64,000 nt of DNA from positions 1 through 64,000 of the forward strand of contig VBKI01000052.1 of NCBI GenBank assembly GCA_005879535.1, written 5' to 3'. The DNA is from Deltaproteobacteria bacterium (GTDB lineage Bacteria > Myxococcota > Myxococcia > Myxococcales > 40CM-4-68-19). The notes under the pieces were generated by a model. The model did not search any database. It saw nothing but the letters and a program-made list of their open reading frames with translations, and was not told where the DNA came from. Shown here in pieces: positions 1 to 64,000 of the stretch. The translations under genes were made by a program, and so were the position numbers. Numbering within the stretch: the stretch's first letter is position 1; every line of letters starts with the position of its first letter.

Positions 1-104
1 GCCTGCTGCACGCGCTCCAGGACAATGTGGCGAAGTACGAGGCGCAGTTCGGGAAGATCGACGTTTCCGGCGCGCTGCCTCCGACGCTCGGCATGCCCCA
101 CTGA
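1..104 (+). CDS. C-terminal end of a small protein, DUF3467-like (partial)
   Basis: Only the last 33 codons are in the window, ending at a TGA at 102-104. The visible tail has the pattern LLHALQDNVAKYEAQFGKI. It resembles the end of DUF3467 proteins, small bacterial proteins of about 100 residues with no assigned role, which close with an amphipathic helix rich in Leu, Gln and Tyr. The assignment rests on this short stretch, so it is tentative; the start and the upstream context lie outside the window. Confidence 0.45.
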   Translation, partial: LLHALQDNVAKYEAQFGKIDVSGALPPTLGMPH

Positions 105-206
105 GCAACGGAGTTTTATTTTCTCTCCGCCCGGAACGGGACAGGGGTCCGGTTCTGGGACGCCGAGTCCGGGACTCCGCCTGTGGCCTTCCGAGCGATG
201 CGGAGC

Positions 207-222
207 TGGCACGCGATCTGCT
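207..222 (+). promoter_or_regulatory. Candidate sigma54 (-24/-12) promoter
   Basis: The bases TGGCACGCGATCTGCT match the sigma54 consensus TGGCACG-N4-TTGCW with one mismatch, and the invariant GG and GC are separated by exactly ten bases. The site lies 45 bases upstream of the start codon of the small gene at 267. A perfect 13-base palindrome, GAGTCCGGGACTC, lies at 165-177 and could bind an activator. The match is seen; promoter function is inferred. Confidence 0.45.
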
Positions 223-266
223 CTCTGCCATTGCGAGCGCACATCGAGGCGCGCAAGGGAGAGCAG

Positions 267-515
267 ATGGAGAACCAGCAGCAGTCGGGGAGCGGCGGGA
301 ACGGGCGCAAGCCCTGGGCGGCATACAACATCGTGGAGAGGAGCGGCCGGCAGTTCTGGAACCGCGTAGGGAGCGCGTTCCACAACCACGACGGATCGAT
401 GAACATCTACCTGGACGCGCTGCCGCGCGATGGGAAGATCCAGATCCGCGAGTACGACCGCGACCGAGACAAGGAGCGCGGAGGCGCGCTGGCTGAAGAG
501 GCGATCGAGGCCTAG
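267..515 (+). CDS. Small conserved hypothetical protein (82 aa)
   Basis: An ATG at 267 follows a purine-rich ribosome binding site (AAGGGAGAG) and gives an 82-residue soluble, charged protein. I chose it over the upstream in-frame start at 183 because the extra N-terminus is low quality and lacks a ribosome site. The core reads like small one-domain proteins of delta-type bacteria: Trp-rich N-terminus, then a repeated 'GSAF.NHDGS..IYLDALP..GKIQIRE' pattern (RVGSAFHNHDGSMNIYLDAL), which suggests a small beta-sheet domain. The function is unknown. It ends in an acidic tail (LAEEAIEA). A sigma54-type site lies upstream, so it may be conditionally expressed. Confidence 0.7.
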   Translation: MENQQQSGSGGNGRKPWAAYNIVERSGRQFWNRVGSAFHNHDGSMNIYLDALPRDGKIQIREYDRDRDKERGGALAEEAIEA

Positions 516-521
516 GCGCCG

Positions 522-875
522 ATGCTCCCCGGACTGCTGGCAGCGCTCCTCTGCGCCGCGACGGAGCCGCTGCCGTTGCCGTCTTCGGACGGCGGCGCGG
601 CCGCAGCCCAGGCGTCCAAGGCGCCACGCAAGAAACCGGGAAAGGCGGCGCTCACCGGCGTCCTCAACGTGAACCGCGCAACCGAGGCGGAGTTGCGGCT
701 TCTTCCGGGTATCGGGAAACGGCGGGCAGAGCTGATCGTCGCCCGCCGGCAGAAGAAGCCGTTCGCGACGGTCGACGAGGTGGGCCGCATCAAAGGCATG
801 CGCGCGTTGGTGCAGCGGCTGCGATCGCGCCTCACCCTACAGGGGGACACGACCTTGCGTCCGCTCCGCCCTTGA
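522..875 (+). CDS. ComEA-like helix-hairpin-helix protein
   Basis: This 117-residue protein starts with a short hydrophobic leader (MLPGLLAALLCAATEP), so it is probably exported. A Pro/Lys/Ala-rich linker follows, then a tandem helix-hairpin-helix domain from about residue 45: LNVNRATEAELRLLPGIGKR and a second hairpin around VDEVGRIKGM. The Gly-Ile-Gly hairpin is the DNA-backbone contact of ComEA, the periplasmic DNA receptor in natural transformation. No other competence genes are nearby, so a role in DNA uptake is inferred from the fold only; a general periplasmic DNA-binding role is equally possible. It starts six bases after the stop of the preceding small gene. Confidence 0.8.
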   Translation: MLPGLLAALLCAATEPLPLPSSDGGAAAAQASKAPRKKPGKAALTGVLNVNRATEAELRLLPGIGKRRAELIVARRQKKPFATVDEVGRIKGMRALVQRLRSRLTLQGDTTLRPLRP

Positions 876-900
876 CCTCGCTGGAGCGAGGGAGTAATCG
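872..900 (+). promoter_or_regulatory. Putative sigma70-type promoter of the B12 operon, with a palindrome in the spacer
   Basis: TTGACC at 872-877 is a strong -35 element overlapping the end of the ComEA-like gene. AT-rich bases AGTAAT/TAATCG at 893-900 lie 15-17 bases downstream and could be the -10. Transcription would then begin just before the riboswitch. The spacer contains the palindrome CCTCGCTGGAGCGAGG (876-891), which could be an operator or a weak hairpin for the upstream gene. Confidence 0.4.
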
Positions 901-917
901 GCGCACGACATCGAAGT

Positions 918-1106
918 CCGCCGCCGTGGCGCCTCCGCAGCTTGGAGGCCTCGAGGGAAGCCGGTTGAAAGCCGGCGCGGTCCCGCCACTGTAGCCGGGC
1001 AGCCAGTCCCATGAAGCCACTCGCGCCATGAAGCGGGGAAGGCGGGACGGCGCGCAGCGCGAGGGCGCTGCAGACCCGGGAGCCAGGAAACCTGCCTGGC
1101 GGCGCA
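918..1106 (+). promoter_or_regulatory. Cobalamin (B12) riboswitch
   Basis: The leader carries the conserved cobalamin aptamer blocks in order: GGGAAGCCGGTTGAAAGCCG near 955, GCCACTGT near 986, and the B12-box region CCGGGAGCCAGGAAACCTGC near 1076-1095. The closing P1 helix can form between GCCGCC (920-925) and GGCGGC (1098-1103). Such riboswitches shut off B12 uptake genes when adenosylcobalamin is plentiful. It sits directly upstream of a TonB-dependent receptor and a BtuFCD transporter, which fixes the substrate of that operon as a corrinoid. Confidence 0.95.
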
Positions 1107-1113
1107 AACAGCG

Positions 1114-1142
1114 CTTTCGCCTCTTCGAGAGAAAGAGGGGAG
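1114..1142 (+). promoter_or_regulatory. Hairpin that can sequester the btuB ribosome binding site
   Basis: CCTCTT (1120-1125) pairs perfectly with AAGAGG (1133-1138), and the downstream arm is part of the purine-rich Shine-Dalgarno stretch just before the GTG at 1146. No run of T follows the hairpin. This favours translational rather than transcriptional control by the riboswitch. The pairing is seen; the mechanism is inferred. Confidence 0.55.
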
Positions 1143-1145
1143 CCC

Positions 1146-3053
1146 GTGCCGCCGTCCCGCACCTCCTGTCGTCGCCTCCTGCCCTTCGCGGTGCTGCTCG
1201 CGACCGTCGCGCGCGCGCAGGAGCCCGGCGAGACCATCGAGGTGGAGGGGAACCGCCCGGAGGCATCGCCTCGCGCGCCCGCGGCGCAGACGACGGCGAT
1301 CGACGTGCGCCAGTACGCAGGCGCGGTGCGGACCGTTTCCGAGTTGCTCGAGGCGGCGCCTGGCGTCACCGTGCATGCCCTTGGCGGTCCCGGCCAGACT
1401 GCGACCTTGTCGCTGCGCGGCGGCACGGCCGACCAGTCGGTGGTGCTGCTCGATGGCATCCCGCTGCAGGGTCCGGGAGGCGGCGCCATCGATCTCGCGA
1501 CGGTGCCCGCCACGTTGCTCGAGCGGATCACCGTCACCCGGGGTGTGGTCGGCGCGCAATTCGGCGCCGGAGCTCTCGGCGGGGTGGTCGAGCTGCAGCC
1601 GACCGTCGCGCATGGCAACAGCAGCCTCGGCGCCCAACTCTCGGCGGGATCGTTCGGAACCATGCAGGCCGCAGCGGACGGGACGGCGGCGCTCAATGAA
1701 GGGAGCGCCGTCGTGGCGGTGCAGGCCGATCGCACTGCAGGCGGATTCGAGTTTGCGCGCCAACTCACGCCGGAGATCCCGAATGCGCCGTATTACGGGT
1801 TCACCCGTCAGAACGACGACTCGAAGCGGCTCTCGGCGATGGCGCGGGTGGCGCAACCGCTGGGAGCAGCGGAGATCGATTTGCTGGTCCAGGGTTCCGC
1901 GGGCGAGCGCGGGCTGCCCGGACCGGCGGCAGCGACCACGAGCCGGTCGCGCGAGCTCGATGCAGGAGGTCTTGCGGGCGTTCGTGTGCGCGGAACCGGC
2001 GACGGCTCCGCGTGGTCGGTCCGGACCTGGGGGCGCCTCGACCGGATCGAGCTGCGCGGGGTGCAGTCATTCGGGGATTGCGACGATGGTTCGCCGGAAT
2101 GTCCACGTCTCGACCAGCGATCGTCGTCCGGCGCGGCGGAAGCAGAGTACGGATTTCTCGCCGCGCGCAGCCACTGGCTCCGCGCTTCGCTACAGGCGCG
2201 AGAGGACCGGGTCCACGGCGGCGACACCGGCTCGCATGATCGCGTCTTGTTGTCCGCCGCGCTCACTGACGACATCGCATCCGGCGGTGGATTTTCCTTT
2301 CACCCTGCCCTCCGCGTCGAGCGCGTCGGCTCCAAGACCGGCGTGAGCCCGGCGGTGACGGCATCGTGGCGTCCCGCGAACAGCGAATCGCTGGAGCTGC
2401 GCGCAGGCTCGGGATTGTCGTTCCGCGCCCCTACGTTCACCGAGCTGTATCTGGAGCGGAACGGCGTCGCCGCGAACCCCGGCTTGCGGCCGGAGCGCGC
2501 GTGGTCCATCGATGCGGGCGGAACCTGGCGCAACGGCGGCGCTGCGATCTCCGCCGGCGTCTTCTGGTCTGCTTACCGCGACCTCATCGTCTACGAGTTC
2601 TACCCCCCCGCGAAAGTGAAACCGTTCAACGTCGGCGGCGCGCGGATTGCCGGAGCCGAGCTGCAAGGCTCGGTGACGCTGCCAGCGGGGTTCCGGATCG
2701 ACGCGGCGTACAGCTTCCTGCACACGGTCAACCTGCGCGAAGGCGACCAGGAGGGGCACAGCCTTTCATATCGCCCCCCGCATCGGGTGTTCGTACGGGG
2801 CGCGCGTCGAGGCGACCGCCTCGAAGGCTACTTCGAAGGCCGCTTCACCTCCGCCATGCCGCGCAATCCGTACGACACGGCGGCGCAGGCGGCCCAGCTC
2901 GTGTTCAACGCCGGTCTCGGGGTCCGTGCCGCGGGCCCGCTCTGGCTCGATTTCGAAGCGAAGAACCTTTTCGACGACCGCACCCTGGAGGACGTCTTTC
3001 AGTATCCACTGCCGGGGTTCTCGATTGCGGTCATCGCGCGCGCCCGCCTCTGA
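1146..3053 (+). CDS. btuB: TonB-dependent cobalamin receptor BtuB
   Basis: This is a 635-residue outer-membrane gated channel that would move vitamin B12 into the periplasm using TonB energy. A cleavable signal peptide ends near residue 24 (ATVARA/QE), and a TonB-box-like ETIEV follows immediately. The plug domain runs from about 40 to 150 (SLRGGTADQSVVLLDGIPLQ, then ERITVTRGVVGAQFGAGALGG), and the rest is a beta-barrel of alternating residues. The GTG at 1146 is the only start that fits the riboswitch leader and signal peptide. The length is normal for BtuB. The cobalamin riboswitch and the downstream btuFCD genes make B12 or another corrinoid the substrate. Confidence 0.93.
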   Translation: MPPSRTSCRRLLPFAVLLATVARAQEPGETIEVEGNRPEASPRAPAAQTTAIDVRQYAGAVRTVSELLEAAPGVTVHALGGPGQTATLSLRGGTADQSVVLLDGIPLQGPGGGAIDLATVPATLLERITVTRGVVGAQFGAGALGGVVELQPTVAHGNSSLGAQLSAGSFGTMQAAADGTAALNEGSAVVAVQADRTAGGFEFARQLTPEIPNAPYYGFTRQNDDSKRLSAMARVAQPLGAAEIDLLVQGSAGERGLPGPAAATTSRSRELDAGGLAGVRVRGTGDGSAWSVRTWGRLDRIELRGVQSFGDCDDGSPECPRLDQRSSSGAAEAEYGFLAARSHWLRASLQAREDRVHGGDTGSHDRVLLSAALTDDIASGGGFSFHPALRVERVGSKTGVSPAVTASWRPANSESLELRAGSGLSFRAPTFTELYLERNGVAANPGLRPERAWSIDAGGTWRNGGAAISAGVFWSAYRDLIVYEFYPPAKVKPFNVGGARIAGAELQGSVTLPAGFRIDAAYSFLHTVNLREGDQEGHSLSYRPPHRVFVRGARRGDRLEGYFEGRFTSAMPRNPYDTAAQAAQLVFNAGLGVRAAGPLWLDFEAKNLFDDRTLEDVFQYPLPGFSIAVIARARL

Positions 3054-3067
3054 CCAAGGAGACCTGC

Positions 3068-4186
3068 ATGAAGCGCATCGTTCCAGTCCTGATCCTCGTC
3101 ACCGCCTGCGGCGGCGCGAACAAGCCTCCTCCGGTGCCGACTATTGCGCTGCCGTCCGGCGACGCCCTCAAGCCCTTCGATCCTGCGCACCCGACGTTCG
3201 CCCACCCAGCGGGTGTCGCTGGATTCGCAGACAAGGTCTATGTCGCGTTGGGAAACAGTGATTCGCCGACCTTCAGGCCTTCCGGGCCCGGCATGCTCGC
3301 CGTCGTCGTCCCGAGCACCGCGAACGTGCCCGTCATCGATTTGGGGGGCAGCACCGGGAAGCAGTGCCTCAGCCCGGGGTTCGTGCGCGCCGCCGGCAAT
3401 TACCTCTACGTCAGCTGCACGGGCGCATTCGGGTCGACCACCGGGGCCGCGATCGTCGAGGTAGATCCTGCAGGGAATGGGTCGGTGAGACGGGCGCTGT
3501 CGATCGGCGTCAATCCGAATGGTGTCGCCGTGGCCGGCAACCGCGTCTGGTACGGTGACACCTCCTCCGATCGAATCTTCCCGGTCGATCTTGCGACGTT
3601 CACTTCCGCCGGCGACCCGATCGCGCTCGGGTGCCCGCAGGGAAGCGACCCGATGAGCGCGTTCCGCTACATCCCCGACGTCGCGCCCATGGGAACGGAC
3701 CTGTACGCGCTCTGCGCCTCCGACATCGGGGGGAAATTGTACCGCGTCGACCCGGGCACAGGCGCCATCAAGTCGCAAGTGTCGGTCGGGCCGATCGCGA
3801 CCGAGCTGACGAGCACCGCCGACGGCCGGATCGCGGTCGTCAACTCCGGCGACAGCACGGTCATGCTCATCACACCGACGAGCACGGGTCTCTCGGCGCA
3901 GGTGGCGCTGACGCTGCCCAATACCCAGAACCTTCAGGACATCCGCGCGCGCGATCATTTCCTCTTCACGGTGGCGTCGCAGACGAATACCGTGCAGAAG
4001 ATCGACCTCACCGCGCAGGGCGGCCCGAAAGTGGTCGCGGAGGCCAACGTGGGCGACGGCGCGAACCCCTGGAACGTCTATCCTCTCGACGACGACCAGG
4101 TCATCGTGAGCAATCTGCTGACCAACAATCTCGTCGCGATCACGAGCACCTGCGGTGCGGGCAAGGTCTGCTGGACGGTGCGCTGA
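3068..4186 (+). CDS. Beta-propeller lipoprotein, BtuG-like, in the B12 operon
   Basis: This 372-residue protein has a lipoprotein signal ending in VTAC, with Cys14 as the likely lipidation site. The mature part reads as YncE/YVTN-type propeller blades, for example GVAVAGNRVWYGDTSSDRIF and ELTSTADGRIAVVNSGDSTV. It lies 14 bases after btuB and its TGA overlaps the btuF ATG, so it is cotranscribed with B12 uptake genes. In Bacteroides, BtuG is a beta-propeller surface lipoprotein encoded beside btuB that captures B12 with very high affinity. Position, lipidation and fold match that role here; direct homology to BtuG is not shown. Alternatively it could scaffold or regulate the receptor. Confidence 0.75.
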   Translation: MKRIVPVLILVTACGGANKPPPVPTIALPSGDALKPFDPAHPTFAHPAGVAGFADKVYVALGNSDSPTFRPSGPGMLAVVVPSTANVPVIDLGGSTGKQCLSPGFVRAAGNYLYVSCTGAFGSTTGAAIVEVDPAGNGSVRRALSIGVNPNGVAVAGNRVWYGDTSSDRIFPVDLATFTSAGDPIALGCPQGSDPMSAFRYIPDVAPMGTDLYALCASDIGGKLYRVDPGTGAIKSQVSVGPIATELTSTADGRIAVVNSGDSTVMLITPTSTGLSAQVALTLPNTQNLQDIRARDHFLFTVASQTNTVQKIDLTAQGGPKVVAEANVGDGANPWNVYPLDDDQVIVSNLLTNNLVAITSTCGAGKVCWTVR

Positions 4187-4980
4187 TGCTGCTTGTTGCC
4201 CTGCTGCTCGCGGCGGGGCCACGGCAGCATCTCGGCCCGCCGGTGCCCGCCGAGGTCCGGCGGGTGGTGACGGTGGCCCCGGCGTTGTCGGAGATCGTGC
4301 TCGCCCTCGGCGCCGGAGAGCGCCTCGCCGGCGTCACGCGCTTCGACGACGACCCGCGCGAGCGCGACCTTCCCCGGATCGGGGGCTACAACGATCCGCA
4401 GCCCGAAGCGGTCCTGGCGGTGAAGCCGGATCTCATCCTGGCGGAGCCCGCGCCGGAGAACAGGGGCCCGGTGGAGACGTTGGCGCGGCTCGGCATCGCG
4501 GTGGAGACGTTTCCCCTCTCCACCGTGGGGCACATCGAGGCCGCCATCTCGGCCATCGCGGGCTTCCTCGGCGTGCCGGAGCGAGGGCTCGCGCTGAACG
4601 CGGACCTCGAGCGCGCCCGGCAGCAGGCGCGGAAGGCCGCAGCGGGACGCAAGAGGACCCGCGCCCTGCTCGTCTTCGGACTCGATCCGCTGGTGGTCGC
4701 CGGTCCCGGCGGATTCGCCGGAGAGTTGCTCGCCGACGCGGGAGGCGAGAATGCCGCGGGAGACAATCCGTTGCCCTTCTTCCGGCTCAGCGCCGAGGCC
4801 GCGGTGCGCGCGGCGCCCGAAGCGATCGTGCTCTGTGGTATCGACGCTCCGCCCGGCCGCTCTCCCATCCCCGGACTGGAGAAGACCCGCGTGACCACGC
4901 TCCGATCGACCGCGCTCCTGCATCCCGGACCGCGCCTCCCGGAGGCGCTCTCCGACCTCGCCGCCGCGCTCCGGAGATGA
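4186..4980 (+). CDS. btuF: Periplasmic cobalamin-binding protein BtuF
   Basis: This 264-residue exported protein begins with a short Sec signal (MLLVALLLAAGP) without a lipobox. It belongs to the TroA/helical-backbone family of substrate-binding proteins that deliver B12 or iron chelates to FecCD-type permeases. Typical family stretches are VVTVAPALSEIVLALGAGER at the N-terminus, KPDLILAEPAPENR, and a C-terminal lobe starting near ALLVFGLDPLVVAGPGGFAG. The ATG at 4186 overlaps the stop of the propeller lipoprotein, and the stop overlaps the btuC ATG. The ABC genes downstream and the riboswitch upstream support cobalamin rather than iron-siderophore as ligand. Confidence 0.88.
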   Translation: MLLVALLLAAGPRQHLGPPVPAEVRRVVTVAPALSEIVLALGAGERLAGVTRFDDDPRERDLPRIGGYNDPQPEAVLAVKPDLILAEPAPENRGPVETLARLGIAVETFPLSTVGHIEAAISAIAGFLGVPERGLALNADLERARQQARKAAAGRKRTRALLVFGLDPLVVAGPGGFAGELLADAGGENAAGDNPLPFFRLSAEAAVRAAPEAIVLCGIDAPPGRSPIPGLEKTRVTTLRSTALLHPGPRLPEALSDLAAALRR

Positions 4981-5999
4981 AGCGCTCGGCGGCCGCGCGC
5001 GCGGCGCTGGCGGTCGCGGTCCTCATCCCCGCGGTGGCCATATCCGCGATCGTCGGGCTCTCGACAGGAGCCGGAGCGCTCTCACTGCGCGATGCCCTCG
5101 CGGGCCGCGAGCCGGATGCGACGGTGCTCTTCCGGCTGCGCGTTCCCCGGGTCATTCTGGCTGCGGAGGTGGGCGCCGCGCTTTCCGTTGCCGGCGTCGC
5201 CCTGCAAGCGCTTTTGCGCAATCCCCTCGCCGACCCCTTCGTCTTCGGCCTCTCCGGTGGCGCGGCCATCGGCACCGCCCTGGTGACGGTGGCCTCCGGC
5301 ACCGCGCTCGGCGTCGCGGCCAGCTCCGCGGCGTCGTTCGTCGGCGTCCTTCCCGCGCAGTTGGCGGCGGTAGCGGGAGCGATGGCCGCCGCGCTGCTCG
5401 TCTTCACGCTCGGGCGCGCGCGCGGCCAGCTCGAGCCTGCCCGGGCGCTGCTGGTGGGCGTCGTCTTCAACTCCTTCGCTTCCGCGCTGGTGCTTTCGGT
5501 GGAAGCGGTCCTCCGGCCCGATCAGATGCAGGCGGTCTCCCTCTGGCTGGCGGGCGCTCTCGGGTACGAGCCGATGCCCCTGCTCACCGGCGCCGCGCTC
5601 GCCCTGGTGGTGCCGGCGCTGGTGCTCGTGGCCCTCGCGGGACGGCTCAATCTGCTCGCGCTGGGCGACGAGGGCGCCGCCGCCCTCGGCGTGGACGTGG
5701 GCCGCACGCGCATTTTGGCCTTCTTCGCCGCGAGCGCAGCCGTGGGCATCGCGGTGGCGTTCACGGGCTTGGTCGGATTCGTCGGCCTGATCGTGCCGCA
5801 CGCCGTCCGCCTGCTCACCGGTCCCGATCACCGGGTGGTGCTTCCTGCCTCCGCGCTTGGGGGAGCGGCCTTCCTGATCCTCGCAGATGCCCTCGCCCGC
5901 GTCCTCTTTCGCGGCCTCGGCGCGGAGCCGCCGGTCGGCGCCGTGACCGCCATCGTCGGAGCGCCGCTCTTCGTCCTCTTGATGCGGAGCCGCCGGTGA
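4977..5999 (+). CDS. btuC: Cobalamin ABC transporter permease BtuC
   Basis: This is a 340-residue FecCD-family inner-membrane permease with about ten hydrophobic segments. The hallmark N-terminal block is present (LRVPRVILAAEVGAALSVAG, then QALLRNPLADPFVFGLSGGA), as is the coupling region LGVDVGRTRI and the C-terminal VGFVGLIVPHAVRLLTGPDH. It pairs as a homodimer with the ATPase encoded next to it. The ATG at 4977 overlaps the btuF stop (ATGA), and its own stop overlaps the GTG of btuD, so BtuF, BtuC and BtuD are translationally coupled. Confidence 0.92.
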   Translation: MKRSAAARAALAVAVLIPAVAISAIVGLSTGAGALSLRDALAGREPDATVLFRLRVPRVILAAEVGAALSVAGVALQALLRNPLADPFVFGLSGGAAIGTALVTVASGTALGVAASSAASFVGVLPAQLAAVAGAMAAALLVFTLGRARGQLEPARALLVGVVFNSFASALVLSVEAVLRPDQMQAVSLWLAGALGYEPMPLLTGAALALVVPALVLVALAGRLNLLALGDEGAAALGVDVGRTRILAFFAASAAVGIAVAFTGLVGFVGLIVPHAVRLLTGPDHRVVLPASALGGAAFLILADALARVLFRGLGAEPPVGAVTAIVGAPLFVLLMRSRR

Positions 6000-6781
6000 C
6001 GTTGCTCGAAGGCCGCGAGCTGCGCTACCGGCATTCCGCAGGGGCCTCGGAGGCGGTCGCGGGGGCCTCGCTCGCCGTGGCGCGCGGTGAGGTGGTCGGC
6101 GTGATCGGGCCCAACGCCGCCGGAAAGAGCACCCTCGCGCGCCTCTGCTGCGGGCTGTTGCCGGCCCAGCACGGCACGCTGCTGCTGCAGGGCGCGCCGC
6201 TGGCCAGGCTCTCGCGCCGCGACCGCGCCCGCCGGGTCGCATTCCTGTCCCAGAATCCGCCGCACGATCTCTCCTTCACCGCCCGCGAGGTTGCCCTGAT
6301 GGGGCGCGCGCCCCACCTCGGCCTCTGGTCCCTGGAGGGACCGCACGATCTGGAGCGCGCGAACGCGGCGCTCGAGGAAGTCGACGCGCTGGATCTCGCC
6401 GATCGTCCGGTCTCCCAGCTTTCGGGCGGAGAGCGCCAGCGCGTCTTTCTCGCCCGCGCGTTCGCGCAGGAGGCGGCGCTGCTGGTGCTGGACGAACCGA
6501 CCGCGGCTCTCGATCTCGCGCACCAGGTCCTGCTGGTGAACGCCCTCCGCCGCAGGGCCCGCGACGGCGGCGGCGCGCTCCTCGTGCTGCACGATCTTGC
6601 GCTCGCCGGCGCCGCCTGCGACCGGCTCGTCTTGATGCACGTCGGCCGGGTGGTGGCGGAGGGCGCGCCCGCCGACGTCTTGCGCCCCGAGGTCCTCGAG
6701 CCCGTCTACGGAACGGAAGTCGAGGTGATGGCAAATCCGGCGACCGGACAGCCGCTGGTCGCTCCGCGCATCTCGCGGTGA
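5996..6781 (+). CDS. btuD: Cobalamin ABC transporter ATPase BtuD
   Basis: This 261-residue ATPase powers the BtuC channel. Visible motifs are Walker A GPNAAGKST (residues 38-46), a Q-loop glutamine in FLSQNPPHDLSF, signature LSGGERQRVFLARAF, Walker B LLVLDEPTAALD and the switch histidine in VLHDLALAG. The C-terminal stretch DVLRPEVLEPVYGTEVEV is usual for the FecE/BtuD/HemV group. It starts with GTG inside a GTGA overlap with btuC. It is the last gene of the B12 operon; the next gene is on the other strand with its stop only three bases away. Confidence 0.92.
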   Translation: MTLLEGRELRYRHSAGASEAVAGASLAVARGEVVGVIGPNAAGKSTLARLCCGLLPAQHGTLLLQGAPLARLSRRDRARRVAFLSQNPPHDLSFTAREVALMGRAPHLGLWSLEGPHDLERANAALEEVDALDLADRPVSQLSGGERQRVFLARAFAQEAALLVLDEPTAALDLAHQVLLVNALRRRARDGGGALLVLHDLALAGAACDRLVLMHVGRVVAEGAPADVLRPEVLEPVYGTEVEVMANPATGQPLVAPRISR

Positions 6782-6784
6782 CGC

Positions 6785-7639
6785 TCACTGCAGATAGATG
6801 GTCAGGCCGCCTTCGAAGAACTGGTCGTAGGGTCCCTCTACGCGCCTGCGCCAGACGACCTGCAGGCCACCCTTCTCGCTCAAGAGACCGATCCCCGCCG
6901 AAAGCCACCACTGCCGCGCCGTCGCATCCCAGGTTGCGCCGCCGCGCAAGGCCATGGCGTCACCGAGCAGCAGTTCCCCGCCCAGCGCCGCCTTGCTCTT
7001 CACGTTGCTCGAGTCGGACAGGTCGGCGCGGTAGTCGACCGACAGGTGCCAGTCCGTGTCGGTTCCCCACGCCATCGCCGCGGTCGCAGTGAGCGGGAAG
7101 AGTGGAATCTTCTCGAGGGACACATTCTGCAGCACGGCCGCCCAGGAGAAGTTCCCCCGACGCGCGAGCAGACCGAAATCCTGCGCCCACTTCTGCACCA
7201 GTCCGTCGGGCGTGTGGAACCGGAGGAACTTCGTCTCGCCTCCGAGAAAGAGATTTTGGCCGACGGCGCCGGAATATCCGAAGCCGACGCTCCATCCCTC
7301 GCCGCGCCCCGACGGTTGTCCGCTGGCCCACCGCGACCACATGAGCCCGGTCGCGACCGGGCTGGAAACCGAATCCACCAGGCTCGCCAGGACCGCCTGG
7401 GCGGGATAGCGGGAGTCGTACAAGCCGTCGAGCTCGAGATGATAGCGGTGCCCCTGCGACAGGCCGGCCGGGTTCACCGAAAGGGCATCGTTGCCGGTCG
7501 CGATCGCCGCGTGCGCCCCGCCCATCGCCGTGGCCCGCGGAGGGTCCACATTGGTGGGCCACGGAGCGCCTGGATCCTGGACGCGATTGTCCGCGAACGC
7601 CGCTCCGGCGCCGAGCAGCAGGGCAAGTACGCAGCGCAT
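6785..7639 (-). CDS. Outer-membrane beta-barrel protein, PorV/FadL-like
   Basis: The 284-residue product has a signal peptide (MRCVLALLLGAGAAFA) and then a block usual at the start of PorV/UPF0164-type barrels: RATAMGGAHAAIATGNDALS followed by VNPAGLS. The rest is alternating beta-strand sequence ending in a strand (FFEGGLTIYLQ). Proteins of this type form outer-membrane barrels used as small pores or as shuttles for exported proteins. No secretion genes are near it, so the cargo is unknown. The gene converges with btuD and is divergent from galU, with a good -10 element (TATATT) at 7648-7653 on its strand. Confidence 0.75.
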   Translation of the reverse strand: MRCVLALLLGAGAAFADNRVQDPGAPWPTNVDPPRATAMGGAHAAIATGNDALSVNPAGLSQGHRYHLELDGLYDSRYPAQAVLASLVDSVSSPVATGLMWSRWASGQPSGRGEGWSVGFGYSGAVGQNLFLGGETKFLRFHTPDGLVQKWAQDFGLLARRGNFSWAAVLQNVSLEKIPLFPLTATAAMAWGTDTDWHLSVDYRADLSDSSNVKSKAALGGELLLGDAMALRGGATWDATARQWWLSAGIGLLSEKGGLQVVWRRRVEGPYDQFFEGGLTIYLQ

Positions 7640-7647
7640 CCGCCCAC

Positions 7648-7686
7648 AATATAGCGGTGGTCTGCGTCAGACCCCTTTGCTACCTT
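7648..7686. promoter_or_regulatory. Divergent promoter region with an inverted repeat
   Basis: Between two divergent genes there is a minus-strand -10 (TATATT, 7653-7648) eight bases before the barrel-protein ATG, and a plus-strand extended -10 (TGC-TACCTT, 7678-7686) ten bases before the galU ATG. Between them lies GGTCTG-CGT-CAGACC (7659-7673), a perfect six-base-arm inverted repeat placed to affect both promoters. The sequence match is clear; regulation is inferred. Confidence 0.4.
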
Positions 7687-7696
7687 GCGCGCCGCG

Positions 7697-8569
7697 ATGA
7701 AGCACCCGCTGCGCAAGGTCGTCATTCCCGCCGCCGGCCTGGGGACGCGTTTCCTCCCCGCCACCAAGGCCATCCCCAAGGAGATGCTCCCCATCGTCGA
7801 CACCCCCACCATCCAGCTCGTCGTCGAAGAGGCGGTGAAGGCGGGCGTCGAGCAGGTCGTCGTGGTCAACGGCCGCGGCAAGTCGGCCATCGAGGACCAC
7901 TTCGATCGCAGCTACGAGCTGGAGGACACGCTCTCCCGCAAGAAGAGCAGCGAGCTCTTCCGGCAGGTCCGCCGGATCAGCGACATGGTGCGCCTGGTCA
8001 GCGTCCGGCAGAAGGAACCGCTCGGGCTCGGCCATGCGGTGCTCGCGGCCAAGCCGGCCATCGGCGACGAATGGTTCGGCGTCCTGCTCGGCGACGACCT
8101 GATCGATTCCGACGACCCGGCCATCGGACAGCTCGCCCGCGTGGCCACGCAGACGGGAAAAGCGGCGGTGGCGCTGATGCCGGTGCGCGACGACCAGACG
8201 CACATGTACGGCGTGGCCGCCGGTCAACCGCAGGCGGACGGGAACATCCTCGTCGACCGCATCGTGGAGAAACCTCCGCGGGGATCCGCCCCCTCCAACC
8301 TGGCGGTGGTGGGCCGGTACCTGCTGCCTCCCGACGTCTTCGGCATCCTCGAGAAGGTGAAGCCGGGAGCGGGAGGCGAGATCCAGCTCACCGACGCTCT
8401 CGCGGTCCTCGCGCAGCAGGGCCGGCTGATCGGCGTCCGCTTCCAGGGCGAGCGCCACGACGCCGGCGACCGGCTCGGCTACCTCCAGGCGAACCTCGCC
8501 TACGCCCTGAAGCGGCCGGAGCTGCGCGATCCGTTGCTCGAGTACCTGCGTCAGGTGGTGAAGCAATGA
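7697..8569 (+). CDS. galU: UTP--glucose-1-phosphate uridylyltransferase
   Basis: This 290-residue enzyme makes UDP-glucose from UTP and glucose 1-phosphate, feeding lipopolysaccharide, capsule and glycogen precursors. The nucleotide-binding signature AAGLGTRFLPATKAIPKEML is at residues about 13-32, followed by IVDTPTIQLVVEEAV. Other GalU blocks are ALMPVRDDQTHMYGVAAG and GGEIQLTDALAVLA. The length is normal. I use the ATG at 7697 rather than the in-frame TTG at 7685, because it gives the standard N-terminus (MKHPLRKVVIPAAG). An extended -10 lies only ten bases upstream, so the transcript leader is short. Confidence 0.95.
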   Translation: MKHPLRKVVIPAAGLGTRFLPATKAIPKEMLPIVDTPTIQLVVEEAVKAGVEQVVVVNGRGKSAIEDHFDRSYELEDTLSRKKSSELFRQVRRISDMVRLVSVRQKEPLGLGHAVLAAKPAIGDEWFGVLLGDDLIDSDDPAIGQLARVATQTGKAAVALMPVRDDQTHMYGVAAGQPQADGNILVDRIVEKPPRGSAPSNLAVVGRYLLPPDVFGILEKVKPGAGGEIQLTDALAVLAQQGRLIGVRFQGERHDAGDRLGYLQANLAYALKRPELRDPLLEYLRQVVKQ

Positions 8570-9249
8570 AGCTCCTCGCCGCGCTTCTTCTCGCGTACGT
8601 GCCTTCCGCGGAGTCGCTGCTCAAGCAAGCAGCGGCCCGGGCGCAGACCCTCGCGCGCACCCGCGAGGTGACTTTGTCCGGCGCGCTGGCGGTCGGCGGA
8701 GATCCGCAGCGCAACGCGCACCTCGTGCTGCGTTTTCCCCTCCAGTGCCGCCTCGACGGCGAGGGCGGCCTCTCGCTCTCGGTCAAGGGGACGGTCGAGA
8801 ACCCCGGTGCCGTCGGCGAAGGCACTGCCGGTCCTGCGCTCCGGTTGCTCCAGCTGGCCTGCCCCTTCCTCGCCCACCGCGGAATCCCCAGCGCCGAGGG
8901 TCAACAGATGTTCCGGGCGGCCGCCCACGCGGTGGGTGCGGACGTGGCCGCGGGCGCCGGACTGTCGCGATTCGGCGACCGGGTCACCTGGGTGCTCGGC
9001 GCTCCGGCACACGATCTCTCCACTCCGCAGCTCTGGCTGTACAAGGACAACAATGCGCCCGCGCGGCTGATCGCGCAGGGCGGCGCCGACCTGCGCCTGT
9101 TGGAGTACGGCAATCCCGCCGCGGGGGAGTGGTTTCCTCGCGTCATCGAGCTGTGGACGTCGGGTCAGCTCGCCGCCCGCTTCGAGGTGCTGGAGGCGAA
9201 GGGCGTGCGCGCGGCGTCGCAGGAAGAGGAAGACGATTCCCGCGAATGA
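8566..9249 (+). CDS. Secreted hypothetical protein after galU
   Basis: The 227-residue product overlaps the galU stop (ATGA). It begins with a weak signal peptide (MKLLAALLLAYVPSAES) and shows no family motif I recognise. The body is a mix of predicted beta-strands (TLSGALAVGGDPQRNAHLVL, RVTWVLGAPAHDLSTPQLWL) ending in an acidic EEEDDSRE tail. The strand pattern resembles LolA/outer-membrane lipoprotein-carrier-like folds, but I cannot show this. Its stop overlaps the region where the priA coding frame begins, so galU, this gene and priA probably form one transcript. Confidence 0.7.
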   Translation: MKLLAALLLAYVPSAESLLKQAAARAQTLARTREVTLSGALAVGGDPQRNAHLVLRFPLQCRLDGEGGLSLSVKGTVENPGAVGEGTAGPALRLLQLACPFLAHRGIPSAEGQQMFRAAAHAVGADVAAGAGLSRFGDRVTWVLGAPAHDLSTPQLWLYKDNNAPARLIAQGGADLRLLEYGNPAAGEWFPRVIELWTSGQLAARFEVLEAKGVRAASQEEEDDSRE

Positions 9250-9322
9250 GCTGTACGCGGTCGCGCTGAACGTTCCCGCCGCGGAAGGAATCTTCACCTA
9301 CCGCATCGCGGCCGAGCTCGGC

Positions 9323-11599
9323 GTGGCGGAGGCAGGGCGGCGCGTCCTGGTTCCTCTCGGGCGCCGCACCGAAACCGGGATCGTCGTCGGTCCCGCCCAG
9401 CCGCAGGAGGAGGTGCGCGACGCCATCCGGCTGCTCGACGAAGCTCCGCTCCTGACTCCCGAGATCGTCGGCCTCGCGCGGTGGGCGGCGGCGCACTACC
9501 TCGCTCCATTGGGACCCGCGTTGAAAGCGGCGCTCCCGCCCGGAATGGACGTCCGCGACGTCTTGATTCCAAGGCTGACGGATGCGGGGCGGCAGGCGCT
9601 CGAGGGAGGGCAGCTCGATCTTCCGGGGCAGGAGGAGGAGCTGCGCCGCGCGCTGCGGAAGGTGGTCGCCGGGACGAAGCTGGCGCGGGCGCATCTCGGC
9701 GATCTGGCCAAGCGCGGCCTGGTGACGTTGGCGCGCGAGGAAGCGCGGCCGCGGGTGGCGGAACAGCTCGTCGAGATGGCCGCGGCGGTGCCTCCTGCGT
9801 CGGCGGAGTCGCCGCGCCGGGCTCCGCGGCAGGCGGAGGTGCTGGCCTGGCTCCTCGCGCGAGGCGAGGCCGTCCCGGTCGAGGAAGTGGTCGCCGCGTT
9901 TCCGCGGGCGCGGCCGCATTTGCGCGCGCTCGCCGCTCGCGGGCTCGTCCGGCTCGAACGGGTCCCCCCCGGGCCGGCGCGGGTCGTCGAAGGTCCCTGG
10001 GGAGATCAGCGGCACGATCCGACGGACGCGCAGGCGCACGCCTTGCGGGAGCTCAGCGCGGCCACCGATGCGCGGGTGTTCGCTCCGTTCCTGCTCCACG
10101 GCGTGACCGGGAGCGGAAAGACCTGGGTCTATCTCGAGGCCATCGCGCACGCGCGCGCCAGTGGGCTCGGCGCGTTGGCTCTGGTCCCGGAGATCGCGCT
10201 GACGCCGCAGCTCGCCGGCCGTTTCCGCGCCCGGTTCGGTGGGGACGTCGCGGTGCTCCACTCCGGGCTGTCCGCGGGCGAGCGCGTCGCCGAGTGGCAC
10301 CGGGTGCGCGACGGCCGTGCCGGGATCGTGGTCGGCGCCCGCAGCGCGGTCTGGGCACCCGTACGGCAGCTCGGGATCATCGTCGTCGACGAGGAGCACG
10401 AGCCTTCGTACAAGCAGGAAGACCGGCTGCGGTACCACGCCCGCGACCTCGCTCTGGTCCGCGCGCAGCGGGCAGGCGCGGTGGCGGTGCTCGGCAGCGC
10501 GACGCCGTCGCTGGAGACGCTGCGGCGCGCGCAGGAAGGGAAGCTGCGCGTCCTGCGACTGCCGGAGCGCGTCGAGGCCCGGCCGCAGCCGCCCGTCACG
10601 GTGGTGAGAAGGCCTGTCTCCGACCAGCTCTTGACGGCGGACCTGTCGGCGGCGTTGCGCGAGACGGTCTCGCGCGGAGAACAGGCCATCCTCTTCCTCA
10701 ACCGCAGGGGGCATACGCGTATCCTGCTCTGCTCCGCCTGCGGCGCCGCCGTCGGGTGTCCCAACTGCTCGGTCGCGCTGGTGCTCCACCGCGCCGGCAA
10801 GGAGCGCCTGCGCTGCCATCTCTGCGGACACGACGAGGCGCCTCGCCGCGCCTGTGCCGCCTGCGGCGCGGTCAAGCTCGCTCCGCTCGGGGGCGGGACG
10901 GAGAAGGTCGAGGAGCAACTCGAGGCCGTGGTGCCGCAGGCGCGCGTGGCGCGGCTCGATCGCGACGCCGCGGGCGGCCCGGGGCAGGCAGCCGCGGTGC
11001 TTGCGCAATTCGCCCGCCGGCAGATCGACGTGCTCGTCGGAACGCAGATGGTTGCCAAGGGCCACGATTTTCCCGGCGTGACGCTGGTGGGGGTGCTCGA
11101 CGCCGACGGGCCGCTTCACCTGCCGGATTTCCGCGCGGCGGAGCGTTGCATCCAGCTCCTCTCCCAGGTCTCGGGCCGGGCGGGTCGCGGCGATGTGCCC
11201 GGGCGGGTGCTGGTGCAGGCGTTCAAGCCCGATGCGGTCGCGCTCGACTACGACGCGTTCGCGGCAGAAGAGCTGCGACGTCGGGAGAGGCTGCGCTTTC
11301 CGCCGTTCGTGCGCCTCGCCGCGGTCCGATTGTCGGGAAATTCGGAAGTGCGCGTGCGCGGCGCCGCGGAACGCGCCGCGTCGGCGGCGCGCCGGTTCGC
11401 ATCGGGAGGCGACGCGCTCGATGTCCTCGGCCCGGCGCCGGCGCCGCTGGCGAAGGTGCGTGGAAAGCATCGCTGGCAGCTGTTGCTCAGGGCGCCAGAC
11501 CACGCGCCGCTCCACCGCGTCGGGCGCGCCCTGCAGGCCTCCCATCGGGTGCCGGGTGTGCAACTGGCGGTCGACGTGGACCCGGTGGCGCTGCTTTGA
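9323..11599 (+). CDS. priA: Primosomal helicase PriA
   Basis: PriA is the superfamily 2 helicase that restarts stalled replication forks. Visible are Walker A GVTGSGKTWVYLEA, the DEEH box in VVDEEHEPSYKQED, the Cys-rich zinc region (CSACGAAVGCPNC, CHLCG and CAACG) and the helicase C-terminal block LVGTQMVAKGHDFPGVTLVG. From the first legal start, GTG 9323, the protein has 758 residues. The conserved N-terminal strand (YAVALNVPAAEGIFTYRI) lies upstream in the same frame at about 9254, where no ATG, GTG or TTG exists. The true start is therefore a rare codon (ATT 9236 or CTG 9251), or one base is missing near 9248. Confidence 0.93.
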   Translation: MAEAGRRVLVPLGRRTETGIVVGPAQPQEEVRDAIRLLDEAPLLTPEIVGLARWAAAHYLAPLGPALKAALPPGMDVRDVLIPRLTDAGRQALEGGQLDLPGQEEELRRALRKVVAGTKLARAHLGDLAKRGLVTLAREEARPRVAEQLVEMAAAVPPASAESPRRAPRQAEVLAWLLARGEAVPVEEVVAAFPRARPHLRALAARGLVRLERVPPGPARVVEGPWGDQRHDPTDAQAHALRELSAATDARVFAPFLLHGVTGSGKTWVYLEAIAHARASGLGALALVPEIALTPQLAGRFRARFGGDVAVLHSGLSAGERVAEWHRVRDGRAGIVVGARSAVWAPVRQLGIIVVDEEHEPSYKQEDRLRYHARDLALVRAQRAGAVAVLGSATPSLETLRRAQEGKLRVLRLPERVEARPQPPVTVVRRPVSDQLLTADLSAALRETVSRGEQAILFLNRRGHTRILLCSACGAAVGCPNCSVALVLHRAGKERLRCHLCGHDEAPRRACAACGAVKLAPLGGGTEKVEEQLEAVVPQARVARLDRDAAGGPGQAAAVLAQFARRQIDVLVGTQMVAKGHDFPGVTLVGVLDADGPLHLPDFRAAERCIQLLSQVSGRAGRGDVPGRVLVQAFKPDAVALDYDAFAAEELRRRERLRFPPFVRLAAVRLSGNSEVRVRGAAERAASAARRFASGGDALDVLGPAPAPLAKVRGKHRWQLLLRAPDHAPLHRVGRALQASHRVPGVQLAVDVDPVALL

Positions 11600-11669
11600 C
11601 GCCCCGTCGGTCACTGAATCGGAGGCGGCGCTTCGGAATCCCATTCTGGCGGTGACCCCACGCCATGAA

Positions 11670-11675
11670 TATACT
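11670..11675 (+). promoter_or_regulatory. Candidate -10 element for def
   Basis: TATACT, preceded by TGAA, is the most AT-rich hexamer in the 118-base gap between priA and def. It lies 42 bases before the def ATG, which has its own ribosome site (GGGAGCGAG). No convincing -35 is seen at the right distance, so it would depend on an extended -10 or an activator. Confidence 0.35.
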
Positions 11676-11717
11676 GGCCTATTACCGCCCGGTTGGACGG
11701 CCGGGGAGCGAGAAAGC

Positions 11718-12287
11718 ATGGCATTGCGAGAAATCATCATCTGGCCCGACCCCCGCCTGAAGCAGAAGGCCAAGCCTGTCGGCGACGTCGACGCCAGGAT
11801 TCGCAAGCTCTGCGACGACATGGCGGAGACGATGTACGAGGCCAACGGCGTCGGGCTCGCGGCTCCGCAGGTCGGCGTGCACCTCAACGTGATTGCCATG
11901 GACGTGGATCAGCGCGCCGCCGCCGAGGGCGAGGAGCCGAAGAAGAAGGGCGAAGGTCTGTTCTGGCTGATCGACCCGGTGCTCAAGCTCGGCGAGGGCG
12001 AGTTCACGTACACGGAGGGGTGCCTCTCCGTCCCCGACGAGTACGAAGAAGTGACGCGCTTCGGCCATATCGTCGTCGAGTACACGGACCGGGATGGCAA
12101 GCGGAAGCAGAAGGAAGCGACGAACACCCTCCTTTCCGTCTGCGTCCAGCACGAGATGGACCATCTGCACGGCAAGCTCTTCGTCGACCATCTGAGCGCG
12201 CTCAAGCGCGAGCTGATCCGCCGGAGGATGAAGAAGCTGAAGACGCAGCGGGAGGCTGAACGCAAGGGTGAGGCCACCGCGCTCTGA
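11718..12287 (+). CDS. def: Peptide deformylase
   Basis: This enzyme removes the N-formyl group from nascent proteins. All three family motifs are present in a 189-residue protein: GVGLAAPQVG, EGCLSVP (metal-binding Cys) and QHEMDHLHG (two metal-binding His and the catalytic Glu). The ATG at 11718 gives the usual start MALREIIIWPDPRL. An insert near residues 65-80 (AAAEGEEPKKKGEG) and a basic C-terminal tail (RRRMKKLKTQREAERK) are slightly longer than in the shortest homologues. No methionyl-tRNA formyltransferase (fmt) gene, a frequent partner, follows here. Confidence 0.95.
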   Translation: MALREIIIWPDPRLKQKAKPVGDVDARIRKLCDDMAETMYEANGVGLAAPQVGVHLNVIAMDVDQRAAAEGEEPKKKGEGLFWLIDPVLKLGEGEFTYTEGCLSVPDEYEEVTRFGHIVVEYTDRDGKRKQKEATNTLLSVCVQHEMDHLHGKLFVDHLSALKRELIRRRMKKLKTQREAERKGEATAL

Positions 12288-12369
12288 GGTCTCGGCTCGA
12301 TCCGGCCACCGGAATCCGATTGAATCGCGGGAACCCCGGCGCGTCCCATGACTCTGGAAGGAGCGCGCC

Positions 12370-12903
12370 ATGCTCGCGTTGGTCGCCGTCCTCCTTTGTG
12401 CGCCGCCCGTCGGGCAGCTCCTGGAGCTGCGCGAAGGGACGCTGACCTATACCGTGGTGCACAAACTGCATGAGGTGCGGGGAACGACCCGGCAGGTGGA
12501 AGGACGCGCTCTGGCCCAGCCCGACGGAACCATTCGGGTGCAGGTGCGCGCGAAAGTGGCTTCGTTCGACAGCGGGAACTCGAATCGCGACGAGCACATG
12601 CGGGAAGCGACGCACGAGCCCGTGCATCCGTACGCGGAGGTGAAGGGCACGCTTTCCGGCGTCAACCTCCCCCTGCGGCAGATGCAAGAGGCGACGTTGC
12701 ACGCTACCGTGGAGCTCAATGGCGAAAAGCAGACGCAGGATGTGCCGGTGAAGCTCGAGCCGGCCGAGGCGGGAGTTCGAGCCACCTTCTCGTTTCCCTT
12801 CAGTCTCGACGCCTTCAAGGTGGAGCGACCGGAGCTGCTGCTGATCAAGGTCGACGACCGGGCGACCATCGCCGGCGATCTCCGCTTCGAGGCCGCCAAG
12901 TGA
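12370..12903 (+). CDS. YceI-like periplasmic protein
   Basis: The 177-residue product has a short signal peptide (MLALVAVLLCAPPVG) and a YceI-like lipocalin pattern: YTVVHKLHEVRGTTRQVEGR, then FDSGNSNRDEHMREATHE, the family's conserved 'F.SG...RD.HM' block, then FPFSLDAFKVERPELL. YceI proteins bind isoprenoid or other lipophilic molecules in the periplasm. A strong ribosome site (GGAAGGAG) precedes the ATG. The stop overlaps the GTG of a cytochrome b561-like membrane protein. E. coli yceI is likewise paired with a b561-type gene (yceJ), which supports the assignment. Confidence 0.8.
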   Translation: MLALVAVLLCAPPVGQLLELREGTLTYTVVHKLHEVRGTTRQVEGRALAQPDGTIRVQVRAKVASFDSGNSNRDEHMREATHEPVHPYAEVKGTLSGVNLPLRQMQEATLHATVELNGEKQTQDVPVKLEPAEAGVRATFSFPFSLDAFKVERPELLLIKVDDRATIAGDLRFEAAK

Positions 12904-13484
12904 TCGCGCTTGCGGTGACGCTCGTGCTCTCGCTGCAAGGCGAGCAGCCGGCACCTCCGCAGCCGGCTCCCGAGGACATCGAGCTCCTTCCCACCCCCGC
13001 CGCTCCCGATGCCGAGACCGTGGCGCAACAGCAGCAGCTCGATCGCGAGCTGCGGACGCGGCGGAAGATGCTCCAGCTGCATCAGCTCGGCGGAATGCTG
13101 ACGCTCGCCACCCTCGGCGCAACGGTGATCTTCGGACAGCTGAACTACATCGACAAGTACGGTGGCGGGGGCGATACCGGACGTTGGTACGACTGGCATC
13201 GCTTCAGCGCGTTCACCGCCGCCGCTCTCTTCGCCGGTACGGGCGCCCTCGCATTGTTCGCTCCCAGCCCGCTGGAGAAGCGCAAGCGGCTCGACACGGT
13301 GATGCTGCACCGGATCGCGATGGGTGTCGCCACGGTCGGGATGGTGACGCAGATCGTCCTTGGCTTCGTCACCGCGAGCAAGGGTGGATCGATCTCCCAG
13401 CGCGACTTCGCGCTGGCGCACCAGATCGTCGGCTTCGCCACCTTCGGCGCCACCGCCGTGGGATTCGGAGTCCTCACCTTTTGA
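12900..13484 (+). CDS. Cytochrome b561-like four-helix membrane protein
   Basis: This 194-residue protein has an N-terminal signal or helix, a Pro/Ala-rich linker, a basic coiled segment (QLDRELRTRRKM) and then four hydrophobic helices from about residue 60. Conserved histidines suit haem ligation: LQLHQLGGMLT, YDWHRFSAF, MLHRIAMGVA and LAHQIVGFAT, one near each helix end. That spacing recalls cytochrome b561 or DUF4079-type electron carriers. It starts with a GTG overlapping the YceI-like stop, so the two are coupled. A b561/YceI pair could handle quinone-linked electrons and a bound lipid; that is inference. Confidence 0.65.
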   Translation: MIALAVTLVLSLQGEQPAPPQPAPEDIELLPTPAAPDAETVAQQQQLDRELRTRRKMLQLHQLGGMLTLATLGATVIFGQLNYIDKYGGGGDTGRWYDWHRFSAFTAAALFAGTGALALFAPSPLEKRKRLDTVMLHRIAMGVATVGMVTQIVLGFVTASKGGSISQRDFALAHQIVGFATFGATAVGFGVLTF

Positions 13485-13488
13485 TCGC

Positions 13489-13497
13489 TGCTACGCT
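13489..13497 (+). promoter_or_regulatory. Extended -10 element directly before the methyltransferase
   Basis: TGC-TACGCT fits the extended -10 pattern TGn-TAnnnT and ends only six bases before the GTG at 13504. If used, transcription would start at or within a few bases of the start codon, giving a leaderless messenger. No Shine-Dalgarno sequence is seen before that GTG. Confidence 0.4.
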
Positions 13498-13503
13498 CCG
13501 CGC

Positions 13504-14433
13504 GTGGAGGACCGGAACCGGGCGCATCATCGCCGCGATCGCCTCGGCGCGAAACGCCGATTCGACGAAGTCGAGTGCACCGTCTCCCACCTGTTGCGGT
13601 TTCCCCATCCGGCGCTCGGCGGCCGCCGGTACGGCGAGGCACTGCTGCAAGGCCTGGGCGCCCGCGGCCTCGGGCCCGGCCGCAGCGGCGCCGTCGAGAT
13701 CGGCGGCGGCGCCGGTCACGTGGCGGAGGCCGCCTGGCGCGGCGATGCGGGACCGTTCACCAAGGCCCGGTGGACGGCGATCGACCTGTCGCCGTCCCTG
13801 ATCGCGGCGCAGCGACGTCGCGCACAGGAACCTTCCCAGCCGGGCGGCCGGCATCCGCGCTGGTCGGGGCTGCGCGCGGACTGCCTGGATCTTCCGCTCG
13901 CTTCGCATTCCATCGACGGACTGGTCCTCGCGAACGAGGTGATCGCCGATCTTCCCGTCGAATCGGGCAGGAACACCGGCGCCATCCGCCTGATCGGCGA
14001 GCTCGCGCGCGTCCTTCGCAGCGGTGGCGCCGCGCTGCTCACGGAGTTCGGCGGGGACTTCGCCCCGGGTCCGATCCGTCTCCTCGGCGCCTTCGCCGAA
14101 GGCGAGCACGTGGAGTGGTCGATCGATTTCCGGCAGCTTCGCGCGGCGGCGGCGGCGGCCGGCCTCCTCGTGGAAGAGCTTCCGCTGCACGAGCTCCTCG
14201 GCACCGATCTCTCCGTCCGCTGCGCCAGCTATACCGACCTGTGGAGGCTGCGCCGTTTCGCTTCCTGCGAAGTCTTCGCCGCGCCCGAGGCCGAGGTCCG
14301 CCGGCGCTTCCCGCTGCTCTCACGGGTGCTCGCCCTCGAGCTGCCGCCGCTCGGGTCTCCACGATGGCCGGACGCCACCGCGCCCGCCGGATTCGCGCAG
14401 CTCTTCCGGGCGCTGATCCTGCGCCAGCCCTGA
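13504..14433 (+). CDS. SAM-dependent methyltransferase, MidA-like
   Basis: The 309-residue protein has a class I methyltransferase core: motif I AVEIGGGAGHVAEAA, an acidic motif II region (WTAIDLSPSL) and the block GLVLANEVIADLPVESGR. The last resembles the 'ANE..D.LP' signature of MidA/NDUFAF7-type enzymes (COG1565), which methylate an arginine in respiratory complex I in mitochondria. The bacterial role is unproven. The upstream GTG at 13504 matches an extended -10 six bases before it. A possible alternative is a generic small-molecule methyltransferase; the substrate is unknown. Confidence 0.65.
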   Translation: MEDRNRAHHRRDRLGAKRRFDEVECTVSHLLRFPHPALGGRRYGEALLQGLGARGLGPGRSGAVEIGGGAGHVAEAAWRGDAGPFTKARWTAIDLSPSLIAAQRRRAQEPSQPGGRHPRWSGLRADCLDLPLASHSIDGLVLANEVIADLPVESGRNTGAIRLIGELARVLRSGGAALLTEFGGDFAPGPIRLLGAFAEGEHVEWSIDFRQLRAAAAAAGLLVEELPLHELLGTDLSVRCASYTDLWRLRRFASCEVFAAPEAEVRRRFPLLSRVLALELPPLGSPRWPDATAPAGFAQLFRALILRQP

Positions 14434-14580
14434 AAGGCGCACCGCCGCGCAGCAGGGCGCACAAGTGCCCGCAGTGACGCACGTTTCACTCGCTCGCCTC
14501 CGTGGCCGGGGCAGCCGTTTTGTCGCTCCCGGAAGTGGGGTTCGGTAGCGTCGTCCATGCCTCTGCCGAATGGAGAAAAC

Positions 14581-16056
14581 ATGCGATTCACCGTCATCGC
14601 CGCCGCCGCGTTCCTGATCGCCAGCGCGGCCATCGCGCAGGAACAACACCCGCCGGAGACGAGCGGAATGAGCGGCCAGAATCAGCCGGACGCCGCCGCC
14701 GGCAATCAGGCCTTTGCGGATCCGTCGCTGCTCTTCAGCGGCACCCCGGGCGCGTTCATCGGGCTCGCGGTCAACAACATCCAGGGCGAAGGCTCCTACG
14801 CCTCCACGGTGATCAATACCGAGTTCAGCCTGGGACCGGTGGGCGTCGGCCTCTCGCTTCCGCTCAACCTGCTCCTCTGGAACAACGATCAATGCTGCAC
14901 CGGCGCGTACACGCGCGACTCGAAGACGTATGGCGGGATCCTCCGCCGCCGCGACTGGGACGAGGCGCAGGACTATACGAAGCTCGTCCGCTTCGTCCGC
15001 TACGGCAACAAGCGCGATCCGCTGTACGTGCTCGCGGGCCAGCTGTGGGGCGCCTCGATCGGACACGGCACGCTGGTCAACCGGTATTCGAACTCGCTCA
15101 GCCTCGACCACCCCAAGGCCGGCCTCGCCATGGACGTGAACACGGAGTGGGCCGGCGTCGAGACCCTGACGGACTGGGTGGGCAATCCGACCTTGATGGC
15201 CGGCCGCGCATATGTCCGGCCGTTCGGCGGAACCCCCGTGCTTCGCGGTTGGGCCATCGGCGTGAGCGGCGCGGTCGATCGCAGCGCCCCGATCGGCGTC
15301 GCGGGGCCGCTCCAGTCGGACGGGGAGGGGAACCCGATCATTCCCAACCACCAGGCCATCTACGCGGGCGGCATCGACACCGAATACGAGGTGCTGCGCA
15401 ACTCGCTGATCAGCCTGATCCCGTATGCCGATTTCAACCGCATCGCGGGAGCCGGAAACGGCATCCACGCCGGCGTTCTCGCCGACGTCCGCGTTCCGGT
15501 GCCGCTTCTCGAGCTGAACGTCCAGGCGAAGCTCGAGTATCGGATGATGCAGCCCGGCTACATCCCCGAATACTTCGATCAGGTCTACGACCTCGGACGC
15601 GTCCAGTACGCGGTCCAGACGCCGACGGGCTCGGCTTACGTCTCGAAGTACGATGCGGCGCAGGCGGCCCACGGCGGCGACACTTCCTTCAGCCAGCGCG
15701 GTTACTACGGCGAGCTGGCATTCGGGTTCGCGGGACTGGTGCAGATCGGCGGCCTCTACCAGGACCGACAGGGTGACCCGAACGGGGCGTCCTTCGGCCT
15801 CTTCGCGACGGTGCCGAAGTTCGACGTGATCAAGGCGTCGGCATACTACCTGCGCAAGAACATGAAGAGCGGGTTCGACGACGCGTTCCGCCTCGACGAG
15901 CGCTCGCTGCTCGCCGCCTCGCTGGCGTACAAGGTCTGGGGCCCCGTTTACTTCCGGGCGGATTTCCGCCGCCAATGGGTGCTGCAGCCCGGCCAGACGC
16001 AGATCACGGCGGTCGACAGCTTCACCGCCGGAATGGCGACGTTCATCGCCTTCTGA
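14581..16056 (+). CDS. Outer-membrane protein of unknown function
   Basis: This 491-residue product has a clear signal peptide (MRFTVIAAAAFLIASAAIAQ), a short linker rich in Gln and Asn, and then a long run of alternating beta-strands with aromatic girdle residues, ending in GMATFIAF, a C-terminal Phe typical of barrel proteins. Several Tyr/Gly-rich turns (YQDRQGDPNGASFGLFATV) look like surface loops. I recognise no named porin family. I chose the ATG at 14581, which has GGAG five bases upstream, over ATG 14557, which adds eight polar residues. A short -10 (TAGCGT) lies just before 14557, so that longer form cannot be excluded. Confidence 0.75.
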   Translation: MRFTVIAAAAFLIASAAIAQEQHPPETSGMSGQNQPDAAAGNQAFADPSLLFSGTPGAFIGLAVNNIQGEGSYASTVINTEFSLGPVGVGLSLPLNLLLWNNDQCCTGAYTRDSKTYGGILRRRDWDEAQDYTKLVRFVRYGNKRDPLYVLAGQLWGASIGHGTLVNRYSNSLSLDHPKAGLAMDVNTEWAGVETLTDWVGNPTLMAGRAYVRPFGGTPVLRGWAIGVSGAVDRSAPIGVAGPLQSDGEGNPIIPNHQAIYAGGIDTEYEVLRNSLISLIPYADFNRIAGAGNGIHAGVLADVRVPVPLLELNVQAKLEYRMMQPGYIPEYFDQVYDLGRVQYAVQTPTGSAYVSKYDAAQAAHGGDTSFSQRGYYGELAFGFAGLVQIGGLYQDRQGDPNGASFGLFATVPKFDVIKASAYYLRKNMKSGFDDAFRLDERSLLAASLAYKVWGPVYFRADFRRQWVLQPGQTQITAVDSFTAGMATFIAF

Positions 16057-16074
16057 GGCCGGCCGCCGCGTCGA

Positions 16075-16104
16075 GTGACATTCGGGGCGTCTTTCCTTAT
16101 CTTC
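16075..16104 (+). promoter_or_regulatory. Sigma70-type promoter of alaS
   Basis: GTGACA (16075-16080) and TATCTT (16099-16104) are separated by 18 bases. The -10 ends eight bases before the alaS ATG at 16113, so the messenger would have almost no leader. No Shine-Dalgarno motif is seen in CCGCCCCC before the ATG, which agrees with a very short or absent leader. Confidence 0.55.
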
Positions 16105-16112
16105 CCGCCCCC

Positions 16113-18779
16113 ATGCCGACGCCCTGGAAAGCGGCCGACATCCGCGAATCCTTCCTCCGCTTCTTCGAAGAGCGGGGGCACAGGCGAGTGAAGAGCTCCT
16201 CGCTCGTTCCGCAGAACGATCCGACGCTGCTCTTCACGAACGCCGGCATGAACCAGTTCAAGGACGTCTTCACCGGGCGCGAGACCCGCGACTACAAGCG
16301 CGCGGTCTCTTCGCAGAAGTGCGTCCGCGCCGGCGGAAAGCACAACGACCTCGAGAACGTCGGATTCACGGCCCGGCACCACACCTTCTTCGAAATGCTC
16401 GGGAACTTCTCCTTCGGGGACTACTTCAAGAAGGAGGCCATCGCCTGGGCCTGGGAGTTGGTCACCCGTGTCCTCGCCATGCCCGCCGACCGGCTCGCCG
16501 TCACGGTCTTCCGCGACGACGACGAGGCGGAGGCGCTCTGGCGCTCGATCGGCGTCCGCAAGGAGCGCATCTTCCGGCTGGGCGAGAAGGACAACTTCTG
16601 GGCGATGGGACCGACCGGACCCTGCGGGCCGTGCAGCGAGATTCATCTCTACCGGCTCGCGGGAGGCAACCAGGCGCAGATCGACGAGCACGCCCACCGC
16701 TTCTTCGCTCTCGATCAGGCCGAGCAGCTCGGCAGCGACTCGTGGATGGAGCTGTGGAACCTGGTCTTCATGCAGTTCGAGCGGAAGGAACCGGATGGTC
16801 CGCTGAGCCCACTGCCGAAGCCGTCGATCGACACCGGTGCCGGCCTCGAGCGCGTCGCCGCCGCCGTCCAGAACGTTCCCTCGAACTACGACACGGACCT
16901 TCTCCGCCCGCTGATCGACGAAGCTGCGCACATCTCGGGGAAGACGTATTCGCCGACCGACGCCGTCGACGCGCACGGCCCCTCGGCGTCGATGCGCGTA
17001 GTCGCCGACCACTCCCGCGCGGCCGCGTTCCTGCTGGCCGACGGCGTCCTGCCCTCCAACGAAGGCCGCGGTTACGTGCTGCGGCGGATCCTGCGGCGCG
17101 CGATCCGTCACGCGCAGCGGCTTTCGCCCGAGCCATCGTTGTATGCCCGCGTCTGCGCGAAGGTCGTCGCGATCATGGGAGACGCTTATCCGGAGCTGGT
17201 CTCCTCGCGCGCGCGGATCCTCGAGACCGTCCAGCACGAGACCGAGCTGTTCCTGCGCACGCTGGACCGCGGCAACGCCATTCTCGCGGAAGAGATCTCC
17301 CGCGGCAGGCAGGTCTCCGGGGAGTTGGCGTTCAAGCTCCACGACACCTACGGATTTCCCCTCGACCTGACCCAGGTCATCGCGGCGGAGAACGGCGCGA
17401 CCGTCGACGTCGACGCTTTCGAGAAGCTGATGGACGAACAGCGCGCCCGCGGAGCCTTCGCCGGCTCGGGCGAGGCTGCCGTCGCCGACGTGCACAGGAT
17501 CCTCGCCAGCGAGATGGGGGAGAACGAATTTCTCGGATACCAGGAGGTCGCATCGGAGGCGACGCTCCGGGCGATCCTCGTCGGCGGAAAGAGGGTGCCG
17601 AAGATCTCCGCCGGAGAGGAAGGAGAGCTGACTTTCGACCGGACTCCTTTCTACGGCGAGTCCGGCGGGCAGCTCGGCGACACCGGCTTCGTGACCAGCA
17701 ACGCTTCGCGGGCGCGGATCCTCGACACCCAGCGCCCCGTTCACGGCCTGATCGTCCACAAGGCAAAGGTGCTCGAGGGAACGTTCACGGCGGGCGAGAA
17801 GGTCGAGCTGATCGTCGATGCCGACCGGCGGGCAGGGCTGCGCCGCAACCACAGCGCGACGCACCTGTTGCACCGGACCCTGCGCGAGGTCCTCGGCGAG
17901 ACCGTGAAACAGGCGGGATCCGTCGTGGCTCCCGACTACCTGCGCTTCGACTACACGGCGTACCAGCCGCTCACCGACGAGCAGCGCATGGAGATCGAGC
18001 GGCGCGTCAACCAGCTGGTCTACGAGAATCACGAGGCCGAGACGAAGGTGATGGATCCGGAATCGGCGATGAAGTCCGGTGCCATCGCCTTCTTCGGGGA
18101 CAAGTACACGCAGCTGGCCAAGGTGCGCGTCCTGCAGATCGGCCCGTCGGTCGAGCTGTGCGGCGGCACGCATGTCTCGCGGTCGGGAGACATCGGCTTC
18201 TTCAAGGTCGTCAGCGAGGGCGCGATTGCAGCCGGCGTCCGCCGCATCGTGGCGGTGACGGGCCCTGAGGCGCTGAAGCTGGTGCACGAGGAAGAGCAGC
18301 AGCTCGCGCGCGCGGCGGCCGCGCTCCGCACCGCGCCCAAGGAAGTCGCCACCCGCGCCGAGCAGGCCGCGAGCCGGATCCGGGAGCTCGAACGGGAGCT
18401 GGAAGCGCTGCAGCGGAAGCAAGCCGCGGCGAAATCGAGCGAGCTGGCACAGGGGGCGCGCGAAGTGCGCGGCGTCAAGGTCGTGTCGGCACGCCACCAC
18501 ACCGGAGAGCCGGAGGCGTTGCGGGAGCTGGCCGACAAGCTGCGGGACCAGCTCCGGAGCGGCATCGTCGTGCTCGGAGGCGAGAAGGACGGCAAGGCCA
18601 ACCTGCTCGTCGCCGTCACCAGTGATCTTTCCAAGAAGTACCCCGCCGGCAATCTGGTGAAGGAACTGTCGAAGACGCTCGGCGGACGAGGCGGCGGAAA
18701 ACCCGAGCTCGCGCAGGCGGGCGGCGGCGATCCGGCACAGCTCGACGCTGCGCTGGCCCGCGCCTACGAGCTCGTCTGA
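16113..18779 (+). CDS. alaS: Alanyl-tRNA synthetase
   Basis: AlaS charges tRNA-Ala. The 888-residue length is normal. The class II catalytic core is seen at the N-terminus (FTNAGMNQFKDVFTG, FFEMLGNFSFGDYFK, MGPTGPCGPCSEIH). The editing domain follows, with the zinc-binding HSATHLLH and CGGTHVSRSGDIGFF. A coiled-coil linker (residues about 720-760) leads to the C-terminal DHHA1 domain ending in GGRGGGKPELAQAGGGDPAQ. The ATG at 16113 follows a good promoter. No alarm-type truncation or frameshift is visible. The 3' end overlaps the stop of the convergent DUF167 gene by 16 bases. Confidence 0.97.
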   Translation: MPTPWKAADIRESFLRFFEERGHRRVKSSSLVPQNDPTLLFTNAGMNQFKDVFTGRETRDYKRAVSSQKCVRAGGKHNDLENVGFTARHHTFFEMLGNFSFGDYFKKEAIAWAWELVTRVLAMPADRLAVTVFRDDDEAEALWRSIGVRKERIFRLGEKDNFWAMGPTGPCGPCSEIHLYRLAGGNQAQIDEHAHRFFALDQAEQLGSDSWMELWNLVFMQFERKEPDGPLSPLPKPSIDTGAGLERVAAAVQNVPSNYDTDLLRPLIDEAAHISGKTYSPTDAVDAHGPSASMRVVADHSRAAAFLLADGVLPSNEGRGYVLRRILRRAIRHAQRLSPEPSLYARVCAKVVAIMGDAYPELVSSRARILETVQHETELFLRTLDRGNAILAEEISRGRQVSGELAFKLHDTYGFPLDLTQVIAAENGATVDVDAFEKLMDEQRARGAFAGSGEAAVADVHRILASEMGENEFLGYQEVASEATLRAILVGGKRVPKISAGEEGELTFDRTPFYGESGGQLGDTGFVTSNASRARILDTQRPVHGLIVHKAKVLEGTFTAGEKVELIVDADRRAGLRRNHSATHLLHRTLREVLGETVKQAGSVVAPDYLRFDYTAYQPLTDEQRMEIERRVNQLVYENHEAETKVMDPESAMKSGAIAFFGDKYTQLAKVRVLQIGPSVELCGGTHVSRSGDIGFFKVVSEGAIAAGVRRIVAVTGPEALKLVHEEEQQLARAAAALRTAPKEVATRAEQAASRIRELERELEALQRKQAAAKSSELAQGAREVRGVKVVSARHHTGEPEALRELADKLRDQLRSGIVVLGGEKDGKANLLVAVTSDLSKKYPAGNLVKELSKTLGGRGGGKPELAQAGGGDPAQLDAALARAYELV

Positions 18780-19069
18780 AGCCACTGCGCGAGCGTGCGC
18801 TGCGCTCGCGCGGGGTCCGGCGACTCGATCCGGACCTGCTTCTTCCGGCTCCTGGCACCGCTGATCAGGACGCATCGCCTGCGGGGCACCCGCAAGGCTT
18901 CTGCCAGAAACCCGAGCAGCGCATCGTTGGCCGCGCCGTCAACCGCGCGCGCGGCGATGCGGATCCTGATCGCTTCGGCGTGGATCCCATGCGTCTCGGT
19001 GCGGCGCGCGCCCGGCTGCGCGTGCACCGAGATCTCCAGATCGGGCCCGACCCATCGATAAATTGACAC
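18764..19069 (-). CDS. DUF167 (YggU-type) protein
   Basis: The 101-residue protein matches the DUF167/YggU family: ISVHAQPGARRTE near the start, then VDGAANDALLGFLAEALRV and VLISGARSRKKQVRI. These small, soluble alpha/beta proteins are widespread, often sit near yggT, and have no settled function. The start is a GTG at 19069 with a strong ribosome site (AAAGGAG) five bases before it; a longer ATG form at about 19109 lacks this. The gene converges with alaS, overlapping it by 16 bases, and is divergent from the protease gene. Confidence 0.8.
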   Translation of the reverse strand: MSIYRWVGPDLEISVHAQPGARRTETHGIHAEAIRIRIAARAVDGAANDALLGFLAEALRVPRRRCVLISGARSRKKQVRIESPDPARAQRTLAQWLQTSS

Positions 19070-19215
19070 GTGCGCTCCTTTGATCGCCCGGTCCGATTTT
19101 GACACCATGGTCGCGTTTCGGGACCCTTCTCTCGCAGCTCGCGCCTCTGAGCGGTCCGGCATGGCGGCTGCAGACGTTCCTCCGCGCCGCGTCCGCGGCC
19201 ACCTCGGAGGACTTG

Positions 19216-21129
19216 ATGCACGACGAGAAGCTCTTCTCCGCTGCCGGCGATCCGCTGCGTTACGTCGACGCGCGGTTCGAGCCGGTGGACCCGCTCTTCG
19301 ACGCCGACGAGCCGGTGGTCGCGTTCTTCCGTCGCAGAAAACCGCGGTCGAGCGCAGCGGCGGCAGCCGCCATCGCCGCTTGTCTCGCGTGCAGCGGCGA
19401 ACATCCGGCTGCGACTCCCGCGCCGGACGCCATCCTGGTGCAGCTCGAGCGCGGCGCGGCGCCGCCGCCCACGGTTGCACGGGACGACGTCGGTCCGCCC
19501 ATCGTGCCGCTTCCCACGCTCGCACCTGAGGAGGACGCGCCTCTGCTCCGCGTGCCCATCGAGGCCGGGACGGACCCGGTGGCAGCAGCCGCGGAGGCAG
19601 CCGCGAGCGCCGGCGTCTCCTTCGCGGAACCCATCTACGTCTACCAGACGCGCCGCGTCCCGAACGATCCGAGGTATGGCGACCTCTGGGGGCTGGAAAA
19701 GATCGGCGCGCCTTCGGCCTGGGCGCGCTCGACAGGCGAGCGCTCCGTGGTCGTCGCGGTGGTGGACGACGGCGTCGCCACGGATCATCCCGATCTCGCC
19801 TCGAACATCTGGCGCAACCCGTCGGAGCTCGAAGGCAACCGGCGGGACGACGATCTCGACGGTTACGTGGACGACGTCAACGGCTGGGATTTCGTGGACG
19901 ACGACAACGATCCGTCGCCGGCGAAATCGGGAGAGGAACGCTGGCACGGGTCGCACGTCGCCGGCACCATCGGAGCCGCCGGGGACAATCGCCTCGGCGT
20001 CGTGGGCGTGAACTGGAAGGTGGCGCTGATGCCGTTGCGGGCCATCGGGACGCGCGGCGGGCGCACGGATCATCTCGCGAAGGCCATCGACTTCGCCACC
20101 GAGCACGGAGCGCGGGTGATCAATGCGTCCTGGGGCGGTGCCGGCAACAGCCAGGTCATCGCGAATGCGGTCGCGCGCGCCAATCGCAAGGGCGTCCTCT
20201 TCGTCGCTGCTGCCGGAAACGACTCCGCTCCGTCTCCGTCGTTTCCCGCGAATCTAGGAATTGAAAACGTCATTTCGGTCGGCGCCACCACTCGCGAAGA
20301 CCGGTTGGCTGTCTTCTCCGACCGCGCCGCCATGGTCGCGGCGCCCGGAGTCGACATCCTCTCCACCACTGCGCCGGGCAGATACGAAAGCTACGAGGGA
20401 ACGAGCATGGCGGCGCCGCACGTCGCCGGTCTCGCTGCGCTTCTCTGGGCAACCCATCCGGCGGCGACGCTCGCGCAGGTGCGGAAGGCCCTCTTCGACT
20501 CGGCCGTTGCCGTCCGTGGCGTCGAACGCGGACGCGTCGATGCCATGCGCGCCCTGGCGGCGCTCGATCATGACGCGGCGCCGGGGGCCGCTTCCTTGAG
20601 GCTCTCGCGCGACGCGCTCACTTTCAATGTGCGCCCCGGCCGCATGCCGCGAGCCCAGACCATTACGCTCCACACCGATGGAGGTGGTTCGACGGCGTTC
20701 ACGGTCGCCGCCGACCAGCCATGGATCGTTCCGGGCAAGACGAAGGCGGAGACGCCGGCGCGCATCACCATTCGCGTCGATCCCGCTGGATTGCGGTCGG
20801 AGACGAGCGAGGGGCACGTCACCTTCACCGTCGAGGGCAAATCGGCTGCCACGCTCAAGGTCACCGCACGAGCCGGCGCCGCACCCCTTGTCGCCGTCCA
20901 AGGCGAAGGGTGCGACTTGCGCGAGGGCAAGCTTCACGCCCGCGCCGGAGCGGGCTGCGCGGTGACTTTCGCGGACGGCGAAACCGCAGACGTGACCTGG
21001 GTCTTTCCGGACGGCGCGCAGGTCTCCGGAGGGCGGATGTACGGTCAATTCGTTCGTCGGGGCGAGTTCCAGCTGGTGCTCGGTTCCAGCGAGGGCGATA
21101 CGGATTCGCTCCCCGTGGTCATCGAGTGA
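19216..21129 (+). CDS. Subtilisin-like serine protease (S8) with a BACON-like C-terminal domain
   Basis: This 637-residue protein carries a complete S8 catalytic triad: Asp in VAVVDDGVATDHP, His in WHGSHVAGTIGA and Ser in GTSMAAPHVAGLAA, with the oxyanion Asn in VAAAGNDS. A C-terminal domain (about 470-570, TVAADQPWIVPGKTKAETPA) reads as a BACON-like beta-sandwich. The ATG at 19216 has GGAGG before it, but the lipobox-like segment (IAACLAC, near residue 60) sits unusually deep, after a cytosol-like basic stretch. A GTG start at 19315 would place it at a normal distance. The protein is probably a surface or periplasmic protease; the substrate is unknown. Confidence 0.88.
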   Translation: MHDEKLFSAAGDPLRYVDARFEPVDPLFDADEPVVAFFRRRKPRSSAAAAAAIAACLACSGEHPAATPAPDAILVQLERGAAPPPTVARDDVGPPIVPLPTLAPEEDAPLLRVPIEAGTDPVAAAAEAAASAGVSFAEPIYVYQTRRVPNDPRYGDLWGLEKIGAPSAWARSTGERSVVVAVVDDGVATDHPDLASNIWRNPSELEGNRRDDDLDGYVDDVNGWDFVDDDNDPSPAKSGEERWHGSHVAGTIGAAGDNRLGVVGVNWKVALMPLRAIGTRGGRTDHLAKAIDFATEHGARVINASWGGAGNSQVIANAVARANRKGVLFVAAAGNDSAPSPSFPANLGIENVISVGATTREDRLAVFSDRAAMVAAPGVDILSTTAPGRYESYEGTSMAAPHVAGLAALLWATHPAATLAQVRKALFDSAVAVRGVERGRVDAMRALAALDHDAAPGAASLRLSRDALTFNVRPGRMPRAQTITLHTDGGGSTAFTVAADQPWIVPGKTKAETPARITIRVDPAGLRSETSEGHVTFTVEGKSAATLKVTARAGAAPLVAVQGEGCDLREGKLHARAGAGCAVTFADGETADVTWVFPDGAQVSGGRMYGQFVRRGEFQLVLGSSEGDTDSLPVVIE

Positions 21130-21142
21130 TTGGTTCTGTGCG

Positions 21143-21706
21143 ATGGTGCGCGCCATGCCGGCGCGACAGCTCTGGGCCTTTCTCACCGAGCGCGACGTGC
21201 GGGAGCTGATCGATCAGATCGGGGCGCGGGAGCCGGGTCTGGCGGTATCGCAAGGGCGGTATCTGCGCGGCGAACCGCAGGCGCTCCTGCGCGATCCGCG
21301 GGCGCTGGAGCGGCGCGATTCACTGCCGGGGGAACGCCGTCTCTATCTCTTGCACGCGAAGTACAGCGCCGACATCGTCACCCATTTGCAGCCGGCAGGG
21401 CCGTTCGCCGGCTGGACGCAGATCGACGAGGAGAAGACGGATTGCATCGTGATCCGTCTGAAGCAGGCGCCCGAAGGGGAGCTGGAGCCGGCGCGCATCT
21501 ATGCGCATGTCACGTATTGGAGAGCGGCGGACAAGGAGCGCAAGCGGCCGATGTTCTCGATCTGGGCGAGCCAGACGCTGAAATGGATGGCCGCGAGACT
21601 GCCGCCGACGTCAGCGAAGATGATCCGGATCGGCGCCGACGCCTTGGCGCAGGCGAAGGGCGGCCAGGTCCGCCTCAGGTATCTCTACCGCACCATCCAA
21701 CCCTAG
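21143..21706 (+). CDS. Conserved hypothetical protein (187 aa)
   Basis: The protein is soluble, with no signal peptide or membrane segment. Visible blocks are QLWAFLTERDVRELIDQIG at the start, GERRLYLLHAKYSADIVTHL in the middle, and RPMFSIWASQTLKWMAARLP with KMIRIGADALAQAKGG near the end. The even mix of strands and helices and the clean coding bias argue for a real gene. I do not recognise a family. It begins 13 bases after the protease stop and may be cotranscribed with it. A second ATG at 21155 (MPARQLWAFL) is also plausible. Confidence 0.7.
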   Translation: MVRAMPARQLWAFLTERDVRELIDQIGAREPGLAVSQGRYLRGEPQALLRDPRALERRDSLPGERRLYLLHAKYSADIVTHLQPAGPFAGWTQIDEEKTDCIVIRLKQAPEGELEPARIYAHVTYWRAADKERKRPMFSIWASQTLKWMAARLPPTSAKMIRIGADALAQAKGGQVRLRYLYRTIQP

Positions 21707-21755
21707 CGCGCCGGCTGTCCCGCAGCGCCGCGGCGGTCCGCGCCCTGGCTCGGGA

Positions 21756-22463
21756 CTAGACGTCGAGGATGAGATACCCGAGCGGTTTCTCCAACCTGCG
21801 CAGTACCGGCAGGGCGACGTTGACCACCGGGACACCGCCGCGGGTCGCCCCGCGCAACGTCCCGCGATGAGCATGGCCGTGGACGGCGAGGTTGGGTCGG
21901 AGCTGATCGAGCGGGCCGGAAAGGCGGGTGGCGCCGAGGAAGGGGAAGATCTCCAGCGGCTCGCCTTCGAGCGTCTGCCGGCACGGCGAATAGTGCAGCA
22001 ACGCCACGCGGTGGCGGGTACGGAGCTGGAACAGCGCCTTCTCCAGCTTGAGCTCCTCGGCGATGCAGGCGTCGACGAACGCCTTCATCGCTTCCTCCCC
22101 GAACCGCTGCAGTTGCGCCAGCTCGAATCCGCCCGCGAACCCCTTGATGCCGGCGACACCGAGGTCGTTGAGCGTCCACGGCTCTCCGTCGAGCACGTGC
22201 ACTCCGGAATCGCAGAGGATTTTCTTCACCTCGGCGGCCGTGCCACCCTCGTAATCGTGATTGCCGAGCACCGCGCACTTCACCATCTTGATCTGCGACA
22301 GCTCCTCGGCGAGCCAGCTTGCCTCTTCCACCGTGCCGTGGTCTGTCAGGTCGCCGGCGAGCAAGAGCACTTCGGCTTCCTGGTCCACTCCCGAGAGGGC
22401 GACGGCGATGTTGCGGCGCGTGTCCGCCCGGCAATGGAGATCACCGACTGCGGCGATGCGCAT
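21756..22463 (-). CDS. Calcineurin-like metallophosphoesterase
   Basis: This 235-residue protein has the five-block metallophosphoesterase signature: GDLHCRADTRRN, LLAGDLTDHGT, VLGNHDYEGG, VALLHYSPCR and HGHAHRGTLRG. These give the Asp, His and Asn ligands of a dinuclear metal centre, and no ligand is missing. It has no signal peptide, so it acts in the cytosol, and the substrate is not evident. The ATG at 22463 lies inside the 3' end of the nucleotidyltransferase gene (23-base overlap). The two genes are the last of a six-gene run that starts with the MoxR ATPase. Confidence 0.88.
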   Translation of the reverse strand: MRIAAVGDLHCRADTRRNIAVALSGVDQEAEVLLLAGDLTDHGTVEEASWLAEELSQIKMVKCAVLGNHDYEGGTAAEVKKILCDSGVHVLDGEPWTLNDLGVAGIKGFAGGFELAQLQRFGEEAMKAFVDACIAEELKLEKALFQLRTRHRVALLHYSPCRQTLEGEPLEIFPFLGATRLSGPLDQLRPNLAVHGHAHRGTLRGATRGGVPVVNVALPVLRRLEKPLGYLILDV

Positions 22464-23328
22464 CGTGCGTTCCTCGATCGGGATACTCGACCGGGTAGGT
22501 CCGATCGCCGGTCCAGCCCTCGGTCTCCGTCTCGCGGGCGTCCCGATACCCCTCGACGTTCGTCTCGTGCAGGTACTGCTGCCGCGAAAGCAGCGTTCCG
22601 CGGCAAACGCGGTCCGCGCCTGCGGGCTCGGACTCGCGTTGCTCGAGGCGCCGGATGAGCTCGCGCATCACCGCCTCGGGAACCTGATCCTTCTCGCAGG
22701 AAAAGGCGTATCGGTACGTGATCAGGTGGACGAGAAGGACTTCCCAATGGCGCTCCCCGAAGCGCTTCAGCAGATGGTCCCAGTCGAGTTGCCGGCCTTT
22801 GCAGCGCAGCAAATGGTGGATATCCGCGCCGTCGAACCTCTCGCGCTCCTGGATGAAAGCCTTCTGCCAGATCATCTCTTCCGCCGGCACGATCAGCGCC
22901 TGGAGCCCGAGCACGGTGCCAGGGGCGGCCCGGCTGCGCCATTGCTCGTCCACCGTTGCGATGCCGTTCCCGGAGGAGAAGATCAGGTCGACGAACCAGG
23001 GGCCCGAGTACGCCTTGGCCAGCCAGATCTCGTCGGTCATCTCCGTGCGGTACCCGGCGCGCGCCAGCACGTCGAGCGCGCGCTGGACCTGGTCCTTGCG
23101 CAGGAACAGGTCGAGATCCTTGGTGTCACGCCAGATGCCGGTGTGCGTCTTCAGGGCGTACGCGCCGCCGACCAAGGGCTCGAACCCCTGCTCCTGGAGA
23201 AGGCGCAGCGCCTCTCGGTGCGCCTCGTGCTCCGCTTGTCCCGCGGCGCTCTGCTGCTCCGGCGCGATCTGCACACGGGCAAGGTGGGGATGGAGGGAAG
23301 CGAGGGCAAACAGGCTCGCAACAGACAT
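22441..23328 (-). CDS. Nucleotidyltransferase-fold protein
   Basis: This 295-residue protein has the minimal nucleotidyltransferase pattern. A Gly-rich loop (LVGGAYALKTHTG) is followed by RDTKDLDLFL, where two Asp and a nearby acidic residue would bind magnesium. DLIFSSGNGIATVD and MIWQKAFIQERERFDGADIH complete the domain. Family members transfer nucleotides to small molecules, RNA or proteins; the substrate cannot be told here. The gene lies 26 bases after the Fpg-type glycosylase stop and overlaps the metallophosphoesterase start. I used ATG 23328; the frame stays open far upstream, antisense-like. Confidence 0.8.
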   Translation of the reverse strand: MSVASLFALASLHPHLARVQIAPEQQSAAGQAEHEAHREALRLLQEQGFEPLVGGAYALKTHTGIWRDTKDLDLFLRKDQVQRALDVLARAGYRTEMTDEIWLAKAYSGPWFVDLIFSSGNGIATVDEQWRSRAAPGTVLGLQALIVPAEEMIWQKAFIQERERFDGADIHHLLRCKGRQLDWDHLLKRFGERHWEVLLVHLITYRYAFSCEKDQVPEAVMRELIRRLEQRESEPAGADRVCRGTLLSRQQYLHETNVEGYRDARETETEGWTGDRTYPVEYPDRGTHDAHRRSR

Positions 23329-23354
23329 CGAGCGATCCTGCGCGTCGAAGCCGG

Positions 23355-24284
23355 TCACCGTGCGTGCGAAACACGGCGCCGCCCGCCCGACGTCCGGACG
23401 CGACGGGCAGGCAAACGCCGCCCCGCCTTGCGGGCCGGGGCGCGCCCACGACCCCGCCCCGACGGGCGCGCCCGCCATCTCGGCTGACACGACGGGCAGT
23501 AGTAGGTGCTCCTGCCACCCTGCACGATGCGTTCGATGGCCGTCCCGCACGTGCTGCAGGGTTCTCCAGCGCGGTCGTACACGAGGAAGACGTTCTCTCC
23601 ACCCTCTTCGACGTAGGTGATCGGCTCCGGGCTGTCCTCGTCCGTCAGCGTCGCGCGCAGCGAGGCGCCGATGGCCTCGGCGAGCCGCTCCGTCTCCTCG
23701 CGCGTCATCGAATGGGCCGGCCGCCGTGGATCGATGCCCGCGCGGTGAAGCGACTCGGAGACCTGGATGTTCCCCAGACCCGCCAGGGTCCGCTGGTCCA
23801 TCAACGCCTCCTTCATCGACCTCCTGGTCCGCGACAACACCGCATGCAGGCGATCCACGTCGATCCCCTCGAGCGGATCGGGACCGAGCGCCCGCAGCGC
23901 CTCGGAGGCGCGGAGCTCCGGGATCCTGCCGCGGATCAGTCGCCCGAACAGGCGCATGTCGCGGTAGTCCACCGCGTGTCCGTCCTCCAACGTCAGCGAG
24001 GCCCGCACGTGAGACGGTTTGGGCTCTTCGGTGCGACGGCGCACCCACTTCCCCGTCATCCCCAGATGCGAGATCAGTCCTTCGCCTCCGTCGAACGAAA
24101 GCAGCATCCATTTTCCGAGTCGCTCGATGCCCGCCAGCCGGCGACCGACCAGCCCGCCGAACCGGGCCTGTGTCTGACCGCGGATGACGCGCGACTTCTC
24201 GGCCCGGGCAGACACGATGCGGCGGCCTTCCAGCCACGACCGAAGCTGCCGCGACGCAATCTCCACCTCGGGAAGCTCGGGCAT
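23355..24284 (-). CDS. mutM: Fpg/Nei-family DNA glycosylase
   Basis: The protein removes oxidised purines such as 8-oxoguanine and nicks the abasic site. The catalytic N-terminus MPELPEVEI leaves Pro and Glu at the active site. Conserved Lys is in RLGKWMLLSF, and the helix-two-turn-helix contains LAGLGNIQVSESLHRAGIDP. The zinc finger is CSTCG-x17-CPSC. All four Cys and the finger Arg (GGRSTYYCPSC) are present. An unusual tail of about 45 residues rich in Arg, Gly and Pro follows the finger. The gene starts 13 bases after the transglutaminase stop. Confidence 0.92.
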   Translation of the reverse strand: MPELPEVEIASRQLRSWLEGRRIVSARAEKSRVIRGQTQARFGGLVGRRLAGIERLGKWMLLSFDGGEGLISHLGMTGKWVRRRTEEPKPSHVRASLTLEDGHAVDYRDMRLFGRLIRGRIPELRASEALRALGPDPLEGIDVDRLHAVLSRTRRSMKEALMDQRTLAGLGNIQVSESLHRAGIDPRRPAHSMTREETERLAEAIGASLRATLTDEDSPEPITYVEEGGENVFLVYDRAGEPCSTCGTAIERIVQGGRSTYYCPSCQPRWRARPSGRGRGRAPARKAGRRLPARRVRTSGGRRRVSHAR

Positions 24285-24297
24285 GCCCGCTCAGATG

Positions 24298-26409
24298 TCA
24301 CGCAGCGCGATCCGTTGCAACCCGTTCACGGAGGGCGGTCCGCAGCCGCCTCAGCGCAGCTCGCGCAGTCGAGGCGGGCAGGGTCCCAACGCCCCAGCGC
24401 GCCTCCGCATGGATGACGGCCACCTCGCCTGCCACCGGCACGCGCCGCGCGAGCTCGCGCGGCGTCGTCGCCGGCGCCACCTCGATGCCCGCGCGCCGCA
24501 GCAGAACCCGCGCCGCGCGCCAGAGTCGCAGGGCGCGCTCCTGATCGGCCGTCAGCGCCAACTCCCCTCCCCGCTTGCGCAGCCTGGCCCGGCGCCGCAC
24601 CAAGACCGTGGCCAGAGCGCCGACCAGGACGACGGCGAGAGCCGTTGCCGCCAGTCGCGCTCGCCCGGCCGGAGCATTGTCCTTGCCCGCGAGGCGCCGT
24701 CCGGTCTCCTCGACGAGCTGTGCCAGACGCCGCATCGCGCGCGCCTGCGTGATCAAGTCGTAGTCGACGACGAACGCCCGCCAGCGCTGCTGCAGGCCGT
24801 CCCAGAACAGGATTGCCCGTGCCCGCAGCCCTTCCTGGGTGCTCCCCCGGGCGGACGCCGGCGTGGGATCGAGGCGGACGAATCCCGCCCCGGGAAAGTA
24901 CACCTCGACCCAGCTGTGGGCGTCGCCGGCGCGGACCGCGTAGTATCCGGCGTCGGTGCGGCGGCCTCCGAAGTAGCCGGTGACGTTGCGCGCCGGGATG
25001 CCGAGCGCGCGCAGCATCAGCACCATCGCGGTCGAGAACAGCTCGCAATGCCCCGCCCGCCGGACGAAGAGGAAGTCGGCGATGGGATCGGCCACCTCGC
25101 CGGGAAGGTCACGGGTGTACCGCAGCGCCGTCCCCAGCCAGCTCTCGATCGCTGCTGCGGCGTCCGCCGGATCCTTCCCGCCGCCGAGACGCTGGGCCAG
25201 CGCCCGCACCCGAGCGTCGAGCGTGGACGGCACCTCGAGGTCCGCGGCCAGCCATTGCGGGTACCTCGCGCCGCGGCCCCGCAGGGCGCGCAGCTCGGGC
25301 TCGTCGCGGTCGACGGCGACGAAGTAGCGAAGGTCGCTGCCGTCCACCGGCTGGTAGAACAAATCGCCCGGGAAATTCCGGTACAACCGTTGCGCGGGCG
25401 GCCGCGGCGATCCCGGGCGGCGGAAGTCGACGCTGAGCGGCCATCCCTCCGGCGTCAGTACCACCCCATCCGCGAACAGACCCACGACCTCGATGTCCGC
25501 GCCCAGCAGCACCGGCGGCCGTTCTCGCCCGCGCTGCGGCAGGCGCACCACCGGGAGAGCGCCGCCCGGCTGCGACTTCCAGCCCTGCCCCGTCCATTGC
25601 GAGAGCGCCCGCGCGCGCCAGTGCATCCCGAGATCGCGCCGTCCGCCTCTCGGCTCGGGATCGAGCCGGACCCGCAGCACCACCCGTGGATCATCGGCGA
25701 CGGTCCCGTGCCGCGAGAGGTCCACCCGGTCGCCCAGCCCCGCTACCGGCGCGTGGCGCGACGCTCGCCGCAGCCCGCCGATGCTGACGCGCGGAAAAGC
25801 GACGAACACCACCGCTGCTCCGGCGATCCCCGCCATCGAGAGCCCCGCGAGACCGCCGAGGAGCGCCGGCGTCGCGATGCGGCGTGAGCTGAGCAGCGCC
25901 GCCGATCCCGCGGGTCCCCGGCCCGCCTCGATGGCAGATCGCAGGTGTGTCAGCGCCAGCGCCCAGGTGCCGCTGATGGCGAACGCCAGAAAGGCGAAAC
26001 CGAATGCAAGCTCCGCAGCGAGCGCCGCTCCGGCGCAGAGCAAGAGCAGCGAGAGCAACAGCAAGAGGACCTCGTCGCGGCCGGTCCTGCGATGCCAGAG
26101 GCGATGGATGCAGAGCAGCTCGGCGAAGAGCGCGGCAGCGAGAACGACGTCGACCTGCCCCGCGAATACCTGGGCCGCAAACACCAGCAGCGCTCCGCCG
26201 AGCAGCAGCGTCCATGCCCATTGCACGCGACCATGGAATCCGGAGCCGGGGATCGACGCCCCGACGACGGCGACCGGGAAGAGCGCCACCATCACCGCGC
26301 CCATCTCGCCAGAGACGGCGCAAGCCGCGAACGCGGAGAACGCCGTCAGCGTTCCCGCCCAGCGCTGCGCCTGGACCAGCGTGGGACCGCGTGCTCCGGG
26401 AGACTTCAC
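24298..26409 (-). CDS. Membrane transglutaminase-like protein (DUF3488-transglutaminase)
   Basis: The 703-residue protein has about seven membrane helices in the first 230 residues, a periplasmic transglutaminase-like domain and a final helix (LAATALAVVLVGALATVLV) with a basic cytosolic tail. The thiol-protease-like triad is visible: Cys in RRAGHCELFSTAMVLMLRA, His in AGDAHSWVEVYFPG and Asp in RLDPTP. Such proteins sit beside MoxR and DUF58 genes in many bacteria and are thought to act on cell-envelope peptides; the substrate is unknown. The start is a GTG at 26409 inside a GTGA overlap with the DUF58 gene. Confidence 0.9.
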   Translation of the reverse strand: MKSPGARGPTLVQAQRWAGTLTAFSAFAACAVSGEMGAVMVALFPVAVVGASIPGSGFHGRVQWAWTLLLGGALLVFAAQVFAGQVDVVLAAALFAELLCIHRLWHRRTGRDEVLLLLLSLLLLCAGAALAAELAFGFAFLAFAISGTWALALTHLRSAIEAGRGPAGSAALLSSRRIATPALLGGLAGLSMAGIAGAAVVFVAFPRVSIGGLRRASRHAPVAGLGDRVDLSRHGTVADDPRVVLRVRLDPEPRGGRRDLGMHWRARALSQWTGQGWKSQPGGALPVVRLPQRGRERPPVLLGADIEVVGLFADGVVLTPEGWPLSVDFRRPGSPRPPAQRLYRNFPGDLFYQPVDGSDLRYFVAVDRDEPELRALRGRGARYPQWLAADLEVPSTLDARVRALAQRLGGGKDPADAAAAIESWLGTALRYTRDLPGEVADPIADFLFVRRAGHCELFSTAMVLMLRALGIPARNVTGYFGGRRTDAGYYAVRAGDAHSWVEVYFPGAGFVRLDPTPASARGSTQEGLRARAILFWDGLQQRWRAFVVDYDLITQARAMRRLAQLVEETGRRLAGKDNAPAGRARLAATALAVVLVGALATVLVRRRARLRKRGGELALTADQERALRLWRAARVLLRRAGIEVAPATTPRELARRVPVAGEVAVIHAEARWGVGTLPASTARAALRRLRTALRERVATDRAA

Positions 26410-27371
26410 CCGTGCACCTCGATCACCGCCGCCTCCGCTTCCGGCCGCGGTGACGCGGTGTCCGCGCCTTTCTCCTCCAGCAAGGCGAGTAGCCGCAGCG
26501 CGGCGCAGCGCTGCGCCTCGCCGCTGCCCGCCGCGAGAAATTGGCCGGCGACGGCGAGCGAGACCTCTGCGCCTCCGTCGAGCTCGCGGACGACGAACGC
26601 GGCCGCCAGCTCGACGGCCCGTTCCAAAGCGTCTCCACGGAGCGTGCGGTGGTCGAGAACCACGCAGATGCGCTTGCGGCGTTCCTGCTCGCGATCGACG
26701 GCAATCAGGCGGCCGGCGCGGGCGGTGGACTTCCAATGGATGCTCCGAGCGTCCTCCCCCGGCCGGTGGTCGCGGAGCGAATGCACCTCGAGCCCGAGGC
26801 CGATGCGGTCCTCGGGCTGTTCACCGGCCCGCGCCAGCGACTGTGCGGAAAGACGCGGCGCAAGCACGACGCGCGGGAACACGATGATCTCGCCCGGCAC
26901 ATCGAGCGGTCGCGACTTCTCGAACAGCCCGAAGGGAGCCCTCGTCGCGACTTCCAGTTGCCGGAAGCGGTGCAGGCCGCGCCGCTGCGGCACGAATCGA
27001 TAAGCGACCTCCCCGGACTCCCTGGCGGGGAGCAACACGAGAAAACCATGCCCGGCGACGTCGCCGCCGCGTTCGCGGATCTCCAGCGAGAACGACGGCG
27101 CGCGCTTCTTCCCGTTCCGCGCGCGCAGCCCGATCAGAGCCGGCTGCCCTGCCGTCGCCACAGCGGGAAGCCGCCGCTCGACATGGACTCCCCGCAGCGT
27201 CTGCTCGGACAGGATCCCGGAGACGATGATCGAGGCGAGCAGAAGACCGAGGACGAGGAACAGCAGGTTGTTTCCCGTATTCGTCGCCGCGAGGCCGATG
27301 CCGATGGTCAGGGCGGTATACCAGCGTCCCATCCGGGTGAACGCGAGCCTCCGCTTCCAGGCGGGCGTCAC
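26406..27371 (-). CDS. DUF58 protein (MoxR-associated)
   Basis: The 321-residue protein has two N-terminal membrane helices (LTIGIGLAATNTGNNLLFLV, LLLASIIVSGILS), then a soluble part holding the DUF58 signature HSLRDHRPGEDARSIHWKST near residue 200. DUF58 proteins resemble von Willebrand A domains and are usually encoded between a MoxR ATPase and a transglutaminase, as here. The MoxR partner is believed to act as a chaperone for them. The start overlaps the MoxR stop (ATGA) and the stop overlaps the transglutaminase GTG. Confidence 0.9.
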   Translation of the reverse strand: MTPAWKRRLAFTRMGRWYTALTIGIGLAATNTGNNLLFLVLGLLLASIIVSGILSEQTLRGVHVERRLPAVATAGQPALIGLRARNGKKRAPSFSLEIRERGGDVAGHGFLVLLPARESGEVAYRFVPQRRGLHRFRQLEVATRAPFGLFEKSRPLDVPGEIIVFPRVVLAPRLSAQSLARAGEQPEDRIGLGLEVHSLRDHRPGEDARSIHWKSTARAGRLIAVDREQERRKRICVVLDHRTLRGDALERAVELAAAFVVRELDGGAEVSLAVAGQFLAAGSGEAQRCAALRLLALLEEKGADTASPRPEAEAAVIEVHG

Positions 27372-28387
27372 TCGGGCACCGGCACCTGCTCGACGAGGTC
27401 GCGGACCACGCGCTCTACCGCGAGACGCTCCAGCTCGCCTCCACCGGGCCCGCGGCCGGCGAGCACGATCCGGTGCGCGAGGGCCGGAACGCAGAGCTCC
27501 TTGACGTCGTCGGGCTCGACGTACCCTCGCCCGCGCAGGAGCGCCCGCGCCCGCGCCACGCCGAGGAGCGCGATGGCACCGCGCGGCGATGCACCGAGCG
27601 AGATCAGCGGCGTGCTTCGAGTGGCGGCGACGATCGCCAGCACGTAGTCGGCGATCTCCGGCGCCACGACGACGACCGCGACGGCGGCCTGGAGCCGCCG
27701 GACGTCCTGCGCGGAAGCGACCGGGTGCAGATGCGTCAGCTCCTGCTGCGTCCCACCTCCGAGGAGCAGCTCCCGCTCCACCTCCGCCGGCGGATAGCCG
27801 ACGGAGAGGCGGAGCAGGAACCGGTCGAGCTGTGACTCCGGGAGAGGATAGGTCCCCGCGTGCTCGTGCGGGTTCTGGGTCGCGAGCACCATGAACGGCG
27901 CCGGGAGCGGGCGTCCCGCGCCGTCCACCGACACCTGGCCCTCGGCCATCGCCTCGAGCAGGCAGCTCTGCGTCCGCGGCGTGGTCCGGTTGATCTCGTC
28001 CGCCAGCACCAGGTTTGCGAAGAGCGGGCCGGGCTTGAACACGAAGCTGTTGCGGGCCTGGTCGTAGACGGAGACGCCGGTGATGTCGCCCGGGAGCAGG
28101 TCGCTCGTGAACTGGACGCGCGCGAACGCGAGATCGAGCGATCGCGCCAGCGCCTGCGCCAGCGTGGTCTTGCCGACGCCCGGGACGTCCTCGAGCAACA
28201 GGTGTCCTCCGGCGGCGAGGGCGGCGAGCGACAGCTCGACGATCTCCTGTTTTCCCTTCAGGGCGCGCGCGATGTTCGCTTCCAGCGCCGAGGCGACGCG
28301 ACGTGCCTCTGGTGGCGTGAGCGGCGATCCGGTCGTCAGATCGACAAGAGTGATCTTCGCGGACGCGGCGCCGTTGTCGGGCGTCAT
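27368..28387 (-). CDS. MoxR-family AAA+ ATPase
   Basis: This 339-residue ATPase has Walker A LLLEDVPGVGKTTLAQAL, Walker B NLVLADEINRTTPRTQS and the sensor region VLATQNPHEHAGTYPLPESQ. MoxR proteins act as chaperones for the assembly or metal loading of partner proteins with DUF58/VWA domains, and the DUF58 gene follows with a four-base overlap. I use the ATG at 28387; an in-frame TTG three bases earlier is also listed by pure ORF rules. A possible -10 (TAATCT) ends seven bases before the ATG, so the leader would be very short. Confidence 0.92.
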   Translation of the reverse strand: MTPDNGAASAKITLVDLTTGSPLTPPEARRVASALEANIARALKGKQEIVELSLAALAAGGHLLLEDVPGVGKTTLAQALARSLDLAFARVQFTSDLLPGDITGVSVYDQARNSFVFKPGPLFANLVLADEINRTTPRTQSCLLEAMAEGQVSVDGAGRPLPAPFMVLATQNPHEHAGTYPLPESQLDRFLLRLSVGYPPAEVERELLLGGGTQQELTHLHPVASAQDVRRLQAAVAVVVVAPEIADYVLAIVAATRSTPLISLGASPRGAIALLGVARARALLRGRGYVEPDDVKELCVPALAHRIVLAGRGPGGGELERLAVERVVRDLVEQVPVPE

Positions 28388-28446
28388 CAACAGCAGATTA
28401 ACCGATGCTCGGGCAGGGCCGCTTGTGCCAGACTGCGCACCCTTCC

Positions 28447-29613
28447 ATGCTTCCGCCCACAGTCACGGTGACGCAGAAGGGAGCGGCGCGCGCCCGCGCC
28501 GGTCACCCGTGGATCTTCCGCGCCGACGTGGCGGACGCGCCGGACGGCCTCATCTCCGGCGCGGAAGTGCGGCTCGCGGACGCGCGCGGCAACTTCATCG
28601 CCAGGGGATTCTGGGCGTTGAAGAGCCCCATCGCGCTGCGGGTGCTGTCGCGGCAGGACTCCGCGCTCGACGAGGAGCTGCTCGCCTCGCGCCTGCGCCG
28701 CGCGTACGAACGGCGCCGGGCCCTGTTCCCCGGCGCCGACGCGTTCCGCCTGGCGCATGGAGAAGCGGACCTGCTGCCGGGCTATTTCGTCGACCTCTAC
28801 GGCGACGTCGCGGCCGTGCAGCATCTCTCCGAGTGGGCGGAGGCCCGCCGCGAGCAGCTTGCGCGCATGGTCGTCGAGCTCACCGGAGCGCGCGCCGTGG
28901 TGGCCCGCGACGACGGGTCCGCCCGCGAATTCGAGCACCTCCCCCGCCGGGCGGAACCGCTCTTCGGGAACGGGTTCCGGGTCCGCTATCGCGAAGGCGA
29001 GATCGCGCTCGAGGCGGATCTGCTCGCCGACCACAAGACCGGCGGTTATCTGGACCAGGTGGAGAACCACCTCCGCGCCGGCGAGCTGGCACGGGGCGAA
29101 GCGCTGGACGCCTTCTGCTACCACGGCGGCTTCTCGCTACAGCTTGCGCGAAAGGCGAGGCATGTTCTCGCCATCGACCAGGATGCAGCTGCTGTGCAAC
29201 GCACCCGCGAGAACGCGGGCCGCAACGACCTGCACAATGTGGAAGCCCGCGCGCAGAACGCGGTCGAGGCGCTGCGCTCCCTCGAGAAGGAGGGCCGCAA
29301 GTTCGACACGATCGTGCTCGATCCGCCGGCCTTCGCCAAACGAAGAGAGGGACTGGAGGGCGCATTGCGCGCCTATCGCGAGATCAACTACCGCGCCGTC
29401 CGCCTCCTGGCGCCAGGCGGTCTGCTCGTCACCTGCTCCTGCTCGGGCCGGGTGACGAGCGAGTTGTTCGGCGAGGTGGTCGCGTGGGCTTCGCAGGAGG
29501 CGAAGCGGCCGCTGCAGCTGCTGGAGCGGCGGGGCGCGTCGCGGGATCATCCGCCTCTGGTCGGCGTTCCCGAGACCGAATACCTGAAGGCCTGGTTTCT
29601 GGTCGCGCCTTAG
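28447..29613 (+). CDS. rlmI: 23S rRNA cytosine methyltransferase RlmI-like
   Basis: The 388-residue enzyme has an N-terminal PUA domain (VTQKGAARARAGHPWIFRAD) and a C-terminal class I methyltransferase: motif I EALDAFCYHGGFSLQLARK, acidic block HVLAIDQDAAAVQRTREN and catalytic motif IVLDPPAFAKRREG, with Cys in VTCSCSGRVTSE. RlmI methylates C1962 of 23S rRNA in E. coli; the exact target here is inferred. I chose ATG 28447, which follows a CAGACT -10-like hexamer by ten bases. A strong stem-loop begins at its stop codon. Confidence 0.88.
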   Translation: MLPPTVTVTQKGAARARAGHPWIFRADVADAPDGLISGAEVRLADARGNFIARGFWALKSPIALRVLSRQDSALDEELLASRLRRAYERRRALFPGADAFRLAHGEADLLPGYFVDLYGDVAAVQHLSEWAEARREQLARMVVELTGARAVVARDDGSAREFEHLPRRAEPLFGNGFRVRYREGEIALEADLLADHKTGGYLDQVENHLRAGELARGEALDAFCYHGGFSLQLARKARHVLAIDQDAAAVQRTRENAGRNDLHNVEARAQNAVEALRSLEKEGRKFDTIVLDPPAFAKRREGLEGALRAYREINYRAVRLLAPGGLLVTCSCSGRVTSELFGEVVAWASQEAKRPLQLLERRGASRDHPPLVGVPETEYLKAWFLVAP

Positions 29614-29643
29614 CCCCGGCCGCCGACGGCGGCTCGGGGGCTA
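29611..29643. terminator. Strong stem-loop between rlmI and the HD-GYP gene
   Basis: TAGCCCC and GGGGCTA (29611-29617 and 29637-29643) pair around an inner GCCGCCG/CGGCGGC stem, giving a long GC-rich hairpin that includes the rlmI stop codon. The converging HD-GYP gene ends at 29683, so it could stop both transcripts. There is no T run, so rho-independent termination is uncertain. Confidence 0.5.
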
Positions 29644-29682
29644 CGCACTTTCTGGCTGTTTCCGCGGAGGCGGAGACGCCCT

Positions 29683-30861
29683 TTATCCCGTTTTCGAATC
29701 TGGCGGCTGCGAGATCGGCTGCCGCTGTTTCGACGCCGCCTCGCGGATCTGCTCGAAGATGCGCTTGGGGGGAGTCCATCCCCACTCCTGCTCGACGAGC
29801 GAGATCTTCTCCACTTCTGAGCGGATGCGCTGCCACTCCGCTTCCCCGATGTCGCAGAACGCTTCGACGCCGTGCGGATCGAGCTGCGTGCCCGCCACGC
29901 GCTGCATCTCCTCGATGGCTGCCGCGTGCGGTTGCGCCTTGCGGTAGGGGCGATCGCTGGTGATCGCGTCGTAGGTATCCGCCACGGCGAACAGCCGGGC
30001 GCCGAGGACGATCTGCTCTCCCTTCAGCCCGGCGGGATAGCCGCGCCCGTCGTACCGCTCCTGGTGCTGGAGCACGATCACGCTGGCATCGCGGAGGAAC
30101 TCGATGCGCTGGAGCAGCGCCCACCCGAGCCGCGGGTGCTCCCGCATCTCGTGCCACTCCTCCTGGTCCAGCGGCCCGGGCTTGAGCAGCACGGCATCGC
30201 GCACGCCGATCTTCCCGATGTCGTGCAGCAGCGCGCCCATCTCGATGGTCCGCAGCTCGAGGGCGTCGCGAACGCCCATGTGCTCGGCGATCCGACGGGT
30301 GAATCGCGAGACGCGCCGCGAATGCCATTGCGTTTCGGTATCGCGATAGTCGAGCACGGCCACCATGCCGTCGAGCAGGTTGGTGGTGCGTTCCTCGACC
30401 AGCCGCTCGAGGCCCTTGTTCAGCGCGGCCAGCTCGGCGTTCTGCGACTGGACGATGGCGGTCAGCTGCCGGTTCTTCTCCCGCAACGCGTACGTGTCGA
30501 ACGCCTGCCGCACCGTCCCGAGGAGCTCGACGCGGTTCCACGGCTTGGCGAGGATGCGGAAGATCTCGCCGTTGTTCACGGCGTCCACGGCGGCGCTGAA
30601 GTCGTGGGCGGCGGTAAGGAGGATGCGGATGGTCTCCGGCTGCAGCGACTTCGCCTGGGCGAGGAACTCCGCACCCGTCATTCCCGGCATCATGTAGTCG
30701 GCCGAGAGCACCTGGAACGGCTTCTCCCGCAGTCGCTCCAGCGCCTGGGCCGGATCCGCGCAGGCGATCACCTCATAACCCGCAGCCTCGAAGGTGCGCT
30801 GCAAGGCATGCAGGATGGGCGCCTCGTCGTCGACGACGAGGAGACGTTCAATCTCTGGCAT
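29683..30861 (-). CDS. Response regulator with HD-GYP domain
   Basis: The 392-residue protein has an N-terminal receiver domain (LLVVDDEAPILHALQRTFEA, phospho-acceptor Asp in LSADYMMPGMTG, Lys in ILAKPWNR) and an HD-GYP output domain. The HD-GYP motifs are complete: HSRRVSRFTRRIAEHMG, HDIGKIGVRDAVLL, HQERYDGRGYPAGLKG and TSDRPYRKAQ. Such proteins break down cyclic-di-GMP to pGpG or GMP. A coiled coil joins the two domains (residues about 125-165). No histidine kinase gene is adjacent, so its partner is encoded elsewhere. It is divergent from the sulfurtransferase gene. Confidence 0.93.
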   Translation of the reverse strand: MPEIERLLVVDDEAPILHALQRTFEAAGYEVIACADPAQALERLREKPFQVLSADYMMPGMTGAEFLAQAKSLQPETIRILLTAAHDFSAAVDAVNNGEIFRILAKPWNRVELLGTVRQAFDTYALREKNRQLTAIVQSQNAELAALNKGLERLVEERTTNLLDGMVAVLDYRDTETQWHSRRVSRFTRRIAEHMGVRDALELRTIEMGALLHDIGKIGVRDAVLLKPGPLDQEEWHEMREHPRLGWALLQRIEFLRDASVIVLQHQERYDGRGYPAGLKGEQIVLGARLFAVADTYDAITSDRPYRKAQPHAAAIEEMQRVAGTQLDPHGVEAFCDIGEAEWQRIRSEVEKISLVEQEWGWTPPKRIFEQIREAASKQRQPISQPPDSKTG

Positions 30862-30953
30862 CTGGCTCCCGCTCTGTCGCGCTGCAGCTTACCAGCACCC
30901 GGCCGAGTCGCGCTCCTATCGCTCCCGGACGTCCGGCGGTGCAAGATGCGCGC

Positions 30954-31772
30954 ATGTCGCACATCCCCCTCCTCGTGGATCCTGATTGGATACAGTCGCA
31001 CCCCGACGCCCGTCTCATCGACCTGCGATGGGCGGTGAAAGGACCTCCGGCGCGCCAGAAGTATGAAGACGGCCACCTTCCCGGCGCGGTGTTCGCCGAC
31101 CTCGATCGCGACCTCTCGCGTCCGGGTGGTCCCGGACGACATCCGTTCCCTGCGGAGGAACGGTTCGCCCAGGTGCTCTCGCGCTGGGGCATCGGTCCCG
31201 ATACCCACGTCGTGGTCTACGACGATGCGAACTCGTCCGTGGCGGCGCGGCTCTGGTTCATGCTCCGCGCCTTCGGCCACGAGAAGGTCTCCGTGCTCGA
31301 CGGCGGGTTCCGGGCCTGGACCGAGGCGGGGCTTCCGCTCTCGCGCGACGAGCCGCGGATCGCCCCCGCGCCGCTCCGGAAGCTGAACCTCGATCGGTCG
31401 CGCCTCGCCGAAGTGGAGGAGGTGCAGGCGCGCAAGAGCGTGGTGCTCGATGCCCGCGCTCCGGAGCGCTATCGCGGCGAGGTCGAACCCCTGGACCGCA
31501 AGGCGGGGCACATCCCGGGGGCGGTCAATGCCCCGCTGCAGGCGAACCTGACGGCTGCGCAGCGGTTCCGTCCCCCGGCCGAGCTCCGCGAGCTGTACGC
31601 GCGCTACGGGAACGACGTGATCGTCTCCTGCGGGAGCGGCGTCACCGCCTGCCACGACGCGCTGGCGATGGAGATCGCCGGGCTGCCGCCCCCCCGCCTG
31701 TACGTGGGATCGTTCAGCGGCTGGATCGAGGACCCTGCACGTCCCATTGCCACCGGGCCCGCGCCGGGGTAG
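30954..31772 (+). CDS. sseA: 3-mercaptopyruvate/thiosulfate sulfurtransferase
   Basis: The 272-residue enzyme has two rhodanese domains. The second holds the active-site loop CGSGVTACHDA, whose CGSGVTA form is usual for 3-mercaptopyruvate sulfurtransferases rather than thiosulfate-specific ones. Other family blocks are YEDGHLPGAVFADLDRDLSR, VSVLDGGFRAWTEAGLPLSR and AGHIPGAVNAPLQ. It has no signal peptide. I used ATG 30954 (MSHIPLLVDPDW); a -10-like hexamer (CAAGAT) ends seven bases upstream. Its stop overlaps or abuts the M28 peptidase start. Confidence 0.9.
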   Translation: MSHIPLLVDPDWIQSHPDARLIDLRWAVKGPPARQKYEDGHLPGAVFADLDRDLSRPGGPGRHPFPAEERFAQVLSRWGIGPDTHVVVYDDANSSVAARLWFMLRAFGHEKVSVLDGGFRAWTEAGLPLSRDEPRIAPAPLRKLNLDRSRLAEVEEVQARKSVVLDARAPERYRGEVEPLDRKAGHIPGAVNAPLQANLTAAQRFRPPAELRELYARYGNDVIVSCGSGVTACHDALAMEIAGLPPPRLYVGSFSGWIEDPARPIATGPAPG

Positions 31773-31783
31773 TGCGACCGCCC

Positions 31784-33400
31784 ATGACCCTCGCCGTCCT
31801 GTCTCTCCTGCTCGCTTTGTCTCCCGCGGAACGGGCTGCCTCGAGCCGGATCACCGCCAACGAGATCTCCGCTCACCTTCGTTTCCTCTCCGACGATCAA
31901 CTCGAAGGACGCAAGCCGGGAAGCGCCGGCGACGAGCTGGCCATCAAGTATCTCGCCTCGCAGCTCGAGGCGATGGGCTATCAGCCGGCGGGCGACAAGG
32001 GCAGCTTCCTCCAGGCGGTACCGCTGGTCGAGCTCGCCGCCGACGTTCCCCGCGACGTCGCCTTCAAGTCCGGCGGCAAGGACCTGGTGCTGCACGCCGG
32101 CAACGGGCTGCAGGCGGATCTGGTGCTCGGGCCATCGGCGCACAAGGAGCGCGGCACCGTGAAAGATGCAGGGCTCGTGTTCGTCGGTTACGGGATCACC
32201 GCGCCCGAGTACGGCTGGGACGACTACAAGGACGTGGACGTCCGCGGAAAGGTCGTGGTGGTGATGAACTTCAATCCACCCTTCCAGGGACCGGGCGTGC
32301 GCCTCTGGTACGGACGCTGGGATTACAAGTACGTCAACGCGGCGAAGCACGGAGCGGCGGGCGCGCTGGTGATCCACACCACCCCCAGCGCCGGCTATCC
32401 CTGGCAGGTGGTGGTCACGTCGTGGAGCACCCCTCGACAGGATCTTCCTCCCGCGCCGGACGAGAAATTCATGGAGTTCCGTGGCTGGATCGTGGAGCCC
32501 GCAGCGATCCGGCTGGCGCAGCTCGGCGGAAACGACCTCGACACGCTTCGCAAGTCGGCCGAGAGCAGGGACTTCCGTCCCGTCCCGTTGGCCTCGACGA
32601 TGTCGCTCGATCTGCCCGTATCGCTGAAGATGATCCGCAGCGACAACGTGGTCGGCATGCTGCCGGGGACGGATCCGGCGCTCCGGGGCGAGGCGGTGCT
32701 CTACACCGCGCACCACGACCATCTCGGGCGGGTCCAGCCCATTCCGCCGGCGACCGACGGCATCTACAACGGTGCGCTCGACAATGCATCGGGATGCGCG
32801 ACGGTGCTTGCCATCGCGCGCGCGATGACGTTCGCGCCGCCGAAGCGGTCCGTGATCGTCGCCTTCGTCACCGCGGAGGAACAGAACCTGCTCGGGTCGA
32901 GGTGGCTCGCGCAGCATCCGCCCGTCCCTGCCAACCGCATCGCCGCCGACATCAATCTCGACAGCGTCAACCGCTGGGGACGCACCACCGATCTGGGCGT
33001 GATGGGGCTCGGCAAGTCGACCGCCGACGACGTCGTCCGCAAGGTCGCTGCGGATCAGGGCCGGACGGTGCACGGCGACCCGCACCCCGACCGGGGTGCG
33101 TTCTACCGATCGGACATGTTCTCGATGGCGCACGCAGGCGTGCCGCCGGTGGCAGTCAAAGGCGGGCCCGATTACGTCGGGCGGGCGAAAGGCTGGGGCG
33201 ACGAACAGGCGCTGGACTACGAGCGCCACCACTACCATCAGCCCTCCGACGAGTACCACGGCGACTGGGACCTCTCCGGCGCGGTCCAGGACGCGCAGTT
33301 GCAGCTGATCGTCGGGCTCCGGATCGCCAACGCCGCGAGAATGCCCACCTGGACACCGGGCGACGAGTTCGAGGCGGCGCGCAAGTCCGCCTCCCGGTGA
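31784..33400 (+). CDS. Secreted M28 family metallopeptidase
   Basis: The 538-residue protein has a signal peptide (MTLAVLSLLLALSPAERAAS), a protease-associated (PA) insert at about 140-260 and an M28 catalytic core. Zinc ligands are all visible: His and Asp in LYTAHHDHLG, Asp in NGALDNASGC, Glu pair in VTAEEQNLLGS, Asp in DINLDSVNRW and His in HYHQPSDEY. Members are aminopeptidases or glutaminyl cyclases; the PA insert favours an aminopeptidase. A GTG at 31772 (overlapping the sulfurtransferase stop) could add four residues. The stop overlaps the VKOR gene. Confidence 0.9.
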   Translation: MTLAVLSLLLALSPAERAASSRITANEISAHLRFLSDDQLEGRKPGSAGDELAIKYLASQLEAMGYQPAGDKGSFLQAVPLVELAADVPRDVAFKSGGKDLVLHAGNGLQADLVLGPSAHKERGTVKDAGLVFVGYGITAPEYGWDDYKDVDVRGKVVVVMNFNPPFQGPGVRLWYGRWDYKYVNAAKHGAAGALVIHTTPSAGYPWQVVVTSWSTPRQDLPPAPDEKFMEFRGWIVEPAAIRLAQLGGNDLDTLRKSAESRDFRPVPLASTMSLDLPVSLKMIRSDNVVGMLPGTDPALRGEAVLYTAHHDHLGRVQPIPPATDGIYNGALDNASGCATVLAIARAMTFAPPKRSVIVAFVTAEEQNLLGSRWLAQHPPVPANRIAADINLDSVNRWGRTTDLGVMGLGKSTADDVVRKVAADQGRTVHGDPHPDRGAFYRSDMFSMAHAGVPPVAVKGGPDYVGRAKGWGDEQALDYERHHYHQPSDEYHGDWDLSGAVQDAQLQLIVGLRIANAARMPTWTPGDEFEAARKSASR

Positions 33401-33813
33401 AATGGACCCGCGCGCGCGTCGCGCTGGTGGCCGTCGCGGCGGCCTCCGCGCTGGCGATGCTTCATGTCGGGCTGTTCCAAATCGGGTGGCTGGCGCGCCT
33501 CGCCTGCCCGGGCTTCGGCAGCGGCTGCGAATCGGTCGCGCTCGCGCCGTTCAGCCGGCCCTACGGGATCGCCGACGGCCTGCTCGGGGCGGCGGTCTGC
33601 GGCGTCCTCTGTGCGCTGGCGATCGTGCGGCGACCTGAAGCCGCCGCGGCGCTGATCGGCGTTTCCGCGGTCTGGGTCATCCTCAACGTCTTGAGCCTGG
33701 CCGAGATGCAGAAGCTCGGAGCCTTCTGCTTCTGGTGCACGCTGGCCGCCGTCCTCTCGGTCCCCTTGCTGGCGCTGGCGATGATCAGCGGGCGCGAGCT
33801 TCAGGGCTCCTGA
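33397..33813 (+). CDS. Vitamin K epoxide reductase (VKOR) family protein
   Basis: The 138-residue membrane protein has four hydrophobic helices. The VKOR active-site CXXC is in AFCFWCTLAAVL, and the loop cysteine pair is in LACPGFGSGCESVALA. Bacterial VKOR homologues reoxidise DsbA-like proteins, passing electrons to quinone and replacing DsbB. It begins with a GTG overlapping the M28 peptidase stop. No thioredoxin-like DsbA partner is fused or adjacent, so its client is unknown; the exported peptidase encoded before it contains few Cys. Its 3' end overlaps the HD-GYP gene on the other strand by 13 bases. Confidence 0.88.
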   Translation: MKWTRARVALVAVAAASALAMLHVGLFQIGWLARLACPGFGSGCESVALAPFSRPYGIADGLLGAAVCGVLCALAIVRRPEAAAALIGVSAVWVILNVLSLAEMQKLGAFCFWCTLAAVLSVPLLALAMISGRELQGS

Positions 33814-35297
33814 GGCGCGTTTCCCGGCACGTCGGCTTCGATGAAGACGCGAAGCAGGTCGGAGTCGAGCTCGCCGCGCTTCGCCTCGTCGAGCAGGATG
33901 TCGTAGGCCTTCTCCTTTGGCACGGCACGCTTGTACGGACGATCGCTGGCGGTGAGCGCGTCGTAGATGTCGCTGATGGTCATCATCCGGGTGGGAAGCG
34001 CGATCTCCGGTTCCTTCAGCGACCGCGGATAGCCTTGGCCGGTGAGCTTCTCGTGGTGGCCGTAGGCGATGTCCGGCACGCGCTTCAGCGTCCGCGTCCA
34101 GGGAATCTGGGTGAGGAACCGGTAGGTGTGCGTCACGTGCGACTCGATCTCCCGCCGCTCGTCCTCCGTCAGCGAGCCTTTGCGGATGGAGAGCTTGATG
34201 ACCTCGTTCTCGGAGAGGAATGGGCGATGCTCTCCCGAGAACGGCCCCTTGAACGTGCTGCGGGCGATGTCGTGCAGCCGGTCGAAGGTGCCTTCGGGAA
34301 GCACGGTGGGCCGGTTGCAGGAGACCACGAACTCGAACATTCCGGAGAGCTCGCGCTTGCGCTCCGCGAGCCTGGCTTCGACGTCGGCCATGCGGTGCCG
34401 CGCCTCTTCCGCGGGCGAGCGGAGCAGGAGCTGCACCTTGTCGCGCTCCGCCTGCAGCTCCTCCTGCACGTAGATGGTCTCGAACCGGCCTCGCAGGTTC
34501 TCCAGCTCGAGCGGCTCGAGCTTGTTCGCCTTCACCAGCACGTTCTCGCGCACGCCGACCTTGCCGAAGTCGTGGAGCATCGCCGCGTAGCGAAGCTCCT
34601 GGCGCTCCTGCGCCGTCAGCGACGAGCCCGTCCAGCGGCCCGCGGTCTTGCCCGCGCGCGGCAGCATGTCGCCCAGCCCCACCGAGAGCCGCGCCACGCG
34701 TCCCGAGTGGCCGGCGGTGGTCGGGTCCCGCGCCTCGATGGCGACGACGCTGGCCCGGACGAATCCTTCGAACAGCTGCTCGATCTCGTGGTGCAGCAGG
34801 GCGTTGTTGACGGCGGCCGCGGCCTGGCCGCCGAGAGCGAAGAGCAGCTCTTCGTCCTCGTCGGTGAAGGCCTTGCCGTCGAGCTTGTTGAGCGCCTGGA
34901 GGACGCCGACCACGTCGCCCTCGACAGAGCGCATCGGCACGCAGAGGATGTTGCGGGTCTTGTAGCCGGTCTGCTTGTCGACGTTCTGGTTGAAGCGGGG
35001 GTCCTTGTAAGCGTCTGGGATGTTGATCGCGGCGTTCGTCGTCGCCACCGCGCCGGCGATGCCGCGATCGATCGGGATGCGGATCTCCTTCGTCCCGATG
35101 CCCTGGGCGACCTTGGTCCACAGCTCGCCGCGCTCGCGGTCGACGAGGAAGAGCGAGCAGCGGTCCGCTTCCACCACCCGCGCGGCGGCGTGGACGATCA
35201 GCTTCAGCAGTCTGTCGAGATCGCGCTCGGCAACGAGCGCCTTGGCTACGTCGAGGATGCCGCCGAGCTTCTCGACGCGCTGCTGGAGCCGGTTCAC
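33801..35297 (-). CDS. GAF-domain HD-GYP phosphodiesterase-like protein with an insertion
   Basis: The 498-residue protein has an N-terminal GAF domain (about 1-170; SLFLVDRERGELWTKVAQG, NILCVPMRSVEGDVVGVLQA) and a C-terminal HD-GYP domain. The HD-GYP motifs are HSGRVARLSVGLGD, MLHDFGKVGVREN, HHEKLTGQGYPRSL and TASDRPYKRAVP. Between the HD motif and the HH..GYP motif there is an insert of about 110 residues, including a charged coiled coil (residues about 290-330). That insert is larger than usual. The GAF domain would sense a small ligand and control cyclic-di-GMP breakdown. All catalytic residues look intact. Confidence 0.9.
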   Translation of the reverse strand: MNRLQQRVEKLGGILDVAKALVAERDLDRLLKLIVHAAARVVEADRCSLFLVDRERGELWTKVAQGIGTKEIRIPIDRGIAGAVATTNAAINIPDAYKDPRFNQNVDKQTGYKTRNILCVPMRSVEGDVVGVLQALNKLDGKAFTDEDEELLFALGGQAAAAVNNALLHHEIEQLFEGFVRASVVAIEARDPTTAGHSGRVARLSVGLGDMLPRAGKTAGRWTGSSLTAQERQELRYAAMLHDFGKVGVRENVLVKANKLEPLELENLRGRFETIYVQEELQAERDKVQLLLRSPAEEARHRMADVEARLAERKRELSGMFEFVVSCNRPTVLPEGTFDRLHDIARSTFKGPFSGEHRPFLSENEVIKLSIRKGSLTEDERREIESHVTHTYRFLTQIPWTRTLKRVPDIAYGHHEKLTGQGYPRSLKEPEIALPTRMMTISDIYDALTASDRPYKRAVPKEKAYDILLDEAKRGELDSDLLRVFIEADVPGNAPQEP

Positions 35298-35343
35298 CGG
35301 GCGAGCATAGCATCCGCTCCCTTGGCGGGGTATGTGCTCCTCG

Positions 35344-36588
35344 TCACTCCGATGTGAGCAAGCGGCGGGCCTCGTCCCACCTCTCCGGCTCGACGTACAA
35401 CCGCGCGAGCGTGGCCGCTTCCGCGTAGCGTTCGTAGAGCGGCGTGTAGTCGCCGATCGGCACCTCGCCCCTCGGTGACTTCACCCACAGCGTGGCTTCC
35501 TTCCCGTAGTGCGAAAGCACGCCGCGGCTGACCGTGACGAAGCCGTTCACGCCCGATTCCTCCAGCCGCTGCTGCATCCCATGGAGCGTCCGCGCGTCCT
35601 CGCCGGCGGCGTTCTCCATCAGCACGCGATATCCCTGGCGGCGCACGATGCGCCGGGCCCAGGGATTCTGCGACGAGCGCAGCGCCCCGAGCAGCGCGAC
35701 GTCGTCGTGCAGCAGGTACTCGTCCGGATCGGCGGGCAGCGCGTACTCGCCGCTCTCGCACCAACGCTGGAGCAGGACCTCGTATCCGACCGAGGTGGAA
35801 TGGAAGTACACGGAGAGAAACATGTGGTAGCGCGAGAGGAGGAAGTCCTCGAACGCGAACACCGCGCGATGCAGGAGCGCCAGGTAGACGCGCCCCTCGC
35901 GCTCCACCGCGGCGAGGTTCTGGACGATCCAGTCCGCGTCGAACTTGCCGTAGTTGACGCCGGTGAAGAACGAATCGCGCTGCAGGTAATCCATGCGATC
36001 GGCGTCCAGCTCGCCGGAGACGATCTGGCGGAGGATGGGCAGCAGATCGTGGCCGCCGCTTCGATACGGATAGGCGCCCGGAGACGCTCTTCCGCAGATC
36101 AGTCCGGCGACGTGCTCCGGCTCGATGCCGCGGGAGGAGAAGCGCCGCCGGATCTCGGCCGAGAGCGCGGAGTCGAGCAGCAGCTTGAGCGTGTAGTCCT
36201 CGTGACCCGCGCGGCGATCGCCGGGCTCCCGCGCCCAGGCGGGCACGTTGAGGTCGCCGATCGGCGGCATGATCGCCTCGGTGGCGTGCGACAGCGGCGG
36301 GTGGCCGAGGTCGTGGAAGAGGACCGCGAGCCGCAACGTCTGCCGGAAACGGTCGCGATCGGCGGGCTCGAGCTGGAGTTGCGGCGCGAGCGCATCGAAC
36401 AGCTTGGTGGCCATCGCCATCGCGCCGAGCCCGTGGGCGTAGCGCGTGTGCGTCGCACCGGGGAACGCGAGGTCGGCGAACCCGAGCTGCTTCACGTTGC
36501 GCAGCCGCTGGTACTGCGGGCTGTCGATCAGCGCGCGCTCGTCGGCGGTGAGCTCGATGGCGCCGTGGATGGGATCGCGGATGTGCAT
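35344..36588 (-). CDS. HD-domain phosphohydrolase (dNTPase/SAMHD1-like)
   Basis: The 414-residue protein begins with MHIRDPIHGAIELTADERAL, the usual start of this family. Metal ligands are His in ATHTRYAHGLG, His-Asp in VLFHDLGHPPLSHATE and Asp in ELDADRMDYLQRDSFF. Relatives hydrolyse dNTPs to nucleosides and triphosphate or act as nucleotide phosphohydrolases. It is soluble, of normal length, and ends a few bases before the GAF/HD-GYP start. The true substrate is not shown by sequence. Being next to two cyclic-di-GMP enzymes is probably chance. Confidence 0.9.
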   Translation of the reverse strand: MHIRDPIHGAIELTADERALIDSPQYQRLRNVKQLGFADLAFPGATHTRYAHGLGAMAMATKLFDALAPQLQLEPADRDRFRQTLRLAVLFHDLGHPPLSHATEAIMPPIGDLNVPAWAREPGDRRAGHEDYTLKLLLDSALSAEIRRRFSSRGIEPEHVAGLICGRASPGAYPYRSGGHDLLPILRQIVSGELDADRMDYLQRDSFFTGVNYGKFDADWIVQNLAAVEREGRVYLALLHRAVFAFEDFLLSRYHMFLSVYFHSTSVGYEVLLQRWCESGEYALPADPDEYLLHDDVALLGALRSSQNPWARRIVRRQGYRVLMENAAGEDARTLHGMQQRLEESGVNGFVTVSRGVLSHYGKEATLWVKSPRGEVPIGDYTPLYERYAEAATLARLYVEPERWDEARRLLTSE

Positions 36589-37530
36589 TCAGAAGGGCAT
36601 TCCCCAGGAGAGGGCGAGCGGCGAGTTCTTCGGATCGGTGACGAACGCAAAGGCCTCGATGAGGAAATCGTACCAGAAGTGGATCGCGACGGAGGGCGCA
36701 AGACTGTAATCGTTCCAGCGGTAGGCGAGCCCCAGGTAGCCGCCGAGAAGCGTGATGAACGGCAAGCCGACGGCCAGGTACGTGAGGCGCTGGCCGCGGT
36801 CGAGAAACAGGACGTTCGAGCCGTGCGCCGCACCGAAGACGAGAGATGCGTATGCCCACGCCCGCGTCTCGTCCAGCGACCGGGCCCAGCTGGACTGCAG
36901 GGCGCCCCGGAACGCCATCTCCTCGGCGACGGCGACGTGCTCGAACAGGCCCACGCCCACGGCAGCCGCCAGCGGATATCCGACGGCGCTGTTCATCTCG
37001 CGACCGAAGATGACCGGCCGCTTTCCGGCGTTACTCGTGTCGATCCCGTGGTCGACGATGGCGGAGACGAGGATGCCGGCCGCGAGCGATCCCGCGATGC
37101 CGGCCCAGACGGACGACCTGGAGAGCACTTCGAAGGAGAAGGGAGCGCGCGCCAGCTCGGCGAGGGACTCCTGGGGAACGTACGACAACCGCGCCGCGCG
37201 CTGCTCTTCCAGCGCCACGTCGATCACCGACAGCGTCCAGAGATCGCCGAGGGCGATCAGCGGGACGCCGGCCGCCGACGAGCTGAAACCGTTCGCGGCT
37301 CCGCCGGCGACCGCAGCACCCAGCTCGGCGACACCCAGCGATGCGAGCACCGTGCCTTCGGTCTTCCGACCCCTGCACATCTGCAGGACTCCGGGGACGA
37401 ACAGGCCGGCGTTGACCGGGCAGTTGGCGACCCGTTGCTGCGATTCGAGCTCGCGTGCGCTGGGCGGGGCGTCGGGCGCGCGCCGCGCCTGATGCATCAC
37501 CGGTGCGCACGCGGCGCAGGCAAGCGCCAT
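36589..37530 (-). CDS. CPBP-family intramembrane metalloprotease (Abi/CAAX), possibly lipidated
   Basis: The 313-residue protein has several membrane helices and the CPBP motifs in order: EHVAVAEEMAFRGALQSS (Glu-Glu and Arg), YASLVFGAAHGSN (His) and SLAPSVAIHFWYDFL (His). Such enzymes cleave membrane proteins or prenylated peptides; some protect against bacteriocins. The N-terminus MALACAACAP resembles a lipobox but lacks a proper n-region. A CTG at 37551 would add LRTRALP and make a better signal; both are uncertain. Its stop lies next to the HD gene start (ATG 36588), so they are in one run. Confidence 0.85.
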   Translation of the reverse strand: MALACAACAPVMHQARRAPDAPPSARELESQQRVANCPVNAGLFVPGVLQMCRGRKTEGTVLASLGVAELGAAVAGGAANGFSSSAAGVPLIALGDLWTLSVIDVALEEQRAARLSYVPQESLAELARAPFSFEVLSRSSVWAGIAGSLAAGILVSAIVDHGIDTSNAGKRPVIFGREMNSAVGYPLAAAVGVGLFEHVAVAEEMAFRGALQSSWARSLDETRAWAYASLVFGAAHGSNVLFLDRGQRLTYLAVGLPFITLLGGYLGLAYRWNDYSLAPSVAIHFWYDFLIEAFAFVTDPKNSPLALSWGMPF

Positions 37531-37547
37531 GGGCAGAGCCCGCGTTC

Positions 37548-38225
37548 TCAGGCACCCGCCTCGAGGCGGGCTTCGTCGTCGGGCAGGCCCTGGTAGCGGT
37601 CGCGCGGATACGTGCCGAACACCCGGTCCCAGAGGGGCGTCGTGATGCCGTAGCGCCGGTCGGGCGTCTGGAAGTGGTGGACCAGGTGATATCGGCGCAG
37701 CCACTTGCCTGCGGCCGTGGTGGGCGCCGCGTGATGGAGATAATAGTGCGTGAGGTCGTACCAGAGGTACCCGACCACCAACCCGGCGAACCAGGGATAT
37801 TCGAGCGGCCCCATCCAGCGGAAGGCGACCCAGGCGACTGCCGCGATCACCGCCGTGACCGTCGGCGGCATCACCAGGCGGTCGCGGTCCCAAGGGTAGT
37901 CGTGATGGATGCCATGGATGAGGAAGGAAGCGTCGCGCTGTAGCTCCGAGCCGGGATGCGGCTCGAAATGGAATACCCAGCGGTGCAGGAGGTATTCGAG
38001 CAGCGTCCAGGAGAAGAGGCCCAAGGCCGCCCAGGCAACGATGGCGAGCCCACCGGAATGCGCGGAGGCGCGATACAACATGTAGAGCGTGAACGGGCCC
38101 CAGATGGCTACCACGTGCCAGGGACGGACGCGCGACAGATACTTCTCCACCCACGGGACGCTGAACATCAGCGGACTGCCGCGGCGCGGGCGAGCGAGCT
38201 TCGGATGCGGCGCGAGGTAGAACAT
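37548..38225 (-). CDS. Sterol desaturase/fatty acid 2-hydroxylase-like membrane protein
   Basis: The 225-residue membrane protein carries the histidine clusters of the di-iron fatty acid hydroxylase superfamily: LLHRWVFHFEPH, IHGIHHDYPWD, LTHYYLHHAAP and RRYHLVHHFQTP. The 'HHxxP' and 'YHxxHH' spacing is that of fatty acid 2-hydroxylases, which add a hydroxyl to acyl chains of sphingolipids or LPS. Two or three hydrophobic hairpins surround them. It is probably an envelope lipid-modifying enzyme. Substrate not determined; no sphingolipid genes are in the window. It overlaps or nearly abuts the CPBP gene and is divergent from the Nudix gene. Confidence 0.88.
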   Translation of the reverse strand: MFYLAPHPKLARPRRGSPLMFSVPWVEKYLSRVRPWHVVAIWGPFTLYMLYRASAHSGGLAIVAWAALGLFSWTLLEYLLHRWVFHFEPHPGSELQRDASFLIHGIHHDYPWDRDRLVMPPTVTAVIAAVAWVAFRWMGPLEYPWFAGLVVGYLWYDLTHYYLHHAAPTTAAGKWLRRYHLVHHFQTPDRRYGITTPLWDRVFGTYPRDRYQGLPDDEARLEAGA

Positions 38226-38275
38226 CGGTCCCCGGTCTAAGGGATCATGCAGGTTCGTGCAAGGGAGTCGATCGA

Positions 38276-39775
38276 GTGACCAGCGTCCGGCCGGCAGCCT
38301 CCGTAGTCCTCGTCCGCGAGGGCGGAGACGTGCTTTGGGTCCGCCGCGGCGACCAGCTCAAGTTTGCCGGCGGCTTCTACGCTTTTCCAGGCGGGCGCGT
38401 GGACGTCCAGGATTCCGGCGTGCCCGTGGACGGTGGGGAAGCCCTCGGCGCCGCGGAGGCTCCCTGCGTGGTCGCCGCCGCGCGCGAGCTGTTCGAGGAG
38501 ACCGGCGTGCTCGCCGTGCCCGGCGCCGCGGCCGTCTCCGCCGGGGAGCGGCGGACGATGCGGGAGGCGCTGCTGCACCGGCCCGCTCCAGGGGAGAAGG
38601 CGGCGTCTTTCGGCGAGTTCCTCGAGCGCCACCGGCTCCGCGTCGACGCGCGCTGGTACTCGCCCGCGGGCCGCTGGGTGACGCCGCAGGCGATGCCGAT
38701 CCGCTTCGACGCCCGCTTCTATCTCGTGGACCTGCCGCCCGGCGAAGTGGCGGAGATCTGGCCGGGAGAGCTCGCCGACGGCGAGTGGATTCAACCCGAC
38801 GAGGCGCTGCGTCGCTGGGAGGACGGCTCCGCGCTGCTGCACCCGCCCGCGTGGCATACGCTCAAGGCGCTCTCCTGGGCGAAGCCTCATCCTCGCGATG
38901 CGCTGCCCCTGCTCACGGCTCCGGAAAAAGCGCCATGGAAGCTACCGATCCAGGAGCACGTGGTCGAGCGGATCGAGTTCCAGCGCGGCCTCATCCTCGT
39001 GCCGTTGCGCACTCCTACGCTGCCGCCGGCGACGCATACGAATTGCCTGCTGCTCGGCAACGACGAGCTGTGGGTGGTGGACCCGGGGTCGCCGTGGCCC
39101 GAGGAACAGGCGATCCTCCGCGAGACGCTGGAGAGGCTCGAGGAGGAAGGGCGGCGCGCGGTTGGCGTGCTGCTGACGCACCACCACCTCGATCATACCG
39201 GGGGTGCGAAGGCGCTGGGTCTTCCCATCGCCGCCACGCGCGAGACCGCGGCGATGGTCGACTTCGCGGTGGACCGGATCGTGGAGGACGGCGCGCGGTT
39301 CGACGTCGGCCCACGCGGATGGCGAGCGCTGCATCTGCCCGGACATACGCGCGGCCATCTCTGCCTGCGCGAGGAGGGAAGCGGCGCCGTGGTGGCGGGC
39401 GATCTGATCGCGGGCGTCGGCACGGTGATCATCGATCCGCCGGAAGGAGACATGAAGGATTACCTGGCATCGCTCGATCGGTTGCTCGGGACGAAGCCCG
39501 GTTGCATCTATCCGGCGCACGGCCCCGTCGTCCCCGGCGGCGTTGCGAAGCTCGAGGAGTACCGCGAGCACCGTCTGCAGCGCGAAGAGCTGGTGATCGG
39601 CTCGCTGAAGCAGGCAGGACGGGCAGCGACGCCATCGGAGCTCGTTCCCGCCGCCTATCCGGACGTGAAACCCGATCTGTACCCGCTGGCGGAGCGGAGC
39701 TTGCTCGCGCACCTGCACAAGCTCGTGCGCGAGGGACGGGCCACCGAACGGGAGGGACGCTACAGCGGCCGCTGA
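38276..39775 (+). CDS. Nudix hydrolase - metallo-beta-lactamase fusion
   Basis: The 499-residue protein joins a Nudix domain to a metallo-beta-lactamase domain. The Nudix box reads VVAAARELFEETGVLA (residues about 63-78) and the N-terminal strand is ASVVLVREGGDVLWVRRG. The second half resembles LACTB2-type lactamases: HTNCLLLGNDELWVVDPGS, metal ligands in LLTHHHLDHTGGAK, LHLPGHTRGHLCLREEG and IYPAHGPVVPGG, plus a C-terminal helical domain. The start is a GTG at 38276. Both domains appear active. A coupled role, such as clearing toxic acyl-CoA or nucleotide by-products, is a guess. Confidence 0.88.
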   Translation: MTSVRPAASVVLVREGGDVLWVRRGDQLKFAGGFYAFPGGRVDVQDSGVPVDGGEALGAAEAPCVVAAARELFEETGVLAVPGAAAVSAGERRTMREALLHRPAPGEKAASFGEFLERHRLRVDARWYSPAGRWVTPQAMPIRFDARFYLVDLPPGEVAEIWPGELADGEWIQPDEALRRWEDGSALLHPPAWHTLKALSWAKPHPRDALPLLTAPEKAPWKLPIQEHVVERIEFQRGLILVPLRTPTLPPATHTNCLLLGNDELWVVDPGSPWPEEQAILRETLERLEEEGRRAVGVLLTHHHLDHTGGAKALGLPIAATRETAAMVDFAVDRIVEDGARFDVGPRGWRALHLPGHTRGHLCLREEGSGAVVAGDLIAGVGTVIIDPPEGDMKDYLASLDRLLGTKPGCIYPAHGPVVPGGVAKLEEYREHRLQREELVIGSLKQAGRAATPSELVPAAYPDVKPDLYPLAERSLLAHLHKLVREGRATEREGRYSGR

Positions 39776-39781
39776 GCTGCG

Positions 39782-40777
39782 TCAGAGGCCCGGGAGGCTC
39801 AGCTGATGCTGCTCGCGGATCGCCATCGCGTCGATCCCGAGCGCGCGCGCAGCCCGCGCCAGGTCCTCCGCGTGGCCGTCGATGGTGAGGACGCGCTTCG
39901 CTCCGGATGCGCGGATGCATTGGATCAGCTCATCGACCCCCGCGTGATCCGCGAGGGGGAGCGCTTCGTCTGCGCCGGCGATGCCATCGACGGCGCGGCC
40001 CGAGAGCGCGCAGATCCGATGAGGACCGAGATCCAGCCGGGCGAGCCGCAGCGTCGGAGGCACCACCAGGACGTCGCCGTCGCTCTCGAGGCGGACGAAT
40101 CCTTCGAGCGCCTGCCCCTGAGCGACGTACACCTCGCAGGCGCGGAACGCCGTCGGATGGAGCCGCACCGTGCGCCTGCTACCGAGGAAGCGCACCACCT
40201 CCTGCGCCTCGCCGATGGCTGCTGCAACGATGACCGGCGTCTTGCCGTCGCGCAGCGACCGCTCGACGAACGTCTGCAGCCGCTCGAGGAGCGGCTGACG
40301 CGGCGGAAAGACGTATCGGGGATGCCCGTACAGTGCGCGGATGACGAGGGTCTCGCAGGTCAGCTGCTCGAAGGGCTCCGCGGTGGCCGACGCGCGCAGC
40401 CCCATGCCGCCGATGTCGCCGGCGTACACCAGGTCCAGGCCGTCCGCTTCGCATCGGAGCTGCGCGCTGCCCAGGACGTGGCCGGCGGGATGGAGCGTGA
40501 GCCGCAACGACCCGAGGGCAAACGTCTGCCCGAACGCGGCGGCCAGCGCCGCGCTGCGTCGCAGCGCGCGCGGCAGGGCGGCCTCGAGCAGCTTGTGGGT
40601 CGGACCGCTGGCCACCATCCGCTCCGGCAGGACGGAGGGTGCGCCGCGCGCGTGGGCGAGGAAGCCGAGCGGTGGCCGCCCTCTCGGCTCGAGGTAGAGC
40701 GCATGGCCGCGGACGCGGAGGCCGTTTGCGGCGCGCTCGACTTCGGGCGGATCGGGCCTGTGCCGCACGCGCTGCAT
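39782..40777 (-). CDS. Metallo-beta-lactamase/beta-CASP-like protein with lost metal site
   Basis: The 331-residue protein aligns by eye with the beta-CASP exonucleases found with DNA ligases: LTLHPAGHVLGSAQLRCE, LVYAGDIGGMGL and TLVIRALYGHPRYVFPP are typical. Where those enzymes have the HxHxDH metal motif, this one reads GFLAHARGAPS, so most ligands are missing; His in PAGHVL and Asp in AGDIGG remain. It is probably not a standard nuclease. The ATG at 40777 is the first legal start; the frame upstream reads CGCAFRCYM without a start codon, so the real N-terminus may differ. Confidence 0.7.
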   Translation of the reverse strand: MQRVRHRPDPPEVERAANGLRVRGHALYLEPRGRPPLGFLAHARGAPSVLPERMVASGPTHKLLEAALPRALRRSAALAAAFGQTFALGSLRLTLHPAGHVLGSAQLRCEADGLDLVYAGDIGGMGLRASATAEPFEQLTCETLVIRALYGHPRYVFPPRQPLLERLQTFVERSLRDGKTPVIVAAAIGEAQEVVRFLGSRRTVRLHPTAFRACEVYVAQGQALEGFVRLESDGDVLVVPPTLRLARLDLGPHRICALSGRAVDGIAGADEALPLADHAGVDELIQCIRASGAKRVLTIDGHAEDLARAARALGIDAMAIREQHQLSLPGL

Positions 40778-40810
40778 GTAGCAGCGGAACGCACATCCGC
40801 AAAGGTTGTT

Positions 40811-41707
40811 TCATCCCGGCGCGCGGGCGCGGGCCCGCAGAGCGGCTCCCGCCTCGCCGACGGCGACGCCGAGCACGATCAGAGCGCCGCCGGCCAGCTC
40901 GTGCCCGGTGAGCCGTTCGCCGATGAGCAGCGCCGCCCAGAGCGCGGCGAAGACGGGCTCCAGCGAGGAGATCAGCGCCACGCGGACCGGCGGGAGGATC
41001 TTCTGCGCCCAGGTCTGGACGCCGAAGGCGAGGAGCGTTGCGAAGAGCGCGAGATAGACGAGCGCGAGCCAGAGGCGGGGGTCGCCGGAGAAATGCTGTG
41101 CCTCCACGAACGGGCCTGCGATCGCGGCGAGCGCGCCGGTCGTCGCAAGCTGGACGAGCACCAGCGGGAGCACCGCGTGCCGGGGGGCAATCCGGCCGAG
41201 CGCGACGATCTGGCCTGCGAACACCGCGGCGCAGGCGACGGTCAGGCCGTCGCCGAGCGCGGTGGCCTGGGACGCGTCCGACCAGGGAGCGGAGAGGAAC
41301 GTCATCCCGATGAACGCGAGCAGCACGCCTGCGAGCACGGGGAGCGCCGGTCGTCGCCGGAATACGACGAACTCGATCAGCGGAGTCATCACGACCAGGG
41401 TGCCGGTGAGAAAGCCGCTGCGCGAAGCCGTGGTGCGCTGCAGGCCTTCGGTCTGGAGCAGGAAACCGACGCCGAGCAGCCCGCCGGCGAACATCCCATC
41501 GCGAAGCAGGCTTCCGCGAATGCTGCGCAACTTCGCGCGACCCGCCTCGGTCGCCGCCAGGAAGCCGGCCAGCAGCGCCGAAGCGATCCCCATGCGGACC
41601 GCCACCAGCGCCAGCGGCGAGGCGGCTGCCTTGCCGAGCAGCGCCCGGAGGATGGCGAAGCTGCTCCCCCACACCGCCATGATCAGCGCGAGCGCGAGGT
41701 CAGCCAA
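40811..41707 (-). CDS. EamA/DMT-family transporter
   Basis: The 298-residue inner-membrane protein has about ten hydrophobic helices in two repeated EamA halves, the first starting MADLALALIMAVWGSSFAIL and the second TVACAAVFAGQIVALG. The block ALISSLEPVFAALWAALLIG near the C-terminus is the family's most conserved region. These carriers usually export amino acids or other metabolites. The substrate is not predictable. Its start overlaps the Ca2+/H+ antiporter stop by eight bases, so the two are likely cotranscribed. Confidence 0.9.
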   Translation of the reverse strand: MADLALALIMAVWGSSFAILRALLGKAAASPLALVAVRMGIASALLAGFLAATEAGRAKLRSIRGSLLRDGMFAGGLLGVGFLLQTEGLQRTTASRSGFLTGTLVVMTPLIEFVVFRRRPALPVLAGVLLAFIGMTFLSAPWSDASQATALGDGLTVACAAVFAGQIVALGRIAPRHAVLPLVLVQLATTGALAAIAGPFVEAQHFSGDPRLWLALVYLALFATLLAFGVQTWAQKILPPVRVALISSLEPVFAALWAALLIGERLTGHELAGGALIVLGVAVGEAGAALRARARAPG

Positions 41708-42791
41708 CGAAGAAGAACCCCAGGCCGAGGACGGCGTAGACGGCGAGCAGGAACGCGCCTTCCAGCCAGTGGGTCTCGCCGTCGAGGGCGATCATCGCCA
41801 GCGCGATCACCGAGATGCCCAGCGCCACGACCTCGAACCGGGTGAAGGCGAGGTCCATCGAGGTGCCGAGCAGCGCGCCGATGATCACCAGCAGAGGCGC
41901 GACCAGCAGTGCGATCTGCTTCGATGATTCCCAGGCGATCCCCAGCGCCACGTCCATGTTGCCGCGGTGGGCGAAGAGCAGCGCGGTGGAATGCTCCGCC
42001 GCGTTTCCGACGATGGCGACGATCACCACGCCGACGAACATTTCCGGCAGCTCCAGCGAGGTCACCGTCCCGCCGAGCGCATCCACCAGGAGCTCGCTGG
42101 CGATGGCCGTCGCTGCGGCGGCGACGAGGAGGCGGCCGAGCTCGAATGCGAGCAGCCGGTGCCCCGTACGAACGTTCCGCTTCGCAGCCGCCGCCTCCGC
42201 GGGAGTCGCCAGGAGCTCGTCGCGCACCGAAGCGACCTCCTCGCGGTGCGTGCGCAGCGTGAACCAGAGCGAGAGCGCGTACATGGCGATCAGCACCGCG
42301 CAGATTTCCTCGGAGAGGAGGGCCGGGTCGTAGCGCGGGTTCTTGCCCAGCGAGAGGAGCGTCGGGACCACCATGGCCACGACCGCGAGGAAGAGGGTCG
42401 AGACGCTGGAGGACGCCGCCAGCCGGTTGAAGCGCAGGCGCGGGAACCGGATGCCCCCGGTGACGATGCTGCCGCCTCCCACGAGGAGGAGGTTGGCGAG
42501 GATCGAGCCGGTGATGCTCCCCTTCACCAGCTCCACATGGCCGTGTCGCAGGGCGGCGATGCCGAGGATCAGTTCGGCGGCGTTTCCGAACGTCGCGTTC
42601 AGGACGCTGCCCGCGGTGGGCCCCATCCGTTCCGCCAAGCCCTCCGTGGCATCGCCCATCGCCTTCGCCAGCGGAATCAGCGAAGCGCAGGCGACGAAGA
42701 ACACCAGCGCGTCGTTGGCCGCGAACCTGTGCAGAAGCCAGGCGGCGGGCAAGAGCAGCCACCCGGCGCGCCACAGCCATCGCGAGATCAC
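41700..42791 (-). CDS. Calcium/proton exchanger (CaCA family)
   Basis: The 363-residue protein has about eleven membrane segments and both alpha-repeat ion-binding signatures: VLNATFGNAAELILGI near residue 65 and VAIVGNAAEHSTALLF near residue 235. The glutamates in these GNAAE motifs bind Ca2+. The acidic-poor central loop (DELLATPAEAAAAKRN) fits the ChaA/CAX group, which exports Ca2+ (or Na+/K+) in exchange for protons. The length is normal. It is the first gene of a pair with the EamA carrier, and the metallo-beta-lactamase stop lies nine bases upstream. Confidence 0.92.
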   Translation of the reverse strand: MISRWLWRAGWLLLPAAWLLHRFAANDALVFFVACASLIPLAKAMGDATEGLAERMGPTAGSVLNATFGNAAELILGIAALRHGHVELVKGSITGSILANLLLVGGGSIVTGGIRFPRLRFNRLAASSSVSTLFLAVVAMVVPTLLSLGKNPRYDPALLSEEICAVLIAMYALSLWFTLRTHREEVASVRDELLATPAEAAAAKRNVRTGHRLLAFELGRLLVAAAATAIASELLVDALGGTVTSLELPEMFVGVVIVAIVGNAAEHSTALLFAHRGNMDVALGIAWESSKQIALLVAPLLVIIGALLGTSMDLAFTRFEVVALGISVIALAMIALDGETHWLEGAFLLAVYAVLGLGFFFVG

Positions 42792-42800
42792 CGCCGCACC

Positions 42801-43787
42801 TTACACGGCTTCGAAGCGGATGCGGCCGTCCCGTTCGCTACGGGCAACGCGGCGTTGCGCTTCCAGCACTTCCAGGTTGCCCATCACTTCCGACAGCGTG
42901 AGGTAGAGTTGGTGGTCGCGGGCGTGGGGAAAGACCTTCGGCGCCAGCTCGGCGGGAGTGAGGGGGCCGGCGCCGAGCAGCTCGAGGATGCGCTGTTGCC
43001 GCTTTTCGTAGAAGGCGAGAAGCCGATCGACGATCCCTGCGTGTCCGGAGAACGGCTCCGCGTGGCCGGGAGCGATCACTTCGGCGGGAAGGGAGCGGAC
43101 CCTGCGCGCCGAATCCAGATAGGCGAGGAGCGCCTTGTGCGACGGCTCGGGCTGGCCTTCGAGATCGAGCAGCGGGTTGGGGGAGACGCGCTCGAGGAGG
43201 TGGTCGTCGGAAAACAGCACGCGGGGCTGCGCCGCCCACAGGCAGACGAGACCCGGCGTGTGTCCGGGAAGATGCAACACTTCTGCGGAGAAGCGGCGGA
43301 AGCGCAGGATGGTTCCCGCGGCGAGCGGCTCCACGCGCTCGAGCGGTCGCGCCATGCGCAGGGCGTCCTGCCAGTGGACCTTGACGTGCTCGAGCAGGTG
43401 CGGGGACGCGCCCAGGCGCGACAGATACGCTGCGTACAGATCCAGGCGCTGTCCCGTGCGGTCGCGGCCGGTGAGCTTGTCGTGATCGCGGGAATGCGCA
43501 TAGACCGGCGCGCCCGATGCCTCCTGGGCGGCGCGCGCGTACCCGTAATGGTCGATGTGGCCGTGGCTGACGAAGATCCGCCGGACGTCCCCGAGCGAGA
43601 GTCCGAGCTTGCGGAATCCGGCGAGCAGCGCATCGCGCCCTTCCCTGGTACCGATGCCCGCGTCGAAGAGGGCGATGCCGCCGCCCTCCTCCTCGATCGC
43701 GTACACGTTGGCCGGCCCGCCCGCCTCCGGAAATGGAACCGGAACCGGGATCCGCTGAACCCCGAGACGGGTGAGCGCGGCCGTCAT
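42801..43787 (-). CDS. Metallo-beta-lactamase fold hydrolase in the etf operon
   Basis: The 328-residue protein has the lactamase metal motifs: IFVSHGHIDHYGYARAAQEA, VLHLPGHTPGLVCLWA, LFSDDHLLERVSPN and VIAPGHAEPFSGH. A C-terminal winged-helix-like segment (LGAGPLTPAELAPKVFP) is usual in LACTB2/ hydroxyacylglutathione-hydrolase-like members. Its ATG overlaps the etfA stop (ATGA), so it is the fourth gene of the TetR-etfB-etfA operon. In that context it may act on an acyl-thioester, but this is inferred from position. Confidence 0.88.
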   Translation of the reverse strand: MTAALTRLGVQRIPVPVPFPEAGGPANVYAIEEEGGGIALFDAGIGTREGRDALLAGFRKLGLSLGDVRRIFVSHGHIDHYGYARAAQEASGAPVYAHSRDHDKLTGRDRTGQRLDLYAAYLSRLGASPHLLEHVKVHWQDALRMARPLERVEPLAAGTILRFRRFSAEVLHLPGHTPGLVCLWAAQPRVLFSDDHLLERVSPNPLLDLEGQPEPSHKALLAYLDSARRVRSLPAEVIAPGHAEPFSGHAGIVDRLLAFYEKRQQRILELLGAGPLTPAELAPKVFPHARDHQLYLTLSEVMGNLEVLEAQRRVARSERDGRIRFEAV

Positions 43788-44737
43788 CCCTTGAGCTTCT
43801 TGACCTCTTCGGTGAGCTCCGGCAGCGCCTTGAACAGGTCGCCGACCAGTCCGTAGTCGGCCACCTGGAAGATGGGCGCCTCGGGGTCCTTGTTGACGGC
43901 GACGATGGTCTTGCTGCCCTTCATCCCGGCGAGGTGCTGGATCGCTCCCGAGATTCCGGCGGCGATGTACAGCTTGGGAGCGACGACCTTGCCCGTCTGT
44001 CCGACCTGCAGGTCGTTGGGCTGCCAGCCTGCATCGACGACGGCGCGCGAGGCTCCGACCGCGGCGTTGAGCGCGTCGGCGAGCGCCTCGATCGGCTTGA
44101 AGTCCCCCTTGGTCCCGCGGCCGCCGGAGACGACGACCGAAGCCTCGGTCAGCTCCGGGCGCGCGCTCTTCACCTCGTTGAACTCGACGAACTTCGTCTT
44201 CGCTGCGGGCGCACTGACGGCAATCTGCTGCACGTTTCCCGCGGCGGCGCCCTTCTTTGCGACCTGGAACTCGGTGGCGCGAACGGTGATCACTTTCACC
44301 GGGGTCGTCACTTCCACGGTTGCGATGGCGTTGCCCGCCCACATCGCGCGTTTGAACTGGCTGCCGCTCACCACCGCCAGGATGTCGGAGGCGATGCCGG
44401 CGCCCAATTTCGCCGCGATCCGCGGCGCGACGTCCTTGCCGTAGGCGGTGGCCGCGAGCAACACGTCGGTCGCGCCGATCTTCTTCGCCGCTTCCGCAGC
44501 GGCTGCCGCGTGCGTCTCCGCCAAGGCATGCTCGAAAGCCGCACCCTCGACGGTGTGCACGGCGGAGACGAATGCCGCGAGCTCCTGCGCCGATTGGCCG
44601 GCGCCGGCTCCGATGACCACGGCCTCGATCTGCCCGCCGTTCTTCTGCGCGAGCTGCTGGGCCGCCGAGAGCGCCGAGAGCGTCGCCTTCTTCAGATGGC
44701 CGTGGGCCTGCTCCGCTACCAGGAGGATCTTCGCCAT
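43784..44737 (-). CDS. etfA: Electron transfer flavoprotein alpha subunit
   Basis: EtfA pairs with EtfB to carry electrons from acyl-CoA dehydrogenases to ETF-quinone oxidoreductase. The 317-residue protein starts [20 protein letters not shown]. The FAD-binding C-terminal domain is seen as [40 protein letters not shown] and [20 protein letters not shown]. The gene starts two bases after the etfB stop, and the stop overlaps the metallo-beta-lactamase start. Together with the FadR-type operator, this points to fatty acid oxidation. Confidence 0.95.
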
Positions 44738-44739
44738 GG

Positions 44740-45540
44740 TCAGATCACCTTCGCGTCTTCGTGGAGCTTCTTCACGAGCGTCGCCACGTCCGGGACCTTG
44801 ATGCCGGCCGCGCGCGCGGGCGGCGCCTCGACGCGGACGACCTTCACCTTCGCAGACACGTCCACGCCGAGTGCGGCGGGGGCCATCTCCTCGATCGGCT
44901 TCTTCTTGGCTTTCATGATGTTCGGCAGGCTGGCGTAGCGGGGGACGTTGAGGCGCAGATCGACCGTGACGATGGCGGGAAGCTGGACCTCGAGGACCTC
45001 CAGGCCGCCGTCGACCTCCCGGGCCACCTGCACGGACTTCTTGTCCGCGCCCAGGAGCAGGCCGGGCTTCTTCGCCTTCTCTTCGGTCGACTCGAGCGAC
45101 TCCTTCTTCGAGGCGAACGTGGCCTGGCCCCATCCGGCGTACTCCGCCAGCAGCTGGCCGGTGACGTTGTCGTCCACGTCGACGGCCTGCTTGCCCATCA
45201 GCACCAGCTCGGGCTTCTCCTTCTCGATCACCTTTTGCAGCAGACGCGCGACCGCGTCGCTGTCGAGAAAGCCGTCGTGCTTCACCAGGATGCCGCGGTC
45301 GGCGCCCATCGCCAGCGCGGAGCGGATCTCCGCTTGCGCGGCGGCGCCGCCGATGCTCACCGCCACCACCTCCGACGGCGCATTCGCGTCGCGCAGCCGC
45401 AGCGACTCCTCGACGGCGATCTCGTCGAACGGATTCGCCCGGTAGTTCACCCCTTCCGTGACGATCCAGGAGTTGTCCGGCTTCACCTTGATCTTGGACT
45501 CGTAGTCCTCGACGCGCTTGACCGTGACCAGGATCTTCAA
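44740..45540 (-). CDS. etfB: Electron transfer flavoprotein beta subunit
   Basis: The 266-residue partner of EtfA has the family pattern ILVTVKRVEDYESKIKVKPD at the start, NPFDEIAVEESLRLRD, LVLMGKQAVDVDDNVTGQL and the C-terminal signature LRLNVPRYASLPNIMKAKKK (AMP-binding region). The start is TTG at 45540, preceded by GGAGG six bases upstream; no ATG or GTG fits the conserved N-terminus. That TTG overlaps the TetR stop by three bases, so regulator and ETF genes are coupled. Confidence 0.94.
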   Translation of the reverse strand: MKILVTVKRVEDYESKIKVKPDNSWIVTEGVNYRANPFDEIAVEESLRLRDANAPSEVVAVSIGGAAAQAEIRSALAMGADRGILVKHDGFLDSDAVARLLQKVIEKEKPELVLMGKQAVDVDDNVTGQLLAEYAGWGQATFASKKESLESTEEKAKKPGLLLGADKKSVQVAREVDGGLEVLEVQLPAIVTVDLRLNVPRYASLPNIMKAKKKPIEEMAPAALGVDVSAKVKVVRVEAPPARAAGIKVPDVATLVKKLHEDAKVI

Positions 45541-46148
45541 GACGTTCCTCCATCTGCGGGCAAGAGCCCGCGAACCATCCATTCCGCGACCTCGGCCGCG
45601 GTCTTCTTCAGCGCCGCACGGCGCCCGCCGACGAGCCATCCCAGCGCCAGCTCGTCGAGCGCGCCGAACACCGCGCGCTTCACCGTCGACGGCGAGATGT
45701 TCCGGTCGAGCTCGCCGCTTTCCTGTCCGGACCGCACCACGTCCGCGATCAGATCGACATACGCCGCGAGCTTCTGACGGTCCGCCGCTTTCAGGAACTG
45801 CGCGCTCTGGCGCAGCTCGACGATCAGCACCGAGGCAAGGTCGGGGTTCCGCTCGACCAGCGCGAGGTGAAGCTGGATGAACCGTCTGAGCTTGTCCGGG
45901 GCGGTGCGCTCCTGCGCGACGGCCGCCTTCACCTCGGCGAGCAGCTCGGTCATCTTCTCGTCGAAGAGCCGGAGGAGCAGGTCGTCTTTTCCCTTGAAAT
46001 ACAGGTAGATGGTGCCGTCGGCCACACCCGCGGCCCGGGCGATCTCCGCCACCGTCGCGCTGTGGAAGCCGCGCTCCGCGAATACCTTGATCGCGGCGTC
46101 GAGAATGCGCGCGCGCTTGTCGTTCGCTCTCGTGTCGCGCGCTTGCAC
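45537..46148 (-). CDS. TetR-family regulator, FadR-like
   Basis: The 203-residue repressor has an N-terminal helix-turn-helix (ILDAAIKVFAERGFHSATVA, EIARAAGVADGTIYLYFKGK) and a helical ligand domain. The DNA-binding helix TIYLYFKGKDDLL is close to that of FadR (YsiA) of Bacillus and related acyl-CoA-responsive TetR regulators, which control fad and etfBA genes. It heads the etfB-etfA operon, and a palindrome matching the known FadR operator lies over its own promoter. Autoregulation with release by long-chain acyl-CoA is a strong inference. Confidence 0.88.
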   Translation of the reverse strand: MQARDTRANDKRARILDAAIKVFAERGFHSATVAEIARAAGVADGTIYLYFKGKDDLLLRLFDEKMTELLAEVKAAVAQERTAPDKLRRFIQLHLALVERNPDLASVLIVELRQSAQFLKAADRQKLAAYVDLIADVVRSGQESGELDRNISPSTVKRAVFGALDELALGWLVGGRRAALKKTAAEVAEWMVRGLLPADGGTS

Positions 46149-46194
46149 GTGGCCGATCTCCGGGTCGGAAGGGTCTGGTGGCAGGGAGCCCTGG

Positions 46195-46212
46195 TGAATG
46201 AGGGCTCATTCA
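46195..46212. promoter_or_regulatory. FadR-type operator palindrome
   Basis: TGAATGAG-GG-CTCATTCA is an inverted repeat with eight-base perfect arms. It closely matches the TGAATGAnTAnTCATTCA site bound by the TetR-family FadR of Bacillus, which controls fatty acid degradation. It overlaps the -10 element and likely start site of the TetR gene, the natural position for a repressor. Confidence 0.75.
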
Positions 46213-46239
46213 GATAGGGCCTCCGCCGTGCCGCGTCAA
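46211..46239 (-). promoter_or_regulatory. Promoter of the TetR-etfB-etfA operon
   Basis: On the minus strand TTGACG (46239-46234) and TATCTG (46216-46211) are separated by exactly 17 bases, a near-consensus sigma70 arrangement. The FadR-type palindrome begins within the -10, so a bound repressor would block RNA polymerase. The TetR ATG is about 60 bases downstream. Confidence 0.6.
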
Positions 46240-46308
46240 GGCCTCTTTCGTCTGTCCGCGGCAGGGTGACGCGCCGCCGCAAGCGTGGTACTGAGCGCGC
46301 CCACAGAA

Positions 46309-47325
46309 ATGGCCACTCGCAGACGACTGAGCAGCGTGCCGAAGACGCCCCCGAAGCAGGACATCGTGGACTACGCGCGCGAGGTCATCCGCGCCGAGGC
46401 CGAAGCGCTGGCCCAGCTTCCCGCGCGGCTCAACGGGGCGTTCGCGCGGGCCGTGGAGATGGTGCTCGCCTGCCCTGGTCGCGTGGTGGTGACGGGCATG
46501 GGGAAGCCCGGCTTCATCGCGCAGAAAATCTCCGCGACGTTCGCGTCGACGGGAACGCCTTCGCTCTATCTCCATCCCGCCGAGGCCCTGCACGGCGACC
46601 TCGGCCGGCTGGTGCCCGGCGATCTGGTGCTCGCGCTGTCCAACAGCGGCGAGACCGATGAACTGCTCCGGCTGCTACCGGCGATCCGCCGGCTGGGGGC
46701 GCCGATCGTGGCGATGACGTCGGGAACCCGCAATTCGCTGGCCGATCGCGCGGACGTCGTGCTGGAGATCGGGCCGGTGCCGGAGGCGTGCCCGCTGGGG
46801 CTCGCCCCGACGGCTTCCACGGTCGCGCTGCTGGCGATCGGCGACGCCCTCGCGATGGCGGTCCAGCATCGCCGCGGCTTCTCGCCCGAGCAGTTCGCCT
46901 CGCTGCATCCGGGCGGCGCGCTGGGTCGCCAGCTCCTCCGCGTCCGGGACGTGATGCGGACCGGGTCGCGCAACCCGACAGTGCGCTGGGACGTTTCGCT
47001 CCGCGAGACCGCCGCGGTGATGACGCGCACCGAAGGCCGGCCGGGCGCCGCCAGCGTCGTGGACGCGCAGGGAAAGCTGATCGGCATCTTCACCGACGGG
47101 GATCTGCGCCGCCTCGTCCAGCGCGGTGAAGTCGATTTCGCCCGGCCCGTCTCGGCAGTGATGGGCAAGAGCCCCCGCACGGTGGGCCCCGACGATCTGG
47201 CCACTTCCGCCGCCGAGATGCTCCGCCACAGCCAGGTCGATCAGCTTCCGGTGGTCGACGACGTCGGACGGCCCGTCGGCCTCCTCGACGTGCAGGACCT
47301 CCTGGCAGCGCGCCTCCTCGGATAA
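46309..47325 (+). CDS. kdsD: Arabinose-5-phosphate isomerase KdsD/KpsF-like (SIS + CBS)
   Basis: This enzyme converts ribulose 5-phosphate to arabinose 5-phosphate, the first step toward Kdo of lipopolysaccharide. The 338-residue protein has an SIS domain (VVVTGMGKPGFIAQKISATF, ALSNSGETDELLRLLPAI, ACPLGLAPTASTVALLAIGD) and two CBS domains (VRDVMRTGSRNPTV, IGIFTDGDLRRLVQRG, LPVVDDVGRPVGLLDVQDLL). I used ATG 46309. An extended -10 (TGG-TACTGA, 46286-46294) ends 14 bases upstream. It is divergent from the fatty-acid regulator. Confidence 0.94.
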   Translation: MATRRRLSSVPKTPPKQDIVDYAREVIRAEAEALAQLPARLNGAFARAVEMVLACPGRVVVTGMGKPGFIAQKISATFASTGTPSLYLHPAEALHGDLGRLVPGDLVLALSNSGETDELLRLLPAIRRLGAPIVAMTSGTRNSLADRADVVLEIGPVPEACPLGLAPTASTVALLAIGDALAMAVQHRRGFSPEQFASLHPGGALGRQLLRVRDVMRTGSRNPTVRWDVSLRETAAVMTRTEGRPGAASVVDAQGKLIGIFTDGDLRRLVQRGEVDFARPVSAVMGKSPRTVGPDDLATSAAEMLRHSQVDQLPVVDDVGRPVGLLDVQDLLAARLLG

Positions 47326-47424
47326 TCGCTCGATCCGCGACACAAGAGTCTCTCGACAGCCTCGCACGTTACGCACGTAACGAGCCGCGACCTCGCGACG
47401 ACCTTCACCGTGAGGGAGGTCGCA

Positions 47425-47577
47425 GTGGCTATCGCTGGCGTGATCACGACCCGGGAAGTCATGCGGCATGCCGGCGTGATCGCGCGGGAGTTCGGGCCGC
47501 GGGTGCTGTGGCGTTGCGCGGTTGCGATCGCGCTGCGACGGCGGACGACCTTCCTGGCGCTGGTGTGCGCTCCCTGA
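47425..47577 (+). CDS. Candidate small protein (50 aa) between kdsD and the hydrolase
   Basis: A GTG at 47425 preceded by GGAGG six bases upstream opens a 50-codon frame ending in TGA at 47575. The product has a polar, Arg-rich character with the core MRHAGVIAREFGPRVLWRCA and the tail RRRTTFLALVCAP. Codon use is GC3-rich as in real genes here. I do not recognise it with certainty. The gap of 280 bases is otherwise empty, which raises the chance that it is real; it could also be an accidental frame. Confidence 0.45.
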   Translation: MAIAGVITTREVMRHAGVIAREFGPRVLWRCAVAIALRRRTTFLALVCAP

Positions 47578-47587
47578 ATCGCAATTG

Positions 47588-47596
47588 TGGTACTGA
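47588..47596 (+). promoter_or_regulatory. Extended -10 repeated before kdsD and the hydrolase
   Basis: TGG-TACTGA lies nine bases before the hydrolase ATG. It is part of a 15-base sequence, GTGGTACTGAGCGCG, found identically at 46285-46299 before kdsD and at 47587-47601 here. The repeat puts the same -10-like element close to two different start codons. Confidence 0.4.
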
Positions 47597-47605
47597 GCGC
47601 GGGCG

Positions 47606-48319
47606 ATGAAGGGTCTGCACATCGACGATGGCGGCAACGGCGGCGTACCGGTCGTGCTCCATCACGGTCTCGGCGCGAACCTCGAGGTCTGGCGATCGCA
47701 GATCGATCACTTGCGGCGGTCGCGGCGCGTGCTGGCGTTCGACATGCGCGGGCACGGGCGGTCGCCCAAAGCGTCCGAGTACACCGTAGCGGCAGTCGTA
47801 GGCGACCTGGATGAGATCACCGCTGCGATGCCGAGGTTCTGGCTCATAGGGCACAGCTTCGCCGGCGTCGTACTTACCGAGTTTTCCGGTCGTCGCCCCG
47901 ACCGCGTCCACGGGCTCGTCTATGTCGACGCGCTGGGCGACTCGAGCAATGCGCCGGAGGAGATCCGCCAGTACTTCCGCAACCACGATGCCGGCATGAC
48001 CCCGGAGCGGCTGCAGGAAGCCTACCTCGAGATGCTCGGGCCGATGGCCCGCCCGGAGACGAAACGGCAGGTGCTGCAAGCGGTGGCGGGAATGGATCTG
48101 CCCGCCTTCGCCGCCCTGCGTGCGTCGATGCTGGAGGTCGCGTCGCCGCGGCAATTCGCCGGTCCCAGGTTCGCCATCGACGCGGAGGGAACCGCGAACC
48201 CGCGCATGGCGTGCCACCTGCCCGGGGTCAAGCAGCGTACCGTCCCCGGAGTCTCGCATTGGCTGATGCTCGACGAGCCCGACACGCTGAACCGGGCGCT
48301 CGACGAGGTGCTGAAGTGA
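47606..48319 (+). CDS. Alpha/beta hydrolase
   Basis: The 237-residue enzyme has the alpha/beta hydrolase fold: oxyanion loop VVLHHGLGANLEVW, nucleophile elbow LIGHSFAGVVL (Ser), the acid in FAIDAEGTANPR or nearby, and catalytic His in VPGVSHWLMLDEP. It has no signal peptide. The substrate is not predictable; esterase, lactonase and thioesterase are all possible. Its stop overlaps the GTG of a DUF4442 protein, a hot-dog-fold relative of thioesterases, which hints at an acyl substrate. Confidence 0.85.
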   Translation: MKGLHIDDGGNGGVPVVLHHGLGANLEVWRSQIDHLRRSRRVLAFDMRGHGRSPKASEYTVAAVVGDLDEITAAMPRFWLIGHSFAGVVLTEFSGRRPDRVHGLVYVDALGDSSNAPEEIRQYFRNHDAGMTPERLQEAYLEMLGPMARPETKRQVLQAVAGMDLPAFAALRASMLEVASPRQFAGPRFAIDAEGTANPRMACHLPGVKQRTVPGVSHWLMLDEPDTLNRALDEVLK

Positions 48320-48798
48320 ACCGTGGCAGCTTCTACAAGACGATCTTCACCAATCCGCTCGGCATCCGCGCCCTGCTCTGGAGCAAGCTGCCGCTGGCCG
48401 CTTTCGCCGGCTTGCGCGTCGCCCGCCTCGACGACAGCGGCGCCGAAGTCACGCTGCCGGCCGGCTGGAAGACGCAGAATCCGTTCGGATCCACCTACTT
48501 CGCCGCGCAGGCCATGGCTGCGGAGATGTCCACCGGAGCTCCAGCCCTCTGGTTCATCGAGCAGAGCGGCGCCCCGGTGTCCTCGCTCGTGACCGCCATC
48601 TCGGCGAAGTTCACGAAGAAAGCGACCTCCAGGGCGAGCTTCGTGTTCTCCGACGGCGCCGCCATGCGTGCGGCGATCGATCAGGCAGTGAAGACGGGGG
48701 AGCCCGTGGTCTTCACCGCCCGATCGATCGGCACGCAGGGGGACGGGACGAAGGTGGCGGAGTTCGCCGTCGAGTGGAGCTTCAGGAAGCGGGCCTGA
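48316..48798 (+). CDS. DUF4442 hot-dog-fold protein
   Basis: The 160-residue protein matches DUF4442, a hot-dog fold related to acyl-CoA thioesterases: RVARLDDSGAEVTLPAGWKT, NPFGSTYFAAQAMAAEMSTG and ISAKFTKKATSRASFVFSDG are typical. The 'NP.GS.Y.GA.' segment replaces the catalytic loop of true thioesterases. It starts with a GTG overlapping the hydrolase stop, so the pair is translationally coupled. Function unknown; binding or hydrolysis of an acyl thioester is inferred. Confidence 0.8.
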   Translation: MNRGSFYKTIFTNPLGIRALLWSKLPLAAFAGLRVARLDDSGAEVTLPAGWKTQNPFGSTYFAAQAMAAEMSTGAPALWFIEQSGAPVSSLVTAISAKFTKKATSRASFVFSDGAAMRAAIDQAVKTGEPVVFTARSIGTQGDGTKVAEFAVEWSFRKRA

Positions 48799-48804
48799 GC
48801 CGCG

Positions 48805-49425
48805 TCAGCGGTCCGGGCTCGAGCCGGCTTCCTGCGAGCGCCTCCGCGAGAGGCGCTCCACGCCCTCCCGCATCATGTCCTTGGCCCGATCCATCACCGC
48901 GGCGACCGTGCCGGCAACGACGTTGCCGGGAGGCTCATCCGGAGCGCGTGGGTGCGGCCGGGTCGGAGCGAGCTTCTTGGCCTTCTCGATCCGCTCGCCG
49001 AGCTCGTCCAGCATCTCCTCTCCGAGCAGACGGCGCGCCTTGGGGAACAGCTCGTCCTGCTCCTCCTCGATGTGGTGCCGGACGCTCTCCATCAGCACCT
49101 TGAACTTCGCGTCGTACCGCTCGTCCTCGGAGCTCATCTTCTCCAGCTCGGAGAGCGTCCACTTCACCACGTGGTGCTCCTCGAGCGATTCCAGCACCGT
49201 CTCGCCCGCCTCCTTGAGGCTACGTACGGTGGCCTTGAGCGCCGCGGTACGTACGGCCGGGTAGAAGAGCATCTCTTCCACCGCGGAGTGGATGGCGAGC
49301 TCGCGGATGACCTTGTTGACGATCTTCTCCTTCGACTTGTGGGCGCGCTCCGTCAGCTTCTCGAATTCCTTGAAGAGCTGCTCCACTTCCTTGTGATCGC
49401 GTTGCAAGAGGGCGATGGCGTCCAT
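48805..49425 (-). CDS. Hemerythrin HHE domain protein
   Basis: The 206-residue protein is a hemerythrin-like four-helix bundle. Iron ligands are in LLQRDHKEVEQLFKEF, ELAIHSAVEEMLFYP, SLEEHHVVKWTLSEL and RHHIEEEQDELFPKARR. Such proteins bind O2 or NO or store iron. After about residue 150 a Pro-rich linker and an amphipathic basic segment (RAKDMMREGVERLSRRR) are added. A very strong ribosome site (AAGGAGG) precedes the ATG. A short palindrome (GCACAGTGTGC, 49444-49454) lies just upstream and may be an operator. Confidence 0.9.
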   Translation of the reverse strand: MDAIALLQRDHKEVEQLFKEFEKLTERAHKSKEKIVNKVIRELAIHSAVEEMLFYPAVRTAALKATVRSLKEAGETVLESLEEHHVVKWTLSELEKMSSEDERYDAKFKVLMESVRHHIEEEQDELFPKARRLLGEEMLDELGERIEKAKKLAPTRPHPRAPDEPPGNVVAGTVAAVMDRAKDMMREGVERLSRRRSQEAGSSPDR

Positions 49426-49504
49426 TCAGGAAACCTCCTTCACGCACAGTGTGCATCCGCCGTTCGACACGCTCGCCCGCCCGGCTGGAACGCGGTGGCG
49501 CCGC

Positions 49505-50773
49505 TCACCTCAGCTTCGCCAGCTCGTCGTCGACGCGGTGCGATTGCGCGAACTTCGGGTCGGCGCTCTTGAGCGCGTTGAAGCGCTGCAGCGCGCCGGC
49601 CTTGTCGCCCTGCTGCGCCAGCAGCCTTCCCATCTCGTAGAGCGCCCGCGGCTGCTTCGGGTCGAGCTGGAGCGCACGCGAAAGCGTCCGCTCCGCCATC
49701 TGCACGCGGCCGAGGCCGCGCATCGCGCCGCCCATGGCGGCCGCCGTTCGCGCGTCGTCCGGCCGCATCGGCATCACCCGCACCACGGCGTCCCGCGCTT
49801 CCTGGTACCGGCCCCGATCGAGCTCCTTCTCGCTCTGCTCGAGCAATGCGTCGAGGCCCTTCTCCAGCTCCGGGGTGCGCTCGGTATTCGCGACCGCCTC
49901 CTGGAGGTTGCGGATCTCTTCGGCCGACGGCTCGCCGGGCGCGGGGCCTGTGCCGGCGTGGCTCATCGGCGCCCCTGGCTGCCCGCCGCCGATCGGCGGG
50001 TGACCGGGAGGCAGATCGTTCTGCGCCACCGGCGGGTGCCCCGGCGGCATCTGCGCCCTGGGTTTGAACACCTCGTCGGCCCTTGGCAGCGTGTCGCGAA
50101 CGATCGGAGCCCGCGGGGACTCGGGGGCGACCTCGAGCAACCGCTGCCAGTACTTCTTTCCCTCGGCGAGCTGCTTCTCGTCGCCGGTCGACTGCTCGAG
50201 GAGGATCGCGCCCACGAAGAAGAGCGATTCCGGATAGTCCGGCGAGCGCTCGAGCACCTTGCGATGCTCGGCCAGCGCCGAGTCCGGATTCCCGATCAGG
50301 TAGAAGGCGTTCCCCCGGCGCGAGACGGTCTGGAGCTCCATCTCCAGCGCCGCGTCAAGGCAGCGCAGCTCGTGCGGCTCGTCGAGGTTGCCCGCGGCTT
50401 CCGCGATCTTCGACAAGCCGTAGTCGGGTCCGCTCCGGCGGCACTCAGCCGGCAGGTCCGCCGCCGGCTTCACCCGCTTCTTCTTCAGCGCCAGCGCGCG
50501 CGCTTCGGCCGGCGCCGCCAGCGCTTCTGCTTCCCGGTAGGCGTCGATCGCCTCCAGGTAGCGGCCATTCTCGTAATAGAGGTTGCCGAGCGCGGAGAGG
50601 ACCTCGAAGCTCTTCGGCTTGTCCTTGAGCTGGTCCTTGAGGCGGTCTACCTCCGCAAGCAAGGCCTTGGAATCCGCGGGGTCCGCGCCGGCGTCGGCGG
50701 GCGCTCGTGCCGCCGTCTGCTGCGAGGGCCTGCAGGCGAAGACCGCGAGAAGGAGCGCGATGCCGCTTTTCAC
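49505..50773 (-). CDS. TPR lipoprotein with PPGHPP motifs
   Basis: The 422-residue protein has a lipoprotein signal ending in LLAVFAC. TPR repeats are seen near 55-100 (ALGNLYYENGRYLEAIDAYR), at 180-230 and at 315-400 (ALQLDPKQPRALYEMGRLLA). Between them two copies of PPGHPP occur (MPPGHPPVAQND and LPPGHPPIGGGQ). The TPRs suggest a scaffold for a protein complex in the periplasm or outer membrane. It starts with a GTG overlapping the folK stop and is the last gene of the lysine/folate block. The function is unknown; no CXXCH haem motif is present. Confidence 0.85.
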   Translation of the reverse strand: MKSGIALLLAVFACRPSQQTAARAPADAGADPADSKALLAEVDRLKDQLKDKPKSFEVLSALGNLYYENGRYLEAIDAYREAEALAAPAEARALALKKKRVKPAADLPAECRRSGPDYGLSKIAEAAGNLDEPHELRCLDAALEMELQTVSRRGNAFYLIGNPDSALAEHRKVLERSPDYPESLFFVGAILLEQSTGDEKQLAEGKKYWQRLLEVAPESPRAPIVRDTLPRADEVFKPRAQMPPGHPPVAQNDLPPGHPPIGGGQPGAPMSHAGTGPAPGEPSAEEIRNLQEAVANTERTPELEKGLDALLEQSEKELDRGRYQEARDAVVRVMPMRPDDARTAAAMGGAMRGLGRVQMAERTLSRALQLDPKQPRALYEMGRLLAQQGDKAGALQRFNALKSADPKFAQSHRVDDELAKLR

Positions 50774-51336
50774 CGCGCCGGATCTAACACGGACTGCGCG
50801 GGAGAGGATGTCTCTTCCCCCTCCGGCTCGGGCAGCGGCTCGCGGATCGGCCGATACGCCAGGACGCCGCGGAGCTGATCGGGGGGAAGCCGGTCGCGCA
50901 GCTCGCGCACCGTCAGGCGCGAAACGGGATGCACGGAGTCCGAGGCGATCTCCGCCAGCGGAACCAGCGCAAACGCGCGCCCCTCGAGGAGCGGGTGCGG
51001 GATGCGCAGGCCGGTCTCCTCGACGAGTCGGTCGCCATAGAGCAGCAGATCCAGGTCGATCTCGCGGGACCCCCACCTCTCCCGCCGGATGCGGCCCATC
51101 TGCTCCTCGACCGCCTGCAGCCGCTGCAGCGTGGCGCGGGGGGAGAGCAGCGTCCCGATCCGGACCACCGCATTGAGATACCGCGGCTGGGGCGGACCGA
51201 CGGGCTCGCTCTCGTATGCCAGCGACACCTTGCGCAGCGCGAAACCCGGCTCGCGCGAGAGCAGGGCGACGGCCGACGACAGGTTCGCCAGCCGGTCGCC
51301 CAGATTGGATCCCAGGCCGACGAACGCCTCGATCAC
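50770..51336 (-). CDS. folK: 6-hydroxymethyl-7,8-dihydropterin pyrophosphokinase
   Basis: FolK makes the activated pterin for folate synthesis from 6-hydroxymethyl-dihydropterin and ATP. The 188-residue protein has the family blocks AFVGLGSNLGDRLANL, YESEPVGPPQPRYLNAVVRI, RRERWGSREIDLDLLLYGDR and IPHPLLEGRAFALVPLAEI, which hold the ATP and pterin sites. The C-terminal extension after about 150 is somewhat longer than usual. The start is a GTG overlapping the dapE stop. FolB and FolP are not in the window. Confidence 0.93.
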   Translation of the reverse strand: MIEAFVGLGSNLGDRLANLSSAVALLSREPGFALRKVSLAYESEPVGPPQPRYLNAVVRIGTLLSPRATLQRLQAVEEQMGRIRRERWGSREIDLDLLLYGDRLVEETGLRIPHPLLEGRAFALVPLAEIASDSVHPVSRLTVRELRDRLPPDQLRGVLAYRPIREPLPEPEGEETSSPAQSVLDPAR

Positions 51337-52379
51337 GGCACCGCCTCGCGGAGGAATCGCTCGAGCATCGCGTACGCGCGCTGCAACGCCGGCTCCGGGC
51401 AACTCTCGCCGCGCTGATGCGCCTGCGCCTGTTCCCCCGGTCCGAAGTTCGCAGCGGGGATGCCCAGTGCGGCGAGCTGGGCGACGTCGGTCCAGGCCTG
51501 CTTTGCCTCGACCGGCGCGGCGGTCAGCGCGCGCAATTCTTGAAGCAGCGCATTGTCCAGGATGGCGGGCCCGCTCGGCGCTCTGTCCGTCACCTCGGCA
51601 GTCGCGCCGAAGCGCTCCGCGAACGCCTGCACTTCGGACTCCGCGTCCTCGACGCTGCGGCCCGGAGCGAAGCGAAAGTTCAGGTTGAGGTCGCAGCGGG
51701 CGGGAACCACGTTGCGTCCGGTGAAGCCTTCGATCCTCGTGACCGTCATCACCTCGCGAAAGACCAGCTCGCCGATGCGGACGTCCCTCGGGGGGTGCGC
51801 GGCGAGATGCGAGAGCAGCGCGCCTGCCTTGTGGATGGCGTTGTCGCCTTGCCACGGACGTGCCGAATGGGCGCTCCTGCCCGGGAACGTGACCGTCGCG
51901 TGCATCGATCCGCAGCAGCCGAGCTGCAGGGCAAGATCGGTGGGCTCCAGGCACAAGGCGAGCGACGCGCGCCGCAGGTCCGGCCGCTTTTCCAGAGCGG
52001 CGCGCAGCCCGTTCTGCGCGATGGGCCCCTCTTCGCGATCGTAGAAGAGCAGCAGGAGCTCGAGAGGCAGCGCCGCGCGATCGAGCCGCTGCCAGAGCTC
52101 GATCATCACCGCCAGCGCGCCTTTCATGTCGCTGGCCCCGCGGCCGTACACGCGGCCGTTCTTGCGGCGAGCGGGGAAGTCGCCTTCCTGTAGCGGGACG
52201 GTGTCGAGATGGCCGGCGAGAAGGATCGCCGGCCGCGCACCCGTCACCGCCCCGCAAACGACGGCGTTGCCGATCCGCTCGCCACCGGTCTCGGCGGCGA
52301 CGTAGGCGGCGATCTCCGCCTCCTCTCCGACCGGGCTGCGGATCCGGCAAAGCTGCAGCGTGCGCTCCGCGAGATCCAT
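51333..52379 (-). CDS. dapE: Succinyl-diaminopimelate desuccinylase
   Basis: DapE frees LL-diaminopimelate from its N-succinyl form. The 348-residue M20 metallopeptidase has metal ligands in LLAGHLDTVPLQEGD, GASDMKGALAVMIEL, FYDREEGPIAQNGL and LALCLEPTDLALQLG, with a dimerisation domain (HATVTFPGRSAHSARP). The closing zinc ligand is in AQAHQRGESC. The neighbouring dapD, dapC-like, dapB, dapA and lysA genes fix the substrate. Its ATG overlaps the dapD stop by one base (TGATG). Confidence 0.93.
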   Translation of the reverse strand: MDLAERTLQLCRIRSPVGEEAEIAAYVAAETGGERIGNAVVCGAVTGARPAILLAGHLDTVPLQEGDFPARRKNGRVYGRGASDMKGALAVMIELWQRLDRAALPLELLLLFYDREEGPIAQNGLRAALEKRPDLRRASLALCLEPTDLALQLGCCGSMHATVTFPGRSAHSARPWQGDNAIHKAGALLSHLAAHPPRDVRIGELVFREVMTVTRIEGFTGRNVVPARCDLNLNFRFAPGRSVEDAESEVQAFAERFGATAEVTDRAPSGPAILDNALLQELRALTAAPVEAKQAWTDVAQLAALGIPAANFGPGEQAQAHQRGESCPEPALQRAYAMLERFLREAVP

Positions 52380-53227
52380 CAGACGGAGACCCCGAAATCC
52401 CGCAGGGCCGAGTTCAGCGACGTCTTGCGGTCGGTGCTCTCCTTGCGGGCGCCGATGATCAGCGCGCACGGGGTCAGGTACTCGCCGGCCGCAAAAGTGC
52501 GCGGACGCATCCCGGGAATCACCACGCTGCGCGACGGGATGGCTCCCTTGATCAGCTTCTCCTTCGTCCCGGTCACGTCGTAGATCGGCGTGCTGGAGGT
52601 CAGGACCACGCCGGCGCCGAGCACGGCTTCCTCGCCCACCAGGATGCCTTCCACTACGATGCAACGGCTGCCGATGAACGCGCCATCTTCGATGATCACC
52701 GGCCGCGCTCCGGGCGGCTCGAGCACGCCGCCGAGGCCCACGCCACCGGAGAGGTGAACGCTACGCCCCACCTGGGCGCAGGACCCGACGGTCGCCCAGG
52801 TGTCGACCATGCTCCCCGCGCCGACGCGCGCGCCGATGTTCACGTAGCCGGGCATGACGATGGCGCCCTTCTCCACATGCGCTCCGTAGCGCACCACTCC
52901 GGGCGGCACGACGCGGAAGTCGCCGCTCGGGCGCTTGGGCGGGATCTTGTCGAAGAATTGCAGGTCGCCCGCGCTGTAAGTTTCGCTCTGCGCCAACATG
53001 AAGAAGAGGTTGATCGCCTGCTGGATCCACCCGTGGATCGTCCAGCCGCCGGACTCCTTTTCGGCGACGCGCAACGTGCCCTGGTCGAGGCGGTACACGA
53101 CCTCGCGGACGGCGCTCGCATGCCTTTCCAGGGCCGCGCGATCCCGCTGAGCTTCCTCCACGGCCGCGCGCAGGGCGTCGGCCGACGCCTGCGGCAGCCT
53201 CAGCTCTTCCGCAGCGGGATCCTGCAT
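52379..53227 (-). CDS. dapD: Tetrahydrodipicolinate N-succinyltransferase
   Basis: DapD adds a succinyl group from succinyl-CoA to tetrahydrodipicolinate, the first step of the succinylase branch of lysine biosynthesis. The 282-residue protein has a helical N-terminal domain and a left-handed beta-helix of hexapeptide repeats (VEKGAIVMPGYVNIGARVGA, then VIIEDGAFIGSRCIVVEGIL), ending in GARKESTDRKTSLNSALRDF. These are hallmarks of trimeric DapD. It overlaps the dapE start. It begins 22 bases after the histidine kinase stop. Confidence 0.94.
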   Translation of the reverse strand: MQDPAAEELRLPQASADALRAAVEEAQRDRAALERHASAVREVVYRLDQGTLRVAEKESGGWTIHGWIQQAINLFFMLAQSETYSAGDLQFFDKIPPKRPSGDFRVVPPGVVRYGAHVEKGAIVMPGYVNIGARVGAGSMVDTWATVGSCAQVGRSVHLSGGVGLGGVLEPPGARPVIIEDGAFIGSRCIVVEGILVGEEAVLGAGVVLTSSTPIYDVTGTKEKLIKGAIPSRSVVIPGMRPRTFAAGEYLTPCALIIGARKESTDRKTSLNSALRDFGVSV

Positions 53228-53249
53228 CGCGCGGCAAGCTAGCACAGCT

Positions 53250-54659
53250 CTACCCAGCCGGAACCCCAGCGGTCGTTTGCCGCGCCGTCGTGGTCTCGCG
53301 CCCAGGCATGCCCGGCGCGCGGTGGGGCAAGTGCACCACGAACGTCGTTCCTTTCGCGTCGGAGCTGACGTCGATGCTGCCGCCGTGCGCCCGCGCGATC
53401 TCGCGCACGATGAACAACCCCAGGCCGAGCCCGCGCGGGTGCGCGCTCTCCGCACCCTTGCCTCGCTCGTATGGCTCGAACAGGCGCTGCCTCAGCTCCG
53501 GCGGAAGCGGCGCGCCCTGGTTGTGCACGCGGATCTCCAGCGCATCCGCGGCGTCCCGGTTCAAGGAGACGGTCACCGGCGCGTCGGCAGCCCCGTACTG
53601 GAGAGCGTTCGCCACCAGGTTGGACACTACTTGCGAGATCCGATCGCCGTCCCAGGAATCGGGCATGGCCGGCGCGTTCACCTCCAGCCGGATTTCCCGC
53701 GCCGGATGCGTGGCCCTCAGCTCGTCGACCGTCCGCTCGACGACGGCGCGCGCATCCATCGGTCCCGGCCGCATGGGAATGCCCTTCCCCAGGCGCGCAT
53801 AGGTGAAGTCGATCAGCAGCGCCGCCAGCGCGTCGATGCGCGAGGCGCTGCGGAGGATGCGCTCCACCGCGTTGGCCTGGCCCGGCTTCAGCTCCTCGCG
53901 CTTCTGCAGGAGCATCTGCGCCGAGACCAGCACCGCGGTGAGAGGATTGCGCAGGTCGTGCCCCGCGATGGCGATCAGCCGCTCCTGGTATTCGAGCACG
54001 CGCGCGCGATCGCTGGCCTCCTCCTCGCGGCGCCGCAGGTCACCGCGGACGGCAAGGGCCGCCGTTCCCGCAAGGATCAGGAGCAGAGCGGCGCCGCCCA
54101 GCGTCACCCCGAGGGACCAGCGGTCCGCGCGCGTCAGGCGTTGCAACCGCGGGGCGAGAAGCGCGGTTTCCTCGTCCCCCATCTGCTGGACCACGGAACG
54201 CACGGATTCCATCCGCTGGATCGCCTCGCGGCTTTCGAGCGGGTCGAGCGCGGCGCGATCCCCTTGCCGGCGCAAGTCTACGGCACGGGTCAACGCCTCT
54301 GCCCGCCGCTGCAGCAAGGTTCGCAGCGAGAGGAGCCGCTGCTGCTGGCGCGGGTTGTCCTGGGTGAGCAATGCAAGAACATCGACCTCCTGGGAGAGCG
54401 CCGATTGGGCGGCGCGAAACGTCTCGGCGTCCTCCTCGCGGCCGGTGAGCAGGTACCCGCGCTGGCGGGTCTCGGCCTCCATAGCAAGCGCCAGCACACG
54501 GGCGATCGCCAGTTGCACGTCGTGGGTGTGCACCACCCAGCGCGACCCATCGCGGCGCGCGGAGAGCGAGCGCAGGGACGCCGTGGTCACCGCGGCGATG
54601 GTGAGAACTGCCGCGGCGAACGCGGCGACGATACGCATCAGGGAAGGTTTGCTCGACAT
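53250..54659 (-). CDS. CHASE3-domain sensor histidine kinase
   Basis: The 469-residue membrane kinase has one N-terminal helix, a CHASE3 periplasmic domain with the signature MEAETRQRGYLLTGREEDAE, a second helix (LGVTLGGAALLLILAGTAAL), a HisKA domain with the H-box AIAGHDLRNPLTAVLVS and a HATPase domain (N-box SNLVANALQYG, G-box GLGLGLFIVREIARAHGG). It has no fused receiver, and no regulator gene is adjacent. It interrupts the lysine operon between the dapC-like and dapD genes. I use ATG 54659 over an in-frame TTG at 54674. Confidence 0.93.
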   Translation of the reverse strand: MSSKPSLMRIVAAFAAAVLTIAAVTTASLRSLSARRDGSRWVVHTHDVQLAIARVLALAMEAETRQRGYLLTGREEDAETFRAAQSALSQEVDVLALLTQDNPRQQQRLLSLRTLLQRRAEALTRAVDLRRQGDRAALDPLESREAIQRMESVRSVVQQMGDEETALLAPRLQRLTRADRWSLGVTLGGAALLLILAGTAALAVRGDLRRREEEASDRARVLEYQERLIAIAGHDLRNPLTAVLVSAQMLLQKREELKPGQANAVERILRSASRIDALAALLIDFTYARLGKGIPMRPGPMDARAVVERTVDELRATHPAREIRLEVNAPAMPDSWDGDRISQVVSNLVANALQYGAADAPVTVSLNRDAADALEIRVHNQGAPLPPELRQRLFEPYERGKGAESAHPRGLGLGLFIVREIARAHGGSIDVSSDAKGTTFVVHLPHRAPGMPGRETTTARQTTAGVPAG

Positions 54660-54707
54660 CGTCGTGTGCCGCAAGCGGTCCGGCGTGTGGCCGACCGCTT
54701 CCGTGCA

Positions 54708-55832
54708 TCAAGCCGGCCAGGCCTCGATCGCCGCCCGGCAGTCGGCCACCGTCGGTACCATCGCGAGGCGGATGAACCCTTTCCCCTCGCGCCCGAACTG
54801 CGTTCCGTCGACGACGAGGATGTTCCGCGCCGCCAGGCGCGCCGCGTACCCTTCGCTGGTCTCGCCGGCCGGCACGCGAACCCACAGGTAGAACGCGCCC
54901 TCGCCGCCGACCTCGAGTCCGAGCTTGCGCAGGTGGGCGAGAAGCACCGCGCGCTTCTCCGCGAAGATCCGGCGCCGCTCCTCGACGTGGGCATCGTCGC
55001 TCCAGGCCACGATCGCCGCCTGCTGCACGAACGCTTGTGAGGCGACCCCGAAGTTCGCGCGCGCGTCGCGCAACCAGCGGATCACCTCCCGATCGCCGGC
55101 GATGAATCCGCTGCGATACCCCGTCATGCCGCTCCGCTTCGAGAGACTGTGGATGACGATCAGGTTCTGCCGCGACACTTGAAGACCCGAATGCGGCGGC
55201 TCACGCACGTAGAGGTCGATGTAGGGCTCGTCGCAGACGACGAGGAACCCGTGCTCCTTCGCAAGCCGCGCCAGCTTCTCGTGGTAGGCCCGCGGGGCTC
55301 CCGCTCCCGTTGGATTGTGCGGATAGCAGTCGAACCACAGGCTCGTCCGCCGCCAATCGTCCGCGGAAATGGCGTCGAGATCGGGAAGGAAGCTTCTCTC
55401 GGCGCGCAGCGGATATGTGCGCGGCGTCGCGCCGGCGAAGAGGATGGCGCGCTCGTAGACGGGATAGGCCGGATCCGGATACCAGCAGAGCGGCCGGTCC
55501 GGGCTCGCCGCGCACAGCGGAAGATGGAACAGCGCCTCCTTCGCGCCCGCGCAAGGGAGGATCTCGCTGTCCGGATCGAGCGAGAGCGCGAAGCGACGCT
55601 TCAGGTACGCGGAGACGGCCTTGCGCAGGGGCGGGATCCCGGCGATCGACGGGTATTGCGAAACATCGGGCAGGGCGTCGCGCAACGCCTTGCGGATGAA
55701 CTCCGGCGTCGGCTCGCGGGGATCTCCGATGCCGAAATCGTACACGGGCTTCCCCGAGCGCAGTGCCTCCTCCCGCTGCGCGTTGGCCTTTTCCTGCAAA
55801 TATCCGGCGAGCCGGCCGAGGAGAGGATTCAC
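54708..55832 (-). CDS. dapC: N-succinyldiaminopimelate aminotransferase DapC-like
   Basis: This 374-residue PLP-dependent class I/II aminotransferase carries the PLP-lysine in VIHSLSKRSGMTGYRSGFIA, plus DFGIGDPREPTPEFIRKALR, WFDCYPHNPTGAG and VCDEPYIDLYV. The 'SLSKRS.M.GYR' loop is that of bacterial DapC enzymes, which transaminate N-succinyl-2-amino-6-ketopimelate. Its location between dapB and dapD supports this over a general aspartate or aromatic aminotransferase. The GTG start overlaps the stop of the FAH gene. Confidence 0.88.
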   Translation of the reverse strand: MNPLLGRLAGYLQEKANAQREEALRSGKPVYDFGIGDPREPTPEFIRKALRDALPDVSQYPSIAGIPPLRKAVSAYLKRRFALSLDPDSEILPCAGAKEALFHLPLCAASPDRPLCWYPDPAYPVYERAILFAGATPRTYPLRAERSFLPDLDAISADDWRRTSLWFDCYPHNPTGAGAPRAYHEKLARLAKEHGFLVVCDEPYIDLYVREPPHSGLQVSRQNLIVIHSLSKRSGMTGYRSGFIAGDREVIRWLRDARANFGVASQAFVQQAAIVAWSDDAHVEERRRIFAEKRAVLLAHLRKLGLEVGGEGAFYLWVRVPAGETSEGYAARLAARNILVVDGTQFGREGKGFIRLAMVPTVADCRAAIEAWPA

Positions 55833-56605
55833 TCGCCGCGCACCGGGTTGCGAAGCACGCCGACGCCTTCCACCTCGATCTCGATGACGTCGCCGGCGCG
55901 GATGGGGCCCACTCCGGCCGGCGTTCCGGTGGTCACGACGTCGCCAGGCTCCAGGGTCATGCCGGCGGAGATGAACGCGAGGAGGTTTGGCACCGGGAAC
56001 ACCTGGTCCTTGGTCCGGCCGTTCTGCTTCACTACGCCGTTGACCCGGCACTGCACGCGCAGATCGGACCAGTCCAACCCCACCGTCACCCACGGGCCGA
56101 CGGGACAGAACGTGTCGAAGCCCTTGGCGCGCGTCCATTGTCCCTCGGCGCGCTGGATGTCGCGCGCGGTCACGTCGTTCAGGCAGGTGACGCCGGCGAC
56201 CGCCTTGGCGCACTCGGACTCGGAGGCGCGCCTCAGCCGCTTGCCGATGACGACCGCCAGCTCCGACTCGTGGTGCACCTCGCGGGAAACCGACTGAGGC
56301 GGGAGCACGATGGCCTGGCCATGGCCGATCAGCCCGCTGGTCGGCTTCATGAGAAGGAGCGGCTCCTTCGGGACGTCGCTGGCGAGCTCCTTCGCATGGT
56401 CGACGTAGTTCTTGCCGATGCCGACGATCTTCCGCGCGAGGCCCCAGGGCAGAAGCTGCACCTCGGCGAGCTTGCGCTTCCCGCCGACCCGCCGGCCGCC
56501 GCGCAGCATGGCGTCGAGCCCGGAGATCTCCTCGATCTCGTCGCCGTTGACCACGCCTTCGAGGATTTCGCCGCTCTGCCCCAGGTATCGTGCGATTTGG
56601 GTCAT
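55829..56605 (-). CDS. Fumarylacetoacetate hydrolase-family protein in the lysine operon
   Basis: The 258-residue protein belongs to the FAH/2-keto-4-pentenoate hydratase group: IGIGKNYVDHAKELA, metal ligands in VHHESELAVVIGKRLR, TCLNDVTARDIQRAEGQW and LEPGDVVTTGTPAGVGPI. Members cleave or hydrate small acyl-pyruvate or keto acids, and some decarboxylate oxaloacetate. No known step of lysine synthesis needs such an enzyme. The ATG at 56605 overlaps the dapB stop (ATGA); ATG 56614 would add three residues. The GTG of the aminotransferase overlaps its stop. Confidence 0.9.
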   Translation of the reverse strand: MTQIARYLGQSGEILEGVVNGDEIEEISGLDAMLRGGRRVGGKRKLAEVQLLPWGLARKIVGIGKNYVDHAKELASDVPKEPLLLMKPTSGLIGHGQAIVLPPQSVSREVHHESELAVVIGKRLRRASESECAKAVAGVTCLNDVTARDIQRAEGQWTRAKGFDTFCPVGPWVTVGLDWSDLRVQCRVNGVVKQNGRTKDQVFPVPNLLAFISAGMTLEPGDVVTTGTPAGVGPIRAGDVIEIEVEGVGVLRNPVRGE

Positions 56606-57387
56606 GTCTTCCATCCGAGCACGTCCTGCATGTCGTAGAACCCGGGCTTCTTGCCCGAAAGCCAGCGCGCAGCCCGTACCGCGCCGCGGGCGAAGTTGTC
56701 GCGGCTCGTCGCCTCGTGCGTCAACTCCAGGCGCTCGCCGTCCGCGAGAAAATGCACCGTATGCTCGCCGACGACGTCGCCGCCGCGCAGCGCCTGCACC
56801 CCGATGGTCCCCTTCTTCCGCGCTCCGACGTCGCCGTGCCGCTGGTAGACGAAGGCATCCGCTGGATCGACTCCCAGCGCCTCCGCGGCCACTTCCGCCA
56901 GACGCAGTGCGGTCCCGCTCGGCGCGTCGCGCTTCATCCGGTGGTGCATCTCCACGATCTCGATCTCGTACGTCGCGCCGAGGGCCTTCGCCGCCTCGGC
57001 CACCAGCCGGAAGAGGACGTTGACGCCGACGCTCATGTTCGGAGCGAGCAACAGCGGGATCCGCCGCGCGAGGCTGCGCAGCTCGGTCTTCTGCTCGGCG
57101 CTCAGTCCGGTGGTTCCGACCACCAGCGCCACGCCGCGTGCCGCGCAGACCGGCGCGTGCTGCATCGTCGCCGACGGGGCCGTGAAGTCGATCACCACGT
57201 CCGCACCGTTCTCCAGCGCGGGCTCGATTCCAGAAGCGATCCGGATTCCGCCGGCGTCGCGGCCGACGTACTCCGTACCGGAGCGCTCGAAGGCGCCCGT
57301 GACCGCGAAATCCTTCTCCTCCCGCAGCATGGCGAGGACGCGCGACCCCATCCTGCCGGCAGCGCCGGCGACCACCGCCCGGATCAC
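56602..57387 (-). CDS. dapB: 4-hydroxy-tetrahydrodipicolinate reductase
   Basis: DapB reduces the dapA product with NAD(P)H. The 261-residue protein has the nucleotide loop VVAGAAGRMGSRVLAML, TAPSATMQHAPVCAARGVAL, VGTTGLSAEQKTELRS, the catalytic block IVEMHHRMKRDAPSGTALRL and GARKKGTIGVQALRGGDVVG. All key residues for dipicolinate and cofactor binding are in place. The GTG at 57387 overlaps the dapA stop by four bases. It ends at the FAH-family start. Confidence 0.95.
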   Translation of the reverse strand: MIRAVVAGAAGRMGSRVLAMLREEKDFAVTGAFERSGTEYVGRDAGGIRIASGIEPALENGADVVIDFTAPSATMQHAPVCAARGVALVVGTTGLSAEQKTELRSLARRIPLLLAPNMSVGVNVLFRLVAEAAKALGATYEIEIVEMHHRMKRDAPSGTALRLAEVAAEALGVDPADAFVYQRHGDVGARKKGTIGVQALRGGDVVGEHTVHFLADGERLELTHEATSRDNFARGAVRAARWLSGKKPGFYDMQDVLGWKT

Positions 57388-58268
57388 AACAAGCCGCCGT
57401 ACTCGCGCATCGCCGATTCCACTTTCGCCGCTCCGGCTTCGGAGATGGGCACGAGCGGAAGGCGCAGATCGGGTCCGATCTTCCCCATCCTGTAGAGCGC
57501 GTGCTTCACCGGCAGCGGATTGGTTTCGCAGAACATCGCCTTGACCAGCGGCGAGAATCGCGTCTGCGCGCGTTGCGCCTTCGGCAGATCGCCGGCGAAG
57601 AAGGCCGCGCAGAGGCCGGCCAGATCGGCCGGCGCGACGTTCGCGACGACGCTGATCACGCCGTGGCCGCCCGAGGCCAGGGTGGGCAGCGTGAACATGT
57701 CGTCTCCGGCCAGCAGGGCGAAGTCGGGCGCAACGCCCGCAGCCTGGATCTCCGCGATGCGCACGACGTTGCCGCTCGCTTCCTTGATGCCGACGATCCC
57801 CGGCACCTTCGCGCAGCGCGCCACGGTATCCGGAAGCATGTCGAGTGAAGTGCGCGAGGGAACGTTGTAGAGGATCACTGGCAGACCGCCCTGCCGGGCG
57901 ACCGCCTCGAAGTGCCGGAACAGGCCCTCGGGCGTGGGCTTGTTGTAGTACGGAGTGACGACGAGCGCGGCGTCGGCGCCCGCCTCGCGCGCCCGCTGTA
58001 CGTTCTCGATGGTCTTGCGCGTGTCGTTCGTGCCGCAACCGGCGATCACCGGGACGCGGCCGCGCCCTTCCTCGACGCAGGTGCGGACGATGCGGAAATG
58101 CTCGTCGGCGGAGACGGTGGCGCCTTCGCCGGTGGTGCCGCAGGGAACGAGCCCTGAGGTGCCGCTCTCGATCTGCCAGCGTGCCAGCGCGCGCAGCGCT
58201 GCCTCGTCGACGGTCCCGTCGCGGAACGGGGTGACCAGCGCGACCATGGAACCGCGCAGCCTGTTCAT
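57384..58268 (-). CDS. dapA: 4-hydroxy-tetrahydrodipicolinate synthase
   Basis: DapA condenses pyruvate with aspartate semialdehyde, the first committed step of the diaminopimelate pathway. The 294-residue TIM-barrel protein begins GSMVALVTPFRDGTVDEAAL, with GTTGEGATVSADEHFRI, Tyr in VTPYYNKPTPEGLFRHF and the Schiff-base Lys in VGIKEASGNVVRIAEI. The length is normal. It lies 11 bases after the lysA stop and overlaps dapB. Lysine feedback inhibition cannot be judged from the sequence. Confidence 0.96.
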   Translation of the reverse strand: MNRLRGSMVALVTPFRDGTVDEAALRALARWQIESGTSGLVPCGTTGEGATVSADEHFRIVRTCVEEGRGRVPVIAGCGTNDTRKTIENVQRAREAGADAALVVTPYYNKPTPEGLFRHFEAVARQGGLPVILYNVPSRTSLDMLPDTVARCAKVPGIVGIKEASGNVVRIAEIQAAGVAPDFALLAGDDMFTLPTLASGGHGVISVVANVAPADLAGLCAAFFAGDLPKAQRAQTRFSPLVKAMFCETNPLPVKHALYRMGKIGPDLRLPLVPISEAGAAKVESAMREYGGLL

Positions 58269-58279
58269 GAATCGCTCCC

Positions 58280-59527
58280 TTACGGCGACTCGCCGCGGAT
58301 CAGGTCTTTATAACTCTCGCGGGCGCGAATCACCCGCCAAGAGCGGCCGTCCACCAGCACTTCCGGCGGGCGGGGGCGGGCGTTGTACTGCGAGGCCATG
58401 GCCATCCCGTAGGCGCCGGCCGTGCGAAGCACCACCAGATCGCCGGTCTGCAGAGGAGGGAGGCGCCGTCGCGGCGCCAGGACGTCCGCGCTTTCGCAGA
58501 CCGGACCCACCACGTCGACCACCTCCGCTCCGCGTCGCGGCCGCGCCACCGGCTCCAGCGCGTGATGCGCCTGGTAGAGCGCCGGCCGGAGGAGGTCGTT
58601 CATCCCGGCGTCGACCACCACGAATCGACGCGAGCCGTGCCCTTGCTTGCGCAGGAGCACGCGTGTCAGGAGGACGCCGGCGTTCGCCACCAGGACCCGC
58701 CCGGGCTCGACCAGCACCTTGACGTCTACGCCCCGCAGCGCGCGCACGAGCGCCTCGCCGTACTCCCTCGGCGAGGGCGGCTTCGGACCATCGCCATAGG
58801 GAACCCCGAGACCGCCGCCCATGTCGAGCCGGCGGATGTCGTGGCCGTCGGAGCGAAGCTCGATGACCAGGGCCCGCATCTTTGCCGCGGCTTCGGAGAA
58901 CGGCTTCACCGAGCCGATCTGCGAGCCGATGTGGCAGGCGACGCCGACGGCGCGGATCCCTGGAAGCGAAGCCGCCAGCCGGTACGTCCTGCGCACGCGC
59001 GCAGCGGGCACGCCGAACTTGCTGCTGGCGAGCGCCGTCGCGATGTGCGGGTGCGTGCGCGCGTCGACCTCGGGATTGACGCGCAGCGCGACCGGCGCTA
59101 CCCGATTCCTGCGGGCCGCGACGCGGGAGAGCTGCTCCAGCTCCTCTTCGCTCTCGCAGTTGAACTGGAAGATGCCCGCTTCCAGCGCCGCCTCCATCTC
59201 GTCCTCCCGCTTGCCGACGCCGGAAAAGACGATCTTTGCCGGGTCGCCTCGCGCCTGCAGGGCGCGGAAGAGCTCTCCGCCCGAAACGATGTCGAAGCCG
59301 AACCCGTCGCGCGCAAGCAGCACGAGCAACGCCAGGTTCGGCGCCGATTTCACCGCGAAGCAAGCAAGGACGTCGAGACCGCGAAGCGCCGCGCGGAAGA
59401 CGCGCGCGTGCCTCAGCAGGGTCGCCGTCGAATAGACGTAGGCCGGCGTCCCCACCTCCTCCGCCAGCTCCGAGAGCGGCACCTCTTCGCAGCAGAGTTG
59501 CCCTTTGCGGCGCTGGAAGTGGTTCAC
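58280..59527 (-). CDS. lysA: Diaminopimelate decarboxylase
   Basis: LysA makes lysine from meso-diaminopimelate. The 415-residue PLP enzyme has the PLP-lysine in CFAVKSAPNLALLVLLARDG, the glycine-rich phosphate loop DMGGGLGVPYGDGPKP, HIGSQIGSVKPFSEAA and the active-site Cys in PVCESADVLAPRR, with the C-terminal block LRTAGAYGMAMASQYNARPR. The start is GTG at 59527 inside a GTGA overlap with the LptM-like lipoprotein gene. It leads the lysine genes after that small gene. Confidence 0.96.
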   Translation of the reverse strand: MNHFQRRKGQLCCEEVPLSELAEEVGTPAYVYSTATLLRHARVFRAALRGLDVLACFAVKSAPNLALLVLLARDGFGFDIVSGGELFRALQARGDPAKIVFSGVGKREDEMEAALEAGIFQFNCESEEELEQLSRVAARRNRVAPVALRVNPEVDARTHPHIATALASSKFGVPAARVRRTYRLAASLPGIRAVGVACHIGSQIGSVKPFSEAAAKMRALVIELRSDGHDIRRLDMGGGLGVPYGDGPKPPSPREYGEALVRALRGVDVKVLVEPGRVLVANAGVLLTRVLLRKQGHGSRRFVVVDAGMNDLLRPALYQAHHALEPVARPRRGAEVVDVVGPVCESADVLAPRRRLPPLQTGDLVVLRTAGAYGMAMASQYNARPRPPEVLVDGRSWRVIRARESYKDLIRGESP

Positions 59528-59661
59528 CGGCTGCCCCCGTCCGCGCTGCCGGCGTCCGGCGCTGCTGCCTCCGCGGAAGGCGGCCGCGCCGGTCCTTTGA
59601 CGCCGCAGACGACGAGGGTGGACGTGGCAAGGACGATGAGCGCGCGGACTATGGTGCGCAT
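59524..59661 (-). CDS. LptM/YifL-like small lipoprotein
   Basis: The 45-residue protein has a signal (MRTIVRALIVLATSTLVV) and the lipobox region VVCGVKGPARPP. The CGxKGP motif right after the lipidated Cys is the hallmark of the LptM (YifL/LppL) family, which help assemble LptD, the outer-membrane LPS transporter. In other bacteria it also sits directly before lysA or dapF, as here: its TGA overlaps the lysA GTG. The gene is too short for most gene finders. The ATG at 59661 lies 12 bases after the preceding outer-membrane protein's stop. Confidence 0.85.
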   Translation of the reverse strand: MRTIVRALIVLATSTLVVCGVKGPARPPSAEAAAPDAGSADGGSR

Positions 59662-59673
59662 CTCATCGCGTGA

Positions 59674-61695
59674 TCAGAAGGGAATGGCGAGCAGCAGCCG
59701 GACCGCGTGCGCGGCGGAACCGCTCTGGTTCGCCGCCACGTTCCGGAGGCCGTCGAAGGGCAGGAGGATGCCGTACGCCAGGCCGGCGTGGAAACGGTCC
59801 GACGTGTCGTACGTGATCCCGACATTCAGCTCGAGGCCCAGCGGTTTGGCCAGACCCGGTGTGTTCTCCGCGTACCAGGCCTGCGCGTACATCGTGGAGA
59901 GGATCAGCTCGAACCCGGTGTCGTCCCCGCCACCCGTCTTGCGGCCGGTGGGCCTGTAACGCATGGAAGGCTTGACGTACCAGGCGCTGGTCACCGACGT
60001 GATCAGGTTGCGGAACAGGATCATGTCGACGTTGAAGGAGCGATTGAAGACGAAGTTGTTGATCCGCGCGTGGCCGCCGGTCGGGCTGGAGAAATCGAGG
60101 TGGCTGCCGTCGATGTCGCCTGCTCCTGCCGCGCGCGTGGGCTGCTGGCCGGGAGCCGCCGGCTGCGCGGCCCCGGACCCCTGCCGCCAGGGCCGCGCTC
60201 CGAACCCGTAGGCCCCCTTGTCGCCGGAAGCTCCGCCCCACTCGAGCCCGAACAGGAGCGCATCCGCCGAGAGCAATGCGACATCGGTCTGGAGCGCTCC
60301 GCCCACCTGGAAGATGTTGAGGCCGCGCTTGAGCTCCTGCGCGACCTCCTGCGTGACGGTGCCGGTGTCGAACTCCGACTGCTGGTGCGTGCCGACGGTC
60401 CCCAGGTTGAAGGCCACCTCGGCGTCGAGCCGCCACTTCTTGCGCTTGAGCGAGAAGAACGCGTCGGGCTGGTAGATCTTCGCCCGCCGCTCGACGACGC
60501 GCGAGCGCAGCGTTCCGGTAGAGTCGGTGGCGCTCACCGGCGTGTCCCAGACCTGCGTGCGGTAGTCGAGGACGAGCCCGTAGTTGATCACCCACTGATT
60601 CGCGGCGAGCTTCCGTTTGATCTCCTCCTGGGTATCGACGCGCGTCACCTCGAGCGCCAGCCGGTACCCGTCGTCGAGCGTGTCCAAATCCACGCTGCGC
60701 CCCAGCTCGCCCTTGTCGCCGGTGGTCATCGCGCCCTTGTCGAGGATGTCGAACATCACCGACAGGTGGTGGCCCTTGAACTCGCGCGGCGCGAACGCGA
60801 TCCGGTCGTAGGTGTCCCCGTAGTCGCAGTCGAGGCAATTGCCGTCGTTGTGCAGGATCCCGAGGCCCCAGTGGTAGCCCATGCGGCCGAAGAGCAACTC
60901 GCCGAGCTGTGTGTTCACCCGACCCCAGACGCGCTTGACGTTGACGGTGCCCGCTCCGCGCCGGTTCGCCAGCAGCGAGAGCGGCGTGAAGGGATCGAGA
61001 TACGCGTCCGTCGCCGGGCTGCTTCCGAGGAGGATGTTGTCGAGGATGTCCGCCTGGAAATAGATGGAGAGATCCTCGCTGACGGCGAGCGTGGGCTCGA
61101 AACGGAAGCGGAAGTTCGCGTCCGACTGGCTGTTGTTGCCGGTGCCGATGAACGGACCGGGGAAGAGAAAGTTGCCCGCCGGATCGGCGCCACGGCCGAG
61201 GCGCATGTTGTTGAAGAACTCGCCGCGCATCCGCAGATAGCCGTGCGGCTGGAACAGGTTCACCCGCTGCTTGAGCGATTCGACCGCTTCGCTGTCCTGC
61301 ACCCGCGCCTGCGAGTCCTGCTCGACCCAGGCCGTTTCCTGCTTCACCTCGTCTTTGGTCTTCTGCAGCTCGCGGCGGACCTCCTCCATCACCTGCCGGC
61401 GGAACTCCTCCTGATCGAACGTGCGCGGAGTCTGCACCGTGCTGGCTCCGGCCGCAGCGGGCGCGGTGGCTGGCGCCGTCGAGGTGGCCGCGCTCGAAGA
61501 CGGAGCAGCCGCGGTCCCCTGCTCTCCCGTCTTCGTCGAGGTGGCTGGCGCCTGCGACTGGCCGGCGGACGGGTTCTTGGGAGGCCGCTTGGGCTTCGCC
61601 TTGCGCGCCGGAGGGGTCTCCGCAGGAGCGGTCTGGGCGAAGGCGCCGCCCGCGGCGATGCTGAGAGCTGCGGCGAGGCAGAGCGAGCGAAGCAT
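59674..61695 (-). CDS. Outer-membrane coiled-coil/beta-barrel protein, TIGR04551-like
   Basis: The 673-residue protein has a signal peptide (MLRSLCLAAALSIAAGGAFA), a low-complexity Pro/Ala/Ser-rich stretch, a coiled coil at about 100-150 (EEFRRQVMEEVRRELQKTKD), then a long beta-barrel with the family-like start LFQPHGYLRMRGEFFNNMRL and aromatic C-terminus (RLLLAIPF). This plan resembles trimeric porins with N-terminal coiled coils. I believe it belongs to the Myxococcales-type TIGR04551 proteins, though I cannot check this. The function is unknown. A good promoter lies upstream. Confidence 0.8.
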   Translation of the reverse strand: MLRSLCLAAALSIAAGGAFAQTAPAETPPARKAKPKRPPKNPSAGQSQAPATSTKTGEQGTAAAPSSSAATSTAPATAPAAAGASTVQTPRTFDQEEFRRQVMEEVRRELQKTKDEVKQETAWVEQDSQARVQDSEAVESLKQRVNLFQPHGYLRMRGEFFNNMRLGRGADPAGNFLFPGPFIGTGNNSQSDANFRFRFEPTLAVSEDLSIYFQADILDNILLGSSPATDAYLDPFTPLSLLANRRGAGTVNVKRVWGRVNTQLGELLFGRMGYHWGLGILHNDGNCLDCDYGDTYDRIAFAPREFKGHHLSVMFDILDKGAMTTGDKGELGRSVDLDTLDDGYRLALEVTRVDTQEEIKRKLAANQWVINYGLVLDYRTQVWDTPVSATDSTGTLRSRVVERRAKIYQPDAFFSLKRKKWRLDAEVAFNLGTVGTHQQSEFDTGTVTQEVAQELKRGLNIFQVGGALQTDVALLSADALLFGLEWGGASGDKGAYGFGARPWRQGSGAAQPAAPGQQPTRAAGAGDIDGSHLDFSSPTGGHARINNFVFNRSFNVDMILFRNLITSVTSAWYVKPSMRYRPTGRKTGGGDDTGFELILSTMYAQAWYAENTPGLAKPLGLELNVGITYDTSDRFHAGLAYGILLPFDGLRNVAANQSGSAAHAVRLLLAIPF

Positions 61696-61729
61696 CCGTT
61701 CCACTCCCGGAAAGGGCAAGGGACGCGCG

Positions 61730-61759
61730 CGAGTAGCACGCGTTCCGCCGCGGGGTCAA
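61730..61759 (-). promoter_or_regulatory. Sigma70-type promoter of the outer-membrane protein gene
   Basis: On the minus strand TTGACC (61759-61754) is followed after 18 bases by TACTCG (61735-61730) with an upstream TGC, an extended -10. The start codon is 35 bases downstream. The -35 matches those of the btuB and TetR promoters in this window. Confidence 0.5.
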
Positions 61760-61806
61760 GGAACGAAACCTTTGCAAACTGCGCCTGCGCGCGTTGAATG
61801 CGAGGC

Positions 61807-62382
61807 ATGAACCTCGTGTTCGTGCTGCTCCTCGTCGCCGCAGCGATCGCGGGCGCGGTCCGCGGCGACATCAAGGCCGTGGGACAGGGCGCGTTCGACG
61901 GCGCATCGCAAGGCGTGACGCTCGCCATCGGGCTGATCGGCGTGATGGCGCTGTGGCTCGGGCTGATGCGGATCGCGGAGAAGGCCGGGCTGGTGGAGAA
62001 GCTCGCGCGCGCGGCCCGCCCCATCTTCCGCCCTCTCTTCCCCGGCATCCCCGATGGGCACCCCGCCATCTCGGCCATGCTGCTGAACATCGCCGCGAAC
62101 ATGATGGGACTCGGCAACGCGGCCACCCCGTTCGGGATCAAGGCGATGGAGGAGCTGGAGAAGCTGAATCCGACCCCCGGAACGGCCACCAACGCGCAGG
62201 TGCTGTTCCTCGCCATCAACACCGCCTCGCTGCAGCTGGTACCGACGACGGTGATCGCGCTGCGCGCCGCCGCGAAGTCGACGGACCCGGCGGGCATCCT
62301 CCTCCCCACGCTGATGGCGACGGTCTGCGCGCTGACGGTCGGGATCCTCGCCGCCAGGCTGCTCGAGCGGGTGTGGAAGTGA
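61807..62382 (+). CDS. spmA: SpmA-like nucleoside recognition domain membrane protein
   Basis: The 191-residue membrane protein has four or five helices and the SpmA/Gate-domain pattern: VTLAIGLIGVMALWLGLMRI, PLFPGIPDGHPAISAMLLN, MMGLGNAATPFGIKAMEELE and NTASLQLVPTTVIALRAAA. SpmA and SpmB together affect spore-core dehydration in Bacillus, but pairs also occur in bacteria that do not make endospores, where the role is unknown. I used ATG 61807. Its stop overlaps the spmB GTG, so the pair is translated together. Confidence 0.88.
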   Translation: MNLVFVLLLVAAAIAGAVRGDIKAVGQGAFDGASQGVTLAIGLIGVMALWLGLMRIAEKAGLVEKLARAARPIFRPLFPGIPDGHPAISAMLLNIAANMMGLGNAATPFGIKAMEELEKLNPTPGTATNAQVLFLAINTASLQLVPTTVIALRAAAKSTDPAGILLPTLMATVCALTVGILAARLLERVWK

Positions 62383-62918
62383 GACACGCATTCGAGATCG
62401 CCTCGAGCTGGATCCTGATCGCGCTTCTGGTTGGCATTCCTCTCTACGGCTGGGTCAAGGGCGTCAAGGTGTACGAGGCGTTCGTGGAGGGCGCGAAGGA
62501 GGGGTTCAACGTCGCGGTCCGGATCATTCCCTTCCTCGTCGCAATCCTCGCGGCGGTGGGCGGCTTCCGCGCCGCCGGCGCGATGGATGCGTTGGCGAAG
62601 GTGCTCGCTCCGATCACCGGCCCCCTCGGCCTGCCCGCGGAAGTGCTGCCGATGGCGCTGGTGCGTCCGCTCTCCGGATCGGGGGCGCTGGGGCTTCTCG
62701 GCAACATCTTCGCGACCCCGGGCCTCGGCCCGGACTCGTACGCCGGCCGCCTCGGCTCGGTGCTGCAGGGATCGACGGAGACGACGTTCTACGTGCTCTC
62801 GGTGTACTGCGGATCGGTGGGAATCGTCCGCTACCGGCACGCGCTCGCTGCAGGGCTCCTCGCCGACTTCACCGGTCTGACCGCCTCTGTGCTGATCGCG
62901 CGGATGCTTTGGATGTAA
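62379..62918 (+). CDS. spmB: SpmB-like membrane protein
   Basis: The 179-residue membrane protein has the SpmB pattern: IPLYGWVKGVKVYEAFVEGA, FNVAVRIIPFLVAILAAVGG, ALVRPLSGSGALGLLGN and STETTFYVLSVYCGSVGIVR. It pairs with SpmA. The start is a GTG inside a GTGA overlap. In Myxococcota a link to myxospore maturation is possible but purely inferred. The lipoprotein gene begins 11 bases after its stop. Confidence 0.88.
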   Translation: MRHAFEIASSWILIALLVGIPLYGWVKGVKVYEAFVEGAKEGFNVAVRIIPFLVAILAAVGGFRAAGAMDALAKVLAPITGPLGLPAEVLPMALVRPLSGSGALGLLGNIFATPGLGPDSYAGRLGSVLQGSTETTFYVLSVYCGSVGIVRYRHALAAGLLADFTGLTASVLIARMLWM

Positions 62919-62929
62919 GGTTCGCGCCC

Positions 62930-63952
62930 ATGCGCCGGATCGCTCTCATCGCCGCACTGTTCTGCGCCGTCTCCTGCAAACGCAGCGAGGACGAGGCGGC
63001 GCGGGCGCGAATCTTCTCTCCCCAGCAGCCGGTGGGCGAGCTGCCGGAAGCGAAGGAGAAGCTGGACCCCACGCGGCTCGCGGAAGATCCCGCGCTGGCG
63101 AACCGCGTGCTGCACATGCAGCGGCGCGAGATCGATCAGCGGATCGGGACGCACAAGGCGCAACAGCGCGTGCAGTTCGCCTGGTTCCGCGGGCCGGGTC
63201 TTCCCGACGGCGGCTCCGAAGTCTCCCTCGCCGAGGAGACCACCCTGCTGGAGGGTCCGGGCGACGAGTTCTCGGTACGCCTGGTCAACGATCGCAACCA
63301 GGGGTTCGAGCTCGTGTGGGTGAAGGGCGAGGCATTCGTCAAAAGCCTCTATGGCGCTTTCCACAAGCGAAGGACCGACCGCACCGACCCGCCGCGCATC
63401 CGCGAGCAGGCGATGTCGGGGCTGGCGACGTTCGACCGTCTCGCCCGCGGTCTCAAGCTGCGCAACGCCGGGGAGTCGAAGTCAGAGGGGCGCCGCGTCG
63501 TGCGCTACGTCGTGACGGGCTACGGCGCGCGGGCCGGCGAGAAGGACACGAGCGATCTGCCGCCGGTGCAGTACCCCGAGAACCGCACCGATCCGGACAC
63601 GGCACGTCGCCTCGAGCTATGGGAAAAAGAGGAGCCGCTCTCCGTGCGCGGCACGGTCCTCGTCGACGCCGAGACCGCCGCCCCGCTTGCCTGCGATCTC
63701 CAGGGGCACTTCAAGGTAGCGGACAACGGCCAGGGACCGGCGGCGGAACTCCATCTCCACTCGGTGCTCGTCACCTCGAGCATCGGGAAGGATCCGAATC
63801 TCAAGGCGCCGCAGTTCGAGCCGGAGACGAGCGTTCCGCACGCCGTCAAGGACCCGCTGCGCTTTCTCGGCAAGGGTCCGGCCGCGGGTCCGCAACCCCC
63901 CGCCGGCGAGGAACCCGAGGACTCCGAAGAGGACGAAACGCCCCCGCGCTGA
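62930..63952 (+). CDS. Hypothetical lipoprotein
   Basis: The 340-residue protein has a lipoprotein signal (MRRIALIAALFCAVSC, Cys16). The mature part is charged and hydrophilic, with no membrane helix. Notable stretches are VLHMQRREIDQRIGTHKAQQ and GTVLVDAETAAPLACDLQGH, which suggest a two-domain beta-rich protein, and the tail is acidic and Pro-rich (EEPEDSEEDETPPR). I recognise no family. A -10-like hexamer (TAAGGT) lies eight bases before the ATG. I used 62930 over the upstream 62909 start. Confidence 0.72.
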   Translation: MRRIALIAALFCAVSCKRSEDEAARARIFSPQQPVGELPEAKEKLDPTRLAEDPALANRVLHMQRREIDQRIGTHKAQQRVQFAWFRGPGLPDGGSEVSLAEETTLLEGPGDEFSVRLVNDRNQGFELVWVKGEAFVKSLYGAFHKRRTDRTDPPRIREQAMSGLATFDRLARGLKLRNAGESKSEGRRVVRYVVTGYGARAGEKDTSDLPPVQYPENRTDPDTARRLELWEKEEPLSVRGTVLVDAETAAPLACDLQGHFKVADNGQGPAAELHLHSVLVTSSIGKDPNLKAPQFEPETSVPHAVKDPLRFLGKGPAAGPQPPAGEEPEDSEEDETPPR

Positions 63953-63961
63953 GCCTCGCCA

Positions 63962-63985
63962 ATCCTGCGGGAAAGCAGGATCTTT
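63962..63985 (+). terminator. Stem-loop terminator-like hairpin after the lipoprotein gene
   Basis: ATCCTGC (63962-63968) pairs perfectly with GCAGGAT (63975-63981) around a GGGAAA loop, followed by CTTT. A seven-base stem and a short T tract make a plausible rho-independent terminator for the spmA-spmB-lipoprotein transcript. Confidence 0.5.
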
Positions 63986-64000
63986 CCCGATAGTCGCGCA

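Follow-up and report, generated by a model that had tools for sequence, protein, structure and literature searches.

Introduction

The closest known system to the locus described here is BtuG of the Bacteroidota, represented by BtuG1-3 of B. thetaiotaomicron (PDB 3DSM, 8BMY, 8OKV, and 8PTD). Its defining traits include very tight binding of corrinoids, exposure at the cell surface, and a stable complex with BtuB. BtuG has been described as exclusive to Bacteroidetes (PMC6143338), and lipoprotein-capped TonB transporters are likewise seemingly exclusive to that group (PMC10404256). BtuG contacts B12 through the NEGNFQYGN loop of blade 1 and through Trp194, Tyr239, Trp272, and Tyr316 (PMC10404256). 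The surface B12 binders BtuH and DUF4465/BtuJ are also accessory lipoproteins of corrinoid loci, but their folds differ from the propeller; DUF4465 has been reported from several phyla, Myxococcota included (PMC13398666). Surface-type B12 binders outside Bacteroidota are hence not wholly unprecedented, whereas the arrangement of a propeller linked to btuB appears to be undescribed: our literature search, which covered few subscription papers, returned no account of BtuG-like propellers in Myxococcota.

Related propellers are known from other settings. The YncE/YVTN surface-layer propellers (PDB 3VGZ and 1L0Q) belong to the same propeller superfamily as the protein studied here, but YncE is a soluble periplasmic protein and neither YncE nor the YVTN propellers are tied to btuB. 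The zinc metallochaperone AztD (PDB 6N01 and 6CMK) is likewise a propeller paired with the binding protein of an ABC importer, yet it serves a zinc system without a TonB receptor or a corrinoid riboswitch. Here, we describe a btuB-linked propeller lipoprotein from across a phylum of predatory soil bacteria, in which cultured species also have candidate genes. We regard it as a BtuG-like accessory lipoprotein that occurs phylum-wide and has been permuted recurrently.

A propeller gene in a riboswitch-controlled corrinoid operon

In the window, by which we mean the whole stretch of 64,000 nucleotides that was analyzed, an operon on the forward strand runs from a cobalamin riboswitch through btuB, the propeller gene, btuF, and btuC to btuD. 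The riboswitch aptamer (RF00174; 909 to 1113) scores 81.5 bits in Rfam (E = 1.6e-18; gathering score 31.5). Downstream of it, btuB (1146 to 3053) encodes a TonB-dependent corrinoid receptor of 635 amino acids with Pfam Plug and TonB_dep_Rec_b-barrel domains; its best PDB matches are to E. coli BtuB (1.9e-18), as are six of its seven matches below 1e-10, and its best NCBIfam match is TIGR01779, with a score below the TIGR01779 cut-off. The propeller gene (3068 to 4186, with ATG at 3068 and the stop codon TGA at 4184 to 4186) encodes 372 amino acids, and an AAGGAG Shine-Dalgarno sequence can be read ahead of it at 3056 to 3061. Its stop codon shares one base with the start of btuF at 4186 (TGATG), confirming the sequence-only reading, which had placed the gene between btuB and btuF with an overlap into the latter. 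The btuF gene (4186 to 4980; Pfam Peripla_BP_2) encodes the periplasmic corrinoid-binding protein, with BtuF as its best PDB matches (2.3e-19), and is followed by the FecCD-type ABC permease gene btuC (4977 to 5999; Pfam 7.8e-74) and the ABC ATPase gene btuD (5996 to 6781; Pfam ABC_tran 9.1e-32).

We assign the operon to corrinoids because of the receptor, the binding protein, and the riboswitch taken together, and the earlier proposal of a riboswitch-controlled B12 operon thereby holds. From this genomic context, an involvement of the propeller in corrinoid uptake is close to certain. Since only 33 bases separate the end of the aptamer from the btuB start codon, the spacing suggests that the riboswitch acts on translation. 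Directly 5' of the riboswitch lies a ComEA-like helix-hairpin-helix gene (522 to 875, forward strand), whose position is kept in the loci of many relatives (e.g., L033-L040, L042-L043, L096, L098, and L100-L106).

Linkage of the propeller to btuB in the order and beyond

The gene is present in all 12 of the 12 genomes of the window's family. We read 52 loci around propeller matches, picked by propeller match and not by linkage, which span the order plus another class of the phylum; every one of them has btuB immediately upstream in the same orientation. Both counts together place the conservation far above chance. A cobalamin riboswitch is also found in 31 of the 37 linked loci scanned; in three of the remaining six, the contig starts at or just before btuB. 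At L048, L049, and L099, where the btuB flank is present, no cobalamin riboswitch was found near btuB and the propeller at the gathering threshold, and another kind of regulation possibly operates. The co-occurrence with btuB and cobalamin riboswitches that the sequence-only reading had put up for checking is thus seen in relatives, and neither of two outcomes that it had named as refuting, a fold other than a propeller (see below) and an unconserved btuB linkage, occurred.

Four genomes whose propeller was missed or barely found by the first profile carry a diverged propeller between btuB and btuF, with riboswitches. The absence of the gene from family f6, as suggested by a first tblastn survey, was likewise rejected, as a profile search and synteny show a diverged copy. 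No propeller was detectable beside two btuB homologues from more distant genomes in the phylum (L242 and L243), and the linkage to btuB therefore holds almost throughout the order but not throughout the phylum. The genomic survey of propellers covered Myxococcota and Bacteroidota, and a tblastn search against plasmids returned no propeller match.

Several loci depart from the common arrangement. At L109, a single btuB is flanked by two propeller genes (233 to 1255 and 3714 to 4673), and L051, L053, and L242 each hold two cobalamin riboswitches within about 10 kb, those of L242 lying on opposite strands about 60 bases apart. L242 also contains four Acido-Lenti-1 RNA copies in less than 10 kb around the btuB locus (4412 to 4456, 2052 to 2097, 9550 to 9594, and 1943 to 1987, minus strand). 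In family f25 (L247 and L248), a diverged propeller stands ahead of btuF, and upstream of it we found a very weak btuB match in L248 and none in L247; the f25 receptor may belong to another TonB-receptor group.

Fold, lipobox, and conserved cysteines

The protein begins with a signal peptide and a lipobox (3068 to 3109), which reads V-T-A-C14 and continues C-G-G-A-N-K-P, so that lipidation is expected at Cys14, with Gly at +2. This cysteine is invariant in 18 relatives, which bears out the lipobox noted earlier and sets the protein apart from YncE, whose signal is cleaved and non-lipidated. Under the lipoprotein sorting rule, Gly at +2 predicts the outer membrane at most. AlphaFold2, run on the alignment of the protein with the 18 relatives (A1), predicts a seven-bladed beta-propeller at residues 25 to 359 (3140 to 4144; pLDDT 91.5, pTM 0.89), with strands that form seven repeats of up to four strands each, and strand 25-27 probably closes blade 7 in this model. 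What had been a guess at a propeller is hence substantiated at the level of the predicted fold, while Pfam reports DUF6923 alone, below threshold, and no match to DUF4465, which is also without a match in 60 relatives of the window genome. Two cysteine pairs are invariant in 18 sequences, C100 and C117 in blade 2 (3365 to 3418) and C189 and C216 in blade 4 (3632 to 3715), and we infer that both form disulfides.

Recurrent circular permutation of the ring

Aligning the profile of the proteins of family f4 (A2), which are presumably of Myxococcaceae type and are named so here, with the A1 profile yielded two blocks in swapped order: A2 residues 330 to 535 correspond to A1 37 to 226 (4.6e-32), and A2 155 to 327 to A1 225 to 383 (1.1e-22). 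Mapping all loci revealed four circular registers of the ring at one syntenic position. In register i (families f1, f5, f8, and part of f3), the ring opens near window residue 20. Register ii, which comprises f4, f2, f6, f7, the rest of f3, and, on account of its match to the A2 profile, f9, opens near 209 and closes near 207. Family f11, outside the class, represents register iii, which runs from near 250 round to near 247, and f10 represents register iv, which runs from near 87 to 99 round to near 84. Where the match is good, both blocks taken together account for the whole ring and no blade occurs twice. Representatives of all four registers have a lipobox ahead of the propeller, even though the blade next to it differs.

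The two conserved cysteine pairs are kept in all registers, with C406 and C423 as the invariant counterparts of C100 and C117 in the permuted relatives of A2. Register ii mostly carries Cys-rich Stig1-like repeats between lipid and ring, and its cut falls between C189 and C216, so that this pair would clamp the two ends of the chain to each other. On a tree of the 56 linked BtuB proteins, six register changes are needed, compared to 20.7 for shuffled labels; this is a quick tree with some long branches, and a few of its rows were called register ii from partial matches. Because in family f3, on the starred branches of this tree, register i is nested inside register ii, register i probably arose more than once. 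Repeated circular permutation can thus be traced here within a single orthologous gene.

Relation to BtuG and to other propellers

The window protein has in common with BtuG a seven-bladed propeller, a lipobox, and a gene placed beside btuB under a corrinoid riboswitch; unlike BtuG, the Myxococcota propellers occur in four circular registers, and the window-type proteins are much poorer in Trp and Tyr and less strongly negative in charge. In Foldseek searches of the PDB, the permuted, Myxococcaceae-type form has BtuG3 and BtuG of B. uniformis as its top matches (3.8e-11 and 4.3e-11), and its profile has BtuG1 as its top PDB sequence matches, albeit weakly (E = 0.003). The window-type profile matches BtuG3 at 1.3e-5, with C189 and C216 aligned to two BtuG cysteines. 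For the window model itself, Foldseek put BtuG only at rank 17, with an archaeal S-layer propeller and virginiamycin lyase ahead of it; the structure comparison that had been put forward as a check therefore yielded the seven-bladed propeller but not BtuG as the nearest match.

The archaeal S-layer propeller 1L0Q is also the best PDB match of the window-type profile (1.4e-11), and thus the best single PDB match of the window form in both sequence and Foldseek searches. This match would suit a YVTN/YncE-type propeller of no special kind, whose gene is only carried along with the operon and whose role lies elsewhere. We nevertheless regard this reading as highly improbable, since btuB linkage was seen in 52 of 52 loci from distant families and twice within one genome.

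Published assignment to the BtuG family used BLASTP at 1e-10 (PMC6143338); here, we searched 32 of these genomes with a profile of 17 BtuGs, and nothing scored below 0.019. Conversely, the A1 profile, when run on Bacteroidota, was not selective for BtuG. The BtuG motifs NEGNFQYGNA, NCWSYQN, and DGGYEGSPYG are absent from the window-type proteins, and no B12-contact motifs are recognizable in A1, where the blade register of the BtuG alignment is ambiguous, so that other contacts may have been kept. The Bacteroidota lipoprotein export signal, acidic residues after the lipid cysteine, is absent from the window protein; the BtuGs compared read C-M-x-W-x-Y after the lipobox. We accordingly rejected the window protein as a member of the BtuG family, given the empty profile search and the lack of the export signal and the contact motifs. 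HHalign returned a probability of 98.7% against 33 diverse BtuGs and only 75.6% against a narrow BtuG set; the former value was rejected as proof of specific homology, as several blade registers score nearly equally.

The loop face with which BtuG binds B12 shows no elevated mean conservation in these proteins (p = 0.47), which we count against a conserved BtuG-type pocket; conservation differs at strand ends only (p = 0.02), a result on which we do not rely. We conclude that the protein belongs to the same propeller superfamily as BtuG and has BtuG among its nearest characterized relatives, while lying outside the BtuG family; its likeness to BtuG may be convergent. The sequence-only description as BtuG-like accordingly stands insofar as few solved structures come closer than BtuG, and none does for the permuted relatives, but does not extend to the BtuG sequence family. 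That the protein would work like BtuG is a conclusion drawn from context and anatomy, not from sequence.

A putative surface lid for BtuB

Our favored reading, to which we assign a probability of roughly 0.6, is that of an outer-membrane lipoprotein whose propeller would bind corrinoids and hand them on to BtuB in the manner of BtuG in Bacteroides. In its favor we count the btuB linkage and the riboswitches, the second copy and the expected need for external corrinoid (see below), the lipobox kept in every register, the confident propeller model, and the matches of both forms to BtuG; the empty BtuG profile search, the low Foldseek rank of BtuG for the window model, the absent motifs and export signal, and the mean conservation of the loop face count against it. 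At low intracellular corrinoid, the riboswitch would permit expression of the operon; the propeller, tethered by its lipid at Cys14, would capture scarce corrinoid at the cell surface and deliver it to the mouth of BtuB, whereupon BtuB, BtuF, and BtuCD would move it inward.

The position of the gene between btuB and btuF, with its overlap into the latter, also fits a lipoprotein on the inner leaflet of the outer membrane that would act as a periplasm-facing chaperone and carry corrinoid from the BtuB barrel to BtuF, as AztD does for zinc. For the permuted form, the top Foldseek matches include AztD, a weak match links the A1 profile to the E. coli propeller YncE (3VGZ; E = 0.0026, over a generic propeller stretch), and a surface-export signal is lacking. 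BtuF, however, normally takes corrinoid unaided, as established for E. coli, the BtuG structures rank above or beside AztD for the permuted form, and the long Cys-rich Stig1-like stalks of the Myxococcaceae-type form look extracellular, so that we consider such a chaperone unlikely, albeit the strongest of the competing explanations. Alternatively, the strict btuB linkage could reflect a structural partner of BtuB, i.e., an assembly or stability factor or a plug gate that binds no corrinoid, in line with BamB-type propellers among the fold matches and with the absence of the BtuG contact motifs. As E. coli BtuB is established to assemble without such a partner, and as the linkage in the loci read is specific to the corrinoid receptor, we find this role quite improbable.

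Returning to capture at the surface, we tentatively propose, at somewhat less than even odds, that Myxococcota invented the lipoprotein lid of BtuB independently of Bacteroidota and that its closed-ring gene was re-cut several times. Because the ring is closed, the tether could meet different blades while the B12-handling face and the partnership with btuB persist. If such an independent invention were true, lipoprotein-capped TonB receptors would not be exclusive to Bacteroidota. The four registers at one syntenic position further constitute a natural experiment on whether a lid mechanism depends on where the lipid hinge sits.

A second copy in a salvage operon

The window genome encodes a second propeller, 45% identical to the window protein, at locus L031. 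There, a riboswitch, btuB, and the propeller are followed by CobT, CobS, and a histidine phosphatase, then by BtuF-, BtuC-, and BtuD-type genes, and, beyond the BtuD-type gene, by a corrinoid adenosyltransferase, CobU, and a CbiP-type amidotransferase. L031 is thus a corrinoid salvage operon. A search of the window genome for CbiC, the single biosynthesis marker that we used for de novo corrin-ring synthesis, found none, and a B12-dependent methionine synthase is present; the genome should therefore need external corrinoid, and from this one marker together with the methionine synthase, we infer that the organism is a corrinoid scavenger. The salvage-type btuB-propeller locus is nearly identical in the genomes G000 and G006 (L031 and L032), with BtuB branch lengths of 0.004 and 0.007. 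These loci are far closer to each other than to those of other family members, with recent transfer, close kinship, or contamination as candidate causes.
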